Shown one piece after another: positions 1 to 64,000 of a stretch of 64,000 nt of DNA; the first letter of the stretch is position 1, and every line of letters begins with the position of its first letter. Both the position numbers and the translations under genes were made by a program. Source of the stretch: Geomonas sp. RF6 (GTDB lineage: Bacteria > Desulfobacterota > Desulfuromonadia > Geobacterales > Geobacteraceae); NCBI RefSeq assembly GCF_021044625.1, contig NZ_CP087999.1, forward strand, positions 2,001,001 through 2,065,000. Reading direction: 5' to 3'. Under the pieces are notes generated by a model that was not told where the DNA came from, ran no database searches, and saw only the letters and a program-made list of their open reading frames with translations.

Positions 1-52
1 GGGGCTTCCCATCACCGGGAGCGGTGATGACCACGAGCTCGCCACGTTTCAT
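1..52 (-). CDS. PemK/MazF-like toxin, N-terminal fragment (cut by window edge)
   Basis: Only the first 17 codons lie in the window. They read MKRGELVVITAPGDGKP, a typical start of the MazF/PemK family of ribosome-independent mRNA endonucleases. The start codon overlaps the stop of the preceding antitoxin gene in an ATGA, the usual arrangement of translationally coupled toxin-antitoxin pairs. The rest of the gene, including catalytic residues, is outside the window. Confidence 0.7.
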   Translation of the reverse strand, partial: MKRGELVVITAPGDGKP

Positions 53-255
53 TCGTTACCCCAGTCCGCTATTTCGGCCAGCAGGTCGATGTCATGGGCC
101 TCAGCAGGATCATTTCGAATGATCAGCGACTGCCTTCGGCACTCGGCCGCGAATCCAGGGGCAAGCGGGTCCGGAATCCAGATCTGCACAGGCTTGAGCC
201 CGGCGGATCGAAGGCGTTCCCTGTGTGTTTGAACCCGATGTCTTGTCGGTTGCAT
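49..255 (-). CDS. MazE-like antitoxin (DUF3018 type)
   Basis: A protein of 68 residues that resembles the DUF3018 group of MazE antitoxins (N-terminal THRERLRSAGLKPVQIWIPD, acidic C-terminus). The chosen ATG at 255 has a GGAGGG ribosome site seven bases upstream; a longer frame back to 303 would run through the operator palindrome and promoter and is unlikely. Inferred role: neutralise the adjoining toxin and, with it, repress the operon through the palindrome at 273-288. Confidence 0.75.
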   Translation of the reverse strand: MQPTRHRVQTHRERLRSAGLKPVQIWIPDPLAPGFAAECRRQSLIIRNDPAEAHDIDLLAEIADWGNE

Positions 256-272
256 GGTGCTCCCTCCATTTT

Positions 273-288
273 GTGTTACATGTAACAC
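273..288. promoter_or_regulatory. Perfect 16-bp palindrome, probable toxin-antitoxin operator
   Basis: GTGTTACATGTAACAC is a perfect inverted repeat lying 18 bp before the antitoxin start and overlapping the predicted -10 box. Autorepression from such a site is usual for MazEF-type operons; binding here is inferred. Confidence 0.6.
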
Positions 289-308
289 CGACCCTGTCGG
301 CATGTCAA
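280..308 (-). promoter_or_regulatory. Sigma-70-like promoter of the toxin-antitoxin operon
   Basis: On the minus strand TTGACA is followed after 17 bp by TTACAT. The -10 element is inside the 16-bp palindrome, so a bound repressor would block polymerase directly. Confidence 0.5.
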
Positions 309-476
309 TGAGTCACGATGTGAGGAGCGGGTCATCCAGTCGACGTCACGGAAGTAGGGAGTGACACGGAAGGATCCTCGGGCTGTAGCGGGGCAATCCC
401 AACTTTCGGGCGGTCAACGCCTCCGACCTACGCGCGGCACCATTGTACCCTCGACCACGAAGGCACCCTCCACGAC

Positions 477-686
477 CAGCTTCGTCGTCACGACCACAAG
501 CTTCGTCCTTGCAACCACGAGCTTCGTCCTTGCGACCACGAGCTTCGTCCTTGTGACCACAAGCTTCGTCCTTGCGACCACAAGCTTCGTGCACGCGACC
601 ACAAGCTTCGTGCACGCGACCGCGAGCTTCGTCGTCGTAACCACCAGCTTCGTACCCGTGACCACCAGCTTCGGCTCCCACGGCCA
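477..686. repeat. 21-bp tandem repeat array, locus 1 (10 units)
   Basis: Ten head-to-tail units of 21 bp with core AGCTTCGTCCTTGCGACCAC and drift at the edges. The array is open in several frames on both strands because 21 is a multiple of three, so ORFs across it are not evidence of coding. It shares its unit with the array at 17042-17526, and both are followed by CGAAGTGGCA. Many units contain a dyad ACGA-GCT-TCGT. It fills most of the gene-free stretch 304-776 between the antitoxin promoter and the tRNA terminator. Confidence 0.9.
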
Positions 687-729
687 TCATCTTCGCCGCA
701 GGTGTTACCGAAGTGGCACTCGGTGACCA

Positions 730-767
730 CGAAAAACAGAAGAGGTTAGCCTCTGCGGCTAACCTCT
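730..767 (-). terminator. Rho-independent terminator after tRNA-Ala
   Basis: An 11-bp stem (AGAGGTTAGCC with its complement, loop of 5) is followed on the minus strand by TTCTGTTTTT. It lies just past the 3' end of the tRNA. Confidence 0.8.
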
Positions 768-776
768 CGTGAACAC

Positions 777-852
777 TGGTGGAGATGAAGGGGCTCGAAC
801 CCTCGACCTATGCGTTGCGAACGCATCGCTCTCCCAGCTGAGCTACATCCCC
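777..852 (-). tRNA. tRNA-Ala (anticodon CGC)
   Basis: A 76-nt cloverleaf: acceptor GGGGATG pairs with CATCTCC (one G-U pair), D arm GCTCAGCTGGGAGAGC, anticodon arm ATGCG-TTCGCAA-CGCAT giving anticodon CGC, T arm with GGTTCGAGCC, and encoded CCA end. It reads GCG alanine codons, which are frequent in this GC-rich genome. Confidence 0.95.
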
Positions 853-913
853 ATCCTACTTCCTTAAAGCCGCTTCCCTTCATACCGCAGACATTCCGCC
901 TGACAAGGGAGAT

Positions 914-3181
914 CTACTGCTGCAACGGCAACAAAACCGTGAAATCCGCGCCGACGCCGGGTTTGTTGTGCACCTGTATCTTCCCGCCGTGGTTGATGAT
1001 TATCCTGTTGGCGATCGGAAGCCCCAGCCCTGTCCCCTTCTCCTTTGTGGTGTAGAAGGGGGTGAAGATGCTGTGCAGCGCCTCCACTGGAATGCCTCCT
1101 CCGGTGTCGGATATCTTCACCGAAACACCTTCGCTCCCGTCGACTTCGGTCACCGTAACGGCGAGCTTCAGCTGCCCGCCGCCTGCCATGGCGTCCTGCG
1201 CGTTCCCCAGGATATTGATGAAGACCTGCTTCAGCTGCTGCGGGTCCCCCTGAAGGTGCAGGGGGTGGCGACAGAACCTCGTGCTCACGGTGATCTTCCT
1301 ATCCATGAGACCCGGCGTGATGACCTGCAGCGATTCCCTGATGATCTGCTTCAGGTTGCAGCGCACGTAGGCGGTGCCGCTCTTCTTGGAAAAGAAGAGG
1401 ATCTCGGAAAGGATAGCCTCCAGCCGCATCACTTCCCGCACTATGAGGTCCGCGTCCCCCCACGCGCCGCTGTCCTTGGCGAGCTTTCTGGTGAGCCTCC
1501 CGGCGAACCCGCCGATGGCCACGAGGGGGTTCTTCAGCTCGTGCGCGATACCCGCCGCCATCTCTCCGATCGCCGCCAGCCTCTCCCTCTGCAGCAGGTG
1601 CTCCTGCGTCTCGCACAGCTGACGATTGGCGTCCTCCAGCCTGTTGTACAGGATCGAGTTTTCGATCGCCATTCCCGCCTGGTTGGTAAAGAGCTGCAGA
1701 AAGCGTAAATCTTCCTGGGTGATGGTCGTACCGGTGAGGGCATTGTCGACACTTACTGCTCCCACGACTTTGTCGTGTGCCAGAAGCGGCGCGACCGCGT
1801 AGGAGGTGGCGGTTGTGGATTCTGCGCTGTCGCCTACATAGATGAGCTTTTTTTCCAGCACGGCCCGCGAGGCGGCGTTCAGCGTCTTGTTCAGCTCCAG
1901 CCGCATCCCGCGTACCTCTTTGCTGAAATCGGACTCCTGCTGCGATGCCATCACCTCTTCGGAGATGTCCCAGCGGCTGGAGAGGATATCCTCGCTTCCC
2001 TGGCTCGCCAATGAGGGAGCGGTCTCGGTGGTCACGCCGAGCATCCCCTGCAGGACGCCGGAGCGCTCGTTTACCAGAAAGAGCATGGCGCGGTCGAAGA
2101 ACGGGGTCGGGCCGGAGGTAAGGGCGGTCAGTGTGAGGTGGATCAGCTTGTTCAGCTTTATGGTGGAGAGCATCGTGTTGCTCATCCGGTACAGGAGGGA
2201 TAGTTCCTTCAGCTTCTTCTCGTTGCTGGAGTAGAAGCTGGCGATCCTTTGCGAGTTGATGGCTTCCGCCATGGCGCACGATACGAGCCGGCTCACGGTC
2301 TCGGCAAGTTCCCTCTGCTGTGTCTCGTGCACCGTCGGCTCTCCCCACAGTGTCAGCGTTCCGAGCGCCCTGTCGCCTATCTGCAGCGGGAGGCACAGCG
2401 AAGGGGCTGAAGCCGACTCCAGCACCTCCTCGGTGACGGGACTCCCCTGCGCCAGTGCAGCGGCGGAAAGCTGCGCCTCGGACTCGAGAATCGCGGGGAG
2501 GTGAGGGCGCATCTGCACGGAGCAACTCTTGAAGAGCCGCGCCCGTTCCGGGCCACCGGTGAGCCGGACGAATGCGCAGCGGGAGAGCCCTCTGCTGTTG
2601 CACAGCCTCAGGAGGTTGGGCAGGTATTTCCCCGGCGCCAGCGGAATGCACTGCAGACGGGAAAGCTCGGCGATAAGGGAGAGGTGCCGCTGCCGCTCCT
2701 GGTCCTCCTCCTCCCGCCGCACCCCCCTTGCCAGTGAGGCGATGAGCGGGACGACCGGACCGATCGCCTTCTTTAATGTGGCAGGGAGCGGCGAGGTGGC
2801 ACCGACCGACAAGACGGCGAGGAGTTCGCCACCGAGACGGATGGGAAGCGCAAGGAAATGGGAGTCACCTTCGCCGCACGGCTCGTCAGCATGCAGATCC
2901 GCCTTTCCGGCGCTCTGCGGAGCCAGCGCGGCGGCGCAACGTCCGGAGCACCCCTCGTCGAAGGGAATGTTGCAACCGGTTTTCCTGTAGGGAGCGGAAC
3001 TGGTGAAGCGACGGGAGAGCACGCGCCGGCGCTCGTCGGGGAGGTAAATCGTGGCGGAGGAGAGGGGGAGTGTCCGTACCAGGAACGACAGAAATGCGTC
3101 GAGCCGTGCCCCATACGGACGGCCGGACGCGTGAATCCTTACCGCGCCCTTTAAAAGGTTCTGTCCGCCCCGGGCAGTCAT
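914..3181 (-). CDS. GAF-domain sensor histidine kinase
   Basis: A 755-residue soluble kinase without membrane segments. The N-terminal half looks like repeated GAF-type sensor modules (roughly residues 20-150, 170-320 and 330-500). A HisKA box follows (IAHELKNPL, phospho-acceptor His near 547), then a HATPase domain with DTGGGIP and GTGLGLPIANRII. No response regulator is adjacent, so its partner is unknown. The ATG at 3181 has a CCGGAG site five bases upstream. It follows radA and the dksA-like gene on the same strand and may be co-transcribed with them. Ligand unknown. Confidence 0.85.
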   Translation of the reverse strand: MTARGGQNLLKGAVRIHASGRPYGARLDAFLSFLVRTLPLSSATIYLPDERRRVLSRRFTSSAPYRKTGCNIPFDEGCSGRCAAALAPQSAGKADLHADEPCGEGDSHFLALPIRLGGELLAVLSVGATSPLPATLKKAIGPVVPLIASLARGVRREEEDQERQRHLSLIAELSRLQCIPLAPGKYLPNLLRLCNSRGLSRCAFVRLTGGPERARLFKSCSVQMRPHLPAILESEAQLSAAALAQGSPVTEEVLESASAPSLCLPLQIGDRALGTLTLWGEPTVHETQQRELAETVSRLVSCAMAEAINSQRIASFYSSNEKKLKELSLLYRMSNTMLSTIKLNKLIHLTLTALTSGPTPFFDRAMLFLVNERSGVLQGMLGVTTETAPSLASQGSEDILSSRWDISEEVMASQQESDFSKEVRGMRLELNKTLNAASRAVLEKKLIYVGDSAESTTATSYAVAPLLAHDKVVGAVSVDNALTGTTITQEDLRFLQLFTNQAGMAIENSILYNRLEDANRQLCETQEHLLQRERLAAIGEMAAGIAHELKNPLVAIGGFAGRLTRKLAKDSGAWGDADLIVREVMRLEAILSEILFFSKKSGTAYVRCNLKQIIRESLQVITPGLMDRKITVSTRFCRHPLHLQGDPQQLKQVFINILGNAQDAMAGGGQLKLAVTVTEVDGSEGVSVKISDTGGGIPVEALHSIFTPFYTTKEKGTGLGLPIANRIIINHGGKIQVHNKPGVGADFTVLLPLQQ

Positions 3182-3216
3182 GGAAACTCCGGAAGATTAC
3201 CTCTAAGGTAAGGGAA

Positions 3217-3573
3217 TTACCGCAGTCTTTCTTTCTTTTCCTGCTCCATCTTGCAGTTGATGCACAAGGTAGTTACCGGCCGCGCCTTCAGACGCGCCTC
3301 GCTGATCTCTTCCTCGCACATCTCGCAGATGCCGAAGGTCCCGGCATCGATCCGCGCCAGCGCCTCTTGAATCTTATTCATGAGTCTACGCTCGCGATCC
3401 CTGATGCGCAACTCGAAGCTCCGATCCGCCTCCTGGGTCGCCCGGTCCGTCGGATCGGGGAAATTGGTCGTGTCGGAGGTCATTTCGGAGACGGTTTTCC
3501 CCGCCTCTTCAAGGAGTGAACGCTTCTCTTCCTGCAGGATACCTCTGAAGTACTCAAGCTTTTCAGTGTTCAT
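3217..3573 (-). CDS. DksA/TraR-family C4 zinc-finger protein
   Basis: A protein of 118 residues with a coiled-coil N-terminal half and a C-terminal zinc finger (Cys83, Cys86, Cys104, Cys107). It carries the family tip sequence NFPDPTDRATQE. Members of the family enter the RNA polymerase secondary channel and modulate initiation with ppGpp. The preferred start is the ATG at 3573 with GGAAGG upstream; a GTG three codons earlier is possible. It lies between radA and the sensor kinase on one strand. A possible promoter (TTTACT, 17 bp, TTTAAT) lies in the 131-bp gap after radA. A second, shorter family member is at 34596. Confidence 0.9.
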   Translation of the reverse strand: MNTEKLEYFRGILQEEKRSLLEEAGKTVSEMTSDTTNFPDPTDRATQEADRSFELRIRDRERRLMNKIQEALARIDAGTFGICEMCEEEISEARLKARPVTTLCINCKMEQEKKERLR

Positions 3574-3704
3574 GACACCCACCCTTCCTAGATCAAATCG
3601 GTATTAAAGAGGATTTTGCCTTATTAGTAAAGTAAAATCTCACCTCCTTAACCGATCCGCGCCCGCCAGGCGCGCTTTCGGCAGCCGACCTTCCTTTTCC
3701 TTTC

Positions 3705-5060
3705 CTAAATAGCCTCCAGCGCCTCCCCCAGATTCGCCACCCCTACGAGCTCCAGTCCCGGCACACCCTGCCGCGGCAGGTTCCCCTTCGGCACGACCGC
3801 CCGGGTGAAGCCGTGCTTTGCCGCCTCCTTCAGGCGCGCCTCTCCGTTCGACACCGGGCGCACCTCCCCGGAGAGCCCTACCTCCCCGAAGACGAGGAGG
3901 TCCTGCGGGAGTGCCGCGTTCCTGAGGCTCGAGGCGACAGAGAGGGCGACGGCGAGATCGGCGCTCGTTTCCACGACCCTGATACCGCCCACCACGTTCA
4001 CGAAGACGTCCTGGTCGGCGAGGACGAGCCCGCCGTGCTTGGCCAGAACCGCGAGTATCATGGCGATCCGGTTCCCGTCGAGTCCGATCCCGAGTCTCCT
4101 CGGGGAACCGAACTGCGCCCCGACCACGAGCGCCTGGATTTCCACGAGGAGAGGCCGTGTCCCCTCCCACAGCACCGATATGAGACTTCCCGGCACCTCC
4201 CCTTCGGTGCGTGAGAGGAAGATGGCGCTTGGATTTTTCACCTCGCGCATGCCGCGCTCCGTCATGGCGAAGACGCCGAGCTCGTTCACCGCGCCGAAAC
4301 GGTTCTTCACCGTGCGCATGAGGCGGTAGCGGGCGTCCTCGGTGGAGGAGAGCATGATCTGCGTGTCCACCATGTGCGACAGGGTCATTGGCCCCGCCAG
4401 CGACTGGTCCTTCGTGACGTGCCCCACGAGGATGAGGACGACCCCGTTCACCTTTGCAAAGCGTGTCAGCGCGGCGGCGCATTCCCGCACCTGGGCCACC
4501 CCGCCGGGGGCGCTGTCGAGGGTGGAGAGGTACATCGTCTGGATGGAGTCGATGACCACGACCTCGGGGCGCTCGGCTCCCAGGATATCGAGGACCCGTT
4601 CGACGGAACACTCCGCTAGCATCTTCACATTTTCGGTCGGAAGTGCGAGGCGCCGGGCCCGCCCCGCCACCTGCTGCAGCGATTCCTCGCCCGTGACGTA
4701 CAGCACGGGGCGCTGGGTGGCGGCGTGGCAGACGGTCTGCAGGAGGATGGTGCTCTTCCCGGCGCCGGGGTCACCCCCCATGAGAAGGACGGAGCCGGGG
4801 ACGAACCCACCTCCGAGGACGCGGTCGAACTCCTCGCTGCCGCTGGAGAAGCGGACCTCCTCATCGCACGGGGTCTGGGAAAGGAGTGTCACGGTGGAAT
4901 TCGCTCCGGCGAAGCCGTCGTGGCGCCCTCCCTTTTCAGCAAGCCTGACCTCTGCGACGGTGTTCCAGGCGTCGCACGCGGTGCAGTGCCCCTGCCACTT
5001 CGGGTAGACCGCGCCGCAGTCGCTGCAGACGTACCCCGTTTTCACCTTTCCCCTTGCCAT
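3705..5060 (-). CDS. radA: DNA repair protein RadA
   Basis: A full-length RadA of 451 residues. A C4 zinc finger is at Cys12, Cys15, Cys26 and Cys29, a RecA-type Walker A GGDPGAGKS at 95-103, the RadA signature KNRFG near residue 250, and a C-terminal Lon-protease-like domain from about residue 290. RadA is a DNA-dependent ATPase that drives branch migration during recombinational repair. It is first in a minus-strand set with the dksA-like gene and the sensor kinase and has a good promoter 46 bp upstream. Confidence 0.97.
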   Translation of the reverse strand: MARGKVKTGYVCSDCGAVYPKWQGHCTACDAWNTVAEVRLAEKGGRHDGFAGANSTVTLLSQTPCDEEVRFSSGSEEFDRVLGGGFVPGSVLLMGGDPGAGKSTILLQTVCHAATQRPVLYVTGEESLQQVAGRARRLALPTENVKMLAECSVERVLDILGAERPEVVVIDSIQTMYLSTLDSAPGGVAQVRECAAALTRFAKVNGVVLILVGHVTKDQSLAGPMTLSHMVDTQIMLSSTEDARYRLMRTVKNRFGAVNELGVFAMTERGMREVKNPSAIFLSRTEGEVPGSLISVLWEGTRPLLVEIQALVVGAQFGSPRRLGIGLDGNRIAMILAVLAKHGGLVLADQDVFVNVVGGIRVVETSADLAVALSVASSLRNAALPQDLLVFGEVGLSGEVRPVSNGEARLKEAAKHGFTRAVVPKGNLPRQGVPGLELVGVANLGEALEAI

Positions 5061-5105
5061 AACCCCCCACCTGCCGCGACTTTAGCGGCCAAAGTATACG
5101 TCCGG

Positions 5106-5134
5106 ATAGTAAGCGCTTTACCCGGTACTGTCAA
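5106..5134 (-). promoter_or_regulatory. Sigma-70-like promoter of radA
   Basis: Minus-strand TTGACA, 17-bp spacer, TACTAT. The start site would fall about 40 bp upstream of the radA ATG. Confidence 0.7.
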
Positions 5135-5221
5135 TGATTCCGCGCGAGTGGCGGGTATGCTGCAGGCTCCATGGACTTCAACTGGTCGTCTTATGGCCTG
5201 GCGAAGGCAAATCCCCCCTGT

Positions 5222-5242
5222 CCCCCGTTCGCAAAGGGGGGG
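5222..5242. repeat. REP-like GC palindrome (CCCCCC-TTYGCRAA-GGGGGG family)
   Basis: TCCCCCGTTCGCAAAGGGGG belongs to a palindrome family found also near 15645, 16984, 17660, 19201/20545, 59118 and 59348. This copy has one mismatch in the left arm. Confidence 0.75.
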
Positions 5243-5348
5243 ACGTAGCGGCGCCTGCTTCTGTCAAGGCGCACAAATACTGGTGCCTCGGAGCGTCCGG
5301 AAGAATGGCTGTAAGGGGGAAGCGGCTGCGCGGAAAAGTCGTAATAAA

Positions 5349-5376
5349 TTGACAAATTCTACCGGAAGAGTAAAAT
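5349..5376 (+). promoter_or_regulatory. Sigma-70-like promoter of the HEAT/HD-GYP operon
   Basis: TTGACA, 16-bp spacer, TAAAAT on the plus strand, about 190 bp before the GTG of the HEAT-repeat gene. A long untranslated leader would follow. Confidence 0.55.
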
Positions 5377-5565
5377 CAGCCGCCGCTAACTCTGTATTTT
5401 TTCGGGGCCAAAGCAGCACGAAGCGTCGCCTGCGGGAATGCCTTTTCCTGCCCCCCTTCGTGAGTCGTCGCGGAAGCCGGGGCGTTTTCCTTCCGGCCTG
5501 CCGCAGACGCCGCAGGCCCCTTGCCGCATCTCGCGGTCGCACCAGGAGAGTAGTGAGGAGGGAGC

Positions 5566-7104
5566 GTGGCAGCAGAAGCCGAAAATAAACGCCAGCTGAA
5601 GGTCGTACCCCCCCCTGCGCCGACTTCGGATTCCGTCAGCCGCGCGCTGACGGAGCTGCACAAGGCCGTGAAGGGTGGCGCCTTCTACCCGCCGGGGCAC
5701 CCCTGCCGCCTGGAGACGGTGCAGCACGCCTTCGAGGCGCTGCAACCTCTTTGCGCGGAGCGGGAGCTCTTCGTCTCGGTGCACCGCCAGGGTTTCACCC
5801 GCGGCGAGAAGGCGCTGGAGGCAAGCCCCATGCTGGTGCACCTCGCCCGCGAATGCCTGATCCGCCGCATCCGTTCCATCACCTTTCTGCGCGAGCTGCG
5901 CCGCCAGGACCTCGGCGCCTTCATCCAGCTTTTAAACGAGGAGCCGCACAAGGTGCAGGGCGCCGGCGGGATGGGGTGCCGCATCGAGCAGGCGGGGATC
6001 AGCACGATAAAGGTTAACGAGCAGGAGATCGCCACCCTCAGGGACCGGGAACTTTTCGGCGATCCGGTCTCCTGGGAGTCGCCGGCGGGGGAGGAGCCCC
6101 CCGAGGTCGAGGAGATCGTGCGCCGCATGGATCTCGAGACGGACGACGGGCGCTATCAGGAGCTCGGCCGACTCCTCGTGGTGCGAGTGCGGCAGAAGAA
6201 GCTCGGGGTCGCGCAGGTGAAGGTCCTGGAGCGGCTGCTGGCGCATCATACCGATTCGGAGCGCACGCTCCTGCAGTGCGAGTACGCCCTCTTCATCCTG
6301 GAGCACCTCGCCGACGGAGCCGCCGAGCTCCTTCTCGATTGCCTCGTCAACCCCGACTTCCAGGAGAAGGAGGGGATCCACCGCATCCTGCAGGCGCTCG
6401 GCGGGAAGGGGGCCTACTGGATCATCCAGCGCGTTTGCCTGGTGCAGGGGCTGTACGAGAGGAAGGTCCTTGCCGCAGCTCTGGTGCACCTCGGCCCCCG
6501 CGCGCTCCCGCCGCTCGTTGCGATGCTAAAGGACGAGCGCTGGTGGGTCGTGCGCAACATGGTGGCGATCATCGGCGAGCTGAAGTGTCAGGAGTGCGTC
6601 CCTGCGCTCAGGCAGGCGCTGGCGCACGAGGACCTGAGGGTGAAGCGGGAGGCTATCCGCGCCCTCATGAAATGCGGCGGGTCCGAGGCCGAAGGGGTTT
6701 TGGTGAAGCTCCTGGAGGATCAGGATGAAGGGGTGCTGCAGCAGGCGATCATCTGCCTCGGCCTCATGCGCAGCAGGCAGGCGGTACCGCATCTCCTCAG
6801 GCTTTTGGAGAAGCGCGACCTCCTCCTGAAGGATCTCGCCGTGAAGAAGGAGGTGCTCGGGGCGCTCGGGCGGATCGGGGACCGGCGCGCGACCGCTCCG
6901 CTCCTGCGGACCTTGTCCGGCTGGCTCTCCTTCGGCCGCAGGGAAGAGCTCGCCGTGGCCGCGGCCTCCGCGCTCGGGACGCTGGGGGACGAGACCGCCC
7001 TCCCGGTACTGAGGAAAAAGGCGGCCGGGGGAGGGCGCCTCGCCGTCGCCTGCGGCGAGGCGGTAGAGGGTATCGAGCGGCTCTTCGGGGGGCACCATGA
7101 ATAA
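5566..7104 (+). CDS. HEAT-repeat protein with N-terminal FYPPGHP domain
   Basis: A soluble protein of 512 residues starting at GTG behind GAGGAGGGAG. Residues 25-175 form a domain marked by KGGAFYPPGHP (36-46) that recurs in the next gene. From about residue 190 on, alpha-helical HEAT-type repeats follow (for example the stretches around LVAMLKDERWWVVRNM and EDLRVKREAIRALMKCG). HEAT arrays act as scaffolds for protein contacts. It overlaps the HD-GYP gene by 8 bp, so the two are translationally coupled and probably act together. Function unknown; a scaffold or regulator of the HD-GYP enzyme is an inference. Confidence 0.8.
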   Translation: MAAEAENKRQLKVVPPPAPTSDSVSRALTELHKAVKGGAFYPPGHPCRLETVQHAFEALQPLCAERELFVSVHRQGFTRGEKALEASPMLVHLARECLIRRIRSITFLRELRRQDLGAFIQLLNEEPHKVQGAGGMGCRIEQAGISTIKVNEQEIATLRDRELFGDPVSWESPAGEEPPEVEEIVRRMDLETDDGRYQELGRLLVVRVRQKKLGVAQVKVLERLLAHHTDSERTLLQCEYALFILEHLADGAAELLLDCLVNPDFQEKEGIHRILQALGGKGAYWIIQRVCLVQGLYERKVLAAALVHLGPRALPPLVAMLKDERWWVVRNMVAIIGELKCQECVPALRQALAHEDLRVKREAIRALMKCGGSEAEGVLVKLLEDQDEGVLQQAIICLGLMRSRQAVPHLLRLLEKRDLLLKDLAVKKEVLGALGRIGDRRATAPLLRTLSGWLSFGRREELAVAAASALGTLGDETALPVLRKKAAGGGRLAVACGEAVEGIERLFGGHHE

Positions 7105-8419
7105 CGCGACGGTACAGCAGGCGCAGCGGCTGGCGACCCTTCTGGCGGCAGGGCTCAAAGGGGGGGGGTTCTACCCCCCGGGGCACCCCGCGGCGATGCA
7201 GCCTGTGCGCGAGCTCGCGGCTCTCACGGAGCAGCTCGTCCCGGAGGGGGAGGAACTCTGTCTTACCCTCGGCGAGGGGATCTTCACCGTCGGTGACCAC
7301 GTCTTCTTCGCCTCCACCCCCGCCCTCGAGGAGCTCTGGCGGCGCCTGAGCGACCGCGGGGTGCGGGTGGTGACGATGAGCCGCGGCGCCAGCGCGGACG
7401 ACTTCCTCGTCTTCTGTCGCCTCGTGGCGCGCTGCGACGGGGGGATAGCGGAGCTCACCCGGAAGCTCGAAGAGGAAGGTGTTGCCACACTCGCAGTCAG
7501 CGACGAGGAGGAGCAGGACGACCCGCGCCAGACGTACAGCGAGGCGCTGGAGGCGATCCGCGACATCTTCCACGAGATAGACAATGCCAGCACCCCGAGC
7601 GCGCGCCGCATCATGAAGGCGGTGAGCAGCCTGGCCGCGGTGGCGGTGAAGGACCCGGCGACCCTCATGGGGCTTGCCATGATAAAGGAGTACGACAGCT
7701 ACACCTTCACCCACAGTGTGAATGTCGGCGTCCTCGCCATGGCGCTCGCCGCGGCGATGGGATATTCCCGCCGCGAGATCGAGGAAACCGGGATGGCGGG
7801 TTTTCTCCATGACGTCGGGAAGACCGCCATAGACAAGGAGATCCTGAACAAGCCGGGGCGGCTCTCGGCGACGGAGATGGCGGAGATGAGACGGCACCCT
7901 GAGCTCGGCGCGGAGATCGTGCGGCAGATGGAGGGGGTCCCGACGGAGGTGGCGGAGGTCGTCCTCGGCCATCACATACGCTACGACCGGAACGGCTACC
8001 CCGAGTGGGCGCGCGAGCGCTCCTTCGGGCTGGCGAGCTCCATCGTGGCTGTTGCCGACTGCTACGACGCCAGCACCACGCTGCGGGTGTACCAGCGCCC
8101 CTTGCACCCGAAGGAGGCGGTGGAGAACATGCGCCGCCTGTGCGGCACCGTCCTGCACGAGACGGTGGTGGAGCGTTTCGAGGAACTGGCTGGGAAATAT
8201 CCCGTGGGGAGCCTCGTGCGCCTCGACTCCAACGAGATCGCGGTGGTCTACCTGCCGAGTTCCGACGAACTCGGTGCGGTAATGGTGAAGGTCATCAGGG
8301 ACGCGGCCGGGAAAAACCTCGAGGAGCCGGTGATGCGGCGGCTTTCGGAGAGCGGGGAGCGGATTGTCGATCTGGTGGACCCGCTGGTGCGCGGGGTGGA
8401 TGTGGCGCGCTTCTTCTAG
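7097..8419 (+). CDS. HD-GYP phosphodiesterase-like protein with N-terminal FYPPGHP domain
   Basis: A protein of 440 residues. Residues 10-140 match the N-terminal domain of the preceding HEAT protein (LKGGGFYPPGHP at 20-31, then a helix-rich segment). The HD-GYP domain follows with THSVNV (His206), the HD pair in FLHDVGKTA (238-239) and HHIRYDRNGYP (292-302). HD-GYP domains hydrolyse cyclic di-GMP; here the usual HHE is HHI, so activity may differ, although the GYP triad and metal-binding histidines are kept. It is coupled to the HEAT gene by overlap and ends on a stop that overlaps the stop of the convergent gene. Confidence 0.88.
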   Translation: MNNATVQQAQRLATLLAAGLKGGGFYPPGHPAAMQPVRELAALTEQLVPEGEELCLTLGEGIFTVGDHVFFASTPALEELWRRLSDRGVRVVTMSRGASADDFLVFCRLVARCDGGIAELTRKLEEEGVATLAVSDEEEQDDPRQTYSEALEAIRDIFHEIDNASTPSARRIMKAVSSLAAVAVKDPATLMGLAMIKEYDSYTFTHSVNVGVLAMALAAAMGYSRREIEETGMAGFLHDVGKTAIDKEILNKPGRLSATEMAEMRRHPELGAEIVRQMEGVPTEVAEVVLGHHIRYDRNGYPEWARERSFGLASSIVAVADCYDASTTLRVYQRPLHPKEAVENMRRLCGTVLHETVVERFEELAGKYPVGSLVRLDSNEIAVVYLPSSDELGAVMVKVIRDAAGKNLEEPVMRRLSESGERIVDLVDPLVRGVDVARFF

Positions 8420-8997
8420 AGTGCGGGGAGGAGGGCGAGCGCCTGTGCGGCCGCCGCCCGGGTCTTTTCGTGCGGTGACCGGATGAGGGGGAGCAGGTCC
8501 CCTTCCACGGAGGGGTCCCTGAGCTCGCCGAGGGCGAGCGCCGCCTCGGCATCCTGCATCCCGTCCGCTGCGGCGAGAAAAGAGATAAAGAGCGGCTTCA
8601 GCGAAGGGTCGCGGTAGCGGGAGAGGGCCGAGATGGCGCAGGCTCGTACCGACGGAGAAGGATCCTTCAGCTTTTCCGCGAGCTTAGCGAGGGCTGCCGG
8701 ATGCGCGAGCTTCCCGAGCGCCTCGATGGCGGCTGTCTTTATGTCCTCCTCGTCCCGCCCGATGCAGTACAGCAGAGGCTGTAGCACCTGGTCCCCGCCG
8801 ATCGCCCCGAGCGCGTAGATCGCCCGGATCCTCGTGCCGCGGTCCCCTTTCCTCAGTGAGAGGAGGATGTCGTCGAGGCTCAGCGCCGCTTCCAGCGTTT
8901 CCAGCGCCGCGGCCGCCGCCGAGCGCACCTCCGCGCTCCCATCCTTCAGGAGGGGGGCTATGGCCTGACATCTTCTCTGGAGCGCTTCCTTATCCAT
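8416..8997 (-). CDS. Small HEAT-repeat protein
   Basis: A protein of 193 residues made almost wholly of HEAT/PBS-lyase-type helical repeats of about 30 residues (ALETLEAALSLDDILLSL, AIYALGAIGGDQVLQPL, AIEALGKLAHPAALAKL, AISALSRYRDPSLKPL). No catalytic motif is visible. It is convergent with the HD-GYP gene and their stop codons overlap. It could be a further partner of that module, but nothing beyond location supports this. Confidence 0.8.
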   Translation of the reverse strand: MDKEALQRRCQAIAPLLKDGSAEVRSAAAAALETLEAALSLDDILLSLRKGDRGTRIRAIYALGAIGGDQVLQPLLYCIGRDEEDIKTAAIEALGKLAHPAALAKLAEKLKDPSPSVRACAISALSRYRDPSLKPLFISFLAAADGMQDAEAALALGELRDPSVEGDLLPLIRSPHEKTRAAAAQALALLPAL

Positions 8998-9199
8998 ATC
9001 CCTTAACTAGCAAAATTCCCCGCGTTGCACAACATAAAATGAGAAAGCTGCAACTTGTGGGTGCTGCGGGAATGGGGCTAATGAACGGTGTGCCCTTCAG
9101 GAGCGTGCTGTGAGCTGCGCGAGCAGGTTTCCCTTGCATTTTTCGCGCATTTGCCTTAAAGATGCGCAGTTTGACCTATTTTCCTTTCGAGAGCGTGCC

Positions 9200-9514
9200 A
9201 TGAACAAGAAGGTGAAAAGCGTCGTACTTTCCGCGCTGGTCCTCCCCGGGCTGGGACAGCTCTACCTCGGGCGCAAGGTGAAGGGGGGCATCATGCTCCT
9301 CCTGGACAACCTCTTCATTCTCGGCGCACTGGCGGTGGTGCTGCGCAGCGCCGGGAAGATACTCGCCGCCGGCCGCAGCGAGGCGCCAGACGCGGCGCAG
9401 CTGGTGCAGGCGGTGCATCAGGACGCCCCTTTCGTGAGGTGGCTCGGCCTCGGTTTTCTCTTTCTGTGGGCCTTCGGCGTGGTGGACGCGCTCCTCGACA
9501 AGGGGGAGCAGTAA
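9200..9514 (+). CDS. Small TM2-like membrane protein
   Basis: A protein of 104 residues. The N-terminus has LPGLGQLYLGRKVKGG followed by a hydrophobic segment, and a second hydrophobic segment (FLFLWAFGVVDALL) closes the protein, a plan seen in TM2 and related small membrane proteins. The frame can be extended to 9110 but the ATG at 9200 starts the conserved part. It lies just before the FabH-like gene. Function unknown. Confidence 0.65.
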   Translation: MNKKVKSVVLSALVLPGLGQLYLGRKVKGGIMLLLDNLFILGALAVVLRSAGKILAAGRSEAPDAAQLVQAVHQDAPFVRWLGLGFLFLWAFGVVDALLDKGEQ

Positions 9515-9517
9515 CGT

Positions 9518-9546
9518 TTGACAAGGCAACACCCACATGAGATAAA
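9518..9546 (+). promoter_or_regulatory. Possible promoter of the FabH-like gene
   Basis: TTGACA, 17-bp spacer, GATAAA. It overlaps the first codon of the longest fabH frame, which supports the later start at 9581. Confidence 0.4.
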
Positions 9547-9580
9547 TACACCAGCCTGCCCAGGGAGGGCGGGTGCAGAA

Positions 9581-10576
9581 ATGGAGCAAAAAGATATGCT
9601 GCGTGCAGAGGTTCTAGCCACCGGGGGGCATGTCCCTTCCCGGGTCATCTCCAACGACTACTTCAACTATCTCGTCGATGACGCCGAGAGCTGGATCCAC
9701 TCGAGAACCGGGATCCGCGAGCGACGCTTTGTCGAGGAGGGGGAATCGACTTCCGACCTGGCTACCACCGCAGCGCTTCTGGCTCTGGAAAACGGCAACA
9801 TCGACCCGCTCGATCTTGATTGCATCATCGTAGCCACCTCCACTCCGGACATGATCCTTCCCGCCACCGCCTGCATGGTGCAGAAGAACATCGGCGCCGA
9901 GAACGCCTTTGCCTTCGACATGAACGCGGTGTGCAGCTCCTTCATCTACGGTCTCGAAGTCGCCGACAACCTGATCCGCTCCGGGAAGTACCGCCGGGTG
10001 CTCCTGATCGGTGCCGACACCTATTCGAAGATCCTCGATTTCGACGACAAGGGGTCCGCTCCCCTTTTCGGCGACGGCGCAGGCGCCATGATCCTCGGCG
10101 CAACCGAGACCGGGAAGGGTGTTTTGCAGAGCGTCATGAAGAGCGACGGGAAAGGGTGGGAGCTGATCCAGGTCCCCTCTTCCGGCTCCCGCAGACCGAT
10201 CACGGCGGAGACGATCGCCCAGAAGGAAAACACCTTCAAGATGGCGGGGAAAAGCGTCTTCATCTTTGCCACCGACGTCATCCCGAGCATCATCGAGGAC
10301 CTGGCGGCGAAGGGGGGGGTGAAGCCCGACGACATCGACTACATCATCCCGCACCAGGCGAACGTGCGGATCATCGACTACATCTTCAAGAAGACCGGGA
10401 TCCCCAAGGAGAAATTCCTCCTGAACCTCGACCGCTTCGGCAACACCGCCGCGGCGTCGGTCGGTCTCGCACTCGATGAAAACCGCCGCAACGGGACTAT
10501 CAAGCCGGGGGACCTCGTGCTGATGATGGGTTTCGGCGGCGGCCTCTCCTGGGGCGGGGTGCTGATCCAGTTCTAG
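9581..10576 (+). CDS. 3-oxoacyl-ACP synthase III (FabH-like)
   Basis: A thiolase-fold ketosynthase of 331 residues. Its catalytic triad can be seen: Cys118 in MNAVCSSFIYG, His258 in IPHQANVRI and Asn288 in FGNTAAAS. KAS III enzymes condense an acyl-CoA with malonyl-ACP to start fatty acid synthesis. The start at ATG 9581 is preceded by GGGAGGG; the frame reaches back to 9518 but that region holds a promoter-like sequence. No other fab genes are adjacent, so it may be a paralog serving a special primer rather than the housekeeping enzyme. A strong terminator follows. Confidence 0.88.
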   Translation: MEQKDMLRAEVLATGGHVPSRVISNDYFNYLVDDAESWIHSRTGIRERRFVEEGESTSDLATTAALLALENGNIDPLDLDCIIVATSTPDMILPATACMVQKNIGAENAFAFDMNAVCSSFIYGLEVADNLIRSGKYRRVLLIGADTYSKILDFDDKGSAPLFGDGAGAMILGATETGKGVLQSVMKSDGKGWELIQVPSSGSRRPITAETIAQKENTFKMAGKSVFIFATDVIPSIIEDLAAKGGVKPDDIDYIIPHQANVRIIDYIFKKTGIPKEKFLLNLDRFGNTAAASVGLALDENRRNGTIKPGDLVLMMGFGGGLSWGGVLIQF

Positions 10577-10603
10577 CATCGCAGCGGCAGAGAGTTTTGC
10601 AGG

Positions 10604-10635
10604 GGGCACCTTCTTCGGGGGGTGCCCTTTTTTTT
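10604..10635 (+). terminator. Rho-independent terminator after fabH-like gene
   Basis: A 7-bp stem GGGCACC/GGTGCCC with a 10-nt loop is followed by eight T residues. Confidence 0.85.
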
Positions 10636-10679
10636 GTCGGACCAGTCTGACGGGGCGGACGGGACACAGGCCGGCGAAA

Positions 10680-11726
10680 CTAGCGGCCTCTCCTCCCCCC
10701 AACCCCCTCCGGCACAGGGAGCGGCTCCAGCCCGCACCCTGTCATCAGCTCCATCAGTCCGTCGTTCGGCAGGCGCTTCTTCCACCCTGCGTGGAAGCGG
10801 TCGGCTGCCAGCAGCACCCCCCCCTTCGCAAGGCGACCCGCGAGCTTCGCGAGCACATGAGCCACCTCCTTTCGCTCCGAAAGCATCGGCCCACCGAGAA
10901 GCCCGTTGCAGAGGATCAGGTCGTAATCCCCTTCCCCTTCCGACCCCACGTCGTCGAGGTAAAAAAGGACCTCCATCTCCCCCCCGAGAAGGGGCGCAAT
11001 CCGCTCCCGGTACCCCGACTGACGTTGAGGGTCGTGAGGGAAAAAGGCGTGGGCAGCGGCGAAGAGCTCGATCGGCTCGAAGGTGGAGCCGTGCACGGAG
11101 CAGGCGCCGAGGTCCGTGCCGCACCGGGCTATGATCTCCCCCACCCTCCACGTCCCCTCGCCGCTGCCGCAGGCGCAGTCAAGAACCCGCAGCCGCCTCC
11201 TTAGCGACGGAGCGCAGGCGCGCACCCACGAGGCGAGCCACTCCGCCTGCAAAGGGTAACGCTCGAAAGAGGCGCCATACCGCCGAGGGAGGAAGAGAGA
11301 AAAGAGGAAGTCGCGGCGGGCGCAGTCATCTGCGGCAAGAGCGGCGAGGGCCGGTGCGGGATCAGCAGCCTCGAGAAGGGGGTGGAGGCCCTGCAGCACG
11401 TCGAGCCAGCTCGACGCCGTGCCGAGAGCGGTGGCGTGCAATAGTGGCGCGAAGCGGCACCCCCGCGAGAGGAGGTGGCGGAAAGCGCGCTCGATCTCCT
11501 TCAGCGGGAACAGCGCCTCGGTGAGGGAGCGCATCTCCTGGTCGATGAGGAGGTGAGGAGCCCACAGTGGCAGAGGGTACGCACCGGCGTAGCGGGCGAA
11601 GGAGTCCGCGATGCGCGCGATCGTCCGGTCCAGCGCCGGGTCGTGCAAAGGGCCGGGGACCAGAAGGAGGCCGAGTCGCTCCTTGATGATCTCTTCATCT
11701 GTTGTGGAGGTAAAAGTCAGTCGCAC
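10680..11726 (-). CDS. CheR-like SAM-dependent methyltransferase
   Basis: A protein of about 348 residues. An N-terminal helical region is followed by a Rossmann methyltransferase domain with the SAM motif VLDCACGSGEGTW, then STFEPIELFAAAHAFFP, reminiscent of the CheR segment after motif I, and YDLILCNGLLG. CheR enzymes methylate glutamates of chemoreceptors; placement next to two chemoreceptor genes fits this, but similarity is only partial. The start is uncertain: GTG at 11726 with AAGGTAGG upstream is chosen, and the frame is open to an ATG at 11795. Confidence 0.6.
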   Translation of the reverse strand: MRLTFTSTTDEEIIKERLGLLLVPGPLHDPALDRTIARIADSFARYAGAYPLPLWAPHLLIDQEMRSLTEALFPLKEIERAFRHLLSRGCRFAPLLHATALGTASSWLDVLQGLHPLLEAADPAPALAALAADDCARRDFLFSLFLPRRYGASFERYPLQAEWLASWVRACAPSLRRRLRVLDCACGSGEGTWRVGEIIARCGTDLGACSVHGSTFEPIELFAAAHAFFPHDPQRQSGYRERIAPLLGGEMEVLFYLDDVGSEGEGDYDLILCNGLLGGPMLSERKEVAHVLAKLAGRLAKGGVLLAADRFHAGWKKRLPNDGLMELMTGCGLEPLPVPEGVGGRRGR

Positions 11727-11829
11727 GGGCCTACCTTTCGGAAAGGGTTCCACCAAAAGCGGGAACACTATCATGTAACGAGACGGGAGTGTCAAGGCAA
11801 TAGCCGCTGAAGGAATGTGCCGGATCTCC

Positions 11830-11856
11830 TAAAGTACCGGAAGATAGAGCCGATAG
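11830..11856 (+). promoter_or_regulatory. Sigma-28 (FliA)-like promoter of the first chemoreceptor
   Basis: TAAA, 15-bp spacer, GCCGATAG matches the flagellar sigma-28 consensus (TAAA-N15-GCCGATAA) at all but the last base. It lies 30 bp upstream of the ATG. Confidence 0.75.
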
Positions 11857-11886
11857 GTTCGGTACTCTCTATCTCGAGGTGAAAGC

Positions 11887-13533
11887 ATGTTTTCCTTTGC
11901 TCCCCGCTCCCTTTCGCTGACCCAAAAGCTCCTGATCCCCATCATCCTGGTGAACCTCTTAAGCACGGCGGCGTTCACAGCGTACCTGTACAAGGAGGAG
12001 AAGAAGGCGGTCATGGCAGGGATCGACCGGCAGCTCGCCGCCGCCGCGTACGGGATGCAGCTGGTCGCCGACACTTTTCACGACGGGCTTGCCGCCAACC
12101 CCTCCCCCGATCCGCAGGATTACGACAAGCTCCTGGAGCGCCTTTCCCGTTACGCGGAGCAGTCGCACCTCAAATACGTGTACACGACCGTCATGAAAGA
12201 CGGAAAGATCCTCTTCACCCTCTCCAGTTACACAAAGGAAGAGAAGGAGAAGGGTTCCTACACGAAGCTCAACGACCCGTACGAGGACGCGAGCCCAGGT
12301 CTCAAAGGGGCATTTAGTGACGGCAGCGTCCACTTCGACGAGTACAAGGACAAGTGGGGGAGCTTCCGCTCCGTCTTCATCCCGTGCCGCTCGCCGCAGG
12401 GCGTGGCGTACGTGGTGGGAGGGGACGTCTCCCTCGCCGAGGTCGGGAGCGCCCTGCGCACCACCCTCTACGGCTGCCTCGCCATCGGCGCGGTCATCTT
12501 CATCGCGGTGACGGTCATCGTCCTTCTCGTGGTGCGCTCCATCTCCGGTGCCGTGCGCAGGCTCGCCGACGGCGTCAACCGCATCGCCGGCGGTGATCTC
12601 GCCGTGGCCATCACCCACGACAGCGGTGACGAGCTCGGCATGCTCGCCGCCGACATGAACGGCATGGTTGCCACACTCCGCTCAGTGGTGGGAAATGTGA
12701 AGGGGGTGGCCGAGCGGGTGTCGGGGGCGTCGCTGCAGCTTTCGGAAACCTCCGATCAGCTGGCCGCCGGAGCGGAGTGCGCAGTCGACCAGGTGCTGGG
12801 GTTGGCCAGCGCGGGTGAGGAGATGGCGACCACGTCGGCGGACATCTCCGGCAACTGCACGCAGGTTGCCGCCAGTGCCCACAGTGCGCTCGTAGCGGCA
12901 AAGGCGGGCGCCACGGTCGTCGATACCACCGTCGGAGTCATGGAGCGCATCGCGGGGCGGGTGAGAAATTCCTCCCAGACGGTGGAGGGGCTCGGAGAGC
13001 GCAGCAACCAGATCGGCACCATCGTCGGCACCATCGAGGACATCGCCGACCAGACGAACCTCCTGGCGCTGAACGCCGCTATAGAGGCGGCGCGTGCAGG
13101 CGAACAGGGACGTGGCTTCGCGGTCGTCGCCGACGAGGTGCGGGCCCTGGCGGAGCGGACCGGGCGCGCCACCAGGGAGATCACCGAGATGATTCGCACG
13201 ATCCAGGTGGAGACGCGCGGAGCTGTTGCCTCCATGGTGGAGGGGGCCGTGGAGGTTGAGCAGGGGACGGCGGAGGCGGCCCGCTCCGGCGCGGCCCTTC
13301 TGGATATAGTCGAGCGCATCGGGGCCGTGGAGTTGCAGGTGGCGCAGATCGCCACCGCGGCGGAAGAGCAGACGGCGACGACCACCGACATCAGCGAGAA
13401 CATGCACCGCATCACCGACCTCGTGCAGAGCACCAGCCGCGGCGCCCACGACTCCGCGGGGGCTGCTGGTGAGCTGCGGGGGCTCGCGGAGGAGTTGCGC
13501 ATCGCTGTGGGGCATTTCAGGCTGGGACTCTAG
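11887..13533 (+). CDS. Methyl-accepting chemotaxis protein
   Basis: A chemoreceptor of 548 residues. TM1 is at about 13-35, a periplasmic sensor at 36-190, TM2 at 193-216, HAMP near 217-270 and the cytoplasmic signalling rod to the end, with the hairpin tip [20 protein letters not shown] and [18 protein letters not shown]. The periplasmic part resembles single Cache-type sensors. It is paralogous to the next gene along its whole length, including 548 residues in both. Its promoter is of the flagellar class. Ligand unknown. Confidence 0.93.
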
Positions 13534-13541
13534 GAGGGAGG

Positions 13542-13566
13542 GGAGCCCGAGAAGGGCTCCTCTTGC
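13542..13566 (+). terminator. Possible terminator after the first chemoreceptor
   Basis: Stem GGAGCCC/GGGCTCC with a 5-nt loop just after the stop codon, followed by TCTTGC. The T-tract is poor, so termination may be partial. Confidence 0.45.
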
Positions 13567-13616
13567 TCAGTCTTTGGCAAAAATCCGATATATGATGCTT
13601 CTCCTATAATTCTTCT

Positions 13617-13643
13617 TTAACAGCTTCATGGTCGTGCCGATAG
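13617..13643 (+). promoter_or_regulatory. Sigma-28 (FliA)-like promoter of the second chemoreceptor
   Basis: TTAA, 15-bp spacer, GCCGATAG. The -10 box is identical to that before the first receptor, while the -35 is one base off consensus. It lies 28 bp upstream of the ATG. Confidence 0.65.
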
Positions 13644-13671
13644 GTACAGTATCTCCCCGTAGGAGGTACCT

Positions 13672-15318
13672 ATGCCGATCACCCTTTCGCGCCCCACCTT
13701 CAGGTTGACTCACAAGCTCCTCGTTCCGATCATCCTCGTCAATCTCGCCAGTACCGCCGCGTTCACAGGCTATCTCTACCACAAACAGAAAATTTCCATC
13801 ATGGCGGGGATCGATCGCCAGCTGACCACCGGTGCACTGGGGCTGCGGCTGGTGACCGACCCCTTCCACGACCGCATTGCGGCAGCGGCTCCTGGTCCCG
13901 GGGAATATCGGGAGCTTCTCGACCGCTTCTCCGAATATGCGGAGCAGGCGCACATCAACTATCTGTACAGCACGGTGCAAAAGGACGGCAAAATCGTCTT
14001 CACCCTATCGAGTTACACGAAGGAGGAGAAGGAGAAAGGGGACTTCAACAAGCTGTACGACCCGTACGAGGATGCAAGCGACGGACTGAAGGCGGCCTTT
14101 GCCGACGGGAAGGCGCACTTCGACGAGTACCAGGACCAGTGGGGAAGCTTCCGCTCCGTCTTCATACCGTGCCGCTCCCCGAAGGGGGTCCCCTACATCG
14201 TGGGGGCCGATGTCTCGCTGGCCGAGGTCGGCGGCCTCATGCGCAGCACCCTGTACGGCTGCCTTGCCATCGGCGCGGTGATATTCCTGGCCGTTACTGC
14301 CATCGTGCTCCTGGTGGTGCGTTACATAACCGGCGCAGTACGAAGCCTCGCCGATGGAGTAAACCGGATCGCGGGGGGGGATCTTGCCGTCACCATAGCG
14401 GATGCGGGGGGGGATGAACTGGGGAGGCTCGCATCGGATCTCACCGGCATGGTGGCGACCCTCCGGGAAGTGGTCGGAAACGTCCAGGGGGTGGCTGAGC
14501 GCGTTGCCGGCGCCTCCATGCAGCTCTCCGAAACGGCCGAGGAACTTGCCTGCGGTGCCGGTCAAGCTCTGGACCAGGTGATGGGGGTGGCGACGGCAGG
14601 TGAGGAGATGGCTGCGACCTCGGGGGAGATCTCCGACAGCTGCGGTCAGGTCGCCAGCAGCGCGGACGGCGCCCTCGAAGCGGCCCGTGCCGGAGCGAGC
14701 GTCGTAGATGACATGGTGGTGGTCATGCAGCGGGTCGCCGGACGGGTGAGGGAGACTTCGCAGACAGTGGAGGGGCTCGGAGAGCGGAGCAACCAGATCG
14801 GCGCCATCGTCGGCACCATCGAAGACATCGCCGACCAGACGAACCTCCTCGCGCTGAACGCGGCGATAGAGGCCGCTCGCGCCGGTGAACAGGGACGCGG
14901 CTTCGCGGTCGTCGCAGACGAGGTGCGCGCCCTGGCGGAGCGGACCGGGCGCGCGACGAGGGAGATCACCGAGATGATCCGCGCGATCCAGCTCCAGACG
15001 GGGGGGGCGGTGGCCTCCATGGCAGAGGGGGTCGAGGAGGTGGAGCAGGGGACGGCGGAGGGTGCCCGCTCCGGCGCGGCTCTACTGGACATCGTCGAGC
15101 GCATCGGCTCGGTCCAGCTGCAGGTGGCGCAGATCGCCACGGCAGCGGAAGAGCAGACGGCGACCACCGCGGAGATAAGCGGCAACATGCACCGCATAAC
15201 AGATCTCGTGCAGAGCACCAGCCGCGGCGCACATGATTCGGCGGGGGCTGCAGGTGAGCTGAGGGGGCTGGCGGAGGAGTTGCGGATCGCGGTGGGGCAT
15301 TTCAGGCTGGAGACGTAG
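13672..15318 (+). CDS. Methyl-accepting chemotaxis protein (paralog of the preceding receptor)
   Basis: A protein of 548 residues with the same plan: TM1 near 13-33, periplasmic sensor, TM2 near 193-216, HAMP, and signalling domain with [20 protein letters not shown]. The sensor regions share runs such as [14 protein letters not shown] and [11 protein letters not shown], so both may sense similar ligands; divergence is larger near residues 40-90. AGGAGGTACCT precedes the ATG. A tandem duplication with retained promoter type is the simplest origin. Confidence 0.93.
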
Positions 15319-15350
15319 ATCTGGCCCGGTGGGGAAAGTCGTGTGACGAG

Positions 15351-15380
15351 GGGGACGCCGGTAAAAGCGCCCCTTTTTTT
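15351..15380 (+). terminator. Rho-independent terminator after the second chemoreceptor
   Basis: GGGGACGC pairs with GCGCCCC across an 8-nt loop (one bulged A) and is followed by seven T residues. Confidence 0.75.
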
Positions 15381-15384
15381 CGGA

Positions 15385-15564
15385 TCATCTGGGAATTCCG
15401 GGGACAGCCGGTCGGACGTCCCCTCCCCCCTTGCGGGGGAGGGACAGGGTGGGGGGGAAGGTGCCACCATTTCAGCCACATAGCAGCTTCACCCACCCCC
15501 TGTCCCCCTCCCGTCAAGGGAGGGGGGACCTTCCTGACGCCGGCTCCCCGGAATTCCCGGGAGA
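15385..15564. repeat. MITE-like element bounded by ISL3-type inverted ends
   Basis: The left end TCTGGGAATTCCGGGGACAG and the right end, the complement of CTCCCCGGAATTCCCGGGA, are near-perfect inverted repeats that resemble the ends of the ISL3 element at 19215-20544. The 180-bp interior has no gene and holds the paired-palindrome element described at 15413-15541. Mobilisation by the ISL3 transposase is an inference from end similarity. Confidence 0.55.
15413..15541. repeat. Paired GC-palindrome element, copy 1
   Basis: Two imperfect palindromes (CCCTCCCCCCTTGCGGGGGA type and CCCCTCCCGTCAAGGGAGGG type) are separated by about 60 bp. The reverse complement aligns with 52284-52412 throughout, including the linker GGGTGGGTGAAGCTGC and TGGCACC. 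Confidence 0.75.
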
Positions 15565-15580
15565 GGCTTTTTTTCGAGGT

Positions 15581-15670
15581 CCATCCGGGAATTCGGGGGA
15601 AGCGTGGGTACATTGCCACGAAGCACTGCAGAAGGCCTAACGTTCCCCCCTTTGCGAAGGGGGGGCAGGG
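15581..15670. repeat. Dispersed palindrome-core-palindrome element, copy A, left part
   Basis: It begins with an ISL3-like end (CATCCGGGAATTCGGGGGAA), continues GCGTGGGTACATTGCCACGA and ends in the palindrome at 15645-15665 plus CAGGG. The same order is found in reverse complement at 59348-59432. The element is interrupted here by the composite transposon and resumes at 18994. Confidence 0.8.
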
Positions 15671-16977
15671 CAGCGTTGTCCGGTTAGGTTTTTGCTTTGC
15701 GTCGTTTCTGCTTTTTTCGGTTTTTTTTGGCCTCATTTTTTCGCAGTCTAGAGGCTTCAGCTGCCATTCCAGCAGCTTCACTAGCGATTTTGTTTCTTAG
15801 CTCTCTGACACGATTGATGCTCACCCGCTCGTTATGCTGTTCTTGGCAGTAAATGGCCAGGAGAAGGTAAGTGATAAGTCCACTGAGGACCTGCACCATC
15901 ATGCCATACTGGCTTCTGGCGATTAAGTGGTAGACGTTGAGGTATCGTTTCCACCAGCCAAAGAAGGTCTCTATGTTCCAACGTAGTTTGTAGGCTTCGG
16001 CCACCTGTTCAGCGGTAAGGTCATAGCGGTTTGTCGCAACCCAGTATTCCTTTCGGTCAACGCGATAGCCAACTACTCGGAGCTCTTTCTGCCCTTCAGT
16101 GAGCCCCTTCTTGCCCAGAATAACGATGGCGTCATAAAAGACGATGTCACTGTGCGGAAGAGGATTTTGACGGACGACCTTCTTTCTGGCTCTCTGCTGG
16201 ATGCGGCAGATAAAGAGTTTGCCGTCTTCTTGCCACTGATCGAAGTCGGCGTTGCATTGGTACCCTCGATCAAGGACAGCAGTTTCGCCAGGCTGGAGGA
16301 TACGGTCTACATACTGCCGCTCCACCTGGTTAGCGTCAGTCACGACCACACTCGTCGGCACACCACGGTTCAGATCAAGGCCTACGTGGGCTTTGGCTTT
16401 ATTGTGAGTGCTTGAGTACTGCGCCCAATCCATGGACATCAAAGCGTCGATGACAGATCCATCGATGCCAACAAGGTTGCCAAGTTCTGCGTGTTGGGCG
16501 GGAATGACTTTGCGAGCCTCTTTCGCCAGTGCTCCAAAGATTTCAGTGAGTTGTTCGAGTCCACGTGTGTTGATAGCCTCAAAAAAGGCGGATTTTTTAA
16601 CGCCTTTAGGTGGCGCAACACATTCCTTGGCGAAATTGTCCTGTTCCAGGGCCTGGATCAGTTCTCTTCCAGAAGAGAATTCCTGGAGATGGTAGTAGAC
16701 AAGGGCCTTTAGCTGATCGTCGAATGACAGTTGCAACGGTCGGTAACCTCTCGATGTAAGTGGAGAAACAGGGGTGCATGATCTCTTTACTGGGTCGAGA
16801 AGTCTATTAAATTCATAAGGATTCTGAGGCTTTTGTCTGCTGAAGGGACGCATGTCGTAACCACTCCCGAATTACGTAGTTACGAACGCGGCGCGCGCCA
16901 CCCTTCAACAGATGTCAAGCAAAAAGTACAGCAATATCAAAGATTTCAGAGAGCAAGAACCTAACCGGACAACGCTG
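15671..16977 (-). mobile_element. IS4-family insertion sequence, copy 1
   Basis: It is bounded by perfect 20-bp inverted ends CAGCGTTGTCCGGTTAGGTT and carries one transposase gene on the minus strand. It is 1307 bp long and differs from copy 2 at only a few bases (three were noticed), so the duplication is recent. Confidence 0.9.
15684..16853 (-). CDS. IS4-family DDE transposase (copy 1)
   Basis: A protein of 389 residues with an N-terminal DUF4372-like region (MRPFSRQKPQNPYEFNRLL) and a DDE nuclease domain: first Asp in GIDGSVIDAL, second in AVLDRGYQ, and Glu in LRWNIETFFGWWKRYL. The basic tail (KKNRKKQKRRKAKT) is coded next to the left end of the IS. The gene is intact. It differs from copy 2 by Met instead of Val in SQYGMMVQV. 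Confidence 0.93.
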   Translation of the reverse strand: MRPFSRQKPQNPYEFNRLLDPVKRSCTPVSPLTSRGYRPLQLSFDDQLKALVYYHLQEFSSGRELIQALEQDNFAKECVAPPKGVKKSAFFEAINTRGLEQLTEIFGALAKEARKVIPAQHAELGNLVGIDGSVIDALMSMDWAQYSSTHNKAKAHVGLDLNRGVPTSVVVTDANQVERQYVDRILQPGETAVLDRGYQCNADFDQWQEDGKLFICRIQQRARKKVVRQNPLPHSDIVFYDAIVILGKKGLTEGQKELRVVGYRVDRKEYWVATNRYDLTAEQVAEAYKLRWNIETFFGWWKRYLNVYHLIARSQYGMMVQVLSGLITYLLLAIYCQEQHNERVSINRVRELRNKIASEAAGMAAEASRLRKNEAKKNRKKQKRRKAKT

Positions 16978-16983
16978 CCCTGT

Positions 16984-17003
16984 CCCCCCTTCGCAAAGGG
17001 GGG
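16984..17003. repeat. REP-like GC palindrome inside the composite transposon (left)
   Basis: CCCCCCTTCGCAAAGGGGGG directly after the right end of IS copy 1. It is the inverted counterpart of the palindrome at 17660-17680, so the cargo is framed by two of them. Confidence 0.8.
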
Positions 17004-17041
17004 AACTCTAGGTCTCCTGCACCGCCTCGTCGAAGTATAAC

Positions 17042-17526
17042 GAGCTTCGTCCATGCGACCAGCAGCTTGGTGCATGCGACCACCAGCTTCGTGCACGGGA
17101 ACACCAGCTCTGTCCATGCAACCACCAGCTTCGTCCACGCGACCACGAGCTTCGTGCACGCGACTACAAGCTTCGTCCACGCGACTACAAGCTTCGTGCA
17201 CGCAACCACCAGCTTCGTCCACGCGACCACGAGCTTCGTCCACGCGACCACGAGCTTCGCCCACGCGACCACGAGCTTCGCCCACGCGACCACGAGCTTC
17301 GCCCACGCGACCACGAGCTTCGTCCACGCGACCACGAGCTTCGCCCACGCGACCACCAGCTTCGTGCACGCGACCACCAGCTTCGTGCACGCGACCACGA
17401 GCTTCGTCCACGCGACCACCAGCTTCGTCCACGCTACCACGAACTTCGTCCATGCGAACACGAGCTTCGGTGCTCGCCACCACGAGCTTCGGTGCACGCC
17501 ACCACGACTTTAGTGCACGCGACCAC
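17042..17526. repeat. 21-bp tandem repeat array, locus 2 (23 units)
   Basis: Twenty-three units, consensus GAGCTTCGTCCACGCGACC plus AC, 21 bp each except two of 22 bp near the right end. The extra bases shift every reading frame there, which argues against a conserved protein. The central units are most uniform and the edges drift, the pattern of unequal exchange or slippage. Units contain the dyad CACGA-GCT-TCGTG or a near form. The array is the main cargo of the composite transposon and shares its unit with locus 1. Confidence 0.92.
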
Positions 17527-17659
17527 AGGCACACGTTCCGAAGTGGCAAAGGGCTTTTTCCTAAATCCCGCGGAGCCACGATACTCGTCGTGGCCGCTCA
17601 TTGGTGAATGCCGGAGCCGGTATGGTCTTCCCTCGAAGGGCGAGGCGAGGCCGTTACGT

Positions 17660-17680
17660 CCCCCCCTTTGCGAAGGGGGG
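17660..17680. repeat. REP-like GC palindrome inside the composite transposon (right)
   Basis: CCCCCCCTTTGCGAAGGGG plus GG, followed by ACAGGG and the left end of IS copy 2. Confidence 0.8.
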
Positions 17681-17686
17681 ACAGGG

Positions 17687-18993
17687 CAGCGTTGTCCGGT
17701 TAGGTTTTTGCTTTGCGTCGTTTCTGCTTTTTTCGGTTTTTTTTGGCCTCATTTTTTCGCAGTCTAGAGGCTTCAGCTGCCATTCCAGCAGCTTCACTAG
17801 CGATTTTGTTTCTTAGCTCTCTGACACGATTGATGCTCACCCGCTCGTTATGCTGTTCTTGGCAGTAAATGGCCAGGAGAAGGTAAGTGATAAGTCCACT
17901 AAGGACCTGCACCATCACGCCATACTGGCTTCTGGCGATTAAGTGGTAGACGTTGAGGTATCGTTTCCACCAGCCAAAGAAGGTCTCTATGTTCCAACGT
18001 AGTTTGTAGGCTTCGGCCACCTGTTCAGCGGTAAGGTCATAGCGGTTTGTCGCAACCCAGTATTCCTTTCGGTCAACGCGATAGCCAACTACTCGGAGCT
18101 CTTTCTGCCCTTCAGTGAGCCCCTTCTTGCCCAGAATAACGATGGCGTCATAAAAGACGATGTCACTGTGCGGAAGAGGATTTTGACGGACGACCTTCTT
18201 TCTGGCTCTCTGCTGGATGCGGCAGATAAAGAGTTTGCCGTCTTCTTGCCACTGATCGAAGTCGGCGTTGCATTGGTACCCTCGATCAAGGACAGCAGTT
18301 TCGCCAGGCTGGAGGATACGGTCTACATACTGCCGCTCCACCTGGTTAGCGTCAGTCACGACCACACTCGTCGGCACACCACGGTTCAGATCAAGGCCTA
18401 CGTGGGCTTTGGCTTTATTGTGAGTGCTTGAGTACTGCGCCCAATCCATGGACATCAAAGCGTCGATGACAGATCCATCGATGCCAACAAGGTTGCCAAG
18501 TTCTGCGTGTTGGGCGGGAATGACTTTGCGAGCCTCTTTCGCCAGTGCTCCAAAGATTTCAGTGAGTTGTTCGAGTCCACGTGTGTTGATAGCCTCAAAA
18601 AAGGCGGATTTTTTAACGCCTTTAGGTGGCGCAACACATTCCTTGGCGAAATTGTCCTGTTCCAGGGCCTGGATCAGTTCTCTTCCAGAAGAGAATTCCT
18701 GGAGATGGTAGTAGACAAGGGCCTTTAGCTGATCGTCGAATGACAGTTGCAACGGTCGGTAACCTCTCGATGTAAGTGGAGAAACAGGGGTGCATGATCT
18801 CTTTACTGGGTCGAGAAGTCTATTAAATTCATAAGGATTCTGCGGCTTTTGTCTGCTGAAGGGACGCATGTCGTAACCACTCCCGAATTACGTAGTTACG
18901 AACGCGGCGCGCGCCACCCTTCAACAGATGTCAAGCAAAAAGTACAGCAATATCAAAGATTTCAGAGAGCAAGAACCTAACCGGACAACGCTG
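17687..18993 (-). mobile_element. IS4-family insertion sequence, copy 2
   Basis: It has the same 1307-bp length, ends and orientation as copy 1. Its right flank begins with the second copy of the composite transposon target duplication, GGGGCAGGG. Confidence 0.9.
17700..18869 (-). CDS. IS4-family DDE transposase (copy 2)
   Basis: A protein of 389 residues identical to copy 1 except for Val in SQYGVMVQV. All DDE motifs are intact (GIDGSVIDAL, AVLDRGYQ, RWNIETFFGWW), so either copy could move the unit. Confidence 0.93.
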   Translation of the reverse strand: MRPFSRQKPQNPYEFNRLLDPVKRSCTPVSPLTSRGYRPLQLSFDDQLKALVYYHLQEFSSGRELIQALEQDNFAKECVAPPKGVKKSAFFEAINTRGLEQLTEIFGALAKEARKVIPAQHAELGNLVGIDGSVIDALMSMDWAQYSSTHNKAKAHVGLDLNRGVPTSVVVTDANQVERQYVDRILQPGETAVLDRGYQCNADFDQWQEDGKLFICRIQQRARKKVVRQNPLPHSDIVFYDAIVILGKKGLTEGQKELRVVGYRVDRKEYWVATNRYDLTAEQVAEAYKLRWNIETFFGWWKRYLNVYHLIARSQYGVMVQVLSGLITYLLLAIYCQEQHNERVSINRVRELRNKIASEAAGMAAEASRLRKNEAKKNRKKQKRRKAKT

Positions 18994-19214
18994 GGGGCAG
19001 GGGGGATTTGATCTTCAAGTCTCCAGAACCGCAGACCCTTTAACAGTACATCTCGGTCGTCGGACCTCAGTGCTGCGGCAGTCTAAAGACAACGACATAG
19101 ACACCACCAGTTTTTTACAACCTGGAATCAAAAGAATTGCTTGAGACCACAGCAGTTGCGACTTTGCAGGACGGTGCCGGCCAAGTCAAATCCCCCCTGT
19201 CCCCCCTTCGCAAA
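18994..19214. repeat. Dispersed element copy A, core part
   Basis: About 200 bp that align with the reverse complement of 59136-59345 without large gaps, including ATTTGATCTTCAAGTCTC, AACAGTACATCTCGGTC and GAGACCACAGCAGTTGCG. It ends in the palindrome arm CCCCCCTTCGCAAA where the ISL3 element begins. No open frame is shared by both copies, so a non-coding element is more likely than a gene. Confidence 0.8.
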
Positions 19215-20544
19215 GGTTCTTCTGGGAATTCTGGGGAAAGTTAAAAAAAATAAAGCGACAACGACAGCACTGGGTTATTTTGAGGTTCCCCAACATCAAA
19301 TACTCAGGAGGCTGCCGTTGTCGCAAACCGATCTTATATCATATCTCGGAGGGTGGGAAGGATATCGTATTGCCAAGGTCACCACTTCAGGCACAGACAA
19401 GCAGAAACGGTTCGAGATAGTGCTGGTTCCAAGGTTTCAGGAGAAGTTGCTGTGCCCCAGTTGTGGTAAGCGCTGCACAGGGGTTCACGACACCAGTGTC
19501 CGACTCATACGCGACCTGCCGATACTGGATGCCCAAACGTATCTGAGGGTTCGGCGTCGCAGACTCTGGTGTCCCCGATGCGGACCTGTCCTTGAGGCGT
19601 TGCCATGGTTGGAGAAGTACGCTCGCGTCACAGCCAGACTTGCTGAGAGCGTAGCGAAGTTGTGCTGCGTTCTCCCAATAAAGCAGGTGGCAGAGTTCTA
19701 CGGGCTATCCTGGGATCAGGTTAAGGAGATCGACAAACGGTCTCTGCAAAACGGATTCGGCAGCGTTGATCTCTCGGACGTCGAGGTAATCGGCATGGAC
19801 GAATTTGCCCTTCGAAAGGGGCACGATTATGCAACTGTCATCGTGGAGCCGCACCGCAGGAAAGTGCTGTTCGTGGCAACGGGGAGGGGCCGCGAGAGCA
19901 TTCGTCCGTTCTTTCAGCAACTTGGGGAAGAGGGGTGCAAACGACTCAAAGCCGTTGCTATGGATATGAATGGTGCCTTTGAGACGGAGGTGAAAGCTAA
20001 CTGCCCTCAGGCCGCAATCGTCTATGACCTTTTCCATGTCGTAGCAAAGTACAGCAGAGAGGTCCTGGACAAGGTCCGCAACGCTGAAGCGGACCGCCTC
20101 AAAGATGACAAGAAAGCCCGCAAGGTAATCAGAACCTCGCGGTGGTTGTTGCTGCGGAATAGCCGGAATGTCAAAGGTGACGACATGCTTCGTTTGCAGG
20201 AACTATTGGAAGCAAACCAGAACCTCCTGACGGTTTATCTGCTGAAAGAGGACCTCAAACAGTTATGGCGTTTCAGGTGTACCGAGGAAGCGAAGCTGTT
20301 CTGGGAGCAGTGGCACCGACGAGCGATGGAAAGCAATATTGAACAGCTCACGACGTTTGCAAAGCGGTTGCAGCCCTACCTCCAGGGCATCCTGAATCAC
20401 TGCCTTTATCAACTGCACACCGGCATCCTCGAAGGCATCAACAACAAGATCAAAGTGATCAAGAGAATGGCCTATGGCTTCCGGGACCATGACTACTTCT
20501 TTCTAAAGATTAGAGCGGCCTTCCCCGGAATTCCCGGATGAACC
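19215..20544 (+). mobile_element. ISL3-family insertion sequence
   Basis: The element is 1330 bp with imperfect inverted ends, left GGTTCTTCTGGGAATTCTGG and right (complement) GGTTCATCCGGGAATTCCGG. The flanking 8-bp direct repeat TTCGCAAA (19207-19214 and 20545-20552) matches the ISL3 family habit. The target was the loop of a CCCCCC-TTCGCAAA-GGGGGG palindrome. Confidence 0.9.
19318..20541 (+). CDS. ISL3-family transposase
   Basis: A protein of 407 residues with an N-terminal zinc finger (CPSCGKRC, then CPRCGP), a helix-turn-helix region and the DDE core (VIGMDEFALRKGHDY, AVAMDMNGAFETEV, and a late Glu in GILEGINNKIKVIKR). The TTG at 19318 is preferred because AGGAGG lies six bases upstream and it starts inside the IS; an ATG at 19141 would begin outside the element. 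The stop codon is within the right inverted repeat. Intact. Confidence 0.88.
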   Translation: MSQTDLISYLGGWEGYRIAKVTTSGTDKQKRFEIVLVPRFQEKLLCPSCGKRCTGVHDTSVRLIRDLPILDAQTYLRVRRRRLWCPRCGPVLEALPWLEKYARVTARLAESVAKLCCVLPIKQVAEFYGLSWDQVKEIDKRSLQNGFGSVDLSDVEVIGMDEFALRKGHDYATVIVEPHRRKVLFVATGRGRESIRPFFQQLGEEGCKRLKAVAMDMNGAFETEVKANCPQAAIVYDLFHVVAKYSREVLDKVRNAEADRLKDDKKARKVIRTSRWLLLRNSRNVKGDDMLRLQELLEANQNLLTVYLLKEDLKQLWRFRCTEEAKLFWEQWHRRAMESNIEQLTTFAKRLQPYLQGILNHCLYQLHTGILEGINNKIKVIKRMAYGFRDHDYFFLKIRAAFPGIPG

Positions 20545-20603
20545 TTCGCAAAGGGGGGGGACGCAAGGGCTCGTGCGGTCTTTCATTGAAACATACTACG
20601 GCT

Positions 20604-20625
20604 TCGCCGGAATTCTCGGATGAGC
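20604..20625. repeat. Solo ISL3-like terminal repeat
   Basis: CCGGAATTCTCGGATGAGCC resembles the right end of the ISL3 element (CCGGAATTCCCGGATGAACC) 60 bp away from the intact copy. It is probably a relic of an older insertion. Confidence 0.5.
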
Positions 20626-20633
20626 CTTTTCGG

Positions 20634-21101
20634 TCACTTGTTGTGGCCGTGCCCTTTTCCTTTCCCCTTTCCCTTGCCGTGCCCGCTTCCGGGGCCGCCC
20701 TGGCCGCCGCCCGGCTCCCCCGTGAAGTAGAGGTCGCCGCGCTTCAAGGCGTGGAACTCGGGTGAGCCGGGCTTGATCCCCAAATCCTTCGCTATCACAC
20801 CCCACCCTTTACCCTTCTTCGTCTGGTACGTATGCAGCACCGTGTCCGGCGCCCGGTGGGACATCTGGCTCAGCTGGAGCGTCATGAAGGCGTCCGCCGG
20901 CTGGTCGACCTGCCGGATGATCGTCTGGACCTGGGGTAGAGGGACGCCGAACTGTGCGCTCAGCTTCACGCCGAAGTTCTGCATGTCGGCATGGGCCTGG
21001 ACGTTGACGCTGTTCATGAACCCAGCGAGGTCTGCGTGGCAGATCCCTGCCACCCCGAGGATAAAGAGAAAAAGCGCTGCGGAAAGAGACATTTTCTTCA
21101 T
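20634..21101 (-). CDS. Secreted protein of unknown function with Gly-Lys-rich tail
   Basis: A protein of 155 residues with a signal peptide (hydrophobic 6-19, cleavage likely after ICHA). The mature part has a helical region and GKGWGVIAKDLGIKPGSPEFHALK, which I recall only from uncharacterised proteins, and a low-complexity tail of Gly, Lys and His that might bind nucleic acid, polyanions or metal. GAGGAGGG precedes the ATG. Function unknown. Confidence 0.75.
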   Translation of the reverse strand: MKKMSLSAALFLFILGVAGICHADLAGFMNSVNVQAHADMQNFGVKLSAQFGVPLPQVQTIIRQVDQPADAFMTLQLSQMSHRAPDTVLHTYQTKKGKGWGVIAKDLGIKPGSPEFHALKRGDLYFTGEPGGGQGGPGSGHGKGKGKGKGHGHNK

Positions 21102-21147
21102 ACTGAACCCTCCTCAATTGATGTGCACATGATGGCGGAACCCAGTG

Positions 21148-21175
21148 AGTATATAGTCCCTCTGTCTTGTGACAA
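21148..21175 (-). promoter_or_regulatory. Promoter of the secreted-protein gene
   Basis: Minus-strand TTGTCA, 16-bp spacer, TATACT, about 45 bp upstream of the start codon. Confidence 0.5.
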
Positions 21176-21191
21176 CCGGGATTGGACGGTT

Positions 21192-22757
21192 TCACACCTC
21201 GATCCTGAACTGCGCACCCTCTTCGGCGTTGCGTGCCGACACGCGCCCCCCCATATTCTTCTCGATTATGGTCTTCGACATCCACAGGCCGATACCGGTT
21301 CCCTTCCCCTCCTCCTTTGTGGTGAAGTACGGCTCGAAGATCCGCTCCAGGAGCCCCTCCGGAATGCCGCCGGCATTGTCGCTTATGGCCACCACGGCGC
21401 GCCCGTTTTCCCCGAAGATCCTCACCCTGATCAGCGGCTGCGGCACGCGCCGCTCCAGGAGCGCCTCGCGGGCGTTGCCGATAACGTTGAGAAGCGCCTG
21501 GGCGTACTCGTTACGCAGCCCCTCGATCTGCAGGTCCTCCCCCGGTTCGACCACAATGGCAATGTCGTTGTCCTTGAGGCTCGCCTCCACAAGAGAGATC
21601 GCCCTATAGACGCTCTCCCTGACGCTGAAAGGCACCTTGCGCTTGTCCTCGCGGAAGAAGTCCCGGAAGTCGTTGATGGTGCAGGACATATAGGAGATGA
21701 GCTCCATCCCTCTGTCGACGTAGAGCGACATCTGCTCCGGAGTCATCGCCTTGGAGTGGTACTCGTGGCCCATGCTCTGGATCACCAGCCCGAGGTTGTT
21801 CAAAGGGTGTTTCCACTGATGGGCGATGTAGCTGATCATCTCCCCCATGGCTGCATGCCGGCTTTGCCCAACCAGCATCTGGTCCTTCTCGCGCAGTTCC
21901 GCAACAGTCTCGCTCACTCGCTCCTCGAGGGTCAGGTTCAGCGCCTCGAGCTGGGCTTGCTTCGCCGCCAGCGCCTCCTGCGCTTTTTTTCGCTCGGCGA
22001 CTTCCGCCTCGAGGGCCACCGTGCGCTCGTGCAGGACCTGTTCGATCCTTTTTCGCTCCGTGATGTCCCTGTTGCTGGCGCGCGAGCCGAGCGGCGCGCC
22101 GTCCGTATCGACCACGAATCGGCAGAGATGTGAGATCCAGCGCTCCTCGCCGTCGCGGGTGGTGATGCGGAAGTCCAGCGGCTGCGGCTGGCCGTTCGCC
22201 ATGAGGGTGTGGGTGTGCGCATTGTAGCGGGGGAGATCGTCAGGGTGAATGATCTTCCAGATTAGGCCGGGGTCGCGGTAGAACTCTTCAGCGGAATACC
22301 CGCAAATCTGCTGGCAGGAAGGGGAGATGTACTGCAGGGTGTTGTCGGGCGCGATCCAGAATTCCCAGTCGGAGGTAAAGTTGGCCACGGTGCGGTAGCG
22401 TGTTTCGCTTTGCGTCAGCTCCTGATGGCTCCTTGCCAGTTCGTCCCTACCCCTTTCCACTTCCTCCTTTGCCTCCTTCAATCGGGTGAAGAGGGGCCCG
22501 ATCCGCCATATGCCGCACACCAGGAGGAGAGAGACGAGCAACCCCATGCTTTCGACTGCCAGGCTGTCGCGGGTGGACCCTTCCATGACCAGAAAAAGGG
22601 CCAGAAGCCTGCGCACCGCCTGGATCAGAAAGGCGCAGGACAAGAGGATCCAGGCGCAGAGTGCGCCGGTGAGGCGGATCAGGCGGATGGCCATGAAGAC
22701 GGCGACACATTGCAGCGCCACCGATACCGCCATTATGAAGTGAAGGAGCGAAGGCAT
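21192..22757 (-). CDS. Membrane PAS sensor histidine kinase
   Basis: A protein of 521 residues. Three or so hydrophobic segments occupy the first 95 residues, a PAS domain with PAC motif lies at about 135-255, a coiled coil at 255-300, then an atypical HisKA box IAHQWKHPLNNLG (His313) and a HATPase domain with DNAGGIPEG and GTGIGLWMSKTIIEK. The same kinase subtype is encoded by the next gene on the other strand. No response regulator is adjacent. Signal unknown. Confidence 0.85.
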   Translation of the reverse strand: MPSLLHFIMAVSVALQCVAVFMAIRLIRLTGALCAWILLSCAFLIQAVRRLLALFLVMEGSTRDSLAVESMGLLVSLLLVCGIWRIGPLFTRLKEAKEEVERGRDELARSHQELTQSETRYRTVANFTSDWEFWIAPDNTLQYISPSCQQICGYSAEEFYRDPGLIWKIIHPDDLPRYNAHTHTLMANGQPQPLDFRITTRDGEERWISHLCRFVVDTDGAPLGSRASNRDITERKRIEQVLHERTVALEAEVAERKKAQEALAAKQAQLEALNLTLEERVSETVAELREKDQMLVGQSRHAAMGEMISYIAHQWKHPLNNLGLVIQSMGHEYHSKAMTPEQMSLYVDRGMELISYMSCTINDFRDFFREDKRKVPFSVRESVYRAISLVEASLKDNDIAIVVEPGEDLQIEGLRNEYAQALLNVIGNAREALLERRVPQPLIRVRIFGENGRAVVAISDNAGGIPEGLLERIFEPYFTTKEEGKGTGIGLWMSKTIIEKNMGGRVSARNAEEGAQFRIEV

Positions 22758-23020
22758 TTTGTCCGGGCCCCACTGTCTGTCGTGATGCTGTAAAAGAGGA
22801 AAAGTGCTGGTTAAATTAAGGAAGCATTATTATATTTATTTCTGCACACTTTGTACTTAAAAAATAGCGGCGTCTTTGGTGTGCAGTCCAGATTGGGGAC
22901 AAAAAGCGGCAGTTTTGAATACTCCGCCACGGCCTGCCGCCGTGAATCCATTACCTCCACCGACGCGGTCGTGCAGCTGTCGCGCGTGGGACACCGTTCG
23001 CTTACCACCGGGAGGAGCTT

Positions 23021-25099
23021 GTGCCGAGGATCTCTGTTGCTCAGCAGCGTGTACTGCGCGGGGTTGCCGCCGTCCTTATGGTCGCGGTGGCGAGCGTGGT
23101 GCTCGTAGCTTTCCTGAAGCCGATCGGGGTGCGGCACCCTTTCCTCGTCTATTACCCCGTAGTGGCCCTGGCGGCGATGTATCTGGAAGTGGAGGGGGGG
23201 GTGACGACGACAATCCTCTCTGCCCTCTTCGGTGCCTATTTCATGGAGCCACAACACGCGCTTGCCGTCGAGCGCGTGGAAGACCAGGTATACGTGGCGG
23301 TTTTCGTGCTCGAAGGGCTGATCATCACCTATGCGGCCGAGCGGATCCGCCGGGCCCGCATTGCCGGAGCGGAAGACACCGTCGCGAGAGAGCGGCAGAG
23401 GGCGGACGAGAACCTGAAGGAGAGCGAGCATCGACTGAGGCTCGCCCTGGAAGGGGCGCGGATGGGGATGTGGATCTGGGACGTCACCTCCGACCGTTCG
23501 GAGTGGAACGATCAGGAATACGAGCTCCTCGGCCTCCCCAGGGGGGACGGGAATGAGCCGACGGAGCACTTCTTCAGGCAGGTGCATCCGGACGACAAGT
23601 CGCGGCTCAATGAGGCCCTTGCCGAGGTACTGGAGCGCGGAACCTACTTCTCGCAGGATTTCCGGATCGTGCGTCCCGACGGCGAAGTCCGGTGGGTGGC
23701 AGGGCGGGCGCGCCTTTCCCGGGACAGGGAGGGGAAGCCGGTGCGGATGCGGGGAGTAAACTACGACATCACCTCCCAGAAGCTGATGGAAGAGGAGCTG
23801 CGGGGGCGCGAGGCGGAGGCCCGTGCACGTGCCGACGAGTTCGCCCTGCTGATGGACACCGTACCCGCCTTTACCTTTATCACCCGCGACCCCGAGTGTC
23901 GGCAGATGTCGGGGAGCAAGAAGTCACGGCAGCTTCTGCGCATTCCGGAGGGGAGAAGCGTGTCTGCGTCGGCCCCGGAGGAGGAGCGCCCGCACAGCTT
24001 CCGTGCCATGAAGGACGGGAGGGAACTGGCCCCGGAGGAACTTCCGGTCCAGCTTGCCGCCAAAGGGAAGGAGGTGCGGGATTTTGAAATGACCGTGGTC
24101 TACAACGACGGGACTTCCTGTGACATTTTCGGCGACGCCGTTCCGCTCCTCGATGAAGCAGGGAATGTGCGCGGCGCGATCGGCGCGTTCCTGGATGTGA
24201 CGGAGCGCAAGAAGATGCAGCAGGAGCTGCAGAGGGCGCACGACGAGCTGGAAAAACGGGTAGAAGAGCGGACGGCGGAGTTGCACGAGGCGCTGGAATC
24301 CCTGACGAGGGAGATAGAGGAGCGGATGCAGACTGTGGAGGCTCTGCGGGAGAGGGACCAGTTGCTGGTGCATCAGAGCCGGCTCGCCGCGATGGGGGAG
24401 ATGATCAACAACATCGCGCATCAGTGGCGCCAGCCGCTCAACGTCATCAGCCTCATCATCCAGGAAATGCCGCTGATGTACGAGCAGGGTGAGTTTACGG
24501 AAACGTATCTGCACGCCCGGGTCGACCAGGCGAAGGCAGTCATCGCATACATGTCCCAGACGATCGAGGACTTCAGGAGCTTTTTCAGGCCGAGCATGGA
24601 AAAGGCGGTGTTCAGGGTGAGGGATCTGCTGGACAAGACGCTCGCACTGGTTGCTGAGACGCTGGAGAAGTGCGGCATAAAGGTGGAATTGGAGGAGATC
24701 GGCGAGCCTTCCATGTACGGCTACCTCAGCGAGTGCTCGCAGGTGCTCCTCAACATTCTCCTGAACTCGCGCGACGCGTTCCTCGAGTGCAGGAGAGAAA
24801 CGGCATGCGTGATACGCATCAGGGCCGTCGCGGCAGGCTCCAGAACCATTGTCACCATCGCCGACAATGCCGGGGGTATTCCCGAGGTCATCATCGGCAA
24901 GATCTTCGAGCCCTACTTCACCACCAAGGGGCCGGAGAAGGGGACCGGCATCGGGCTCTTCATGGCCAAGACGATCATCGAGAAGCACATGAACGGCTCC
25001 TTCACCGTGCGAAACATCGATGGCGGAGCCGAGTTCACCATCGAAGTCGACAGCTGCCCCCCGGCTGAGGCGCTTCCGGATCCCGGAGAAGAAATGTAG
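23021..25099 (+). CDS. Membrane sensor histidine kinase with DUF4118-like and PAS domains
   Basis: A protein of 692 residues starting at GTG behind GGGAGGAG. Residues 10-105 form a DUF4118-like membrane region as in KdpD, followed by PAS domains at about 140-255 and 270-390, a coiled coil, HisKA IAHQWRQPLNVISL (His467) and a HATPase with DNAGGIPEV and GTGIGLFMAKTIIEK. It is divergent from the previous kinase across 263 bp of AT-rich spacer. It is an orphan kinase; its kinase core closely resembles that of its neighbour, suggesting old duplication. Confidence 0.85.
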   Translation: MPRISVAQQRVLRGVAAVLMVAVASVVLVAFLKPIGVRHPFLVYYPVVALAAMYLEVEGGVTTTILSALFGAYFMEPQHALAVERVEDQVYVAVFVLEGLIITYAAERIRRARIAGAEDTVARERQRADENLKESEHRLRLALEGARMGMWIWDVTSDRSEWNDQEYELLGLPRGDGNEPTEHFFRQVHPDDKSRLNEALAEVLERGTYFSQDFRIVRPDGEVRWVAGRARLSRDREGKPVRMRGVNYDITSQKLMEEELRGREAEARARADEFALLMDTVPAFTFITRDPECRQMSGSKKSRQLLRIPEGRSVSASAPEEERPHSFRAMKDGRELAPEELPVQLAAKGKEVRDFEMTVVYNDGTSCDIFGDAVPLLDEAGNVRGAIGAFLDVTERKKMQQELQRAHDELEKRVEERTAELHEALESLTREIEERMQTVEALRERDQLLVHQSRLAAMGEMINNIAHQWRQPLNVISLIIQEMPLMYEQGEFTETYLHARVDQAKAVIAYMSQTIEDFRSFFRPSMEKAVFRVRDLLDKTLALVAETLEKCGIKVELEEIGEPSMYGYLSECSQVLLNILLNSRDAFLECRRETACVIRIRAVAAGSRTIVTIADNAGGIPEVIIGKIFEPYFTTKGPEKGTGIGLFMAKTIIEKHMNGSFTVRNIDGGAEFTIEVDSCPPAEALPDPGEEM

Positions 25100-25178
25100 A
25101 AATACCTCGCAGGCTGCATCTCTTTCTGCTCTCCCTCCACCATCCTTCGAACCGGCGTCTCGAAGGCCTCCTATTCCA

Positions 25179-27188
25179 TCAGATCCTCACCCTGATAGGC
25201 AGGATCACTGTGGTCATCCCCTCCCACTGAAGACGGCGCTGGATCGCGAACGCAGTCTCGTTATGCAGCATCCTGTGGTAAAACTTCTCCAGCCGGAAGG
25301 TGAGCTGCCCCGTGAAGACGGTGGAGCGGGGAAATTCCTCCCCGATCTCCTGGCAAAGCTCTATCACGCTGTCCACCACCTCGATGGCGGTAGCCAGCCG
25401 ATACTCGGCGGCGAATCCCATCCGGCGCGCCAGATCCACGTACTTCTCCAGCCCCGCCCTGGCGTTCGCCTCCAGGGCCTCCATCTCCTCGGCCCCCTTG
25501 AAGGAGCCGGAGTCGATGACAGCAACGGAGACGAAGACGATGTTCTTGTACGTCTTCGGGAAGGTGGTGATTATGGAGAGGAAGGTGTGCACGCCGAAAC
25601 CGCTGTAGGCCGAGACCAGCTGGATAGCCGTCGGCTCGTTTCTGTTCAGCTGCTGGTCGTTGTATTTCCCGGTGGTGGGAAAGTCGAGAAGGGTATCGTC
25701 CAACTGCGCCATTCCCTTGCGCACTGAGACGTAGTGGCTCTTGATGAGATAGCAGAGCCCGATCACCACACCGGTGATGACAAGGGTCACCCACCCCCCC
25801 TCCGCAAACTTCTCCACCGTCGTGATCACGAGGATAGTGGCGCAGAGTGCGAGCCCCACCAGGTGCACCGAGAGGTGGCGCCGCCACTGCGGGTCCTCGT
25901 TCCTGCGCAGGATGAAGAAACGGGACATCCCGAGCTGGGAGAGGGAGAAGGTGATGAAGACGTTGATGGAGTACATGACGACGAGCGCGGAGACCGATCC
26001 ACCGGTGTAGAAGAGGAGCGCCAGCGCGGCGCCCCCCATGAGGAGGATACCGTTTCTCATGGTGAGGCGCTCCGAGAGCGCGGCGAAGCGGTGCGGGAAC
26101 CAGGAGTCGATGGCCATGTTGCTCATGACGCGGGGGCCGTCCACGAAGCCTGCCTGGGCTGCCACGAGGAGGAGAGCGCCTTCGGAGAAGATGGTGACGA
26201 AGGCGATACTGTTACCCATCGGCCAGTTGGAAAAGAGAGTGTCGGCCACCACCGCGTTCAGGGTCTTTCCGCTCACCGGGTGAACCCCCAGGAGAAGATA
26301 GCTCAGAAGGAGCACCCCTGCGGTGAAGGCGAGGGAGGTGGCCATGTACACCATCGTCCGCTTGCCGGTCTGCACCCGCGGCTCGCGCATGATTTGCAGC
26401 CCGTTCGATACCGCCTCAATCCCGGTATAGGTACCCCCACCCAGCGAGTAGGCACGCAGGAAGATAAGGAGTATCCCCACGATCCCGATAGTGGATGCAT
26501 CACGGTGCAGTCCCGCACCCAGGTCGTGCGCCACCGGCACCAGTTTGTCGCTGTGGATCGCCACCGCATAGGTGAGCATGATGAGGTGGCTGAGGACAAA
26601 GACCATGAAGATGGGCGCAAGGAGGGTAACCGACTCCTTCACCCCACGCACGTTGAGGATGATGAGAAGCACCGTCAGTACGCAGGCCAGCGGCACCTTG
26701 TACTCGTGAAACTGCTGCGGGACGTAGCTGAACATCGCGTCCACGCAGGAGGCGATGGAGATGGTGATGGTCATGGCGTAGTCGACGAGGAGCGCGGCGC
26801 CGGACACCACCCCCGCCTTTTCCCCCAGGAGATGGCTCGCCACGATGTAGCCACCCCCGCCGTGGGGGAAGTGCTCGATGATGCGGGAGTAGGAGTAGGA
26901 GATAATGAAGACGGTGAGGGCGGTGAAGGCGGCCAGGAGGAGCGCCAGGTAGGTGTGCTGTCCCAGCGCCCGGAACGCCTCCTCCGGACCGTAGGCCGAG
27001 GAGGAGAGCCCGTCGGCGCCGAGCCCGACCCAGGCGAGGATCGGGATGAGGCTCATGCTGTGGAATATGCGGGGGTCCTTGAGAACCTTCGGTGCGCCGA
27101 AAAGGGCGCGGCTGAAACGGCGTCCCTGGTTGTGCCCGCCGTTGACGTGTACCGGACCGCCGTTGCTGACGTTCTTTACAGACTCCAT
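25179..27188 (-). CDS. KimA-like potassium transporter (APC/KUP superfamily)
   Basis: A protein of 669 residues with about twelve membrane segments (residues 45-470) and a cytosolic C-terminal domain. It starts with the family-typical GLGADGLSSSAYGPEEAF and has GGTYTGIEAVSNG and GFVDGPRVMSNMA. KimA (YdaO) of Bacillus is a high-affinity K+/H+ symporter inhibited by c-di-AMP. ATG 27188 is preceded by GGGGGAG; the frame is open to 27401 but that part is the riboswitch. The c-di-AMP riboswitch upstream and the KdpDE-like genes nearby support a potassium role. An amino-acid permease is the alternative. Confidence 0.85.
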   Translation of the reverse strand: MESVKNVSNGGPVHVNGGHNQGRRFSRALFGAPKVLKDPRIFHSMSLIPILAWVGLGADGLSSSAYGPEEAFRALGQHTYLALLLAAFTALTVFIISYSYSRIIEHFPHGGGGYIVASHLLGEKAGVVSGAALLVDYAMTITISIASCVDAMFSYVPQQFHEYKVPLACVLTVLLIILNVRGVKESVTLLAPIFMVFVLSHLIMLTYAVAIHSDKLVPVAHDLGAGLHRDASTIGIVGILLIFLRAYSLGGGTYTGIEAVSNGLQIMREPRVQTGKRTMVYMATSLAFTAGVLLLSYLLLGVHPVSGKTLNAVVADTLFSNWPMGNSIAFVTIFSEGALLLVAAQAGFVDGPRVMSNMAIDSWFPHRFAALSERLTMRNGILLMGGAALALLFYTGGSVSALVVMYSINVFITFSLSQLGMSRFFILRRNEDPQWRRHLSVHLVGLALCATILVITTVEKFAEGGWVTLVITGVVIGLCYLIKSHYVSVRKGMAQLDDTLLDFPTTGKYNDQQLNRNEPTAIQLVSAYSGFGVHTFLSIITTFPKTYKNIVFVSVAVIDSGSFKGAEEMEALEANARAGLEKYVDLARRMGFAAEYRLATAIEVVDSVIELCQEIGEEFPRSTVFTGQLTFRLEKFYHRMLHNETAFAIQRRLQWEGMTTVILPIRVRI

Positions 27189-27261
27189 ATTGCTCCCCCG
27201 GTAAGTGACGGAAAAGATACAGTCTGAAAAAGACGCCCGCGTACAGCAGCATTCTGCTTTT

Positions 27262-27400
27262 CTAGACCATGCTCTTCCGGTAGTGCCTGCGAGGTTAGCT
27301 GACGGGCTCGGGCCTGGAAGTGCCCTATCCTCTTCAAGGAATACGCCCCTGTTACCTGGGTCCCCCGCATCCGCCCGACCTGGCGCGGATCTCGGCTGCA
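27262..27400 (-). ncRNA. c-di-AMP riboswitch (ydaO/yuaA class)
   Basis: The minus strand has the conserved blocks of this class in order: GGGGGACCCAGGTAACAGGG (27349-27368), CCCGTCAGCTAACCTCGCAG (27287-27306) and GGAAGAG (27272-27278). A helix can be formed by ATCCGC-GGAT at the 5' side. These switches turn off potassium uptake genes when c-di-AMP is high. The downstream 75 bp must hold the expression platform, but I could not assign the terminator stem with confidence. Confidence 0.88.
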
Positions 27401-27409
27401 TCTTTTCTC

Positions 27410-27439
27410 CTTATACGTCCCGAAGCAGAGAGGTGTCAA
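27410..27439 (-). promoter_or_regulatory. Sigma-70-like promoter of the riboswitch-kimA transcript
   Basis: Minus-strand TTGACA, 18-bp spacer, TATAAG. The start site would fall near 27403, exactly at the 5' edge of the riboswitch. Confidence 0.75.
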
Positions 27440-27776
27440 CGACGCATACGAGCCGGAAAAGGCACCGGAGTACCTGCCCCCTCCGGCACGGTTTCAGCTT
27501 CAAGCATTCGAAAACACAGTAGTATTTGCCCTCGCGGTGTCTCCCTTGTCGAGTGGTTTGGCCATGCCGCCCCCCTTGCCTTAATACTTTCGTAACGCCC
27601 CCGCGCTCCCTGACCGCACTGTCGCCGCGCGTGGGAGTCGTGCCGTCCTTAAGGGTTCGTTAACGGACCGGGAGGCGATCTTAACACTATCTTTATCCGT
27701 GTGGCTGTATCGTGAAGATAGAAAGGCTGCGATTCCCGGCCCCAGCGACCGCCCCCGGACACAAACGGAGCAAGCG
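27440..27776. other. Gene-free interval upstream of the kimA promoter and the small ORF
   Basis: About 340 bp with no convincing frame. A stretch TTAACACTATCTTTATCC near 27680 could be part of a promoter for the 79-residue gene; otherwise nothing was seen. Confidence 0.5.
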
Positions 27777-28016
27777 ATGAAAGTCTATCTCTTCAATCCT
27801 GAGACAGGGTGTTACCTCGGCGAAGACTTCGCGGATGAAGGGGGGCAGACCTGCTGCATCCCCCTCGATGCAACCCCGGTCGCGCCACCCAAGGCAGGTC
27901 CGGGCGAGGTCCCGGTCTTTGACGCCACGAGGAAAGTGTGGACGCTGCAGCGTCATTCCCCCCCTGCTTGTGCCGAAGCCGATGCTGCCGTTGGGGGACT
28001 GCTCCCCGGAAAATGA
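27777..28016 (+). CDS. Hypothetical 79-residue protein
   Basis: It begins MKVYLFNPETGCYLGEDFAD and contains PGEVPVFDATRKVWTLQ, which faintly recalls small phage tail-fibre assembly-type proteins. CGGAG precedes the ATG by eight bases, and the frame is the only one with a good ribosome site here. No other phage gene is nearby, so the resemblance may be chance. Function unknown. Confidence 0.5.
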   Translation: MKVYLFNPETGCYLGEDFADEGGQTCCIPLDATPVAPPKAGPGEVPVFDATRKVWTLQRHSPPACAEADAAVGGLLPGK

Positions 28017-28168
28017 GCGAGCCCCGGCGCTGCGGCTTGCCGGCCGGAGCGGGAATTCCTTTCACCGGTGATTCCCTGCGCCATTCGCCTCCCGTTGACT
28101 TCGCCACCCGAAGAGCTATAACGTGCCGTTGATGAATACCTGTAGAAGCTCTCGTCAGGGAAAGGAGT

Positions 28169-29782
28169 GTGCCTGTGCCCGACCGCGACAAAGATATGCC
28201 TCGACCTTTCCCTGCAGCGCTCCTCAATCTCGCGCAGCGGCGGAAGGAAGGGCGCCGGGACGACGGCACAGGAGGAGACGCACGGCAGGGAGCGACGGTG
28301 CATCCCGTAGGCACGGACTGGAGAGGGTACCTGAAGAGCCTCTTTCTCGTGGCGGGAACAACAGGGCTCTGTCAGCTGCTGAGACCGCTTCTGGCGCCGA
28401 CCAACCTCATGATGGTCTACCTGTTCGCGGTGATCTTCGCGGCAACGAAACTCGGACGGGGGCCGTCCATCGTCACCTCCGCGCTGAGCGTCGTCGCCTT
28501 CGACTTCTTCTTCATCCCGCCCCGCTTCACCCTCAGGGTTTCCGACACGGAATATGTAGTCACCTTCGTCGCTTTCTTCACCGTCGGCGCCGTGATCAGC
28601 ACGCTGGTCTACCAGGCTCGCGAGCGCGCCGAGGCGATACGTGAGCGGGAGGCGCAGACTGCGAGCCTATACCACCTGACCCGGGATCTGGCGGGAGCCT
28701 CCGACATCGAAGGAATCGTTCAGGCGGTGCTGAGGAATGTGGAGGAGAGCCTGGAGGCCCGGGTGGCGATCCTCTTGTCCGAGGGGGAGCATCTGGCTGT
28801 GCGGGCTGTGAGCGCCGGTCTGTATCATGGCGAGAAGGAACAGGCGGTGGCGGAGTGGGTCTTTCGCAGCAGAACCCCTGCCGGTCGTGGAACGGAGACG
28901 ATGGGCTCGGCGCCCCTCCTCTGCGTGCCACTGGAGACTGCAGCGGAAGTCCGCGGAGTCCTCGGAGTCAGGCTGGCGGACGACGCGAGATACCACGCCC
29001 CCGACTGCCGCAGGTTGCTGCAAGCCTTCGCCACCCAGGCGGCGCTGGCGGTCGAGCGGGTGCACCTGACGTCGCAGGCGGAAGAGGCGCAGCTCCTCGC
29101 GGCGCGGGAGACGCTCGAACGGGCGCTGCTCAACTCTATTTCCCACGATCTGCGCACCCCCCTCGTCTCCATCTCCGGAGTCCTCGACACCCTGCGCGCC
29201 CCCGACCCCCACCTCACCGTGCGCAGCATGCGGGAGCTCGTCCAGACCGCGTGGGAGCAGGCGGAACGACTGAACCGTTTCGTGGGAAACCTTCTGGACA
29301 TGACGCGCCTGGAGGCGGGAGCGCTGAAGCTGAAGGAGGAGCCGTGCGACGTTCAGGATCTGGTCGGATGCGCCCTGGCTGCACTCGAGCCGCGGCTGGA
29401 GGGACGCAGCATCAGCACCGATCTCCCCCCGGACCTGCCGCTCTTGCGCATCGATCTCGTGCTGATGACCCAGGTGCTGGTCAACGTCCTCGACAACTCG
29501 CTGAAATACTCCCCCCCGAAGTCGGAGATTGAAATCAGCGCCAGAAGCGACGGCGCGATGCTGGTGCTGGAGATAGCGGATCGCGGCCCCGGGATACCGG
29601 AACACGATCTTTCCAGAATCTTCGACAAGTTCTACCGTATTCCGGTCCCCGAGGGTATGGGGGGAACAGGTCTTGGGCTCTCCATCAGCAAGGGGATCGT
29701 CGAGGTGCACGGCGGGACGATAAGGGCGGAGAACAGGAAGGGGGGAGGTCTCACCATGACCATTGCCCTGCCGACCGCTTGA
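28169..29782 (+). CDS. KdpD-like sensor histidine kinase lacking the N-terminal KdpD domain
   Basis: A protein of 537 residues. A DUF4118 four-helix membrane region (about residues 50-150, with VVAFDFFFIPPRFTL) is followed by a GAF domain (165-300), HisKA with SISHDLRTPLVSI (His near 325) and HATPase with DRGPGIP and GTGLGLSISKGIVE. This equals the C-terminal half of KdpD; the N-terminal KdpD and USP domains that bind c-di-AMP and sense potassium in full-length KdpD are missing. Two GTG codons (28169, 28175) could start it, the second having better spacing to AAAGGAG. It is followed by its kdpE-like partner 40 bp on. Confidence 0.85.
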   Translation: MPVPDRDKDMPRPFPAALLNLAQRRKEGRRDDGTGGDARQGATVHPVGTDWRGYLKSLFLVAGTTGLCQLLRPLLAPTNLMMVYLFAVIFAATKLGRGPSIVTSALSVVAFDFFFIPPRFTLRVSDTEYVVTFVAFFTVGAVISTLVYQARERAEAIREREAQTASLYHLTRDLAGASDIEGIVQAVLRNVEESLEARVAILLSEGEHLAVRAVSAGLYHGEKEQAVAEWVFRSRTPAGRGTETMGSAPLLCVPLETAAEVRGVLGVRLADDARYHAPDCRRLLQAFATQAALAVERVHLTSQAEEAQLLAARETLERALLNSISHDLRTPLVSISGVLDTLRAPDPHLTVRSMRELVQTAWEQAERLNRFVGNLLDMTRLEAGALKLKEEPCDVQDLVGCALAALEPRLEGRSISTDLPPDLPLLRIDLVLMTQVLVNVLDNSLKYSPPKSEIEISARSDGAMLVLEIADRGPGIPEHDLSRIFDKFYRIPVPEGMGGTGLGLSISKGIVEVHGGTIRAENRKGGGLTMTIALPTA

Positions 29783-29822
29783 GGACGCAACTGCAGCAAG
29801 GAAATACCACCAAGGAGGGGCC

Positions 29823-30524
29823 ATGAACGCCGATGAGAAAAGAACCGCGCCGGTCATCCTGATCATTGATGACGAGGTGGCCATTCTGCGCTTCCTGCGC
29901 GCGGCCCTCGACACCGGGGAATTCTCTGTGCACGAGGCCCAGACCGGCTATACCGGAATTGCCGCCGCCAGCGCGAAGCGGCCGGACGTGATCCTTCTGG
30001 ATCTCGGGCTGCCGGACCTGGACGGGGTGGAGGTGATCAAGAGGATAAGGGAGTGGTCCGAGGTGCCGATCATCGTCCTCTCGGTGCGCGAAGCGGAAAG
30101 CGAGAAGGTGGCGGCTCTTGATGCCGGCGCCGACGACTACCTCACCAAGCCGTTTGGCGTGGCGGAGCTCCAGGCGCGCATCAGGGTATCGCTACGCAGG
30201 TCGCAGCAGCAGGCGCCCGAGGCGGTGTATCGAAGCGACGACCTCGAGGTCGATGTGTCACGCCGCCGGGTCACGGTCTCGGGGGAGGAGGTCCAGCTCA
30301 CCCCCACAGAGTACGAACTGCTGCGGCTCCTGGTGAACCATGCCGGCAACGTCGTCACCCACACCCAGATACTGCGGAAGATATGGGGAGCGGCATACGG
30401 GGAGCAGCAGAACATCCTCAGGGTGAACATCAGCCACCTGCGGCAGAAGATAGAGAAGAACCCCTCTCGGCCACGGCTCATCATCACCGAGCCCGGCGTG
30501 GGGTACCGCCTGAAGGGTGAGTAG
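29823..30524 (+). CDS. kdpE: KdpE-like OmpR-family response regulator
   Basis: A protein of 233 residues. The receiver domain has the acidic pair Asp16-Asp17, phospho-acceptor Asp60 (ILLDLGLPDLDG) and LTKPFG; the winged-helix DNA-binding domain follows (LTPTEYELLRLLVNHAG, VNISHLRQKIEKNPSRP). AAGGAGG precedes the ATG. It forms a pair with the upstream kinase. No kdpFABC operon is in the window, so its targets may include the kimA-like gene or lie elsewhere. Confidence 0.88.
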   Translation: MNADEKRTAPVILIIDDEVAILRFLRAALDTGEFSVHEAQTGYTGIAAASAKRPDVILLDLGLPDLDGVEVIKRIREWSEVPIIVLSVREAESEKVAALDAGADDYLTKPFGVAELQARIRVSLRRSQQQAPEAVYRSDDLEVDVSRRRVTVSGEEVQLTPTEYELLRLLVNHAGNVVTHTQILRKIWGAAYGEQQNILRVNISHLRQKIEKNPSRPRLIITEPGVGYRLKGE

Positions 30525-30687
30525 GGGGAAAGCCCTCATCTGCCGCCGAGGTGAGGACTGTGGTCTTCGACTGTCGGGGCACAGCCGTGGAGGCCGGCAC
30601 CCGGGGCCTGCTTCGTTCCGTTTCGGGCTTGCCTGCTCTCGATCTTTTCCTTTATAAAGAGCGGCTTGAATAGAAAGAGGAGGGGAC

Positions 30688-30916
30688 ATGAGAAGGTGGA
30701 CGGCGGTAATGGTCTCGTTGGTGCTATGGCAAGGTGTGCAGGCCCATGCCTTTGATCCGATGGCGATGGAGCGCACGAAGCTGCTGGAGGAATGCACCCG
30801 GTGAGATTTTGTTGGGGCGGATTTTCAGGGGGCTCAGATGGAGAACGTCCTGCTGGACACTGCGATGACCTGAAGCGGGCGGGCGCATTTTACGACTCCA
30901 CCACCAAATGCAGGTA
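30688..30916 (+). pseudogene. Pentapeptide-repeat protein, broken by a stop codon and a frameshift
   Basis: An ATG with a strong AGGAGGGG site opens 38 codons: a signal peptide (WTAVMVSLVLWQGVQAHA) and ERTKLLEECTR, then TGA. Directly after it the frame continues DFVGADFQGAQMENVLL, a pentapeptide-repeat sequence, and another frame then gives DLKRAGAFYDSTTKCR before a stop at 30914. The first stop is probably a Cys codon TGC turned TGA. A one-base shift separates the second part. The gene is taken to be a dead periplasmic pentapeptide-repeat protein. Confidence 0.65.
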
Positions 30917-31334
30917 GAAACGCAGCATCCGGTGATTGAATCGTAGATGCAGGGTGCCTCGCGAAGTCCGTCGATCCTCTAGCGCACTGAAAGAGCAGAG
31001 TGCGAACCTGCGGCAGCGAACCAGCTGCAGATTACACTGAGCCTATGGGGGACAGAGGTGGCCCCCTTGCCTTGTGCTTTCTTGTCCTTGAACCTGGGTC
31101 CCTGGAAGTTATTAAACCACGAGCTAGTTACCGGTTGTGTATATAGGCGTCCCTTTCTCCTTCTCAATCCCATCTTCCCGCCGCCGGATTTTCTGTGGAT
31201 ACAAAGCATGTCACAGTTATTTTTAATTGCGATCGCGCAATGTTCTTAAGTTATCACCAAAGAAACCGAATACGATTCCAGGTCGGCTGAGGTGACGTTA
31301 CCTCTGCCGCACACTCTCATCTTCGGAGGTCTTT
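30917..31334. other. Gene-free interval before the FlgO cluster
   Basis: 418 bp without a convincing frame. A stretch TGTGCTTTCTTGTCCTTGAA at 31074 recurs with one base missing near 33065, beyond the other side of the cluster. AT-richer sequence at 31200-31270 may hold the cluster promoter, but no clear boxes were found. Confidence 0.5.
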
Positions 31335-31700
31335 GTGAAAAAAAGGGATTGCTGGGGTTTATTCTTACTCATGGGCATGCTGGCGGGGTGCGCGACCCAT
31401 GGGGTAAATGTCATGCCCGATACCACTCCGGCTCAAACCCAACCACGTGTCTTTTCGACTGATCGTGCAGTGCAATCGGAGAGGGTCATTTACACCGATG
31501 ATCGAGGCCGCAGGGTTATCTATGCCTGCGACAACGATCCTCTTTGCGGCGGCCAGCGACTCTATGATGTCGACTACCTCGAATGCGGAGACTTTCCCGT
31601 TGATTTCAGGTCTCGCATCACCGCCATCACGCCGCAGAGGACGGAGTACGTGTACCAGAAAAGAGTCGTCATTCCCGTCAACGAAGTCACGCTGCCGTAA
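31335..31700 (+). CDS. Small lipoprotein
   Basis: A protein of 121 residues with a lipoprotein signal (LLMGMLAGC, lipid-carrying Cys near 19). The mature part has RVIYTDDRGRRVIYACDN and ends in hydrophobic VVIPVNEVTLP; no known domain was recognised. It is 17 bp before the FlgO-family gene and is probably in one operon with it. Confidence 0.7.
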   Translation: MKKRDCWGLFLLMGMLAGCATHGVNVMPDTTPAQTQPRVFSTDRAVQSERVIYTDDRGRRVIYACDNDPLCGGQRLYDVDYLECGDFPVDFRSRITAITPQRTEYVYQKRVVIPVNEVTLP

Positions 31701-31717
31701 TCATCAGGAGATCTGAA

Positions 31718-32344
31718 ATGAAGCTTTCGCTTATTCTGTGCGGAACCGCCCTTTTTACATCCACTTTGGCTGGCGCCGCCTACGCCGATGAAGTGGTGCA
31801 TGTCCTCGGCGAAGGGCATCGCTACATCATCAATGAGCCGCTCCCGGTACACCGTTCGCGTACGAGCGTGGGGAACTTCAACGGCATGGTGATATACCTG
31901 GCAGACCAATTGGAGCGCAACCTCGATCGGAAAGTCTTGGGCAACACCGTCATCGTCTCTACCTTTTCCAACCTCGACCGCCTTAGCGAAACAACCTCGC
32001 TCGGGCGACTGTTGGGCGAAAGCATCATCCACGAGCTGCAGGTTCGACGCTGGAACGTGGTGGACGTCCGCCTCACGCGGGACATCGTGGTGAACGACGC
32101 GGGGGAATTCTCTCTGAGCCGCGACATCAAAAAGATCCGCGACATTTATAAGGTGGGCGGCGTCGTGACCGGCACATATTCGATCTCTGAAAGCGGCGTC
32201 ATCATCAATGCGCGGGCAATCGATCTCGACTCCGGCCTGGTGCAGTCCTCAGCGCAAGCCTTCATCCCGCTGTCGAACTTTGCGGAGTCAATGTTGCACA
32301 ACCCGGAGAAGATGCCGGTCATGCGCGTGGTGGGCGACCGGTGA
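31718..32344 (+). CDS. FlgO-family outer-membrane protein
   Basis: A protein of 208 residues with a signal peptide (cleavage near AAYA-DE). The body matches the FlgO domain: TVIVSTFSNLDRLSETTSLG, LLGESIIHELQVRRWNVVDV, GEFSLSRDIKKI and GVVTGTYSISESGVIINARA. FlgO proteins stabilise or anchor the flagellar outer-membrane ring in Vibrio, while many homologs are non-flagellar and of unknown role. It overlaps the next gene in a GTGA. Confidence 0.8.
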   Translation: MKLSLILCGTALFTSTLAGAAYADEVVHVLGEGHRYIINEPLPVHRSRTSVGNFNGMVIYLADQLERNLDRKVLGNTVIVSTFSNLDRLSETTSLGRLLGESIIHELQVRRWNVVDVRLTRDIVVNDAGEFSLSRDIKKIRDIYKVGGVVTGTYSISESGVIINARAIDLDSGLVQSSAQAFIPLSNFAESMLHNPEKMPVMRVVGDR

Positions 32345-32901
32345 AAGTTGCGGCCATTCTTCTCCTGCTGCTCACCATCTCCGGCTGCGTCTACGACAAT
32401 GGGTTTCATGACTCCTACCCGGCGGTAGCCTATCAGACGCTCGACGCTCGTCTGGAGCGGGTTGCTCTCAAGACCATGTTCGACCAGATCGCGGGGGAGC
32501 TCTGCACCCAGACGTGTGCCACTTGTGAGGGGGAAAAGGTTGTTGTCACCGATTTTGTCGACCTTCGGTCTTTTACGCCAGGTCAGCCTGGATTGACGAT
32601 GGCGGAGCTGATGCGGGGAAGCCTGTCGAAAGTCTGTGGCAGTCGGATTATCCAGGGAGAATTTTCCAAATACTTCAAGCTGTCAGGGGAGGGATTTGTG
32701 GCCCTCACCCGCTCTGCTGCTGAGGTCAACAAGGATTCCTACACGGAACGTCACGTCATTGTCGGGACCTACGAGTACAATCGCAGCAAGCTGCTGATCT
32801 TCGTGAAGAAAATTGATGCACAAACCAACCAGGTCAACAAGATGGTTACCAAAGAAGTCGATTTCTCCTCAACGCTGCCGCAGGGGTACGTCATTCGCTG
32901 A
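32341..32901 (+). CDS. FlgO-like lipoprotein
   Basis: A protein of 186 residues starting at GTG that overlaps the preceding stop. A lipobox ends in TISGC (Cys near 16). The body keeps the FlgO plan in weaker form: VVVTDFVDLRSFTPGQPGLT, MRGSLSKVCGSRIIQGEF, VIVGTYEYNRSKLLIFVKKI. It also has a CTQTCATCEG segment with three cysteines not seen in its neighbour. Coupled translation suggests both products work together at the envelope. Confidence 0.75.
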   Translation: MKVAAILLLLLTISGCVYDNGFHDSYPAVAYQTLDARLERVALKTMFDQIAGELCTQTCATCEGEKVVVTDFVDLRSFTPGQPGLTMAELMRGSLSKVCGSRIIQGEFSKYFKLSGEGFVALTRSAAEVNKDSYTERHVIVGTYEYNRSKLLIFVKKIDAQTNQVNKMVTKEVDFSSTLPQGYVIR

Positions 32902-32985
32902 CGACGTGGCTGTAGCATCTTGGTGAAGAATAGGTGGCGCCACTGAAGTAATGGTTTGTCAGCGTAGGTAGCTTGCAGTAAAGCA

Positions 32986-33017
32986 AAAGGCTGTAACCTG
33001 ATGAGGTTACAGCCTTT
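32986..33017 (+). terminator. Hairpin terminator of the FlgO operon
   Basis: A perfect 14-bp stem (AAAGGCTGTAACCT with its complement) with a 4-nt loop, followed by GCTGCTTT. The stem is strong though the T-tract is interrupted. Confidence 0.7.
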
Positions 33018-33109
33018 GCTGCTTTAGGGGCTTTCCGGAGAAGAAAACCGACCCCCTCTTTTTTGTGCTTCTTGTCCTTGAACCTGAGTTGCTCCCCTGA
33101 TGGCGCCCG

Positions 33110-33478
33110 TTAGGCCTTGGCGGGAAAGAGTCGCTCCGAGGCGTGCTCGGTGAGGTCGTCGATGAAATGGAGGAAGAGGTCACTGGAGCCTGCCAGCGGG
33201 ATCCAGTTCACAGCCCCCACGATCCCCAGGTGCGCCAGGTAAACCACCGCGCGCACAGCTTTTCCTTCCTGCAGAGCCTGGTCCGCTGCACAACCTTCGT
33301 GGTGTTTCTTCTCCCCCAGGTCGATGCACCTCACTCCAACGGGATAGCCAGCGGCAAGGGCTGCCTTGTTCACTCCGAGGATGGTCCTGTCCTTCTGTAT
33401 CAGCATGACGGGCGCGGGATAGTTGTCCCAGAAAAGGTGGAAGTTTCTGCTGATTTCCTCATTGATCTCGATGCTCAT
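33110..33478 (-). CDS. Single PAS-domain protein
   Basis: A protein of 122 residues consisting of one PAS-like fold (FWDNYPAPVMLIQKDRTILG, VNWIPLAGSSDLFLHFIDDL). A CID-GEKKHHEGCAADQ segment supplies Cys and His residues that could hold a cofactor or metal. GGAGAG precedes ATG 33478. No output domain is present. It is close to the PAS-LytTR regulator on the same strand and could be a sensor partner, which is speculative. Confidence 0.65.
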   Translation of the reverse strand: MSIEINEEISRNFHLFWDNYPAPVMLIQKDRTILGVNKAALAAGYPVGVRCIDLGEKKHHEGCAADQALQEGKAVRAVVYLAHLGIVGAVNWIPLAGSSDLFLHFIDDLTEHASERLFPAKA

Positions 33479-33674
33479 CTCTCGCTCTCCTTGTGGTTCT
33501 TGTCGTTGATTCCTGTTCCTCGCCCCATCGTCCAAGCCAGTGCTGACGGGGTGCAATGACGAGGTGTCTGAGTGACAGGATGAAGATACGGGGAAGGTAG
33601 CCGATCGAGAGGGGAGCGCGCAACACGACCCTTGTGAGCGGTTGTATACGCTTGTGAAAGGTAACTGGGGGAGG

Positions 33675-34379
33675 TTACTTGAGGCCGACGCGGGCGAGAA
33701 AGTCTTTCGAGCGTGTGCGGCTCACCGGCAGGCGGCGGTCGCTCCCTGCCATCTGCACGCTGATGGCGTTTCCGTCCCGCACCACCTTGTGCACCTTCTC
33801 CAGGTTGACGACATAGCTGCGGTGGGTGCGGTAAAAGCTCTGAGGGTTCAGCCCCGTTTCAAGAACACCGAGGGAGAGGTCACAGAAGAACTCCCCCTCG
33901 GCGGTAACCACTTGTGAGTAGATGTTGTCAGCTTTGATGAAGAGGATTTCTGGCGGAGGGACCAGCAGGATGTCGCCACCTGCAGTGACCGGCACCCTGA
34001 TGAAGCCGCTCTGGGGGGTGGAGATGTCGGCAGTGATGTCAAAAAGGAGGCAGCAATGAAGGGTATTCGTCTTTTGTGGCCCGAGGAGCGGTACAAACTT
34101 CAGGAGCACGAAGATTTCACGCGCCCCGCTCATGCGCCTGACGGCGATGGACTGCTGGCGGGAGGAATCCTGCATCATCGCTACCAGCGCCTGCAATTGT
34201 TTGGCAGATTCCGCACGATGCATCTCCAGTAGACTCTGCTCGAAGACTGTGTTTTCAGGAGTCTCTGCAAAGATCCGCATCAGCGCCCCGTTCACATGGG
34301 TCACCCGATAGTCATTGTCGAACAGGATGATGCCGGGATCCGTGTGCTCCAGCAACTTCAGGCGGCTATTGTCGTCCAT
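33675..34379 (-). CDS. PAS-LytTR transcriptional regulator (RcoM-like architecture)
   Basis: A protein of 234 residues. An N-terminal PAS domain (about 10-120) joins a C-terminal LytTR DNA-binding domain (about 130-234, with EILFIKADNIYSQVVTAEG and FYRTHRSYVVNLEKV). This one-PAS-plus-LytTR plan is that of RcoM, a haem-based CO sensor. His54 in LEMHRAESAKQL sits where a haem-binding His could lie, but the ligand is not proven by sequence and no CO-oxidation genes are near. Alternatively it senses another small molecule or redox state. Confidence 0.75.
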   Translation of the reverse strand: MDDNSRLKLLEHTDPGIILFDNDYRVTHVNGALMRIFAETPENTVFEQSLLEMHRAESAKQLQALVAMMQDSSRQQSIAVRRMSGAREIFVLLKFVPLLGPQKTNTLHCCLLFDITADISTPQSGFIRVPVTAGGDILLVPPPEILFIKADNIYSQVVTAEGEFFCDLSLGVLETGLNPQSFYRTHRSYVVNLEKVHKVVRDGNAISVQMAGSDRRLPVSRTRSKDFLARVGLK

Positions 34380-34595
34380 GAATCCCCCGCAGGCAATGTT
34401 TTGGATGTGTCACATCGTTTCCCGTTTCGTGCAAGATCCACCTGTGCATCGGCACTCATGAAGGGAAGGATGTGCACCCTCCGCAGGTTATCTGCCAGAT
34501 GACCGACAGCGAGAATTGAGTAGGGGGATGATTCCATAGAGAGGGGGTCGAGAATTCGGGGAAACTCTTCATTGCTGAGCCCCGTAAATCTCGCA

Positions 34596-34862
34596 TCACT
34601 TGAGTTGACTGTCTTTGCTCCCTCTTCGATTATAAAGCGCTACCGCTTTCTGCTTTTTTTCGAGTTCCGACTGACAAGCGACACAGTAGCGGACTCCGGG
34701 CATCGCCTTTCGGCGCGCTTCTGGTATAGAGGCATCGCATTCCTGACAATGGGTCAGGCTTTCGCCGACGGGCAGTCGCTTTCTCGCCGAGGCTATTTCC
34801 GATTCCACCGTAGCGTCTATCTGTTCCTGCACGGCACCATCGCGGGACCATCCAACGGCCAT
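34596..34862 (-). CDS. ybiI: YbiI-type DksA/TraR zinc-finger protein
   Basis: A protein of 88 residues that follows the YbiI pattern along its whole length: GWSRDGAVQEQIDATVESEI, LPVGESLTHCQECDASIP, ARRKAMPGVRYCVACQ and the end YNRRGSKDSQL. Four cysteines form the zinc finger. It lacks the long coiled coil of DksA, so its action on RNA polymerase may differ. AGGAGATG precedes the ATG. Confidence 0.88.
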   Translation of the reverse strand: MAVGWSRDGAVQEQIDATVESEIASARKRLPVGESLTHCQECDASIPEARRKAMPGVRYCVACQSELEKKQKAVALYNRRGSKDSQLK

Positions 34863-35226
34863 AAGTCATCTCCTGTATCGTAGATGAGATTTCCTTCTAA
34901 CTCCTCGCGCTCTACTACCTCGCCACAGTATCGTACTGAGTGGGTCAACAGTCAAGGCTGTAGAACTGCCTCGGGAACGCCGCAGCAGGGTTGAGGAGAT
35001 CACCCTCCTCCCCGTCAATCCTCTGTCCCTCTTACTTACCTCCTTCACCATCTCAAACAGACCCGTCGACGCCTTTAGGGCGAAAGACACCGCGGGACCC
35101 AACTTATCCGCTTGACTTGTACATGAACTCCCATTAGTTTGCGTACGCTAAAATGTCCGAGTTGTTCTTCAATGTCATGCAATGGTACTCCGGGGGCGCA
35201 GCTTCCGCCGGAGCCGGGAGGAAGCA
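34863..35226. other. Gene-free interval between ybiI and the FG-GAP gene
   Basis: 364 bp holding the probable ybiI promoter and the GGGAGG ribosome site of the FG-GAP gene. No repeat or convincing frame was seen. Confidence 0.5.
34927..34955 (-). promoter_or_regulatory. Possible promoter of the ybiI-like gene
   Basis: Minus-strand TTGACT, 17-bp spacer, GATACT, about 60 bp upstream of the ATG. Confidence 0.4.
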
Positions 35227-38200
35227 ATGTCCACGCTGCACATCACCCGCCACGTCTTTCTCGCCGCAATCTTCCTTTTCAGTCTCCTCCTCCACGGCTG
35301 CGGCGGCGGTGGCGGGAAGGTCCAGTCCGGCTCCTTGTTCGACCCCGCCGCCAAGTACCAAGGGAGCAGCGCGCAGGCGGTTATCTCCGCCGATAATGCG
35401 GAGGCGCTGGCGATGGGGGGGCTTGCCGGAGAAGGCTTCGGAGTCACCATGTCCTCCATCGGCAGAGGGAAGGCGGCGGCCCCCGTCACGGTAAAGGGCC
35501 TCCCGGCCCTCCCGCTCGCCCAGGATCTCAAGACGCTGGCGAGGCACCTCGACATCGCCAAGCATGCCGCCCAACTGAGGCCGCAGACTGCCACCGGCGC
35601 CCGCGCGAAGGCGATTCGCAACAACTCCTTCGTGGTGAACGGACCCGGCGGTGGCACCGCATCGTACTCGCTGCAGCTAAACGACGAGACCGGTAATTTC
35701 TACGGCAGCGTTTCCTGCAGCGGCTTTACTTCCAGCACTACCGTAATAGACGGGACGTGCGAGGTGCTGGGGACCTTCGACCTCAACCTGCAGGAAATCA
35801 CGCAGATATCCCTCTCCTTCAGCTCCCTCTCAGTCACGGCGGGGGGCAATGCGTACACCCTGGCCGGATCGGCCTCCTGGACCTTCTCCTATCCCTCCTC
35901 CAACGAGGACCTCAACATGAACCTGGTGGTGAGGGACGGGAGCAGCTCCAAGACGTACTGGTACAGCGACTACCACGTCGACACCGCATACGGTTCGGAC
36001 CGCGCAACTCAGACCATATCGGGCCGCTACTACGACCACGATCACGGCTACGTCGACATAGTAACACCCACTCCCCTGGTGGTTGCCTACAACAGCCAGT
36101 GGCCCTTCGAGGGGGCGGTGAGAATGAGTTCGGCCGGCGGGAGGTGGGTGAGCTTGACCTTCCACCCTACCACCTACGGGATCGAGGCGGAGACTAACGG
36201 AGATGGCGTTGTAGACTGGCAGGTAGAGCGACCCGGCAACACCGCACCCCCAATCAACATGGCCCCCAGCGCCGACGCGGGTCCAGACGCAAGCGCAGTC
36301 GCGGAGACAGAGGTGCAGTTGAACGGCAGCGCGAGCAGCGACCCCAACGGCGACATCCTTTCCTACTACTGGTCCTTCGACTCATTCCCGTCCGGAACCG
36401 GGTACCCCGGGCTCACCGGCTACAACACAGCCACCCCATCCTTTGTTCCCCAGAAGCCGGGGACCTACCAGTTGAGACTCCGGGTCTATGACGGCTACTA
36501 CTCGGCCGAGGACACCGTTACGGTGACGGTTACCGCTGCCGTCCAGGCCCAGCCGTCGGCGCTGCAGCAGACCTGGCAGTTTGGCAACTACGGCTCGTAC
36601 ATCGGCCAGGCCGGTTTGTACACGACAGATCTCGACGGCGACGGTACACCCGAGGTGATTGCCGCCGCCTCCGCCGGCGGTTTCGGTAGCAACGTGCTGT
36701 GGTATGTGGTGAAGAAGAAGGGGAGCGGCGGCTTCGAGCAGGTCTGGCGTAGCGAGGACTATGGCGTCTCCATTGCGAGGATACTCCTCGCCGACATGAA
36801 CGGCGACGGTAAGGAAGATGTCGTGGTCGCCCTGACCGACGGCTCGATACGATACTATGACGGTCCCACCCTGAAGGAGTTTGCGCGGCACACGCTCGCT
36901 CCGGGGCTTAGGGATCTCGCGGTGACGGACCTGGAGGGGGATGGCAAGAAGGAACTCGTGACGACGGACGGGTCGTCCCTCCGGGTGTACGGTGCCGCCA
37001 GTGGCGACCTCAAGTGGAGCAAAAGCAGCTTCGGCGGCACCTCTCTGGCTGTCGGCAACATCGATGGCGGCCCGGAGAAGGAGATTGTGACCACTTCGTA
37101 CGGCGGCAAGGGGTACGTCCTGAGCGGCACCGCCGGCGCGGGGAAATGGGAGTATGTCAACGGCTTCGGGGCCCAGGTGAAGCTCGCGGATCTGGACGGG
37201 GACGGCATGGACGAGATTGTCGGTGCCTCGGCATGGTACAAGATCACCATCTTCGATGGCGATATCAGGAGCCCCGCTTGGGAGATCGCCACGGACCAGG
37301 ACATAGACGCGGTGCTGGTGGCCGATGCCGACGGGGACGGAACCCCAGAAATCCTCTATGGTGACCGGCAGGGGGGCACGATTCACGCGGTAGACACCAC
37401 AACCCACGCGCAGAAGTGGTCGATGTCCAACAATTATTATGCCGGCGTCTCCGGTATGGCCTACGCCGATGTGGACCTCGACGGCAAGAAGGAGCTCGTG
37501 TGGGGCGGCGGCGGGTCCACTACGTGGGCGGACCACCTCTTTGTTGCCGATCCGGCGACCAAGGTCATCAAGTGGCAGAGCCTCGATTCAGCCGGCCTCA
37601 GTCCCCTGGCCGTCGGCGACCTGGACAATGACGGCGTGGACCGTCTCCTCATGATCACCGAGTCCAGCAACAGCGGATACGACGGCGGGGTCATCCAGGT
37701 TTTCGATCCGCAGAGCCACGACCTTCTGGCCCAACAGAACCTGGGGCTTTCCGACTGGATGGGTGAGAACCGCGCGGTGCGCATAGCGGACGTCAACGGA
37801 GACGGCCGCAGCGAGTTCGTGCTGACAACCTCCAACACCTACGACGGTTTCATACGGATCTATGACGGGCAGAGTCGCACGGTGCTCGGGCAGACCGCCG
37901 CCTACAGCGGGAACTACTTCTCGACCCTCGCGGTGGGGGACGTAGACGGCGACGGCAAGATGGAGATTGTCGCGGGACAGGGGCGAGCCCACAGCGGCGC
38001 GCCGGGGGTTTACCTGATGGTCTTCGACGGGACCACCTTCGGGCAGAAGTGGAAGAGCATCGACCTGGGAAGCCACGTCTATGACGTGAAGCTTGCGGAC
38101 CTGGACGGGGACGGCAGGATGGATATCATCGCCTCGACCTACAACCGCCTGATCGTCTACGACGGATCGACGCACGTACTGAAGCTCATGGCGGAGAGTC

Positions 38201-38589
38201 CCGCCCGCGCCCTGGAGGTGGCGGACGTGGACGGCGACGGCGTCCAGGAGATCCTGGTCGGGCGCGACGATGGGAAGATCGATGTGTACAACGGCGTGAG
38301 CTTCGCGATAGAGAGGACCGTCTCCACCTACAGCACCTCGGCGGTGGACGCGCTAAAAGTGGCGGACCTGGACGGCAGCGGCACCGGAAAGTGGCTGGTG
38401 GCGAGCGGCGGGATCCTCACCGTCCTCGATGGGCAGGGACTCTACTGGCGCAGCGGATACCTCGGCGCCTCCCTCGGCAGGTCGAACAGCATCGCGGTGA
38501 AGGACACCGACCGCGACCGCCGTCCCAACATCTTCATTGGAAGCGCCACGGTGCTGTACCAGTTCAAGTCTATGGGTGCGCCCAGGTGA
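35227..38589 (+). CDS. Large FG-GAP/VCBS-repeat surface lipoprotein with PKD domain
   Basis: A protein of 1120 residues. It starts with a lipoprotein signal (VFLAAIFLFSLLLHGC) and a Gly-rich linker. Residues 130-350 form an unrecognised beta-rich domain, about 350-440 a PKD-type domain (NMAPSADAGPDASAVAETEV, SASSDPNGDILSYYWSFDS), and the rest about fourteen FG-GAP repeats with calcium-loop motifs such as DLDGDGTPEV, DMNGDGKEDV and DVDGDGVQEI. The repeats are expected to fold as beta-propellers. GGGAGG precedes ATG 35227. Probable role: outer-surface adhesion or binding; substrate unknown. Confidence 0.85.
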   Translation: MSTLHITRHVFLAAIFLFSLLLHGCGGGGGKVQSGSLFDPAAKYQGSSAQAVISADNAEALAMGGLAGEGFGVTMSSIGRGKAAAPVTVKGLPALPLAQDLKTLARHLDIAKHAAQLRPQTATGARAKAIRNNSFVVNGPGGGTASYSLQLNDETGNFYGSVSCSGFTSSTTVIDGTCEVLGTFDLNLQEITQISLSFSSLSVTAGGNAYTLAGSASWTFSYPSSNEDLNMNLVVRDGSSSKTYWYSDYHVDTAYGSDRATQTISGRYYDHDHGYVDIVTPTPLVVAYNSQWPFEGAVRMSSAGGRWVSLTFHPTTYGIEAETNGDGVVDWQVERPGNTAPPINMAPSADAGPDASAVAETEVQLNGSASSDPNGDILSYYWSFDSFPSGTGYPGLTGYNTATPSFVPQKPGTYQLRLRVYDGYYSAEDTVTVTVTAAVQAQPSALQQTWQFGNYGSYIGQAGLYTTDLDGDGTPEVIAAASAGGFGSNVLWYVVKKKGSGGFEQVWRSEDYGVSIARILLADMNGDGKEDVVVALTDGSIRYYDGPTLKEFARHTLAPGLRDLAVTDLEGDGKKELVTTDGSSLRVYGAASGDLKWSKSSFGGTSLAVGNIDGGPEKEIVTTSYGGKGYVLSGTAGAGKWEYVNGFGAQVKLADLDGDGMDEIVGASAWYKITIFDGDIRSPAWEIATDQDIDAVLVADADGDGTPEILYGDRQGGTIHAVDTTTHAQKWSMSNNYYAGVSGMAYADVDLDGKKELVWGGGGSTTWADHLFVADPATKVIKWQSLDSAGLSPLAVGDLDNDGVDRLLMITESSNSGYDGGVIQVFDPQSHDLLAQQNLGLSDWMGENRAVRIADVNGDGRSEFVLTTSNTYDGFIRIYDGQSRTVLGQTAAYSGNYFSTLAVGDVDGDGKMEIVAGQGRAHSGAPGVYLMVFDGTTFGQKWKSIDLGSHVYDVKLADLDGDGRMDIIASTYNRLIVYDGSTHVLKLMAESPARALEVADVDGDGVQEILVGRDDGKIDVYNGVSFAIERTVSTYSTSAVDALKVADLDGSGTGKWLVASGGILTVLDGQGLYWRSGYLGASLGRSNSIAVKDTDRDRRPNIFIGSATVLYQFKSMGAPR

Positions 38590-38676
38590 GAGTGGAATAG
38601 CCAAGGTACGGAACGAGGAGGAGAGGGCAGAATAGTTACAAATCTGCCGACGAGGTGAAGATATGGAGGGCGTCCT

Positions 38677-39468
38677 TTAGGGCTCTCGGCTCTCGCAGTT
38701 CTTGACTGCCTCGAACTCGACCAGGTGCTTGCGGTACTTCAGCGGCACGTGCTGTTGCTGCAGGGAGAGGTTGGAACGCTCCTCAATCGCCAGGTGCTGG
38801 AAGTAGCCCCGCCAGTAGCGGGCGATGTTTTCCTCGTCAGAGCTGGTGACCGGTGCGGCCACAAGCGAAACCTCCCGCACTGGGCGCAGCCCGTGGTCCG
38901 GATCCCAGAGGACGGCCTTATTCCGCCTGAGGTCGTGGATCATCCAGGGACGGTCTCCGATGCGATCGGCGAAATGGGGAGCTACGAACTCCAGCAGGTC
39001 AGCGTCCGGTTCGAAGCGGGCATAGAGAAAGGTGCATCCGGTGCAGATGACCTCCCGGAACCGGAGCAGCCCCAGGAAGCGGTGGGCCTCACGCGCCACC
39101 TGACGCGCCAGACGGCGCACCGAATACACCGGTTCCTCCGCGAGCATGCCGTCCAGCCGCCTGCCGAGCGTCAGCCCCAGGCGCAGGTAGCTCCAGAGGA
39201 GCATCTCAACGTCCCCCTTTTCGCTGTGGAAGGCGTAGCGAACCGTCTCATACGCTTGCGGCGAAACAGCACTCTGGAACCGCTTACGGAAACGGCGCAC
39301 AGTATCCTCGTCCGCCGCCACCGGGTGCCGCAGCTCCGCGAAGAGCCCTCCCTGGCATTGATCCCCTTCCCGCTCGAAGCCGTCCGGCTCCACACCCCCC
39401 TCAAGGGAGTGGGCGACCGCACAGATAAACCCCGCGAAGCTGCCGTCGTAGAGATAGCGCGTAGTCAC
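38677..39468 (-). CDS. TIGR03915-type putative DNA metabolism protein
   Basis: A protein of 263 residues beginning TRYLYDGSFAGFICAVAHSL, typical of the TIGR03915 family, with WMIHDLRRNKAVLWD and a C-terminal YWRGYFQHLAIEERSNLSLQ QQHVPLKYRKHLVEF region that resembles the end of uracil-DNA-glycosylase-like partner proteins of this family. Its ATG overlaps the stop of the radical-SAM gene by 4 bp. The pair is widely conserved and suspected to act in DNA repair or modification; the reaction is not known. Confidence 0.82.
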   Translation of the reverse strand: MTTRYLYDGSFAGFICAVAHSLEGGVEPDGFEREGDQCQGGLFAELRHPVAADEDTVRRFRKRFQSAVSPQAYETVRYAFHSEKGDVEMLLWSYLRLGLTLGRRLDGMLAEEPVYSVRRLARQVAREAHRFLGLLRFREVICTGCTFLYARFEPDADLLEFVAPHFADRIGDRPWMIHDLRRNKAVLWDPDHGLRPVREVSLVAAPVTSSDEENIARYWRGYFQHLAIEERSNLSLQQQHVPLKYRKHLVEFEAVKNCESREP

Positions 39469-40748
39469 AGCTCCCCCGTGAGCATCGAGAGGTCCGCCCC
39501 GCCGCTGAAAAGGTCCAGTTGCTTCAGTCTTTCCCCCTCTCCCCCCGCCATCAGCAGACGCGCCACCCGGTCGACATAGAATTTGGGGCCGCCGAGATGG
39601 CGCCCGCCGGCGGTCAGGAAGTGGCGCGCCCGCTTGAGCACCACTCCCAGCCGTTTTAACTCGGCCTCGCCCAATCTGGTCTCTCGCCGTGCGGCCACGA
39701 TGCGCTTTGCTGAGCGGACGCCGATTCCCGGCACCCGCAACAGCGTATCGTAGCCGGCCTGGTTCACCTCCACCGGAAAATTTTCCAGGTGACGCAGAGC
39801 CCAGTCGCTTTTGGGGTCAAGACGCGGGTCAAGGTTGGGGTGCGCGTCGTCCAGGAGCTCATCGGCCCGGAAGCCGTAAAAGCGGAGCAACCAGTCGGCC
39901 TGGTAAAGCCTGTGCTCCCGCAATAGCGGAGGCGTGGGGAGTTCGGGGAGCCGGCGGTCCGTCGAGCCGGGCACGAAAGCCGAGTAATAAACCCGCTTCA
40001 GACCGAGGCGGCTATAGAGACCTTCGCTGAGCGTGATGATCTCCCGGTCCTGCTCAGGTGTCGCCCCCACGATCAACTGGGTGCTCTGTCCCGCGGGGGC
40101 GAACTGCGGCGCCTTGGGGGACTCCTTTGCCGCCAAACGGGAGGCGGCAATCAGCTCACTCATCTGGCGCATGGGGGTCAGCAGCAGTTCCTGCGGCTTG
40201 TCAGGAGCTAGCAGTGCCAGGCTCCGCTGGCTGGGAAGCTCCATGTTTATGCTGACGCGGTCAGCGTAGCTTCCCGCCTGCGCGACCAGGAGGGGATCGG
40301 CCCCCGGCACCACCTTCAGGTGGATGTAGCCGTTAAACCTCTCGTCCTCGCGCAGCTTGCGAACCACAAGAATCAGCTGTTCCATGGTCCAGTCAGGAGA
40401 TCGAGCCACGCCGGTGCTGAGGAAGAGACCTTCGATATAGTTGCGGCGGTAGAACTCCATCGTGAGCCGCACCAACTCGTCCGGGGTGAGCGCGGCGCGC
40501 GGGATGTCGTTGCTGCTGCGGTTGACGCAGTAGGCGCAGTCGTAGATGCAGCTGTTGGTAAGGAGGATCTTCAGCAATGAGACGCAGCGGCCGTCAGCAG
40601 TCCAGCTGTGACAGATCCCACTCGCCGCCGTTCCCCCGACCCCGCCGGGAGTTCCCTTGCGGCTGCTGCCGCTGCTGGAGCATGAAACGTCGTACTTGGC
40701 GCTGTCAGCCAGGATCTCCAGGCGTCGTTCCAAAGGTTGTGCAAACAT
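39465..40748 (-). CDS. TIGR03916-type radical SAM DNA modification/repair protein
   Basis: A protein of 427 residues with the radical-SAM cluster motif CxxxCxxC at Cys67, Cys71 and Cys74 (NSCIYDCAYCVNRSS) and a C-terminal helix-hairpin-helix DNA-binding motif (LLRVPGIGVRSAKRIVAAR near 310-330). The combination suggests a radical enzyme that acts on DNA bases. It is coupled to the downstream TIGR03915 gene. No substrate is known from sequence. Confidence 0.88.
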   Translation of the reverse strand: MFAQPLERRLEILADSAKYDVSCSSSGSSRKGTPGGVGGTAASGICHSWTADGRCVSLLKILLTNSCIYDCAYCVNRSSNDIPRAALTPDELVRLTMEFYRRNYIEGLFLSTGVARSPDWTMEQLILVVRKLREDERFNGYIHLKVVPGADPLLVAQAGSYADRVSINMELPSQRSLALLAPDKPQELLLTPMRQMSELIAASRLAAKESPKAPQFAPAGQSTQLIVGATPEQDREIITLSEGLYSRLGLKRVYYSAFVPGSTDRRLPELPTPPLLREHRLYQADWLLRFYGFRADELLDDAHPNLDPRLDPKSDWALRHLENFPVEVNQAGYDTLLRVPGIGVRSAKRIVAARRETRLGEAELKRLGVVLKRARHFLTAGGRHLGGPKFYVDRVARLLMAGGEGERLKQLDLFSGGADLSMLTGEL

Positions 40749-40794
40749 GTACCCCTCCGTAGTCGCGGCTGCTTAAGGATCGCATGGTAGCAGA

Positions 40795-41240
40795 TGGTCG
40801 TGACACAATAAGTCACAACCGCTGAACGCATAATGATGCATGCAACTCCAATCATCATTGTTGGGATAAGATGGCTAACCGGATTCCAGATCAACGCTTA
40901 TTTCCGGGCTCCTATCGTAGGTCTGCAACAAGGATGATCATGTCTGCGGGAGGTTTCATCGCCGCTGCAGCTGTGATGACAAGGGCTGCGGCTCATATCA
41001 CGATGCCTGCCGCGCCCATTACATGGATGCAGAGTAGAAGACACGACGTTGGAGTGGAATAAATGATGCCTGCAGAATGGATGATGAAGTCTACGGCATG
41101 GAGGGCAATATTTGCGGCGTAGGTGATGATGTCTGCGGGTTGGACGATGATAGTTGCGGCTCCGATCACAGTGCCGGCGGGGTGCATAATGAGGTCTGCG
41201 GCATAGACGAGCGGATCAGCGGCGGGAGTAATGTTCGTTA
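40795..41240. repeat. Degenerate tandem array of 21-bp period, locus 3
   Basis: Successive 21-bp units can be read, clearest at 41056-41240, for example GATGATGTCTGCGGGTTGGA then GATGATAGTTGCGGCTCCGA. On the minus strand this gives seven-residue repeats (IIVQPAD, IITYAAN, IALHAVD, FIIHSAG). The unit is different from loci 1 and 2, and units differ strongly from each other. It fills most of the gene-free stretch 40749-41382. No start codon with a good ribosome site was found, and a stop splits the frame near 40990. Confidence 0.65.
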
Positions 41241-41382
41241 TTGTTGAGGCCGTTAGCGGCGGTAGGTAGCGGGAGCCCACCTCCTGAAAAGGCCCGCCAC
41301 TTCAAAGAGCACGCGAAATGACGGGCCTGCGATGGAGACCACGGGGCGTGCCTTCTGGCAAGGAACGTATCATACTCGTCAG

Positions 41383-41748
41383 CTACTCCTTTTCACTCAC
41401 TTTACTCTTCCCTTTGCGGCTCCTTGTCTTCTTGAGCCGGAAGGCCTCTTTGAGGTGTGTGAGGTCATCATCTGAGACCGCCTCGAGGAAGAGCGCGACT
41501 TTGCCCAGTCTCTTCTTCGACTCCGCTCGCCACTTGTTCCGCAGGGCGACCTGGCGCGAGTCATGATACTTTGACTCCTCAAAAGCTCGCTGAAAGTTGT
41601 CGATAGCTTCCTTTATCTCCTCCAGTGTTGGTACACCTGGCGGGGCGCTCTTCACGAGCTCGATTGTTGCCAGCGCCGAGTAGCACCCCAAGGCCTCCGC
41701 GAGAAATTCCGAATCCGTCCCGCTGAAGCCCAACAACGCCTTCGTCAT
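41383..41748 (-). CDS. Hypothetical helical protein
   Basis: A protein of 121 residues with an excellent AAAGGAGGT site before ATG 41748. It is predicted mostly helical with charged residues and ends in a basic tail (KKTRSRKGKSKVSEKE). No family was recognised. It stands alone between the locus 3 array and the NERD gene. Confidence 0.7.
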   Translation of the reverse strand: MTKALLGFSGTDSEFLAEALGCYSALATIELVKSAPPGVPTLEEIKEAIDNFQRAFEESKYHDSRQVALRNKWRAESKKRLGKVALFLEAVSDDDLTHLKEAFRLKKTRSRKGKSKVSEKE

Positions 41749-42229
41749 GGGTACCTCCTTTTCGACCGATATTTCCCGTGGTCCCCGCGTCGCCTGTAAA
41801 GGGTAGTACATGGTAATGAGGATGCAACTGCATATGGGGGCCCTTTACTCAAGCTTGTACCAAGGGTAGCCGCTGGGGCTGCCTTTTACTTGCGTCCGAG
41901 AGGCACTGATGGCAGCGCACAGGCTAAACTAGATAGATTAAATGTAGAGTAGGCAATAACAGAGGAAAGGGCTCGGTCGAAGGAAAAAGCTGGAAAGGTC
42001 GCGGAGTGTTTTGGACATCCTTCAAGGGAGAACACAAAACAGGCTCGTCGTGAATGAAAAGAATGAGCACCACTTCGAGAGGATGCAAGCATTCGCTCGA
42101 TTCACGCTGCTGGTGCGCGCTTTGACAACGAGATCAACATCATCTGTCAGTAGAAGGGCATCATCAGCAACTGGAGGGGGGACCATTTGGGATATGAGCG
42201 ATAACGATGACAAGTGCACGCACTGATGA
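41749..42229. other. Gene-free interval between the hypothetical gene and the NERD gene
   Basis: About 480 bp of lower GC content than the flanks. No convincing frame, repeat or hairpin was found. Confidence 0.5.
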
Positions 42230-43321
42230 TCACGCAGACTGGCAAGTCCGGCAGAGAACCTTTCCCCCGAACCGCTTCTTGTTCATTCGGCAGAAGTAGG
42301 CAACCTTCTTATCCACTGAAGTCCCGCAGCTGTCACATTTCCCGTGTCCTTTTTCTTCCGTGTCCGCCATATCCGTCAGGTCGATGATATCGGGCTCTTC
42401 GACAGATACCGGCTTCTTCTGGCAAGTCTGGCAGAGGACTTTCCCGCCAAACCTCACCTTGTTAATCCTGCAGAAGTAGACGACCTTGCTCTCGACCTCA
42501 ACGCCGCAGGATTCACACCTCATGTTCTTCGCCTGGTTGGCGGTCCCATAAGTCACCGGCTCCTCCTTTACGGCCGCGTTGCCACTCTGGACGCACACAC
42601 CGAACTTGTCCGCGTAGTTGATTTTCGCGGGTCGATGGAGGCGAGCCAAGGACCGGGCGAAGGTTTCCAGCGTTTCAGTCGACACCATCTTCGCCGCCGT
42701 TGCCAGGGTATTGACCACTCCCATCGCATCGACACGCTTTCCGATCGATTCCACCAGGGCATCAGCCTTGATAACCATGCTCGCATCAAATTTGGCAGCG
42801 GCAGGGCGATCAATCCGGGAATTGGGCGCCACCAGGACGTAATTGTGATACGCCGCAGGCATGGTAATGCCCAGTCTTGTCGGCAGCAGCTCGCGCTGAT
42901 TTACAACCTTCTCCAGCAGGCTGATATGCCTTTTGTTCTGTTCAATCGGGGATTCGATTCCGACGTAGGACTTACCGTTCCAGGCGAGGAACTCACCTTC
43001 AGGGGAAATTTTAATGCCGTAATAGTAGTTCTTCGATTCCAGTACGTAGATATCGAGAAAGCGGTTGATGAGCAGATGGTCGATTTGTGCCACGAAGCCC
43101 TTGAACTCCAGCCGCAAGTCATGAATGATGGCCCAGTTGGGGCTGTCGTGGTACCGGAAATTGATGTAGTAGGCGGAGCTTTCCTCCCCCCGGACGCCGG
43201 AGCCGATGCACTTGGCTTCTCGCTCTATCAGGAACCGCTGTTTAGCAGAGATTTGATATTGCAGCAGCCGATGCAATTCCATCACATCGGTTCCGCGGTC
43301 GTCACTATTCTTGATAATCAT
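42230..43321 (-). CDS. NERD-domain nuclease-like protein with duplicated zinc ribbon
   Basis: A protein of 363 residues. The N-terminal NERD domain (about 30-150) keeps nuclease-type residues Asp81 (AQIDHLLI) and Glu95-x-Lys97 (VLESKNYYYG). A middle helical region follows. The C-terminus has two copies of one zinc ribbon, Cys269/272/284/297/300 and Cys329/332/344/357/360, both with YFCR-NK-RFGGKVLC. NERD proteins are suspected DNA-processing enzymes, often in mobile or defence settings. GGAGGACGAGG precedes the ATG. Confidence 0.85.
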   Translation of the reverse strand: MIIKNSDDRGTDVMELHRLLQYQISAKQRFLIEREAKCIGSGVRGEESSAYYINFRYHDSPNWAIIHDLRLEFKGFVAQIDHLLINRFLDIYVLESKNYYYGIKISPEGEFLAWNGKSYVGIESPIEQNKRHISLLEKVVNQRELLPTRLGITMPAAYHNYVLVAPNSRIDRPAAAKFDASMVIKADALVESIGKRVDAMGVVNTLATAAKMVSTETLETFARSLARLHRPAKINYADKFGVCVQSGNAAVKEEPVTYGTANQAKNMRCESCGVEVESKVVYFCRINKVRFGGKVLCQTCQKKPVSVEEPDIIDLTDMADTEEKGHGKCDSCGTSVDKKVAYFCRMNKKRFGGKVLCRTCQSA

Positions 43322-43350
43322 CCTCGTCCTCCAGCATGGTGTGGCGAAGG

Positions 43351-43380
43351 ACTATACCAGACCCCTCCGGTACATATCAA
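43351..43380 (-). promoter_or_regulatory. Sigma-70-like promoter of the NERD gene
   Basis: Minus-strand TTGATA, 18-bp spacer, TATAGT, giving a leader of about 25 bp. Confidence 0.65.
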
Positions 43381-43724
43381 CCCTGTGGAAGAGGGGGACG
43401 CCCTGAAAGCGCCGGTAAAAGCCGGCGAAGAGTAGGAGGTGCAAGTCGTCCATATAGTAGTGAGAAGCGATCAGCCATAGCCCCGAGTGGTGCGTTGGCC
43501 CATCGTAAGGTGGGAAGGGAAGCGTTCACAGGGGGACATGTACGCATGGCTATTGAGCTCCGAAACCACCCAATCCGAGTGCCGACCTATTAGGGCGGCG
43601 GGGAAGGCAACATAGTTCGCCGCGATAGCGCGAGTGGTGAATCGGCTCGGCGGAGTCAGAGAGCCAGGGCATGCATGCAAGCTGTTTGCACGGAAACCGG
43701 GAGAGCACATGGGCGGGGAGCGAG
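43381..43724. other. Gene-free interval before the RAYT element, possible intron remnant
   Basis: The 344 bp include AGGAGGTGCAAGTCGTCC, ATTGAGCTCCGAAACCACCC and GGCGGGGAAGGCAACATA, which resemble the 5' RNA part of some bacterial group II introns. No reverse transcriptase frame or catalytic domain V was found, so this would be a fragment at best. Confidence 0.3.
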
Positions 43725-44769
43725 GGGTCGCGTCTGTACATTTACAAAAACTAATCCTTTAGTATGGTGGATGGCGAGTAGTCATCTCATCAACTGTAGG
43801 AGGACCTATGTCCCGAGCGCTACGGATGGAATACCCCGGTGCCTTTTATCATGTGACCTCACGAGGAAATGAACGGAAAGAGGTATTCAAGACGCAGAAG
43901 GATCGGGAGAAGTTCCTGGAGTATCTTGGGAGTGCCACGGAGCGCGATGGGGCGATCATCCATGTCTGGTGTCAGATGAGTAATCACTACCACCTGCTTC
44001 TGGAGACGCCTCGCGGCAACCTGTCAGAGATAATGCACCACGTGAATGGAGCCTATACCACTTACTTCAACGTCAAAAGAAAAAGGTCCGGTCATCTCTT
44101 CCAAGGGAGATACAAGGCTATTCTTGTCGAGGCAAGTCAATATGCCACTGAGATTTCCCGATACATTCATCTGAATCCGGTACGGGCAGGCATAGTGGAG
44201 CGCCCTGAAGAGTACCAGTGGTCGAGTTACCGAGGCTACATTGGGGAAGGCCCAGTTCCAAGGTGGTTGCGGACGGAATTTATCGAGGAGTTTTTCGGGA
44301 CAAAGACCAAAGAAGCACAGGTGAAGTACCGCGGTTTCGTGGAGGAGGCGCTCAACGGTGAGTGCGAAAGCCCGTTAGCGGGAGTGGTAGCGGGGTCGAT
44401 ACTGGGTAGGGAGGATTTCGCGGAGACCGTCATTGCCGCGTACCTAGATAAGGACGAGAGAGACGTCAATGTGCCTGCGCTGGGGCAGATATTGGTACCG
44501 GCAGGGCCTGCGCCTGAAGAAATCGTTGGGACGGTTGAAGCAGTTTTTGGTGACAGCAAGAAGAAAGCACGTCAGGCAGCGATGCACTTTTGCCATAGGT
44601 ACAGTGGGGCGAAGCTTCGTGAGATAGCAGGACTATTCGGAGTAAAGGATGCGGCGATTACTGCCGGAAGCCGCCGCTTCGCGGTGCAGTTGGAAGACGA
44701 TGCGAGGTTGAGGGAGATGGCGGAGACGGTAAGGAAGGCGCTGGAATTTAAAATGTACAGACGCGACCC
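43725..44769 (+). mobile_element. RAYT element with flanking 19-bp inverted repeats
   Basis: GGGTCGCGTCTGTACATTT at 43725-43743 is matched exactly by its reverse complement at 44751-44769, enclosing one REP-associated transposase gene. The right repeat codes for the last residues of the protein. A third, slightly changed copy is at 44928-44946. Confidence 0.75.
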
Positions 44770-44773
44770 TTAG
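43808..44773 (+). CDS. REP-associated tyrosine transposase (RAYT, Y1 HUH family)
   Basis: A protein of 321 residues. The HUH motif is SNHYHLLLE (His60, His62), and the catalytic Tyr is probably Tyr119 in ISRYIHLNPVRAG. After the transposase domain (1-180), the C-terminal part resembles a DnaA-like helix-turn-helix region (ALNGE to ITAGSRRFAVQLEDD). RAYTs act as single-strand nucleases on REP palindromes and are usually single-copy domesticated genes. AGGAGGACCT precedes the ATG. Intact. Confidence 0.9.
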   Translation: MSRALRMEYPGAFYHVTSRGNERKEVFKTQKDREKFLEYLGSATERDGAIIHVWCQMSNHYHLLLETPRGNLSEIMHHVNGAYTTYFNVKRKRSGHLFQGRYKAILVEASQYATEISRYIHLNPVRAGIVERPEEYQWSSYRGYIGEGPVPRWLRTEFIEEFFGTKTKEAQVKYRGFVEEALNGECESPLAGVVAGSILGREDFAETVIAAYLDKDERDVNVPALGQILVPAGPAPEEIVGTVEAVFGDSKKKARQAAMHFCHRYSGAKLREIAGLFGVKDAAITAGSRRFAVQLEDDARLREMAETVRKALEFKMYRRDP

Positions 44774-44779
44774 CAGTTT

Positions 44780-44952
44780 CAGTGGGGCGAAGCTTCGTGA
44801 GATAGCAGGACTATTCGGAGTAAAGGATGCGGCGATAACTGCCGGAAGCCGCCGCTTCGCGGTGCAGTTGGAAGACGATGCGAGGTTGAGAGAGATGGCG
44901 GAGACGGTAAGGAAGGCGTTGGAATTTAAAATGTACAGACACGACCCTTAGC
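44780..44952 (+). repeat. Duplicated 3' end of the RAYT gene
   Basis: These 173 bp repeat 44602-44774 with only a few substitutions (for example T to A at ATTACTGCC, G to A in the terminal repeat). The copy has no start and is a non-functional tail. The arrangement is consistent with slippage or one-ended transposition at the terminal repeat. Confidence 0.9.
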
Positions 44953-45217
44953 TTAGCCTCTACCCTTAGCTTAGCCTCTCTGCAGCGCAGCCAAGCATCT
45001 GGGACGGCGTCCATCAGGCCATGCAGCGCCTTTTCGGGTAGGTAGGGGGCACCCCCCCCGAGATCCGAAGATCGTGCTGATCCTGGAGGACCAAGCCGCA
45101 GAGCGGTACCTGGAGTTGCGGCCGTGGCAGAATCCTACGGGATCATGGCGCCGTGGGGCCCGTACCTTCGGCTGCTGCCACTAAATGCTAAGCGTGTAAA
45201 CGCACGCCGGCTTGCAT
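44953..45217. other. Gene-free interval after the RAYT tail
   Basis: It contains a short direct repeat CCCTTAGCTTAGCCTCT and a frame KIVLILEDQAAERYLELRP without a start, which may be a remnant of a lost gene. Confidence 0.4.
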
Positions 45218-46807
45218 TTATTCAGCTGCAACCGCAGCGACCGCAACCGGTGCAGGTGTAAGTGCAGGCTCTGGCTTAGGCGCCTCCGTTGCCAGCTGGA
45301 CCTTTTCGGCCAAAATATCAGCGGCACGTTCAATTTCTACCTTACGAAGGTCGACATGGCCGACTGTATCGGCAATGCCGACGACCTTCACGTCGTCAAC
45401 AAGGAGCGGAAGGAGGTATTCCTGTGTTCTCTTCTTCGCAGCGCTCTTTCCGATAGAGACCTCGAACTCTGTCCAGTCCCGCTCGGGGTAGGTTTCCGAC
45501 AGAAACACGACCATATACAACGCCTCGGAAGAGTAGACTTGTGCCAGCAAAACCCGGAGGTCCTGGCCCCAAAGGAGCGCTTGCTGGTCGAAGTCATAGA
45601 ATACGGAAAGACCCCTATCCTCGAGAGCCCGGACGAATTCCTCAACCGTCGGCCTGATTTCCCCGGCAAAGGAGACAGCAACATCATAGGGGTATTGCGA
45701 GTTCCGGATCGTGATGCGCTTGCGGATCTCTTCGATGTCCACCAAGTTCATGTAGAAGCGGAAGGTGGGATCTTCGATCGAAATGGCTTTGCCTTTCACG
45801 AAGTGAATCGTGTCGTCCAGGCCTTGCTCAGAGATGACCTCTTCAAGATTGTTCAAGCAGTTATAGAAGGATGTAGCCTTCCGCTTCCGCTCCTCTCGCT
45901 CAGGTACAACCCCGACAACGTCCTGGTAAAGGCTAGCCGTTGGAATCTCGGAGCGACGGTCACGGGCGATGCAAGTGACAATATCGAAGTACGTGTTGTG
46001 AACGGCTCGAGCTCGGCGCTTCCCTTGGGCCAGCCCCACAACCTTGTTCATGTACTTCGCGTGGAAGACCCGAAGTACGGACTCCCTCAGGTCTTTCAGG
46101 TCGTAGTGGATGTCCTTGGGATCGCCTTCAACGGTTTCGTCCACTTCGGCCTCGATGCAGCAAGTCTTGCAGATGACCTGGATGACGGACGGAACGCAAT
46201 TGGAGGCGGCAATTATTTGTCCGCAGAGGCTGTCGCCGAACTTGACGTTGAGGGCTTCTTCTCCGAGGCGGATCAAGGTGCGCACGAACCCCTCGTCTTG
46301 CTCCCTCATCTCAAACGGGTCATTCCGGATCCCGAGTTCTGGATCCGCACCGTAGAGGTCCGCTGCGGAAGATGCAATACCGATCACGACGAAGCGGACG
46401 TCCTTCTCGTGCCATAACTTCAGGAGCTTTGCGATTTCGAGCTTAGCTCCAGTGGAGAGGTGATGGAAATCATCGATCACGGTGAAATAAACAAGCTTCA
46501 GCAGGTCGGTGATTTCATCGAAATCCTCAGAGCTACGCAGCGCGCGTGCGAGGACAGATAAGCCGGCATCTACACCTGCGAATTGGCGACCATTGATCCA
46601 AAGGATGTCTTTGGGGGATATTCCGAGTTCCCGGAGAGCATGCGTAACGAGGGTGGTTTTCCCGGTGCCAGAGGCACCAGATATGGTTACATGCTTCCCC
46701 TTCGTTTTGAACGAGGATCGGATGTGGGCGAAGTTGCTCGGCGGTACAAACGTGACCTCTGGATATGCTGCTTCGTTGAAGACCTGTTCAAGAGTGAAGG
46801 TTTTCAT
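45218..46807 (-). CDS. P-loop ATPase fused to a C-terminal TIR domain (candidate defence gene)
   Basis: A protein of 529 residues. An AAA/STAND-like ATPase occupies about 30-250, with Walker A GASGTGKT (44-51) and Walker B YFTVIDDF (Asp112-Asp113). A helical linker follows. The TIR domain is at about 374-500: YDVAVSFAGE, GLSVFYDFDQQALLWGQDL and DWTEFE (444-449), which probably contains the catalytic Glu for NAD+ cleavage. The tail is Ala-Pro-rich. TIR proteins of this build act in bacterial immunity by NAD+ depletion. ATG 46807 fits the promoter better than the GTG at 46840. Confidence 0.85.
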   Translation of the reverse strand: MKTFTLEQVFNEAAYPEVTFVPPSNFAHIRSSFKTKGKHVTISGASGTGKTTLVTHALRELGISPKDILWINGRQFAGVDAGLSVLARALRSSEDFDEITDLLKLVYFTVIDDFHHLSTGAKLEIAKLLKLWHEKDVRFVVIGIASSAADLYGADPELGIRNDPFEMREQDEGFVRTLIRLGEEALNVKFGDSLCGQIIAASNCVPSVIQVICKTCCIEAEVDETVEGDPKDIHYDLKDLRESVLRVFHAKYMNKVVGLAQGKRRARAVHNTYFDIVTCIARDRRSEIPTASLYQDVVGVVPEREERKRKATSFYNCLNNLEEVISEQGLDDTIHFVKGKAISIEDPTFRFYMNLVDIEEIRKRITIRNSQYPYDVAVSFAGEIRPTVEEFVRALEDRGLSVFYDFDQQALLWGQDLRVLLAQVYSSEALYMVVFLSETYPERDWTEFEVSIGKSAAKKRTQEYLLPLLVDDVKVVGIADTVGHVDLRKVEIERAADILAEKVQLATEAPKPEPALTPAPVAVAAVAAE

Positions 46808-46840
46808 GCTTGGGTTACCTGCCTGATCTTTTTGAGCCAC

Positions 46841-46868
46841 TTTAGACTAAGTGCCTTCATTGGAGCAA
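46841..46868 (-). promoter_or_regulatory. Possible promoter of the ATPase-TIR gene
   Basis: Minus-strand TTGCTC, 16-bp spacer, TCTAAA. The start site would lie near 46834, downstream of the alternative GTG at 46840. Confidence 0.4.
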
Positions 46869-47163
46869 GGCGAAAAATTCGTGGCGCGGAGAAGAAACCG
46901 TCTCCTGATCCCCGGGCCGCCCCGGGGCCTGCTCGCCAGCCCAGGCCAAGAGGCAGCGGGGGTACCCCGCCGTGCACGAGGTCGCTCGGAATGGTGGGAG
47001 AGGGACGGGGAGTAGGCGTGCCCGACTTGTGTGAAAGAACGGGACGCCCTAGAAATTTGCGTTCTCCTTTCACATCTTCATACGACTTAGAGGGTAGAAG
47101 AAAAATGAGCCGTACCCCGAAGAGTTACGGCTCATTCTTTACGACATCATTTTTTTACCTACG
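46869..47163. other. Gene-free interval between the ATPase-TIR gene and ssb
   Basis: About 295 bp with a GC-rich inverted stretch CCCCGGGCCGCCCCGGGG at 46910-46927 and the ssb terminator. No convincing frame was seen. Confidence 0.5.
47105..47135 (-). terminator. Rho-independent terminator of ssb
   Basis: A perfect 10-bp stem ATGAGCCGTA/TACGGCTCAT with an 11-nt loop. On the minus strand it is followed by TTTTTCTT. Confidence 0.8.
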
Positions 47164-47607
47164 TTAGAACGGGATCTCGTCGTCCGCGTTGAAGACCGGC
47201 TCGTCGTAGGTGCTCCCCTGGCCGTAGCCGCCGCCCTGGGAAGGGCGGGACTGCTGGCGCTGGCCGCCGCCTTCGCCTTTGCCGGAAAGCATCTGCATCT
47301 TCTCGCCGACGATCTCGGTGGTGTAACGATCCTTGCCGTCCTTGTCCTGCCATTTCCTGGTCTGCAGGCGCCCTTCGATGTACACGGTCTTTCCCTTGCT
47401 CAGGTACTCGCCTGCGATCTCCGCAAGCCGCGCCCACAGGGTGACGTTGTGCCATTCAGTCTTCTCTTCCCACTCGCCGTTCTTGTTCTTGATACGGTCC
47501 GAGGTCGCCAGCGAGAAGGAAGCAACTGCGGTACCCGATGCGGTATAGCGCAGCTCCGGATCCTTTCCGAGGTTTCCGATCAGCATCACCTTGTTAAGAC
47601 TGGCCAT
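47164..47607 (-). CDS. ssb: Single-stranded DNA-binding protein
   Basis: A protein of 147 residues with the OB fold at 1-108 ([52 protein letters not shown]), a Gly-Gln-rich linker and the acidic tip DDEIPF that binds partner proteins. SSB coats single-stranded DNA in replication and repair. AAGGAG precedes ATG 47607; the longer frame to 47667 lacks support. Confidence 0.96.
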
Positions 47608-47703
47608 TCTTTCGTTCTCCTTTTTTTCTCTTATCAGAATTCCAAAACTTATCGTCACCGGCACCATCCGGAGCCGGACGCGTTGGCGGTTCAGGTGCCG
47701 CGC

Positions 47704-47732
47704 ATATTACAACAATTTCCGGGACCAAGCAA
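47704..47732 (-). promoter_or_regulatory. Sigma-70-like promoter of ssb
   Basis: Minus-strand TTGCTT, 17-bp spacer, TAATAT, about 95 bp upstream of the ssb start. Confidence 0.55.
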
Positions 47733-47803
47733 AGGAATATCCTCGGCAAGAAAGGGGGGATGCGAAGGTTGGGGTCACCCTGCTTGCGACGCCAGAGGCA
47801 AGA

Positions 47804-48670
47804 TCAGGACCTCGCCTCCTCCAGCCGGATCTCGAAGAACTTCGGCCAGCGCTTTCCCGTCACCACCAGCCGGTCGTTGGTGGCGTCGTAGGCGATGCCG
47901 TTTAATACATCTGTCCGCTCGCGCTCCTCCGGGAGGAGGAGCCCCTTCAGATCTATCCACCCCGTTACCTCCCCCGTCGCGGGATTTATCTTCACGATAT
48001 AGTCGGTGCGCCACACGTTGGCGAAGATCTCCCCTTTTACGTACTCCAGCGCGTTCAACTGCGCCAGCGGGACGCCGTGGCAGGTGACCTTGATACTCCG
48101 GTCGGTTGTGAAGCCGTCGGGATTCACGAAGCGGATCGTGCTGGAGCCGTCGCTGACGATCAGGTGCGTGTCGTCGTGGGTGAGCCCCCACCCTGCTCCA
48201 TCGACGCTGAAGTCCCCCACGTGGCGCAGGTTTTCCCTGTTGTAGATGAATCCCGCGCCGGAGAGGGTCAGCTGGTAGATGCGGTCGTTGAAGACGGTGA
48301 TCCCCTCGGCGAAGTACTCGCCGGGGATGCTGCGCCTCTCGATGACTTGCCCGGAGCCGGGCACGATCTGCAGGAGCGCGGAGGCCTCGTACAGCCCGCT
48401 GCTTTCCAGCAGCGTCCCCTCGTGGAAAACGATCCCTTCGGTGAAGGCCCAGTTGTGGTGCGGCCAGCTTTTCACGACCTTGTAGGTGTAGAGGGGGATC
48501 GGGCGTCGTAACGGTCTTGCAGCCGCTGGCGAGGCGCCGGTTGCCTCTCCGGCCGTCCTGGTCGTGGAACGTACCAGTGTCTCAACGCTGGGGGCGCAGG
48601 AGGTGAGGGTGAGGGACGCGAGCAGGAGAAGGGGTGACGCAAAAAGTGTGGGGGCAATCTTGATTTTCAT
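47804..48670 (-). CDS. Glutaminyl-peptide cyclotransferase-like lipoprotein
   Basis: A protein of 288 residues with a lipoprotein signal (LLLLASLTLTSC). The body is that of the beta-propeller glutamine cyclotransferase family: HHNWAFTEGIVFHEGTLLES, YFAEGITVFNDRIYQLTL, DGAGWGLTHDDTHLIVSDGS, LNALEYVKGEIFANVW and GIAYDATNDRLVVTGKRWP. The enzymes convert N-terminal Gln to pyroglutamate on exported proteins. ATG 48670 is chosen for the signal peptide; upstream codons to 48856 are not expected to be used. Confidence 0.88.
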   Translation of the reverse strand: MKIKIAPTLFASPLLLLASLTLTSCAPSVETLVRSTTRTAGEATGASPAAARPLRRPIPLYTYKVVKSWPHHNWAFTEGIVFHEGTLLESSGLYEASALLQIVPGSGQVIERRSIPGEYFAEGITVFNDRIYQLTLSGAGFIYNRENLRHVGDFSVDGAGWGLTHDDTHLIVSDGSSTIRFVNPDGFTTDRSIKVTCHGVPLAQLNALEYVKGEIFANVWRTDYIVKINPATGEVTGWIDLKGLLLPEERERTDVLNGIAYDATNDRLVVTGKRWPKFFEIRLEEARS

Positions 48671-49128
48671 AGCAAAGGGGGCTGCTTTGAACCCGGGACA
48701 GGAGCAGCCTGCCTGTGCATCAGGGGGGGCTTCAACGGTGATGGGCCCAGAATCCGGGGTCCGGGTCGCCGCAACATAGTTTGGGCAGAACCCCCGGAGC
48801 CCTCCACCCCGGATTCCAGTGTACTGGTCAATATACCAATTCTTTCGCAAAGTCAACGTTTTATGCGCGGCTGCAAAAGGTGGTCATGTCGAGAAGGCTC
48901 TGGAATGGGGGTGCGCTCTCAGCCAACTCCCGGCGGCCGCAACGAAGGGAGCCCACGGGGTGTGGCGGATCTTTAAGCCGCGGGCTCCAGCACAATGCTT
49001 ACCGCAACTTTCCACCCTTTCAAGGGGGGGGGCCTAAACGGCGTCGGGGCGACCGTTCATCGCCATAATTATTTGACTCCGCCTGTAAAAGCAAGTAAGT
49101 TAGCCGGGATAAATTCCGGAGTGTGTGA
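48671..49128. other. Gene-free interval between the cyclotransferase and plsC-like genes
   Basis: 458 bp with a CCACCCTTTCAAGGGGGGGG palindrome-like stretch at 49012, related in style to the GC palindromes, and the probable promoter of the acyltransferase gene. No convincing frame. Confidence 0.5.
49073..49101 (+). promoter_or_regulatory. Possible promoter of the acyltransferase operon
   Basis: TTGACT, 17-bp spacer, TAAGTT, about 25 bp upstream of the ATG. Confidence 0.45.
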
Positions 49129-49824
49129 ATGCTTAAATCCCGTCTGTACCTGCTTTTCCTGGTTACCTTTACCCTCTTTTGCTCAGCCGGCGCCGTCATC
49201 GGCGGCCTCATCGATAAAAGCGGTGCCCTCTCCCATTCCTGGGCCAGGTTTTGGGCGTTCGGCTGCCTGAAAGGGGGGGGAATCGGCCTCGATGTGCGGG
49301 GGGCGGAGCTGGTCCCGACGGACGGTCCCGTCATCTACATGGGGAACCATCAGGGGAACTTCGACATTCTCGCCCTCACCCGCGCCATTCCGCGCCGCTT
49401 CTCCTGGGTCGCCAAGGAGGAGCTCTTCCGCATCCCCCTCTTCGGCGGGGCGATGCGTCGCGCCGGCTACATCCCGCTCGACCGCAGCGACGGCAGAAAG
49501 GCACTGAAAAGCATCCAGCAGGCCGCAGCCGTCATCAGCGCCGGGCGCAGCGTGGTCATCTTTCCCGAGGGGACCCGCACCCTGGACGGCACGCTCCTCC
49601 CCTTCAAGAGAGGCGCCTTCATCCTCGCGGCGAAGGCGGGGGTTCCGATCGTTCCCTTCACCATAAACGGGAGCAGGGAGATCAATCCCCCCCATACTAC
49701 AATTCTCAATCCCGGGACCATCAGCATCACCTTTTCCGAGCCGGTCTACTGCAGCGGCGAAAAGGATGCGGCTCTCATGGACCGGGTGCGTGAGGCGATT
49801 TCGGCTCACCTGGAGGTGGCATAG
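49129..49824 (+). CDS. 1-acyl-sn-glycerol-3-phosphate acyltransferase (PlsC-like)
   Basis: A protein of 231 residues with one N-terminal membrane segment. The acyltransferase motifs are NHQGNFD (HX4D), GAMRRAGYIPLDR, and FPEGTRTLDGTLLPFKRGAF. The family makes phosphatidic acid from lysophosphatidic acid at the inner membrane. GGAG precedes the ATG, and the next small gene starts directly after the stop. Confidence 0.93.
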   Translation: MLKSRLYLLFLVTFTLFCSAGAVIGGLIDKSGALSHSWARFWAFGCLKGGGIGLDVRGAELVPTDGPVIYMGNHQGNFDILALTRAIPRRFSWVAKEELFRIPLFGGAMRRAGYIPLDRSDGRKALKSIQQAAAVISAGRSVVIFPEGTRTLDGTLLPFKRGAFILAAKAGVPIVPFTINGSREINPPHTTILNPGTISITFSEPVYCSGEKDAALMDRVREAISAHLEVA

Positions 49825-50007
49825 ATGTTGGCTCTTCATTTGTTGATGATCGCCGCGGGGCTCGCGCTGATCTTTTGGGGACTCCCTGCGGCGCACCGCC
49901 TGAAGAGCCCGCTGGACAAGGCGGCCGCTTTCGGGATTCTCTCCGGCGTCGTCATTGCGCTCCTGGGGGTGCTCCTCACCATGGCGCCGGACTTTTTCAA
50001 ACGATAA
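49825..50007 (+). CDS. Small two-helix membrane protein
   Basis: A protein of 60 residues with hydrophobic segments at about 3-20 and 35-53. The GAGGTGG ribosome site lies within the end of the acyltransferase gene, so the two are coupled. No family recognised; it may assist the acyltransferase. Confidence 0.65.
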   Translation: MLALHLLMIAAGLALIFWGLPAAHRLKSPLDKAAAFGILSGVVIALLGVLLTMAPDFFKR

Positions 50008-50074
50008 CCCCGCCGTCCTCCTCTGGTTTAGAGGCCGGGACAAGCGCGACTCGTGCATTTTCAAGGAAATCAGA

Positions 50075-50470
50075 ATGGCAAAAAAGCTGGCTCTCAACAT
50101 CGCCCTCGTCGCTGTGGTATCGATCGTCCTGCTGTGGGGTAACACCCTGTACCGTCAGCACGTCCAGTTCGACAAGGGTGAGAAAGCGTATGCTGCCGGG
50201 GACTTTGTCGGTGCAGTAGCCGGGTACGATGCGGCGATCCACATGTACACCCCGGGAAGCTCCCTCGTGGAGCGCGCCGCCCAGAAACTGTGGGAAATAG
50301 CCGAGGTGTGCGAGCGCAGTGGCGATGTCCCCCGTGCTCTGGTGGCGTACCGGTCCCTCAGAAGCGCCTTTTATGGCGTCGCCGGCCTCTATTCCCCCGG
50401 GACCGACTGGATCGCCAAATGCGATGCACGCATCGCGGGACTGGTGCAGAGGCAGCAGGGGCAACGGTAA
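50075..50470 (+). CDS. TPR-like membrane-anchored protein
   Basis: A protein of 131 residues. One N-terminal membrane segment (8-24) is followed by helical hairpins resembling tetratricopeptide repeats (KGEKAYAAGDFVGAVAGYDA, AEVCERSGDVPRALVAYRSL). CAAGGAA precedes ATG 50075. It probably mediates protein contacts at the inner membrane. It may be the last gene of the plsC-like operon. Confidence 0.7.
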   Translation: MAKKLALNIALVAVVSIVLLWGNTLYRQHVQFDKGEKAYAAGDFVGAVAGYDAAIHMYTPGSSLVERAAQKLWEIAEVCERSGDVPRALVAYRSLRSAFYGVAGLYSPGTDWIAKCDARIAGLVQRQQGQR

Positions 50471-50597
50471 GAAATTTTCGATCGCGGCAGTCTCCGGTGC
50501 GTCCACCCCCACCGATGCTTGCGGGGCGGACGAAGCAGCCGGCGGCTGAGAGAGCGTCTCGTTATATAAAACGGCTGCCGCGACAGAAGGAATGTAA

Positions 50598-52274
50598 GTG
50601 GAAGAAACCTGCAATGTGAGCAGTGGGCTCAATTTCATAGCGCTGGGGGGGCTCGGAGAGATCGGCCTCAACATGGCTGCCTTCGAGTACGGCGATGACA
50701 TCGTTATCGTCGATTGTGGACTCATGTTCCCCGAGCCGTACATGCTGGGGATCGACATGGTCATCCCCGACATCTCCTACCTCCTGGAGCGGGCCGACAA
50801 GGTCCGCGCCATCCTCCTCACCCACGGACACGAAGACCACATAGGGGCGCTCCCCTACGTGCTGCGCGACCTCAATGTGCCGATCTACGGCACCGCCCTC
50901 ACCCTCGGATTCGTGAAGGAGAAGCTGAAGGAATTCGAGCTCGACGAGAAGGTCGACCTGCGCGTGGTGCGACCGCGCGACAAGGTCTCCCTCGGCGCCT
51001 TCGAGGTGGAGTTTTTGCGGGTCGCCCACTCCATCGTCGACGGCTGCGCCCTCGCCATCAGCTCCCCCGAAGGGGTGGTGATCCACACCGGCGACTTCAA
51101 GCTGGACCAGACCCCGGTGGACGGCGAGCTCACCGACCTCGCCTCCTTCTCCCGCTACGGCGAACAGGGTGTGCTCGCCCTCATGGCCGATTCCACCAAT
51201 GTGGAGCGCGAAGGGTTCACCCTGTCGGAGCGCCTGGTGGGGGAGGCTTTCCAGGAGATCTTCCCGCGCTGCACCGGGAGGGTCATCGTCGCCGCCTTCT
51301 CCAGCAACATCCATCGCGTGCAGCAGGTCGTGGACGCCGCGGTCCGCTGCGGCAGGAAGGTCCTCCTGAACGGCCGCTCCATGGTGGCGAACGTGCAGAT
51401 CGCCCGGGAGCTCGGCTACCTGCGCGTGCCGGAGGGGCTCCTCATCGACCTGAAGGAGCTGCCGCGGCTCGCCAAGGATGAGGTGTGCATGATCACCACC
51501 GGGAGCCAGGGGGAGCCGATGAGCGCGCTTACCCGGATCGCGATGGATGACCACAAGCAGATCAAGGTGGAAGAGGGGGATACCGTCATCCTCTCCTCCC
51601 GCTTTATCCCGGGCAACGAGAAGACGATCTCGGACCTCATCAATCACCTGTACCGCCGGGGCGCGGAGGTCATCCACGAGAAGGTCTCCGAGGTGCACGT
51701 ATCGGGGCACGCCAGCCAGGAGGAGTTGAAGATCCTGCACAACCTGGTGCGGCCGCGCTTTTTCATCCCGGTGCACGGCGAATACCGGCACCTGGTGAAG
51801 CACGCCCAGCTCGCCCAGCGCGTCGGCCTCCCGAAGGAGCGCTGCATCCTCGCGGTGAACGGCGACGTCGTCCTCTTCGCCGGCGGGGAGGCGTGCATCG
51901 CGGACAAGGTCGAAACTGGGCGGGTATTCGTGGACGGCAAAGGGGTGGGGGACGTAGGCAACATGGTGCTTAAGGATCGCAAGCACCTCTCCCACGACGG
52001 GATGGTGGTGGTCATCATCGGGATCAACCAGGTCTCCGGCGAGATCATTTACGGGCCGGACATCGTGTCGCGCGGCTTCGTCTTTGAGGACGACAGCCAG
52101 CAGTATCTCGACGAGGCGAAAAAGGTCGTGCTCGACACCCTCGCGCTGGTAAACACCGAGGTGCTCGCGGACTGGAGCGAGGTGAAGCTGGAGGTGCGCC
52201 GGGTGCTGCGCCGTTTCTTCAACAAGACGCTGGAGCGCCGGCCGGTTATTCTGCCTTTGATTATGGAGATGTAG
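50598..52274 (+). CDS. rnj: Ribonuclease J
   Basis: A protein of 558 residues starting at GTG behind GAAGGAA. The metallo-beta-lactamase core has THGHEDHIGALPYV (metal ligands), HTGDFKLD and DSTNVEREG, the beta-CASP domain has RVIVAAFSSNIHRVQQ and TGSQGEP, and SGHASQEELKILHNLVRPRF marks the last motif. RNase J degrades and matures RNA from the 5' end and replaces or complements RNase E. The C-terminal oligomerisation domain is present. Confidence 0.94.
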   Translation: MEETCNVSSGLNFIALGGLGEIGLNMAAFEYGDDIVIVDCGLMFPEPYMLGIDMVIPDISYLLERADKVRAILLTHGHEDHIGALPYVLRDLNVPIYGTALTLGFVKEKLKEFELDEKVDLRVVRPRDKVSLGAFEVEFLRVAHSIVDGCALAISSPEGVVIHTGDFKLDQTPVDGELTDLASFSRYGEQGVLALMADSTNVEREGFTLSERLVGEAFQEIFPRCTGRVIVAAFSSNIHRVQQVVDAAVRCGRKVLLNGRSMVANVQIARELGYLRVPEGLLIDLKELPRLAKDEVCMITTGSQGEPMSALTRIAMDDHKQIKVEEGDTVILSSRFIPGNEKTISDLINHLYRRGAEVIHEKVSEVHVSGHASQEELKILHNLVRPRFFIPVHGEYRHLVKHAQLAQRVGLPKERCILAVNGDVVLFAGGEACIADKVETGRVFVDGKGVGDVGNMVLKDRKHLSHDGMVVVIIGINQVSGEIIYGPDIVSRGFVFEDDSQQYLDEAKKVVLDTLALVNTEVLADWSEVKLEVRRVLRRFFNKTLERRPVILPLIMEM

Positions 52275-52283
52275 GAGGGGAAA

Positions 52284-52412
52284 CTCTGCCTGACGTCCCC
52301 TCTACCTTGACGGGAGGGGGACAGGGGGTGGGTGAAGCTGCCATATGCTCTGATGATGGCACCCTCCCCCCCACCCTGTCCCTCCCCCGCAAGGGGGGAG
52401 GGGACGTTCCGC
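52284..52412. repeat. Paired GC-palindrome element, copy 2
   Basis: It aligns with the reverse complement of 15413-15541 from ACGTCCCCTC to GGGGACGT, with both palindromes and the linker preserved. It lies between the RNase J and ftsK genes, where it could also act as a transcription barrier. Confidence 0.75.
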
Positions 52413-52494
52413 CGACTCTCTCCTGAATTTTTCTGATGAACTTTTTACCCTGTCTGGCGGGGGCCGGAAGTGAAATGCGGCCACACGAGAAAGA

Positions 52495-54849
52495 ATGAAT
52501 GATATGAGCACTGATCAAGTCGCGGAAAAGAAAGAGAAGTTCACCAAGGAGATGAAGGGGATACTCCTGGCGGCAGGGGGGATATTCCTCCTTGTGGCGC
52601 TCGCCTCCTATCACGGCGAGGACCTCTCCTTCAACAGCGTCTCCACCTCGGCGGAGACCCACAACCTCGGCGGGCGCTTCGGTGCGCAGCTCGCGGACGT
52701 GGCGCTGCAGATCTTCGGCCTTGCCTCCTACGTTATCCCCGGCACCCTCCTGTACCTCTCCTACCGGGCCTTCTCCTCGGAATGGGTCCGCTGGCGCACC
52801 TACAAGAACGTCGGCTTCGCCCTCCTCATGGTCTCCCTCTCGGCACTTTTCGCCTTCAACCTGCAGTTCACGGAGTTCTTCGGGCAGCGGGTGCCGACCG
52901 GCGGCTTCGTCGGGTACCAGACCGCAACCCTTCTCACCAAAGGGTTCGGAAAGGTCGGCGCGCTCCTCATCATCCTCCCGATGCTCGCCGCCGCGGCGAT
53001 GCTCCTCTCCCGCTTCTCCCTCGTCCTTTTCGCCAACTGGTCTGCCGGGGCTATCAAGGAGCGGTGGGCCCTGGCCCAGGAGCGGCGGGCTCTCATGCGC
53101 GAGCTCGGGGAGGAGAAAGAGTCCAAGGGGGAGAAGGCAGAGAAGAAGAAAAAGGATAAGCCCGCGCCGGTCATCAAGCCCGCTCCTGTGGCGCCCCCCC
53201 AGACGATGGCGGTGGCGAAGAAGGAGAAGAAGCGGGACGAGCCGAAGACTCCCCCGATCCAGGAGGCCTTCGACTTCATCAAGGCGGAAGGGGATTACCG
53301 CACCCCCCCCCTGTCGCTCCTCGATCCTCCGCCGGAGGGTGTGAAAAAGCAGGACAAGGAGACGCTGACCATGAACGCCCGTCTCCTGGAGAAGAAGCTG
53401 AAGGACTTCGGCGTCGAGGGTGAGGTCGTGGAGATCTGCCCGGGGCCGGTCATCACCATGTACGAATTCTCCCCCGGCCCGGGGATCAAGGTAAGTCGCA
53501 TCGCGGGCCTGTCCGATGACCTCTCCATGGCTCTGCAGGCGCTCTCCATCCGTATCGTAGCACCGATTCCCGGAAAGGGTGTCGTCGGGGTCGAGCTCCC
53601 GAACAAAGACCGGGAGATGGTATCGCTAAAGGAGATCTTCAATTCCGACGCGTTTCACACCGGGAAGATGAAGCTCCCGCTGGCGCTCGGAAAGGACATC
53701 GCCGGGTTGCCGCTCGTGACCGACCTCGCGCGCATGCCGCACCTCCTGGTCGCCGGCTCCACCGGCTCCGGCAAGTCGGTGGCGATCAACACCATGATCC
53801 TGTCCCTTCTGTACACCTCCACGCCGAACGACGTGCGCCTCATCATGGTCGACCCCAAGATGCTGGAGCTCTCCGTGTACGAGGGGATACCGCATCTGCT
53901 CCTCCCCGTGGTCACCGACCCGAAGAAGGCCTCCCTTGCCCTCAAGTGGGCGGTGGAGGAGATGGTGCGCCGCTATCGCCTGATGGCGGACAAGGGGGTG
54001 CGTAACATCGGCTCCTACAACGCGGAGCTGGAGCGCAGCGAGAAGGAGAAGGCCGAGAAGAAGGAGAATGCCCCCGAGGTTTCGGAGGACGAACCGATCG
54101 AGCTGCACGAGTCGCTCGAGCAGGAAGATGTTGACGAGATGGAGGCGCGGGAGGCCGCGATCCAGGAGTATCTCGCCAAGGAGGATGAACTGGAGCACGG
54201 GCACCTCCCGTACATCGTGGTGATCGTGGACGAGCTCGCCGACCTCATGATGGTGGCCGGCCGCGAGATCGAGGAGTCGATCGCCCGACTGGCGCAGATG
54301 GCCCGTGCCGCCGGGATCCATCTCATTCTCGCCACGCAGCGCCCGTCCGTCGACGTCATCACCGGCCTCATCAAGGCGAACTTCCCGGCGAGGATCTCCT
54401 TCCAGGTTTCCTCCAAGATCGACTCCCGTACCATTCTCGACACCAACGGTGCGGAGAGCCTGCTGGGGATGGGGGACATGCTCTTCCTTCCGCCGGGCAC
54501 CTCGAAGATGCTCCGTTCCCACGGGGCCTTCGTCTCCGACGCCGAAGTGCAGCGGGTGGTGGAGTTTTTGAAGAAGCAGGGAAAACCTGTGTACGAGAAG
54601 TCGATCCTGGAGATGAAGGCGAGCGACGAGAAGGGTGGCGCCGACGAGGAGGAAGTGGACGAGCGCTACGACGACGCGCTGGCGCTGGTTGCAGAGGCGC
54701 GGCAGGCGTCGATCTCCATGATCCAGAGGAGGCTGCGGATCGGCTACAACCGCGCCGCGCGGATCATCGAGAAGATGGAGCAGGAAGGGGTCATCGGCCC
54801 CTCCGACGGCACGAGCAAACCGCGTGAAGTCTACGTGAACAAAATCTAG
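52495..54849 (+). CDS. ftsK: DNA translocase FtsK
   Basis: A protein of 784 residues. Four membrane segments lie within 20-185, followed by a charged linker (KEEKESKGEKAEKKKKDK type). The motor domain starts near 285, with Walker A VAGSTGSGKSVAIN, Walker B YIVVIVDELADLMM and RISFQVSSKIDSRTILD. The C-terminal gamma winged helix (LVAEARQASISMIQRRLRIG) reads polar DNA motifs. An acidic insertion (EDEPIELHESLEQEDVDEME) sits within the motor. FtsK pumps chromosomal DNA at the division septum. An alternative ATG is three codons later. Confidence 0.95.
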   Translation: MNDMSTDQVAEKKEKFTKEMKGILLAAGGIFLLVALASYHGEDLSFNSVSTSAETHNLGGRFGAQLADVALQIFGLASYVIPGTLLYLSYRAFSSEWVRWRTYKNVGFALLMVSLSALFAFNLQFTEFFGQRVPTGGFVGYQTATLLTKGFGKVGALLIILPMLAAAAMLLSRFSLVLFANWSAGAIKERWALAQERRALMRELGEEKESKGEKAEKKKKDKPAPVIKPAPVAPPQTMAVAKKEKKRDEPKTPPIQEAFDFIKAEGDYRTPPLSLLDPPPEGVKKQDKETLTMNARLLEKKLKDFGVEGEVVEICPGPVITMYEFSPGPGIKVSRIAGLSDDLSMALQALSIRIVAPIPGKGVVGVELPNKDREMVSLKEIFNSDAFHTGKMKLPLALGKDIAGLPLVTDLARMPHLLVAGSTGSGKSVAINTMILSLLYTSTPNDVRLIMVDPKMLELSVYEGIPHLLLPVVTDPKKASLALKWAVEEMVRRYRLMADKGVRNIGSYNAELERSEKEKAEKKENAPEVSEDEPIELHESLEQEDVDEMEAREAAIQEYLAKEDELEHGHLPYIVVIVDELADLMMVAGREIEESIARLAQMARAAGIHLILATQRPSVDVITGLIKANFPARISFQVSSKIDSRTILDTNGAESLLGMGDMLFLPPGTSKMLRSHGAFVSDAEVQRVVEFLKKQGKPVYEKSILEMKASDEKGGADEEEVDERYDDALALVAEARQASISMIQRRLRIGYNRAARIIEKMEQEGVIGPSDGTSKPREVYVNKI

Positions 54850-54861
54850 AGGCGGGTTTTG

Positions 54862-55070
54862 TCCGCAGATTACGCAGATTCACGCAGATTTTAAAAGCGC
54901 ACTTCAATTACTTGGAAGAGGAAAGGCTTGTCATCCGCAGATTACGCAGATTCCGCAGATTTTGAATCAAACAAAATCTAAGATACGTGGCATACCTAAT
55001 CCTTAGCAGGCTAACATCGTCCGTCTTCAGGTTTTTAATCTGCGTAAATCTGCGTAATCTGTGGACAGAA
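54862..55070. repeat. CAGATTACG-type repeat cluster before the ACT gene
   Basis: Two direct copies of CCGCAGATTACGCAGATT (54864, 54938) and an inverted copy (AATCTGCGTAATCTGTGGAC, 55052-55071) could fold into a long imperfect hairpin between ftsK and the ACT gene. The same sequence is repeated behind resB. Confidence 0.8.
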
Positions 55071-55093
55071 GCCTTTTTATAAAGGGAGCTACC

Positions 55094-55660
55094 ATGACTG
55101 ATTGTCGCAAAGCCAACCTCGCGCACTACGCGGTTACCATCATCGGCAAGGACCGCCCGGGGATCGTGGCGCAGACTGCGGAGATCCTCTACCGCCTCGG
55201 CTGCAATATCGAGGATTCCAGCTGCACCATGCTCGGGGGGCAGTTCGCTACTATCTACATCCTCTCGCACGAGCTTCCCTTCCAGCGCGAGCTGCTGGAG
55301 GAAGGCTTCTCCAGCATCAGCGCCACGACCGACCTCTCCGCCTTTATCCGCGAGCTGAAGGATGACGAGGTCTGCTACCAGGAGCCGCAGGGGGAGCTTT
55401 GCCTCGTGTCGGTGTACGGCAGCGACAAGCCCGGCATCGTGTACAAGGTGACGCGGGAGCTTGCCGACCGCGGCGTGAACATCACGGACCTCAACACGAA
55501 GCTGATCGGAACGCCGGAGTCCCCGGTGTACGTTCTCATGCTGGAGGCGGCGCTGCCGGAGGGGATGAGCGTGGACGACGCGGCACTCCTCCTGGAAAAC
55601 CTGAGGAAAGAGCTGAACGTGGAGATCTCTGTTCGCCTCATCACGCCGGTCGCACTGTAA
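55094..55660 (+). CDS. GcvR-like tandem ACT-domain protein
   Basis: A protein of 188 residues made of two ACT domains (about 12-90 and 96-180; YAVTIIGKDRPGIVAQTAEI, LVSVYGSDKPGIVYKVTREL). Proteins of this shape include GcvR, a glycine-cleavage regulator, and other amino-acid sensors. GGGAGC precedes ATG 55094. It overlaps the deformylase gene by one base. Confidence 0.82.
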   Translation: MTDCRKANLAHYAVTIIGKDRPGIVAQTAEILYRLGCNIEDSSCTMLGGQFATIYILSHELPFQRELLEEGFSSISATTDLSAFIRELKDDEVCYQEPQGELCLVSVYGSDKPGIVYKVTRELADRGVNITDLNTKLIGTPESPVYVLMLEAALPEGMSVDDAALLLENLRKELNVEISVRLITPVAL

Positions 55661-56166
55661 TGGCTGTCCGTCCTATCGTGCTCTACCCGGACCCGATCCT
55701 GAAGACGCCGACGGCGCTCGCACCGGGGCTTGACGCTGAAGTGCTCTCCCTTGTCCAGGATCTCGTCGACACCATGCACGCCGGTCCCGGCTCGGTGGGG
55801 GTGGCCGCTCCGCAGATCGGGGTCTCCCTCAGGGTCTGCGTCGTGGACGTCTCCGAAAACCGCCGCGGCAAGGAGAATAACCACGGCACGCTCCTCATGA
55901 TCAATCCGGAGATCCTTGCCAGAAGCGGCGCCGCGGTCATGCGCGAAGGGTGCATGAGCGTTCCCGACTACACCGGCGACGTGGAGCGGGCGACAGAGGT
56001 TACCGTGCGCTTTCTGGAGCCGGGCGGGGAGACGAGGGAGATCACGGCGACAGGCTTCGAGGCGGTGGCGATCCAGCACGAGATCGACCACCTTGACGGG
56101 TTCCTTTTCCTGGACAGGATCACCTCCCTGAAAACCGGCCTGTTCAGGCGGAAGAACTACAAGTAG
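55660..56166 (+). CDS. def: Peptide deformylase
   Basis: A protein of 168 residues with the three deformylase motifs: GVAAPQIG (usual GLAAPQIG), EGCMSVP with the metal-binding Cys, and HEIDHLDG with two His ligands and the catalytic Glu. It removes the formyl group from nascent proteins. The start overlaps the stop of the ACT gene as TAATG. Confidence 0.95.
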   Translation: MAVRPIVLYPDPILKTPTALAPGLDAEVLSLVQDLVDTMHAGPGSVGVAAPQIGVSLRVCVVDVSENRRGKENNHGTLLMINPEILARSGAAVMREGCMSVPDYTGDVERATEVTVRFLEPGGETREITATGFEAVAIQHEIDHLDGFLFLDRITSLKTGLFRRKNYK

Positions 56167-56200
56167 ATGGCGCGCGTTCACCCTCCCCTTACGAAGGGGT

Positions 56201-56959
56201 TTGATCAGTACGCTGGTTGCAGTCGCAGGGGGCTTTCAGTTGAAGTACCTTTTGATCGGTAGTGCCGCGCTCTACCTCTTTGGGGCGGGGCAGCGGTTTG
56301 TTTTTCTGGCGGCGGTGGCCGTGGAGCTCTGCTATCTGGCGCTGCGCGGGGTGACGCTGGGGAGGCTCCCGCTGATCGGCCCGCAGGATACCCTCGCTTT
56401 CTTCTCCACCTCCATCGCGGTGATGTCCCTTCCCTTTCTTTTCCTGAAGGACCTCGAGGACCAGCGTGGCTTTCGCTGGAGCTGCGGCGCACTTGCCGGG
56501 CTCTTCGCGCTCCTCGCGCTTCCCTTTCCGACCCTCAACATGCCGCTCCCGCCGATCCTCGACACCTACTGGTTCGAGCTGCACGTGGCGCTCGCCTTCT
56601 TTGCCTACGCCCTCTTCGGGGTGGCCGCGCTCTTTGGCGGCGCCTTTCTTTTCGAGCCGCGCAAGATCCTCCTCGATCTGCAGTACCGGGCCGCACTGGT
56701 GGGATACAGCTTCTTTTCCCTCTCCATGGTGAGCGGCGGTATCTGGGGGTACTACGCGTGGGGGACCTACTGGCTGTGGACGGCGAAGGAGCTCTGGACT
56801 GCGATCCTGTGGCTCTTTTACTCGTGCTATCTCCACCTGCGCTACAAGGGGCAGAGTTGGGACCGCGCCGTCGCCTGGCTCGGCATCGTCGGCTTTCTGG
56901 TCACCCTTTTCACCTACCTCGGCGTGAGCATGCTGATGCGCAGCTCGCACAGCTTCTAG
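56201..56959 (+). CDS. ccsA: Cytochrome c biogenesis protein CcsA/ResC-like
   Basis: A protein of 252 residues with about eight membrane segments. The haem-handling motif is WGTYWLWTAKELWTAILW (WWD-type domain), with conserved His in FELHVALAFFAYALFG and in YSCYLHLRY. It acts with ResB to export haem and attach it to c-type cytochromes (System II). The start is TTG at 56201; a TTG at 56239 behind AGGGGG is an alternative. The resB-like gene follows after 9 bp. Confidence 0.88.
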   Translation: MISTLVAVAGGFQLKYLLIGSAALYLFGAGQRFVFLAAVAVELCYLALRGVTLGRLPLIGPQDTLAFFSTSIAVMSLPFLFLKDLEDQRGFRWSCGALAGLFALLALPFPTLNMPLPPILDTYWFELHVALAFFAYALFGVAALFGGAFLFEPRKILLDLQYRAALVGYSFFSLSMVSGGIWGYYAWGTYWLWTAKELWTAILWLFYSCYLHLRYKGQSWDRAVAWLGIVGFLVTLFTYLGVSMLMRSSHSF

Positions 56960-56968
56960 GGGGAACCA

Positions 56969-57649
56969 GTGCTCAAGACCTGCTACGAAAAACTCTCCTC
57001 CCTCACGCTCGGCCTCTGGCTCATGGCGCTGGTCATGCTTTTCCTCGCCATCGGCTCCTTCTCTCCGGGAAGCTCCGAGCAGGGGGGGCTGAACGACGTG
57101 CCCCTCTTTGTCTGGCTAAAGGAGATCCCTCTTCCGTTCTCCTGGTGGCTCTGGCTGGCGCTCCTCCTTCTGGTCGTTCTCACCGTCAACACGATCCTGT
57201 GCACGGTCGAGGCGCTGAAGCGGAAGGGGAGGGGGCTCGGGCCGCACCTCATGCACGCGGGATTTCTGCTGGTCGCGTTCGCCCACCTCTGCTCCGCCTA
57301 CGGCAGCTTCAAGGAGCCGGTGCAACTGCGCCAGGGCGGCTCCCTCGCCTTTCCCGACGGCGCCTCCTACAGAATAGAGCGCATCCATGCGACACAGGGG
57401 GCGATGGGGATGATGAGCGACTACGGGATCGAGCTGCGCGCCCCCGATGGCAGGTTGCTGGACAGCCGCCCGAACCACCCGGTCTTTCACCGCGGCTACG
57501 GGATCTACGTGAAGCAGGTGGCACTGGAGCCGGAACCCGCGGCGCTGGTAGAGGTGCACCGCGAACCGGGCGCGATCCCGGCACTGGCGGGAGCGCTGAT
57601 CTTCACGGTCGGCAACATCATGCTACTGGCGGCGCGACGCGGGAGGTAA
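56969..57649 (+). CDS. ResB-like cytochrome c biogenesis protein (short form)
   Basis: A protein of 226 residues starting at GTG. It has the ResB pattern of three or four membrane segments and periplasmic parts: LSSLTLGLWLMALVMLFLAI, LWLALLLLVVLTVNTILCTV, LMHAGFLLVAFAHL and GYGIYVKQVALEPEP. It is about half the usual ResB length and lacks the large periplasmic domain. It forms the System II haem lyase with CcsA. Many Geobacter-group genomes carry such short forms for their numerous multihaem cytochromes. Its last codons belong to the duplicated segment that follows. Confidence 0.82.
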   Translation: MLKTCYEKLSSLTLGLWLMALVMLFLAIGSFSPGSSEQGGLNDVPLFVWLKEIPLPFSWWLWLALLLLVVLTVNTILCTVEALKRKGRGLGPHLMHAGFLLVAFAHLCSAYGSFKEPVQLRQGGSLAFPDGASYRIERIHATQGAMGMMSDYGIELRAPDGRLLDSRPNHPVFHRGYGIYVKQVALEPEPAALVEVHREPGAIPALAGALIFTVGNIMLLAARRGR

Positions 57650-58172
57650 GGCGAAAAGCCTTTTATCCGCAGATTACGCAGATTTCGCAGATTACATATA
57701 CGCAGATTCGCGACTGATCAAACGGGCTAGCGAAAGAAGCGGCGGGGCAAGCGTCTTAAGGTAGGGTTTAAATGAATCCGCGGAATCTGTGTAATCTGCG
57801 AACAAAGCCCTTTTAAGGTTGTGCAGATTTGAATACATGCAGATTCTCGACTGATTAAGCGAAGTAACGGTAGGAACGACGAGGAAAAGGGGGCGCCGCG
57901 GGAGGTAAGGCGAAAACCTTTTATCCGCAGATTACGCAGATTTCGCAGATTACATATACGCAGATTCGCGACTGATCAAGCGGGCTAGCGAAAGAAGCGG
58001 CGGGGCAAGTGTCTTAAGGTAGGGTTTAAAAATCTGCGGAATCTGCGTAATCTGCGGACAAAGCCCTTTAAGGTTGTGCAGATTTGAAATGGGGTACGAT
58101 AGGAACGACGGGGCAAAGGGACTCGGGGTAGGATTTTGAAATCTGCGGAAATCTGCGTAATCTGCGGACAAA
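57641..58172. repeat. Tandem duplication rich in CAGATTACG-type repeats behind resB
   Basis: GGGAGGTAAGGCGAAAA at 57641, which includes the resB stop, recurs at 57900. About 200 bp after each agree closely, including ACATATACGCAGATTCGCG and GGCGGGGCAAG-GTCTTAAGG. Each unit starts with CCGCAGATTACGCAGATT and ends with the inverted form, so each could fold as a long hairpin. A third, shorter inverted copy is at 58138-58172. The gene-free stretch 57650-58244 contains little else. Confidence 0.88.
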
Positions 58173-58211
58173 AGCCTTCCAGCTTTTCTGCGGAGGAAAG
58201 CTGATACGAAG

Positions 58212-58240
58212 AAAGGGCGCCTCGCAGCGCCCTTTCTCTT
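58212..58240 (-). terminator. Rho-independent terminator of the cyclophilin gene
   Basis: A perfect 9-bp stem AAAGGGCGC/GCGCCCTTT with a 6-nt loop. T-rich sequence follows on both strands (TCTCTTTTT on the plus, TTTCTTCG on the minus), so it may be bidirectional. Confidence 0.75.
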
Positions 58241-58244
58241 TTTC

Positions 58245-58820
58245 CTATTTGGAGATGATCCGCACGCCCTTGATGATGATCGGCGTGGTCGGTACGTCGG
58301 GGAAGCCGCGCTGGTTCCCGGTGGGGGTGGCGGCTATCTGGTCGACTATGTCCATACCGGAGACGACCTTTCCGAATACGGCATATCCGGGGTTGTTTGC
58401 CGAATGGTTCAGGAAGTCGTTGTTCACCACGTTGATGAAAAACTGGGCTTTCGCGGAGTCGGGGTCGTTGGTGCGCGCCATGGCAAGGGTGCCCCGGTCG
58501 TTTTTCAGCCCGTTCGCGCCTTCGTTCTTGATGGACGGTCGTGCCGGCGCCTTCGGCGCCATGTCCTTGGTGAACCCGCCCCCCTGGATCATGAAGCCGG
58601 GAATGACCCTGTGGAAGATCGTCCCGTTGTAATAGCCGATCTTCGCGTACTCGAGGAAGTTCTCGGTGGAGATCGGGGCCTCCTTCTGGAAGAGCTCGAT
58701 CCTGATGTTGCCGAGGCTCGTCTCAATGACCAGCATCGGGTTCTTCACCTTCACGATCGCAAGAGCGCTGCCAGCGCAGCAAAGAACCAGGATCAGCGTA
58801 CAGATCACTCTTTTAAGCAT
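58245..58820 (-). CDS. Periplasmic cyclophilin-type peptidyl-prolyl isomerase
   Basis: A protein of 191 residues with a signal peptide ([17 protein letters not shown]). The cyclophilin fold shows [15 protein letters not shown] (catalytic Arg), [20 protein letters not shown] and [17 protein letters not shown]. It speeds proline isomerisation during folding of exported proteins. Confidence 0.93.
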
Positions 58821-58858
58821 GACTCATTCCCCCTCTTCGTTTGATATCTTGCCGAGCG

Positions 58859-58887
58859 TTTATAAAGCAATTCTATCCCGTGGTCAA
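58859..58887 (-). promoter_or_regulatory. Sigma-70-like promoter of the cyclophilin gene
   Basis: Minus-strand TTGACC, 17-bp spacer, TATAAA, about 32 bp upstream of the ATG. Confidence 0.65.
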
Positions 58888-59567
58888 CTCTTCCGGCCTC
58901 CCAAAGGTGCACAAAAGGTTTGACATTGTTTTTGCCGCCATGGAGAATGGCGGGTCTGTTTTTGCCAAGCGCCTGCCCGCGCGGCTTCAGCGGCGGCTCG
59001 CGCTTTACAGATCGCACTCACTCCCGCGGCGCCATCTCGCTTATACTATAGGAAAGCATTTCACCGATGCACGCGAACTCTAGTCCCCCCCTTTGCAAAG
59101 AGGCGCGGGCCTCGCGTCCCCCCCTTTGCGAAGGGGGGACAGGGGGGATTTGCCTTGGCCACCAGCGTCCCGCAAAGTGCGCAACTGCTGTGGTCTCAAG
59201 AGCAATATCTTTGATCCCAGTTCGCAAAAAAACTGGTGGTGCCTATGTCGTTGATCTTTAGGGTGCGGCAGCACTACGGTCCGATGACCGAGATGTACTG
59301 TTAAAGGGGCTGCGCCTGGACGAGACTTGAAGATCAAATCCCCCCTGCCCCCCCTTCGCAAAGGGGGGAACGTCAGGCCTTTTACAGTGCTTCGTGGCAA
59401 TGTACTCACGCTCCCCCGGAGTTCTCGGATGAACCTTCGCAAAGGGGGGGACGTGATAGCCGTGCCTACTCCTTTGGGGCACTCGAATTCTGGTTCCCTG
59501 AGACCGGAAAAAGCAGGTGACTCGCCGCGACGGCGACCAAAAAAACTTACCAGGAGGTATAGCTGGC
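58888..59567. other. Gene-free interval holding dispersed element copy B
   Basis: 680 bp without a supported gene. The right half is the dispersed palindromic element; the left 200 bp contain nothing recognisable. Confidence 0.6.
59085..59451. repeat. Dispersed palindrome-core-palindrome element, copy B (uninterrupted)
   Basis: Order: partial palindrome (59085-59100), palindrome 59118-59138, a 200-bp core, palindrome 59348-59368, a 45-bp spacer (AGTGCTTCGTGGCAATGTAC), an ISL3-like end (CCCCCGGAGTTCTCGGATGA) and a half palindrome TTCGCAAAGGGGGGG. In reverse complement this matches copy A at 15581-15670 plus 18994-19214. It shows the uninterrupted target sequence of the composite transposon. 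Confidence 0.85.
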
Positions 59568-60977
59568 GTGCAGATACAATTCGGAACCGACGGCTGGCGT
59601 GGCGTCATCGCCGACACCTTTACTTTTGACAATCTCTCACTGGTGGCGCAGGCCACCATGGACTACCTGCACCGTGAAGGGCTGGCGCAGAAGGGGCTGG
59701 TGATAGGGTACGACAGGCGCTTCCTCTCCAGGGAATTTGCCGAGAGGGTCGCGGAGATCGCGGCGGGCAATGATATCCGCGTGGAGCTCTCCGATGGCCA
59801 CGCCCCCACCCCGGCGGTTTCCTGGGCGGTATTCGAGCGCGGCGCAGGCGCCGGCGTCATGATCACCGCAAGTCACAATCCCCCCCGCTACAACGGTTTC
59901 AAGATAAAGGAAGCATTCGGCGGCTCCGCACGCCCGAGCACCACGAAGGCGCTCGAGGCTGTCGTGGCGGAGAACATGGCCAGCGGCCGCAGGGTCGAGT
60001 CGATCCCGCTCGCCGACGCGCTCGCCTCCGGGATGGTGCGGCGCTTCGATGCCTCCGCCCCGTACCTGGCCCAGTTGGAGCGCTACGTGGACATCGAGGC
60101 GATCCGGGGGAGCGGGATCGCTGCGGTCGTCGATCCGATGTTCGGCGCCGGGTGCGGCATCCTGCCGAAGCTGGTCCCGGGGCTCGTGGAAATAAACGGC
60201 ACCGAGAACCCCTCCTTCGGCGGGCATCCGCCTGAGCCGATTGCGGAGCACCTCGAGGAGCTCGGCGCCCTCGTCGCCAGCGGCAAGTTCAAGGTGGGGC
60301 TCGCGCTGGACGGTGACGCGGACCGCATAGGCGCCGTCGACGAGAGCGGCGAGTTCTTCTCATCGCACAAGATATTCACGGTCCTCCTGCGCCATCTCTA
60401 CGAGCGAAAAGGGGTGCGGGGGGGTGTGGTGAAGACGGTTTCCACCACGAGGATGATCGATCTCCTCGCGGAGAAGTACGGGCTTCCCCTGTACGAGACC
60501 CCGATCGGCTTCAAGCACATCTGCGAGCTGATGCTGGAACACGACATCCTCATGGGTGGCGAGGAGTCCGGCGGCCTCGGCGTCAAGGGGCACATCCCGG
60601 AGCGCGACGGGATCCTCATGGGGCTTCTCCTCCTCGAGGCGATGGCGACGAGCGGCAAGGGGCTGCGCCAGCTCCTGGAAGAGACGATGGACGAGATCGG
60701 GCACTTCTACTACTCCCGCATCGACCTCGGTATAGAGCAGTCCGCGAAAGAGCGGCTGGTGCGCGAGCTCTCCGCCGGCGGGATCGATACCATCGCGGGG
60801 CTGAAGGTTGTGGAGACGAACTTCAGGGACGGCTTCAAGTTCATCTTTGCCGATCGCTCCTGGCTCCTGATCCGCCCCTCCGGGACGGAGCCGGTGCTGA
60901 GGCTGTACAGCGAGGCGGGGAACATCGAGCAGGTGAACTCCTTGCTGAGCGCCGCGCGGGGGATCGCGGGGGTATAG
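59568..60977 (+). CDS. Phosphoglucomutase/phosphomannomutase family protein
   Basis: A protein of 469 residues starting at GTG behind CAGGAGG. The alpha-D-phosphohexomutase motifs are complete: FGTDGWRG at the N-terminus, active-site Ser in ITASHNPPRYNGFK, metal loop DGDADR and phosphate loop RPSGTEPVLRLY. It interconverts hexose 1- and 6-phosphates for envelope sugars or glycogen. Substrate choice (glucose, mannose or glucosamine) cannot be read from the motifs. Confidence 0.92.
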   Translation: MQIQFGTDGWRGVIADTFTFDNLSLVAQATMDYLHREGLAQKGLVIGYDRRFLSREFAERVAEIAAGNDIRVELSDGHAPTPAVSWAVFERGAGAGVMITASHNPPRYNGFKIKEAFGGSARPSTTKALEAVVAENMASGRRVESIPLADALASGMVRRFDASAPYLAQLERYVDIEAIRGSGIAAVVDPMFGAGCGILPKLVPGLVEINGTENPSFGGHPPEPIAEHLEELGALVASGKFKVGLALDGDADRIGAVDESGEFFSSHKIFTVLLRHLYERKGVRGGVVKTVSTTRMIDLLAEKYGLPLYETPIGFKHICELMLEHDILMGGEESGGLGVKGHIPERDGILMGLLLLEAMATSGKGLRQLLEETMDEIGHFYYSRIDLGIEQSAKERLVRELSAGGIDTIAGLKVVETNFRDGFKFIFADRSWLLIRPSGTEPVLRLYSEAGNIEQVNSLLSAARGIAGV

Positions 60978-61016
60978 CAGCCGCAGTCGAGTGGAGCGTC
61001 GAAGGGGACAGTGAAA

Positions 61017-61050
61017 GGGGACAGTCCCCCTGATTAAGGGGACTGTCCCC
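61017..61050. repeat. GGGGACAGTCCCC inverted repeat
   Basis: GGGGACAGTCCCCCT and AAGGGGACTGTCCCC face each other with a 4-nt gap; each arm is itself nearly palindromic. No T-tract follows, so it is more a repeat or binding site than a terminator. Confidence 0.6.
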
Positions 61051-61081
61051 CTCACCGACTTGCCTCCTGCGCCCAAGAATC

Positions 61082-61110
61082 TTGAAATGGCCCAGCACAT
61101 TTGCTATAAC
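61082..61110 (+). promoter_or_regulatory. Sigma-70-like promoter of mglBA
   Basis: TTGAAA, 17-bp spacer, TATAAC, about 38 bp upstream of the roadblock gene. Confidence 0.65.
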
Positions 61111-61148
61111 GTCCGCTGGCCGAAAATATTTCCACACAAGGAGTCACC

Positions 61149-61640
61149 ATGGCGAATCCTCAGATGGTTATGTACGATGAGGAATTCCAACAGATAAATG
61201 CTGTCATTGAGAAGCTTTTGCGGGAAGCGAACGCCAAGGTCATCTTCCTGGTGGACAAGAACGGCCAACTTATCACGGGGTGCGGCGAGACCGAGCGTTT
61301 CGACACCACCTCCCTTGCCTCCCTGACCGCAGGGAACATCGCCGCCACCGGCGGCCTCGCGAAGCTCATCGGCGAGAAGGAATTCTCCATCCTCTTTCAC
61401 GAAGGGGAGAAGGACAACCTTCACATCTCCATCGTCGCCGGCAGGGTAATTCTGGTCGTCCTCTTCGACAGCCGCTCTTCCCTGGGCCTGGTTCGCCTGA
61501 GGGTGAAGAAGGCCTCCGAGGAGCTGAGCGCCATCTTCGGCCGACTGACGGAAAAGGCGGCAGAGAAGGAGAAGAGCGGCGAGAGCGACTTCCCCTTTGC
61601 CGAGATCACCGACGACGACATCGACAATCTTTTCAACTGA
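61149..61640 (+). CDS. mglB: Roadblock/LC7-domain protein, MglB-like
   Basis: A protein of 163 residues with one roadblock/LC7 fold (residues 10-125: INAVIEKLLREANAKVIFLV, SLTAGNIAATGGLAKLIGEK, GRVILVVLFDSRSSLGLVRL). MglB proteins activate GTP hydrolysis by MglA and set cell polarity. It lies 146 bp upstream of the MglA-like gene. The acidic C-terminal tail (EITDDDIDNLFN) could be a contact site. Confidence 0.88.
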   Translation: MANPQMVMYDEEFQQINAVIEKLLREANAKVIFLVDKNGQLITGCGETERFDTTSLASLTAGNIAATGGLAKLIGEKEFSILFHEGEKDNLHISIVAGRVILVVLFDSRSSLGLVRLRVKKASEELSAIFGRLTEKAAEKEKSGESDFPFAEITDDDIDNLFN

Positions 61641-61786
61641 CACGGGACCATCTCCCGCTCCTGCACACGTTCAGGTTCCTGAGAAGGAAACCGGCCCGCA
61701 CCATGGTCATGGTGATTCCTGTCGCAACCGCCCCCTGGCGGCACCGGCGACGGGAAGGACATTATAGAAGAACGAGGTAACGCCGG

Positions 61787-62371
61787 ATGTCTTTCATCAA
61801 CTACGCTTCCCGAGAAATCAACTGCAAGATCGTTTACTACGGCCCCGGCCTCTGCGGCAAAACGACGAACCTGCAGTACGTCTACCAGAAGACCGCGCCG
61901 GAAGCGAAGGGGAAGATGATCAGCCTCGCCACCGAGACCGAGCGTACCCTCTTCTTCGACTTCCTCCCTCTGGCACTGGGCGAGATCCGCGGCTTCAAGA
62001 CGCGCTTTCATCTCTACACGGTTCCCGGGCAGGTCTTCTACGATGCGTCGCGAAAGCTGATCCTGAAAGGTGTGGACGGGGTGGTGTTCGTGGCGGACTC
62101 GCAGGAAGAGCGGATGGATGCCAACATCGAGTCGGTGGAGAACCTGCGCATCAACCTGGAGGAGCAGGGGTACGATCTGGACAAGATCCCCTACGTTGTC
62201 CAGTACAACAAGCGCGACCTGCCGAACCTGGTGAGCGTGGAGGAGTTGAGGCGGGAACTGAATCCGACGGGAGTGCCCGATTTCGAGGCGTGCGCCACGA
62301 CCGGCGAGGGGGTCTTCGAGACGCTGAAGGCGGTGGCAAAGCTCATACTGCACGATCTGAAAAAAGGGTAG
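61787..62371 (+). CDS. mglA: MglA-like small GTPase
   Basis: A protein of 194 residues. G1 is [13 protein letters not shown], the switch region has FFDFLPL and [13 protein letters not shown], and G4 is NKRDLPN. MglA controls polarity and motility in Myxococcus; in the Geobacter group it may set pilus or flagellum placement. Together with the roadblock protein it forms the usual GTPase-GAP pair. GAACGAGGTAACGCCGG precedes the ATG. Confidence 0.93.
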
Positions 62372-62379
62372 AGAAAGAA

Positions 62380-62415
62380 AAAGCGGCGAGGTGGAAACCT
62401 CGCCGCTTTTCGCTT
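62380..62415 (+). terminator. Rho-independent terminator between mglA and uvrC
   Basis: A perfect 13-bp stem AAAGCGGCGAGGT/ACCTCGCCGCTTT with a 4-nt loop, followed by TCGCTTTT. On the minus strand TTTCTTTCTC follows, so it may serve both convergent genes. Confidence 0.85.
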
Positions 62416-62439
62416 TTGGGCCACCTTTTTGTGGCTCGT

Positions 62440-62481
62440 CCGACTAGTCCGACTGGTCTGACTGGTCTGACTGGTCTGACA
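62440..62481. repeat. 9-bp tandem repeat at the end of uvrC
   Basis: About 4.7 units of GTCTGACTG/GTCCGACTG. It codes for the last residues (SDQ)n of UvrC, so unit number changes only the tail length. A similar GTCGGACCAGTCTGAC stretch lies after the fabH-like gene at 10636. Confidence 0.8.
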
Positions 62482-64000
62482 GCGGTACCGCTGGATGCAG
62501 CCTCTCGTACACCGCCTGCGCGGCGCTCCCCCCCAGCCCCGGAACCGCTTCGAGCTCTGCGAGGGAGGCCTCCTGCACTTTCCTCAGGCTCCCGAAATGC
62601 ATCAGCAGGGCCTTCTTCCTCTTCGGCCCGATCCCCGGCACATTTTCCAGCTCCGAGGTCGTGATCTTCTTGCTCCGTATCGCTTTGTGGTAGGTGATGG
62701 CAAAGCGGTGCGCCTCGTCGCGAATCCGCGCCAGCAGGAGGAGCGCGGGGGAGTTCTGGCGCATCGACACCGGGTTCTTCCGCCCGGGGAGAAAGACCCT
62801 CTCCTCGCTTCTCTTTATCTCCGCCTGCTCCATCTCCCGCTCGACCCGGCTCTTGGCGAGCCCCGCGGCCTGCACCCCTGAGACGTCCAGCTCCCTCAGG
62901 ACCGAAGTCAGGACATTGAGCTGCCCGATGCCGCCGTCCACCACGATGAGATCGGGAAAGGCTTCCTTCTCCTCGCCGCCGGAAAAGCGGCGCGACAGCA
63001 CCTCCCGCATCATCCCGAAGTCGTCGGACTGCAGCACCTCGCGGATGCGGTAGCGCCGGTACAGCGATTTCTGCGCCTTGCCGTCCACAAAGACGACGCG
63101 GCTCCCCACCGCCATCTCCCCCTGGATGTTGGAGATGTCGTAGCACTCGATGCGCGACGGGGGGGCGGGGAGGGCGAGCTTGTCGGCAAGCTCCGACAGC
63201 ACTTTCGTCGTCTCCCCCTCCTTCGCCGCGCGCTCCTTTGCCGCGGTCAGGGCATTTTTCTCGGCAAGCTTCACCATATCGAGCTTCGCGCCGCGCTGCG
63301 GCACCGCGATGCGCACCCTCTTTCCGGAAACCTCCGAGAGAAGTTCCTCCAGAGCGTCCGGCTCCGGGATCGGGATCGGGAGGAGTATCTCCGGCGGGAT
63401 CGGGGTTCCCTGGCCGTAGTACTCGTTGAGGAAGGAGGCGAGTCCCTCTTCCGTCTCCATCTCCCAGGCGAAGCAGAAGTTGCGGCTTCCGGTGAGGGCG
63501 CCGCCGCGGATGTGCAGAAGGGCGATCTGCACGTCGTCCCCTTCCCGGCAAAAGGAGAAAACATCGCTGTCCCCGCCGCGCGCGACGACCTTCTGGCGCT
63601 CCACGGTCATCTCGATGTAGCGGACGAGGTCTCGGTAGCGGGCCGCCTCCTCGTACTGCATCTCCTCGGACGCCTTGTTCATCTTCGTGCGGAACATCCG
63701 CGCGATCTCGGTGTTCTTCCCCTCGAGGAAGAGGGCGGCTCCCTCGGCGAGCGCCATATACTCTTCCGCCGTGATCTTGTTGTGGCACGGGGCGGCGCAC
63801 TGCTTCATCTGGTAGAAGAGGCAGGGACGGTTGCGGCGTCGGCACGCCTCCATCGGGTAGTGGCGCAGCGGGAAGATCTTGTACAGCTGCTTCATGACCT
63901 CGCGTGCCGCCACCGCCGAGGAGTATGGGCCAAAGTAGCGGGCGCCATCGGAAGGGACCTTGCGCACGATGGAGAGGCGCGGGAATTCTTCCTTCATGTC
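62444..64000 (-). CDS. uvrC: Excinuclease ABC subunit C, C-terminal part (5' end outside window)
   Basis: At least 518 codons are present. The frame has DGARYFGPY and the cysteine cluster ACRRRNRPCLFYQMKQCAAP, the UvrB-binding UVR motif (ASEEMQYEEAARYRDLV), the RNase H-like nuclease (IECYDISNIQGEMAVGS, LIVVDGGIGQLN) and helix-hairpin-helix motifs (VPGIGPKRKKALLMHFGSL). The N-terminal GIY-YIG nuclease lies beyond the edge; the Met at 63997 is internal. UvrC makes both incisions in nucleotide excision repair. The C-terminus ends in Ser-Asp-Gln repeats coded by a 9-bp tandem repeat. Confidence 0.95.
   Translation of the reverse strand, partial: DMKEEFPRLSIVRKVPSDGARYFGPYSSAVAAREVMKQLYKIFPLRHYPMEACRRRNRPCLFYQMKQCAAPCHNKITAEEYMALAEGAALFLEGKNTEIARMFRTKMNKASEEMQYEEAARYRDLVRYIEMTVERQKVVARGGDSDVFSFCREGDDVQIALLHIRGGALTGSRNFCFAWEMETEEGLASFLNEYYGQGTPIPPEILLPIPIPEPDALEELLSEVSGKRVRIAVPQRGAKLDMVKLAEKNALTAAKERAAKEGETTKVLSELADKLALPAPPSRIECYDISNIQGEMAVGSRVVFVDGKAQKSLYRRYRIREVLQSDDFGMMREVLSRRFSGGEEKEAFPDLIVVDGGIGQLNVLTSVLRELDVSGVQAAGLAKSRVEREMEQAEIKRSEERVFLPGRKNPVSMRQNSPALLLLARIRDEAHRFAITYHKAIRSKKITTSELENVPGIGPKRKKALLMHFGSLRKVQEASLAELEAVPGLGGSAAQAVYERLHPAVPLSDQSDQSDQSD

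Follow-up and report, generated by a model that had tools for sequence, protein, structure and literature searches.

An intact gene of Geomonas sp. RF6 encodes an ATPase fused to a C-terminal TIR domain. We propose that this ATPase-TIR gene is a putative one-gene abortive-infection switch against phage (probability about 0.6). We describe its domain layout, the motifs that never vary, its predicted fold, its patchy spread, and its variable genomic site, and all positions refer to the window, the 64,000-nucleotide stretch of contig NZ_CP087999.1 that was analysed.

The ATPase-TIR gene and its domains

The ORF at 45218-46840 on the minus strand is uninterrupted. Translation from the GTG at 46838-46840 yields 540 aa, and translation from the ATG at 46805-46807 yields 529 aa (529 codons, gene 45218-46807). 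The ATG is favoured as the start because the relatives begin at the matching residue in the alignment. The sequence-only reading had extended the gene to 46868, which lies upstream of both candidate starts. Full-length intact homologues in 16 other records put the ORF far beyond chance, and the gene is real and intact. It is single-copy in its own 5.26 Mb genome.

In the Pfam search, two domains passed their cut-offs, TIR_2 with E 2.3e-12 and AAA_22 with E 1.7e-06, which confirms the earlier description of an N-terminal ATPase joined to a C-terminal TIR in one gene. The absence of target-recognition repeats was also borne out, as neither Pfam nor the structural model showed a repeat domain. 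Promoter-like boxes of its own had been ascribed to the gene. The promoter scan of 44700-47700 found no site on the strand of the gene and a single site, intragenic and on the opposite strand, where 0.8 sites are expected by chance. The features are as follows.

45218..46807, minus strand: ATPase-TIR gene (ORF; start from the alignment with relatives)
45713..46807, minus strand: ATPase module, residues 1-365, with AAA+ core, helical lid, and winged helix (Pfam AAA_22, AlphaFold2 model, structural matches)
45284..45691, minus strand: TIR domain, residues 373-508 (TIR_2; match to AbTIR 7uxu)
46655..46678, minus strand: Walker A GASGTGKT, residues 44-51 (K50 in 17/17 copies and in 21/21 rows of the wider ATPase alignment)
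46463..46486, minus strand: Walker B region, residues 108-115 (D112, D113, and H115, each 17/17)
46325..46327, minus strand: R161, putative arginine-finger position just before strand 5 (invariant in 21/21 rows)
46187..46198, minus strand: GxPS-type motif, residues 204-207, CVPS in the window copy (G204 in 16/16 relatives)
45461..45475, minus strand: W445-xxx-E449 with the putative TIR catalytic glutamate (W445 and E449 in 17/17)
47164..47667, minus strand: ssb, the common edge of the variable site (SSB domain; synteny in nine relatives)

Invariant residues

Residue conservation was determined from 17 aligned copies, namely the window copy and L006-L021. K50, D112, D113, H115, R161, P206, S379, W413, W445, and E449 were invariant in 17/17 copies. 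Lys50 had been singled out from the letters and is indeed the Walker A lysine. The invariance of R161 extends across the 21 rows, which include two ATPase-only proteins. The AlphaFold2 model places a helix at 158-161 and a strand at 162-167, so that R161 ends the helix. The arginine finger of AAA+ proteins is located just before strand 5. This position and the invariance suggest that R161 may be an arginine finger, a feature that STAND NTPases lack, as judged from the alignment and the model. A GxP motif lies ahead of the winged helix, in which P206 is kept in all copies and Cys204 replaces the glycine in the window copy. This is one of four positions at which the window copy deviates from the residue common to at least 15 of the 16 relatives.

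The WxxxE of the ATPase-TIR was aligned with the W and E of AbTIR. This motif supplies the catalytic glutamate of TIR NADases, and the catalytic Glu is also present in TIRs that signal instead of depleting NAD+. The invariant WxxxE glutamate is E449; Glu447, the catalytic residue named by the sequence-only reading, occupies a variable position with Glu in 1 of the 17 copies.

Predicted structure

The AlphaFold2 model built from 17 sequences had a mean pLDDT of 81.4 and a pTM of 0.64, and the ATPase part was surer than the TIR part. Residues 1-365 were modelled as an AAA+ core, a helical lid, and a winged helix. A P-loop NTPase followed by such a lid and winged helix is also the arrangement of STAND NTPases. 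The profile check against STAND families, proposed with the sequence-only reading, stayed below the curated cut-offs (nSTAND3, 17.1 bits vs. 27.2; nSTAND_NTPase5, 14 vs. 34). NB-ARC matches at E ≤ 0.01 were found in 9 of 17 family members.

Over most of the ATPase part, the best solved match was the Walker-type ATPase PABY2304 (2qen; Z 19.2, rmsd 4.5, 300 aligned residues), and further matches were Sso1545 (Z 17.5), Orc1/Cdc6 (16.8), and the Dark apoptosome (15.3, 273 aligned). The NBD, helical lid, and winged helix of 2qen, 2fna, 2qby, and Dark align with the model over 273-310 residues (Z 15.3-19.2), and the sequence identity to the ATPase-TIR is 11-15%. To our knowledge, none of these four carries a TIR domain. 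The PDB sequence search with the ATPase profile yielded mainly RecA, ABC transporters, RuvB, TnsC, and kinases among the 60 of 718 matches listed, and most of these were short P-loop stretches. The ORC/TnsC-like fold of the model suggests that the ATPase module may contact DNA.

The TIR in the full model matched AbTIR (7uxu) with Z 16.0, rmsd 2.2, and 128 aligned residues. When modelled alone (pLDDT 73.6), it matched the NAD-cleaving TIRs SPARTA TIR-APAZ (Z 16.5), plant RUN1 (15.8), AbTIR (15.6), and SARM1 (13.1), and about equally well the scaffolding TIRs MAL (15.4) and MyD88 (15.2). Since MyD88 and MAL match nearly as well, the TIR fold alone is no proof of an enzyme. At the level of the models, this would count against an NAD+-cleaving switch.

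Proposed mechanism

We infer a phage trigger, oligomerisation, NADase activity, and cell arrest in the following order. In the resting cell, the AAA+/STAND-like ATPase with its winged helix would be inactive. The ATPase module itself would sense a cue derived from phage or from damage; it is proposed as the sensor since the protein showed no additional domain for sensing. The cue would cause the ATPase to oligomerise with ATP, the oligomer would cluster the C-terminal TIRs, and these would cleave NAD+. The loss of NAD+ would halt the infected cell ahead of phage release.

Both halves are kept at full length in 17 copies with invariant catalytic and Walker residues, and this conservation is consistent with such a switch. 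It is also favoured by the structural matches to NAD-cleaving TIRs and to PABY2304, Orc1/Cdc6, and Dark, by the patchy spread, by the position of the gene, AT-richer than the window, at a variable site on one side of ssb, by the match to the candidate family PDC-S59, by some defence neighbours of the homologues, and by the precedent of SpbK, whose NADase is activated by TIR clustering. Against it stand the neighbour enrichment, which is not significant, and the phage records and viral contigs, in which no full-length relative was found. By eye, many copies are also surrounded by genes of housekeeping type.

Distribution and phylogeny

Scanning the genome collection for the pattern picked out 97 stretches, of which 17 encode relatives at 41-61% identity (16 intact and one, L022, frameshifted). 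Family proteins are about 505-530 residues long. By record, the relatives belong to seven phyla: Pseudomonadota, Thermodesulfobacteriota, Cyanobacteriota, Chloroflexota, Actinomycetota, and those of two MAGs, one Bacteroidales and one Methanoperedens, represented by contigs of 3.7 and 3.1 kb that may be misbinned. The tree mixes phyla (the Pseudomonadota label needs 4 changes; shuffled mean 5.7), which according to the warning of the program is no proof of transfer. Two Marinobacter copies fall in separate supported branches. The deep joins of the tree are unsure because of long branches among the plasmid and phage rows. More distant copies (27-29% identity) form a second clade and occur on 5 plasmids with at least 80% of the query covered.

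The full-length gene was found in 0 of 57 other genomes of the family and order, and three of the 57 match over the TIR part only. Together with the patchy spread elsewhere, this agrees with the earlier view of an accessory rather than core gene. The result holds at the family and order level, as the genomes searched included no second genome of Geomonas. The ATPase query found matches in 2 of 394 other genomes of its own phylum at E ≤ 1e-8. The ATPase profile (E ≤ 1e-10, centre genome excluded) matched at least 11 of 397 genomes in the phylum of Pseudoxanthomonas, at least 4 of 345 in that of Cryobacterium, and 0 of 291 in that of Waterburya, and these counts may be low, with about 5 or 6 first-look candidates scored per genome. 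In two of the new profile matches, L032 and L035, the ATPase is by eye followed by a TIR. The 11 pattern stretches in viral contigs encoded no relative, and the phage records gave two matches, one over residues 8-364 and one to the TIR only, with no full-length relative. The ATPase-TIR family is rare and patchily spread.

The variable site beside ssb

The ATPase-TIR gene has a GC content of 0.545 and a GC3 of 0.651, compared with a GC of 0.607 for the window and a GC3 of 0.774 for ssb. The RAYT and NERD genes are similar in GC (0.539 and 0.542). Nine relatives, picked as the best SSB matches, were used for synteny. Eight of the nine have the PlsC, TPR, and RNase J genes in the vicinity of ssb (about 4 kb off in one). 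The ATPase-TIR, RAYT, NERD, and radical SAM genes and the gene at 47804-48856 were found in 0/9 within about 7 kb of ssb in either direction (tblastn, E ≤ 1e-8). Gene content on the ATPase-TIR side of ssb differs among the nine relatives. Four share a gene of about 450 aa on that side, which adjoins ssb in one and is 2-5 kb off in three. One of the nine (L094, 7441-14408) carries HsdR and HsdS (Pfam) after a 283-aa ORF, and the remaining relatives carry other, differing genes. The ssb-side site is possibly a variable site for defence genes in the family.

RAYT and NERD had been named as neighbours, and both genes are real (RAYT: REP_Tyr_transpos, 83.7 bits, cut-off 80). Their reading as a defence setting found no echo in PADLOC, which over the 49 window ORFs otherwise gave only SspH (4.6e-60), mad8 (1.2e-43), and HEAT-ARM_XIII (2.1e-13), in one ORF each.

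In the stretch 43719-44952, an imperfect inverted repeat of 24 nt (43720-43743 and 44751-44774, 92%) bounds the RAYT gene, whose 3' end is tandemly duplicated (44597-44774 and 44775-44952, 178 nt, 97%). Just past the duplicated end, 44945-44979 contains two exact neighbouring copies of the 17-base CCCTTAGCTTAGCCTCT, a pattern seen in 0 of 100 shuffles.

Neighbours of the homologues

Of the 167 neighbour ORFs listed for 22 loci, the neighbour scan covered the 113 of 15 loci. The 54 ORFs of the five plasmid loci, L052, and L053 were left out, and the contigs of L012 and L015 were too short to be used. The controls were 105 ORFs, at most 12 per stretch, from 11 stretches in 11 of the same genomes, with 29 own-genome ORFs, one of L068, and all of L065 left out. 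Neighbour and control ORFs came from our own composition-based caller, and those above 1300 aa were excluded. The first 25 defence families of 39 and of 31 were listed, and the counts are therefore lower bounds. Among the families listed at E ≤ 1e-15, the neighbours contained a pPIWI_RE module, Thoeris ThsA/ThsB, a Drt4-type gene, and mad3, and the controls contained Cas12b as a clear defence system. Other control matches among those listed (PDC-S48, PD-T4-6, LmuB, DEDDh, 2OG, RtcR, mad2, mad3, and mad6) were judged generic or unvalidated. Defence enrichment was not significant (at least 3/15 loci vs. at least 1/11 control stretches, Fisher p 0.61).

By locus, the clear defence genes were pPIWI_RE at L009, Thoeris at L022, and a reverse transcriptase (RVT_1) at L018, which we take to be the one Drt4 match of the scan. 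A TIR gene lies near L007. Neighbours in the plasmid clade, partly from record annotation, were caspase and TIR genes at L023, ThsB-like, patatin, TIR, and macro genes at L024, and patatin and TIR genes 4-8 kb off at L026. Small recurring groups among the 22 loci were ABC-type ATPases, integrase-like genes, ThsB-like TIRs, and two pairs.

The sole recurring defence-type neighbour is a ThsB-like or related TIR, found at L022, L024, and L026 (3/22 loci). It bears on the first alternative, in which the TIR, instead of depleting NAD+ itself, would produce a cyclic ADP-ribose isomer as a signal to another effector protein, or would partner ThsB-type TIRs as in Thoeris. Weak ThsB model matches in 15 of 17 members point the same way, and so does the stretch 8001-12318 of L022, where the frameshifted Marinobacter MAG copy is followed at a distance of about 0.9 kb by a Thoeris ThsA/ThsB pair. 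However, all-against-all BLAST of the 168 neighbours found no conserved partner, and no gene is common to more than a few of the 22 loci. STALD gave no match in the own genome, but also none in 14 control genomes (0/14), so absence is not implied. We consider this alternative unlikely, yet the strongest of those that compete with the abortive-infection switch.

ATPase-only relatives and PADLOC candidates

The window protein matched two unvalidated PADLOC candidates, PDC-S59 over residues 109-328 (E 2.4-2.5e-15; model positions 155-373 of 428) and PDC-S66 over the TIR (residues 363-467, E 2.1e-11). All 17 aligned members match both. PDC-S59 and PDC-S66 are separate candidates and no single model match spans the fusion, so annotation pipelines may miss the fusion or name only the TIR. 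The PADLOC candidates come from a guilt-by-embedding screen, the majority without validation according to the available part of PMC12988326. No mention of PDC-S59 was found in the literature searched.

The best PDC-S59 match is a Shewanella protein (7.6e-66), which is an ATPase without TIR by Pfam, encoded on a conjugative plasmid 76 bases upstream of an AbiTii gene. The Clostridioides phage ATPase, also without TIR (PDC-S59 1.7e-23), is followed 20 bases downstream by a DpnII-MboI nuclease gene, and the two (L029 7995-9994) are possibly a phage-borne defence pair. ATPase-only genes with a close downstream gene on the same strand were seen at L027, L029, and L033 (the gene of L033 has no Pfam match), and a PIN_8 gene lies 0.7 kb downstream at L054. 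By eye, the remaining ATPase-only loci examined showed no evident close partner.

The adjacency at two or three loci suggests that the outputs of the ATPase are exchangeable. We tentatively speculate, with low confidence, that the protein is a repeat-free, inverted minimal NLR. The ORC/TnsC-like AAA+ module would be both sensor and assembly engine, serving as a general infection sensor with a TIR output in cis or an AbiTii or DpnII-like nuclease in trans.

These plasmid and phage relatives also bear on the second alternative, in which the protein, rather than acting on phage, would counter plasmids or other mobile DNA or would stabilise mobile elements. The distant relatives on plasmids (cover of at least 80% in 5) and the hint of DNA contact in the fold would fit it. 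Integrase-like neighbours also recur, with related genes adjoining four loci (L017 3885-4766; L025 5465-6103 and 9761-11203; L026 10835-11776; L030 5570-7084), and those of L025 and L026 are annotated as site-specific integrases. On the other hand, 13 of the 17 close homologues come from contigs >30 kb, mostly with chromosome-like genes by eye, which could still be plasmids, and no antitoxin partner was seen. This explanation is improbable in our view.

A stress-response or regulatory ATPase that uses the TIR for interaction, with no role in defence, is very improbable: AAA_22-type ATPases also perform housekeeping roles, many copies sit among housekeeping-like, non-defence genes (by eye), and the TIR model is matched equally well by scaffolding TIRs and by NADases, but the family is rare and patchy in the three phyla profiled, the catalytic Glu of the TIR is invariant, and the tree mixes phyla.

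Comparison with known systems

The layout of the ATPase-TIR, with the ATPase followed by the TIR and no repeats, does not match TIR-NLR, bNACHT, or Avs. The TIR-NLR of P4-like satellites has an N-terminal TIR, a STAND, and C-terminal TPRs (Rousset et al. 2022, PMC9122126). As far as the available text of that paper goes, both are single genes with a TIR and a STAND-type NTPase for which NTP-driven oligomerisation and NAD+ loss are proposed, whereas in TIR-NLR the TIR is an N-terminal effector and the TPRs are the proposed sensor, and the ATPase-TIR is reversed and without repeats. The accessible part of a review of NLR-like proteins likewise gives an N-terminal effector, a central NACHT, and a C-terminal sensor (PMC10952713).

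The TIR is C-terminal in the ATPase-TIR, as in SpbK and AbTIR/BtTIR, which are not known to have an ATPase at the N-terminus. One of the closest TIR structures is that of AbTIR. Clustering of the TIRs drives the NADase activity of SpbK, according to the portion of PMC12847820 available. Retron-TIR (NF042941) also has a C-terminal TIR (E 1.7e-07, residues 364-484 of the 540-aa form) but differs in its partner domain, a reverse transcriptase, and the match reached 30.4 bits vs. a cut-off of 600. Membership in Thoeris was considered and rejected, with 20.5 bits for the ThsB model and ThsA in 0/49 window ORFs at E ≤ 1e-8.

TIR-AP-ATPase fusions are known in multicellular bacteria, and the case described in the available part of PMC7159879 has an N-terminal TIR. 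Terms for an ATPase were not found in the text at hand of PMC13142454, on a horizontally moved TIR protein. No defence protein with the ATPase-TIR layout was recognised among the listed titles and abstract openings, which were a minority of the matching papers, with thin coverage of subscription journals. The parts and logic of the ATPase-TIR are known; its arrangement and the question of self-sensing appear to be new. The NLR-like defences in the available parts of PMC9122126 and PMC10952713 carry a separate C-terminal sensor, whereas the ATPase-TIR has no added sensor. In this small protein, how the ATPase itself senses infection would be directly testable.

Other features of the window

Two 389-aa transposase ORFs with identical first 50 residues were found at 15684-16853 (DDE_Tnp_1, Pfam) and 17700-18869. 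The ORF between them (16961-17497) has a repeated TKLVVA-type unit and no Pfam match, and an ISL3 transposase (19141-20541) follows the pair. Two tandem 548-aa ORFs with similar N-termini, chemoreceptor-like by eye, occupy 11887-15318.
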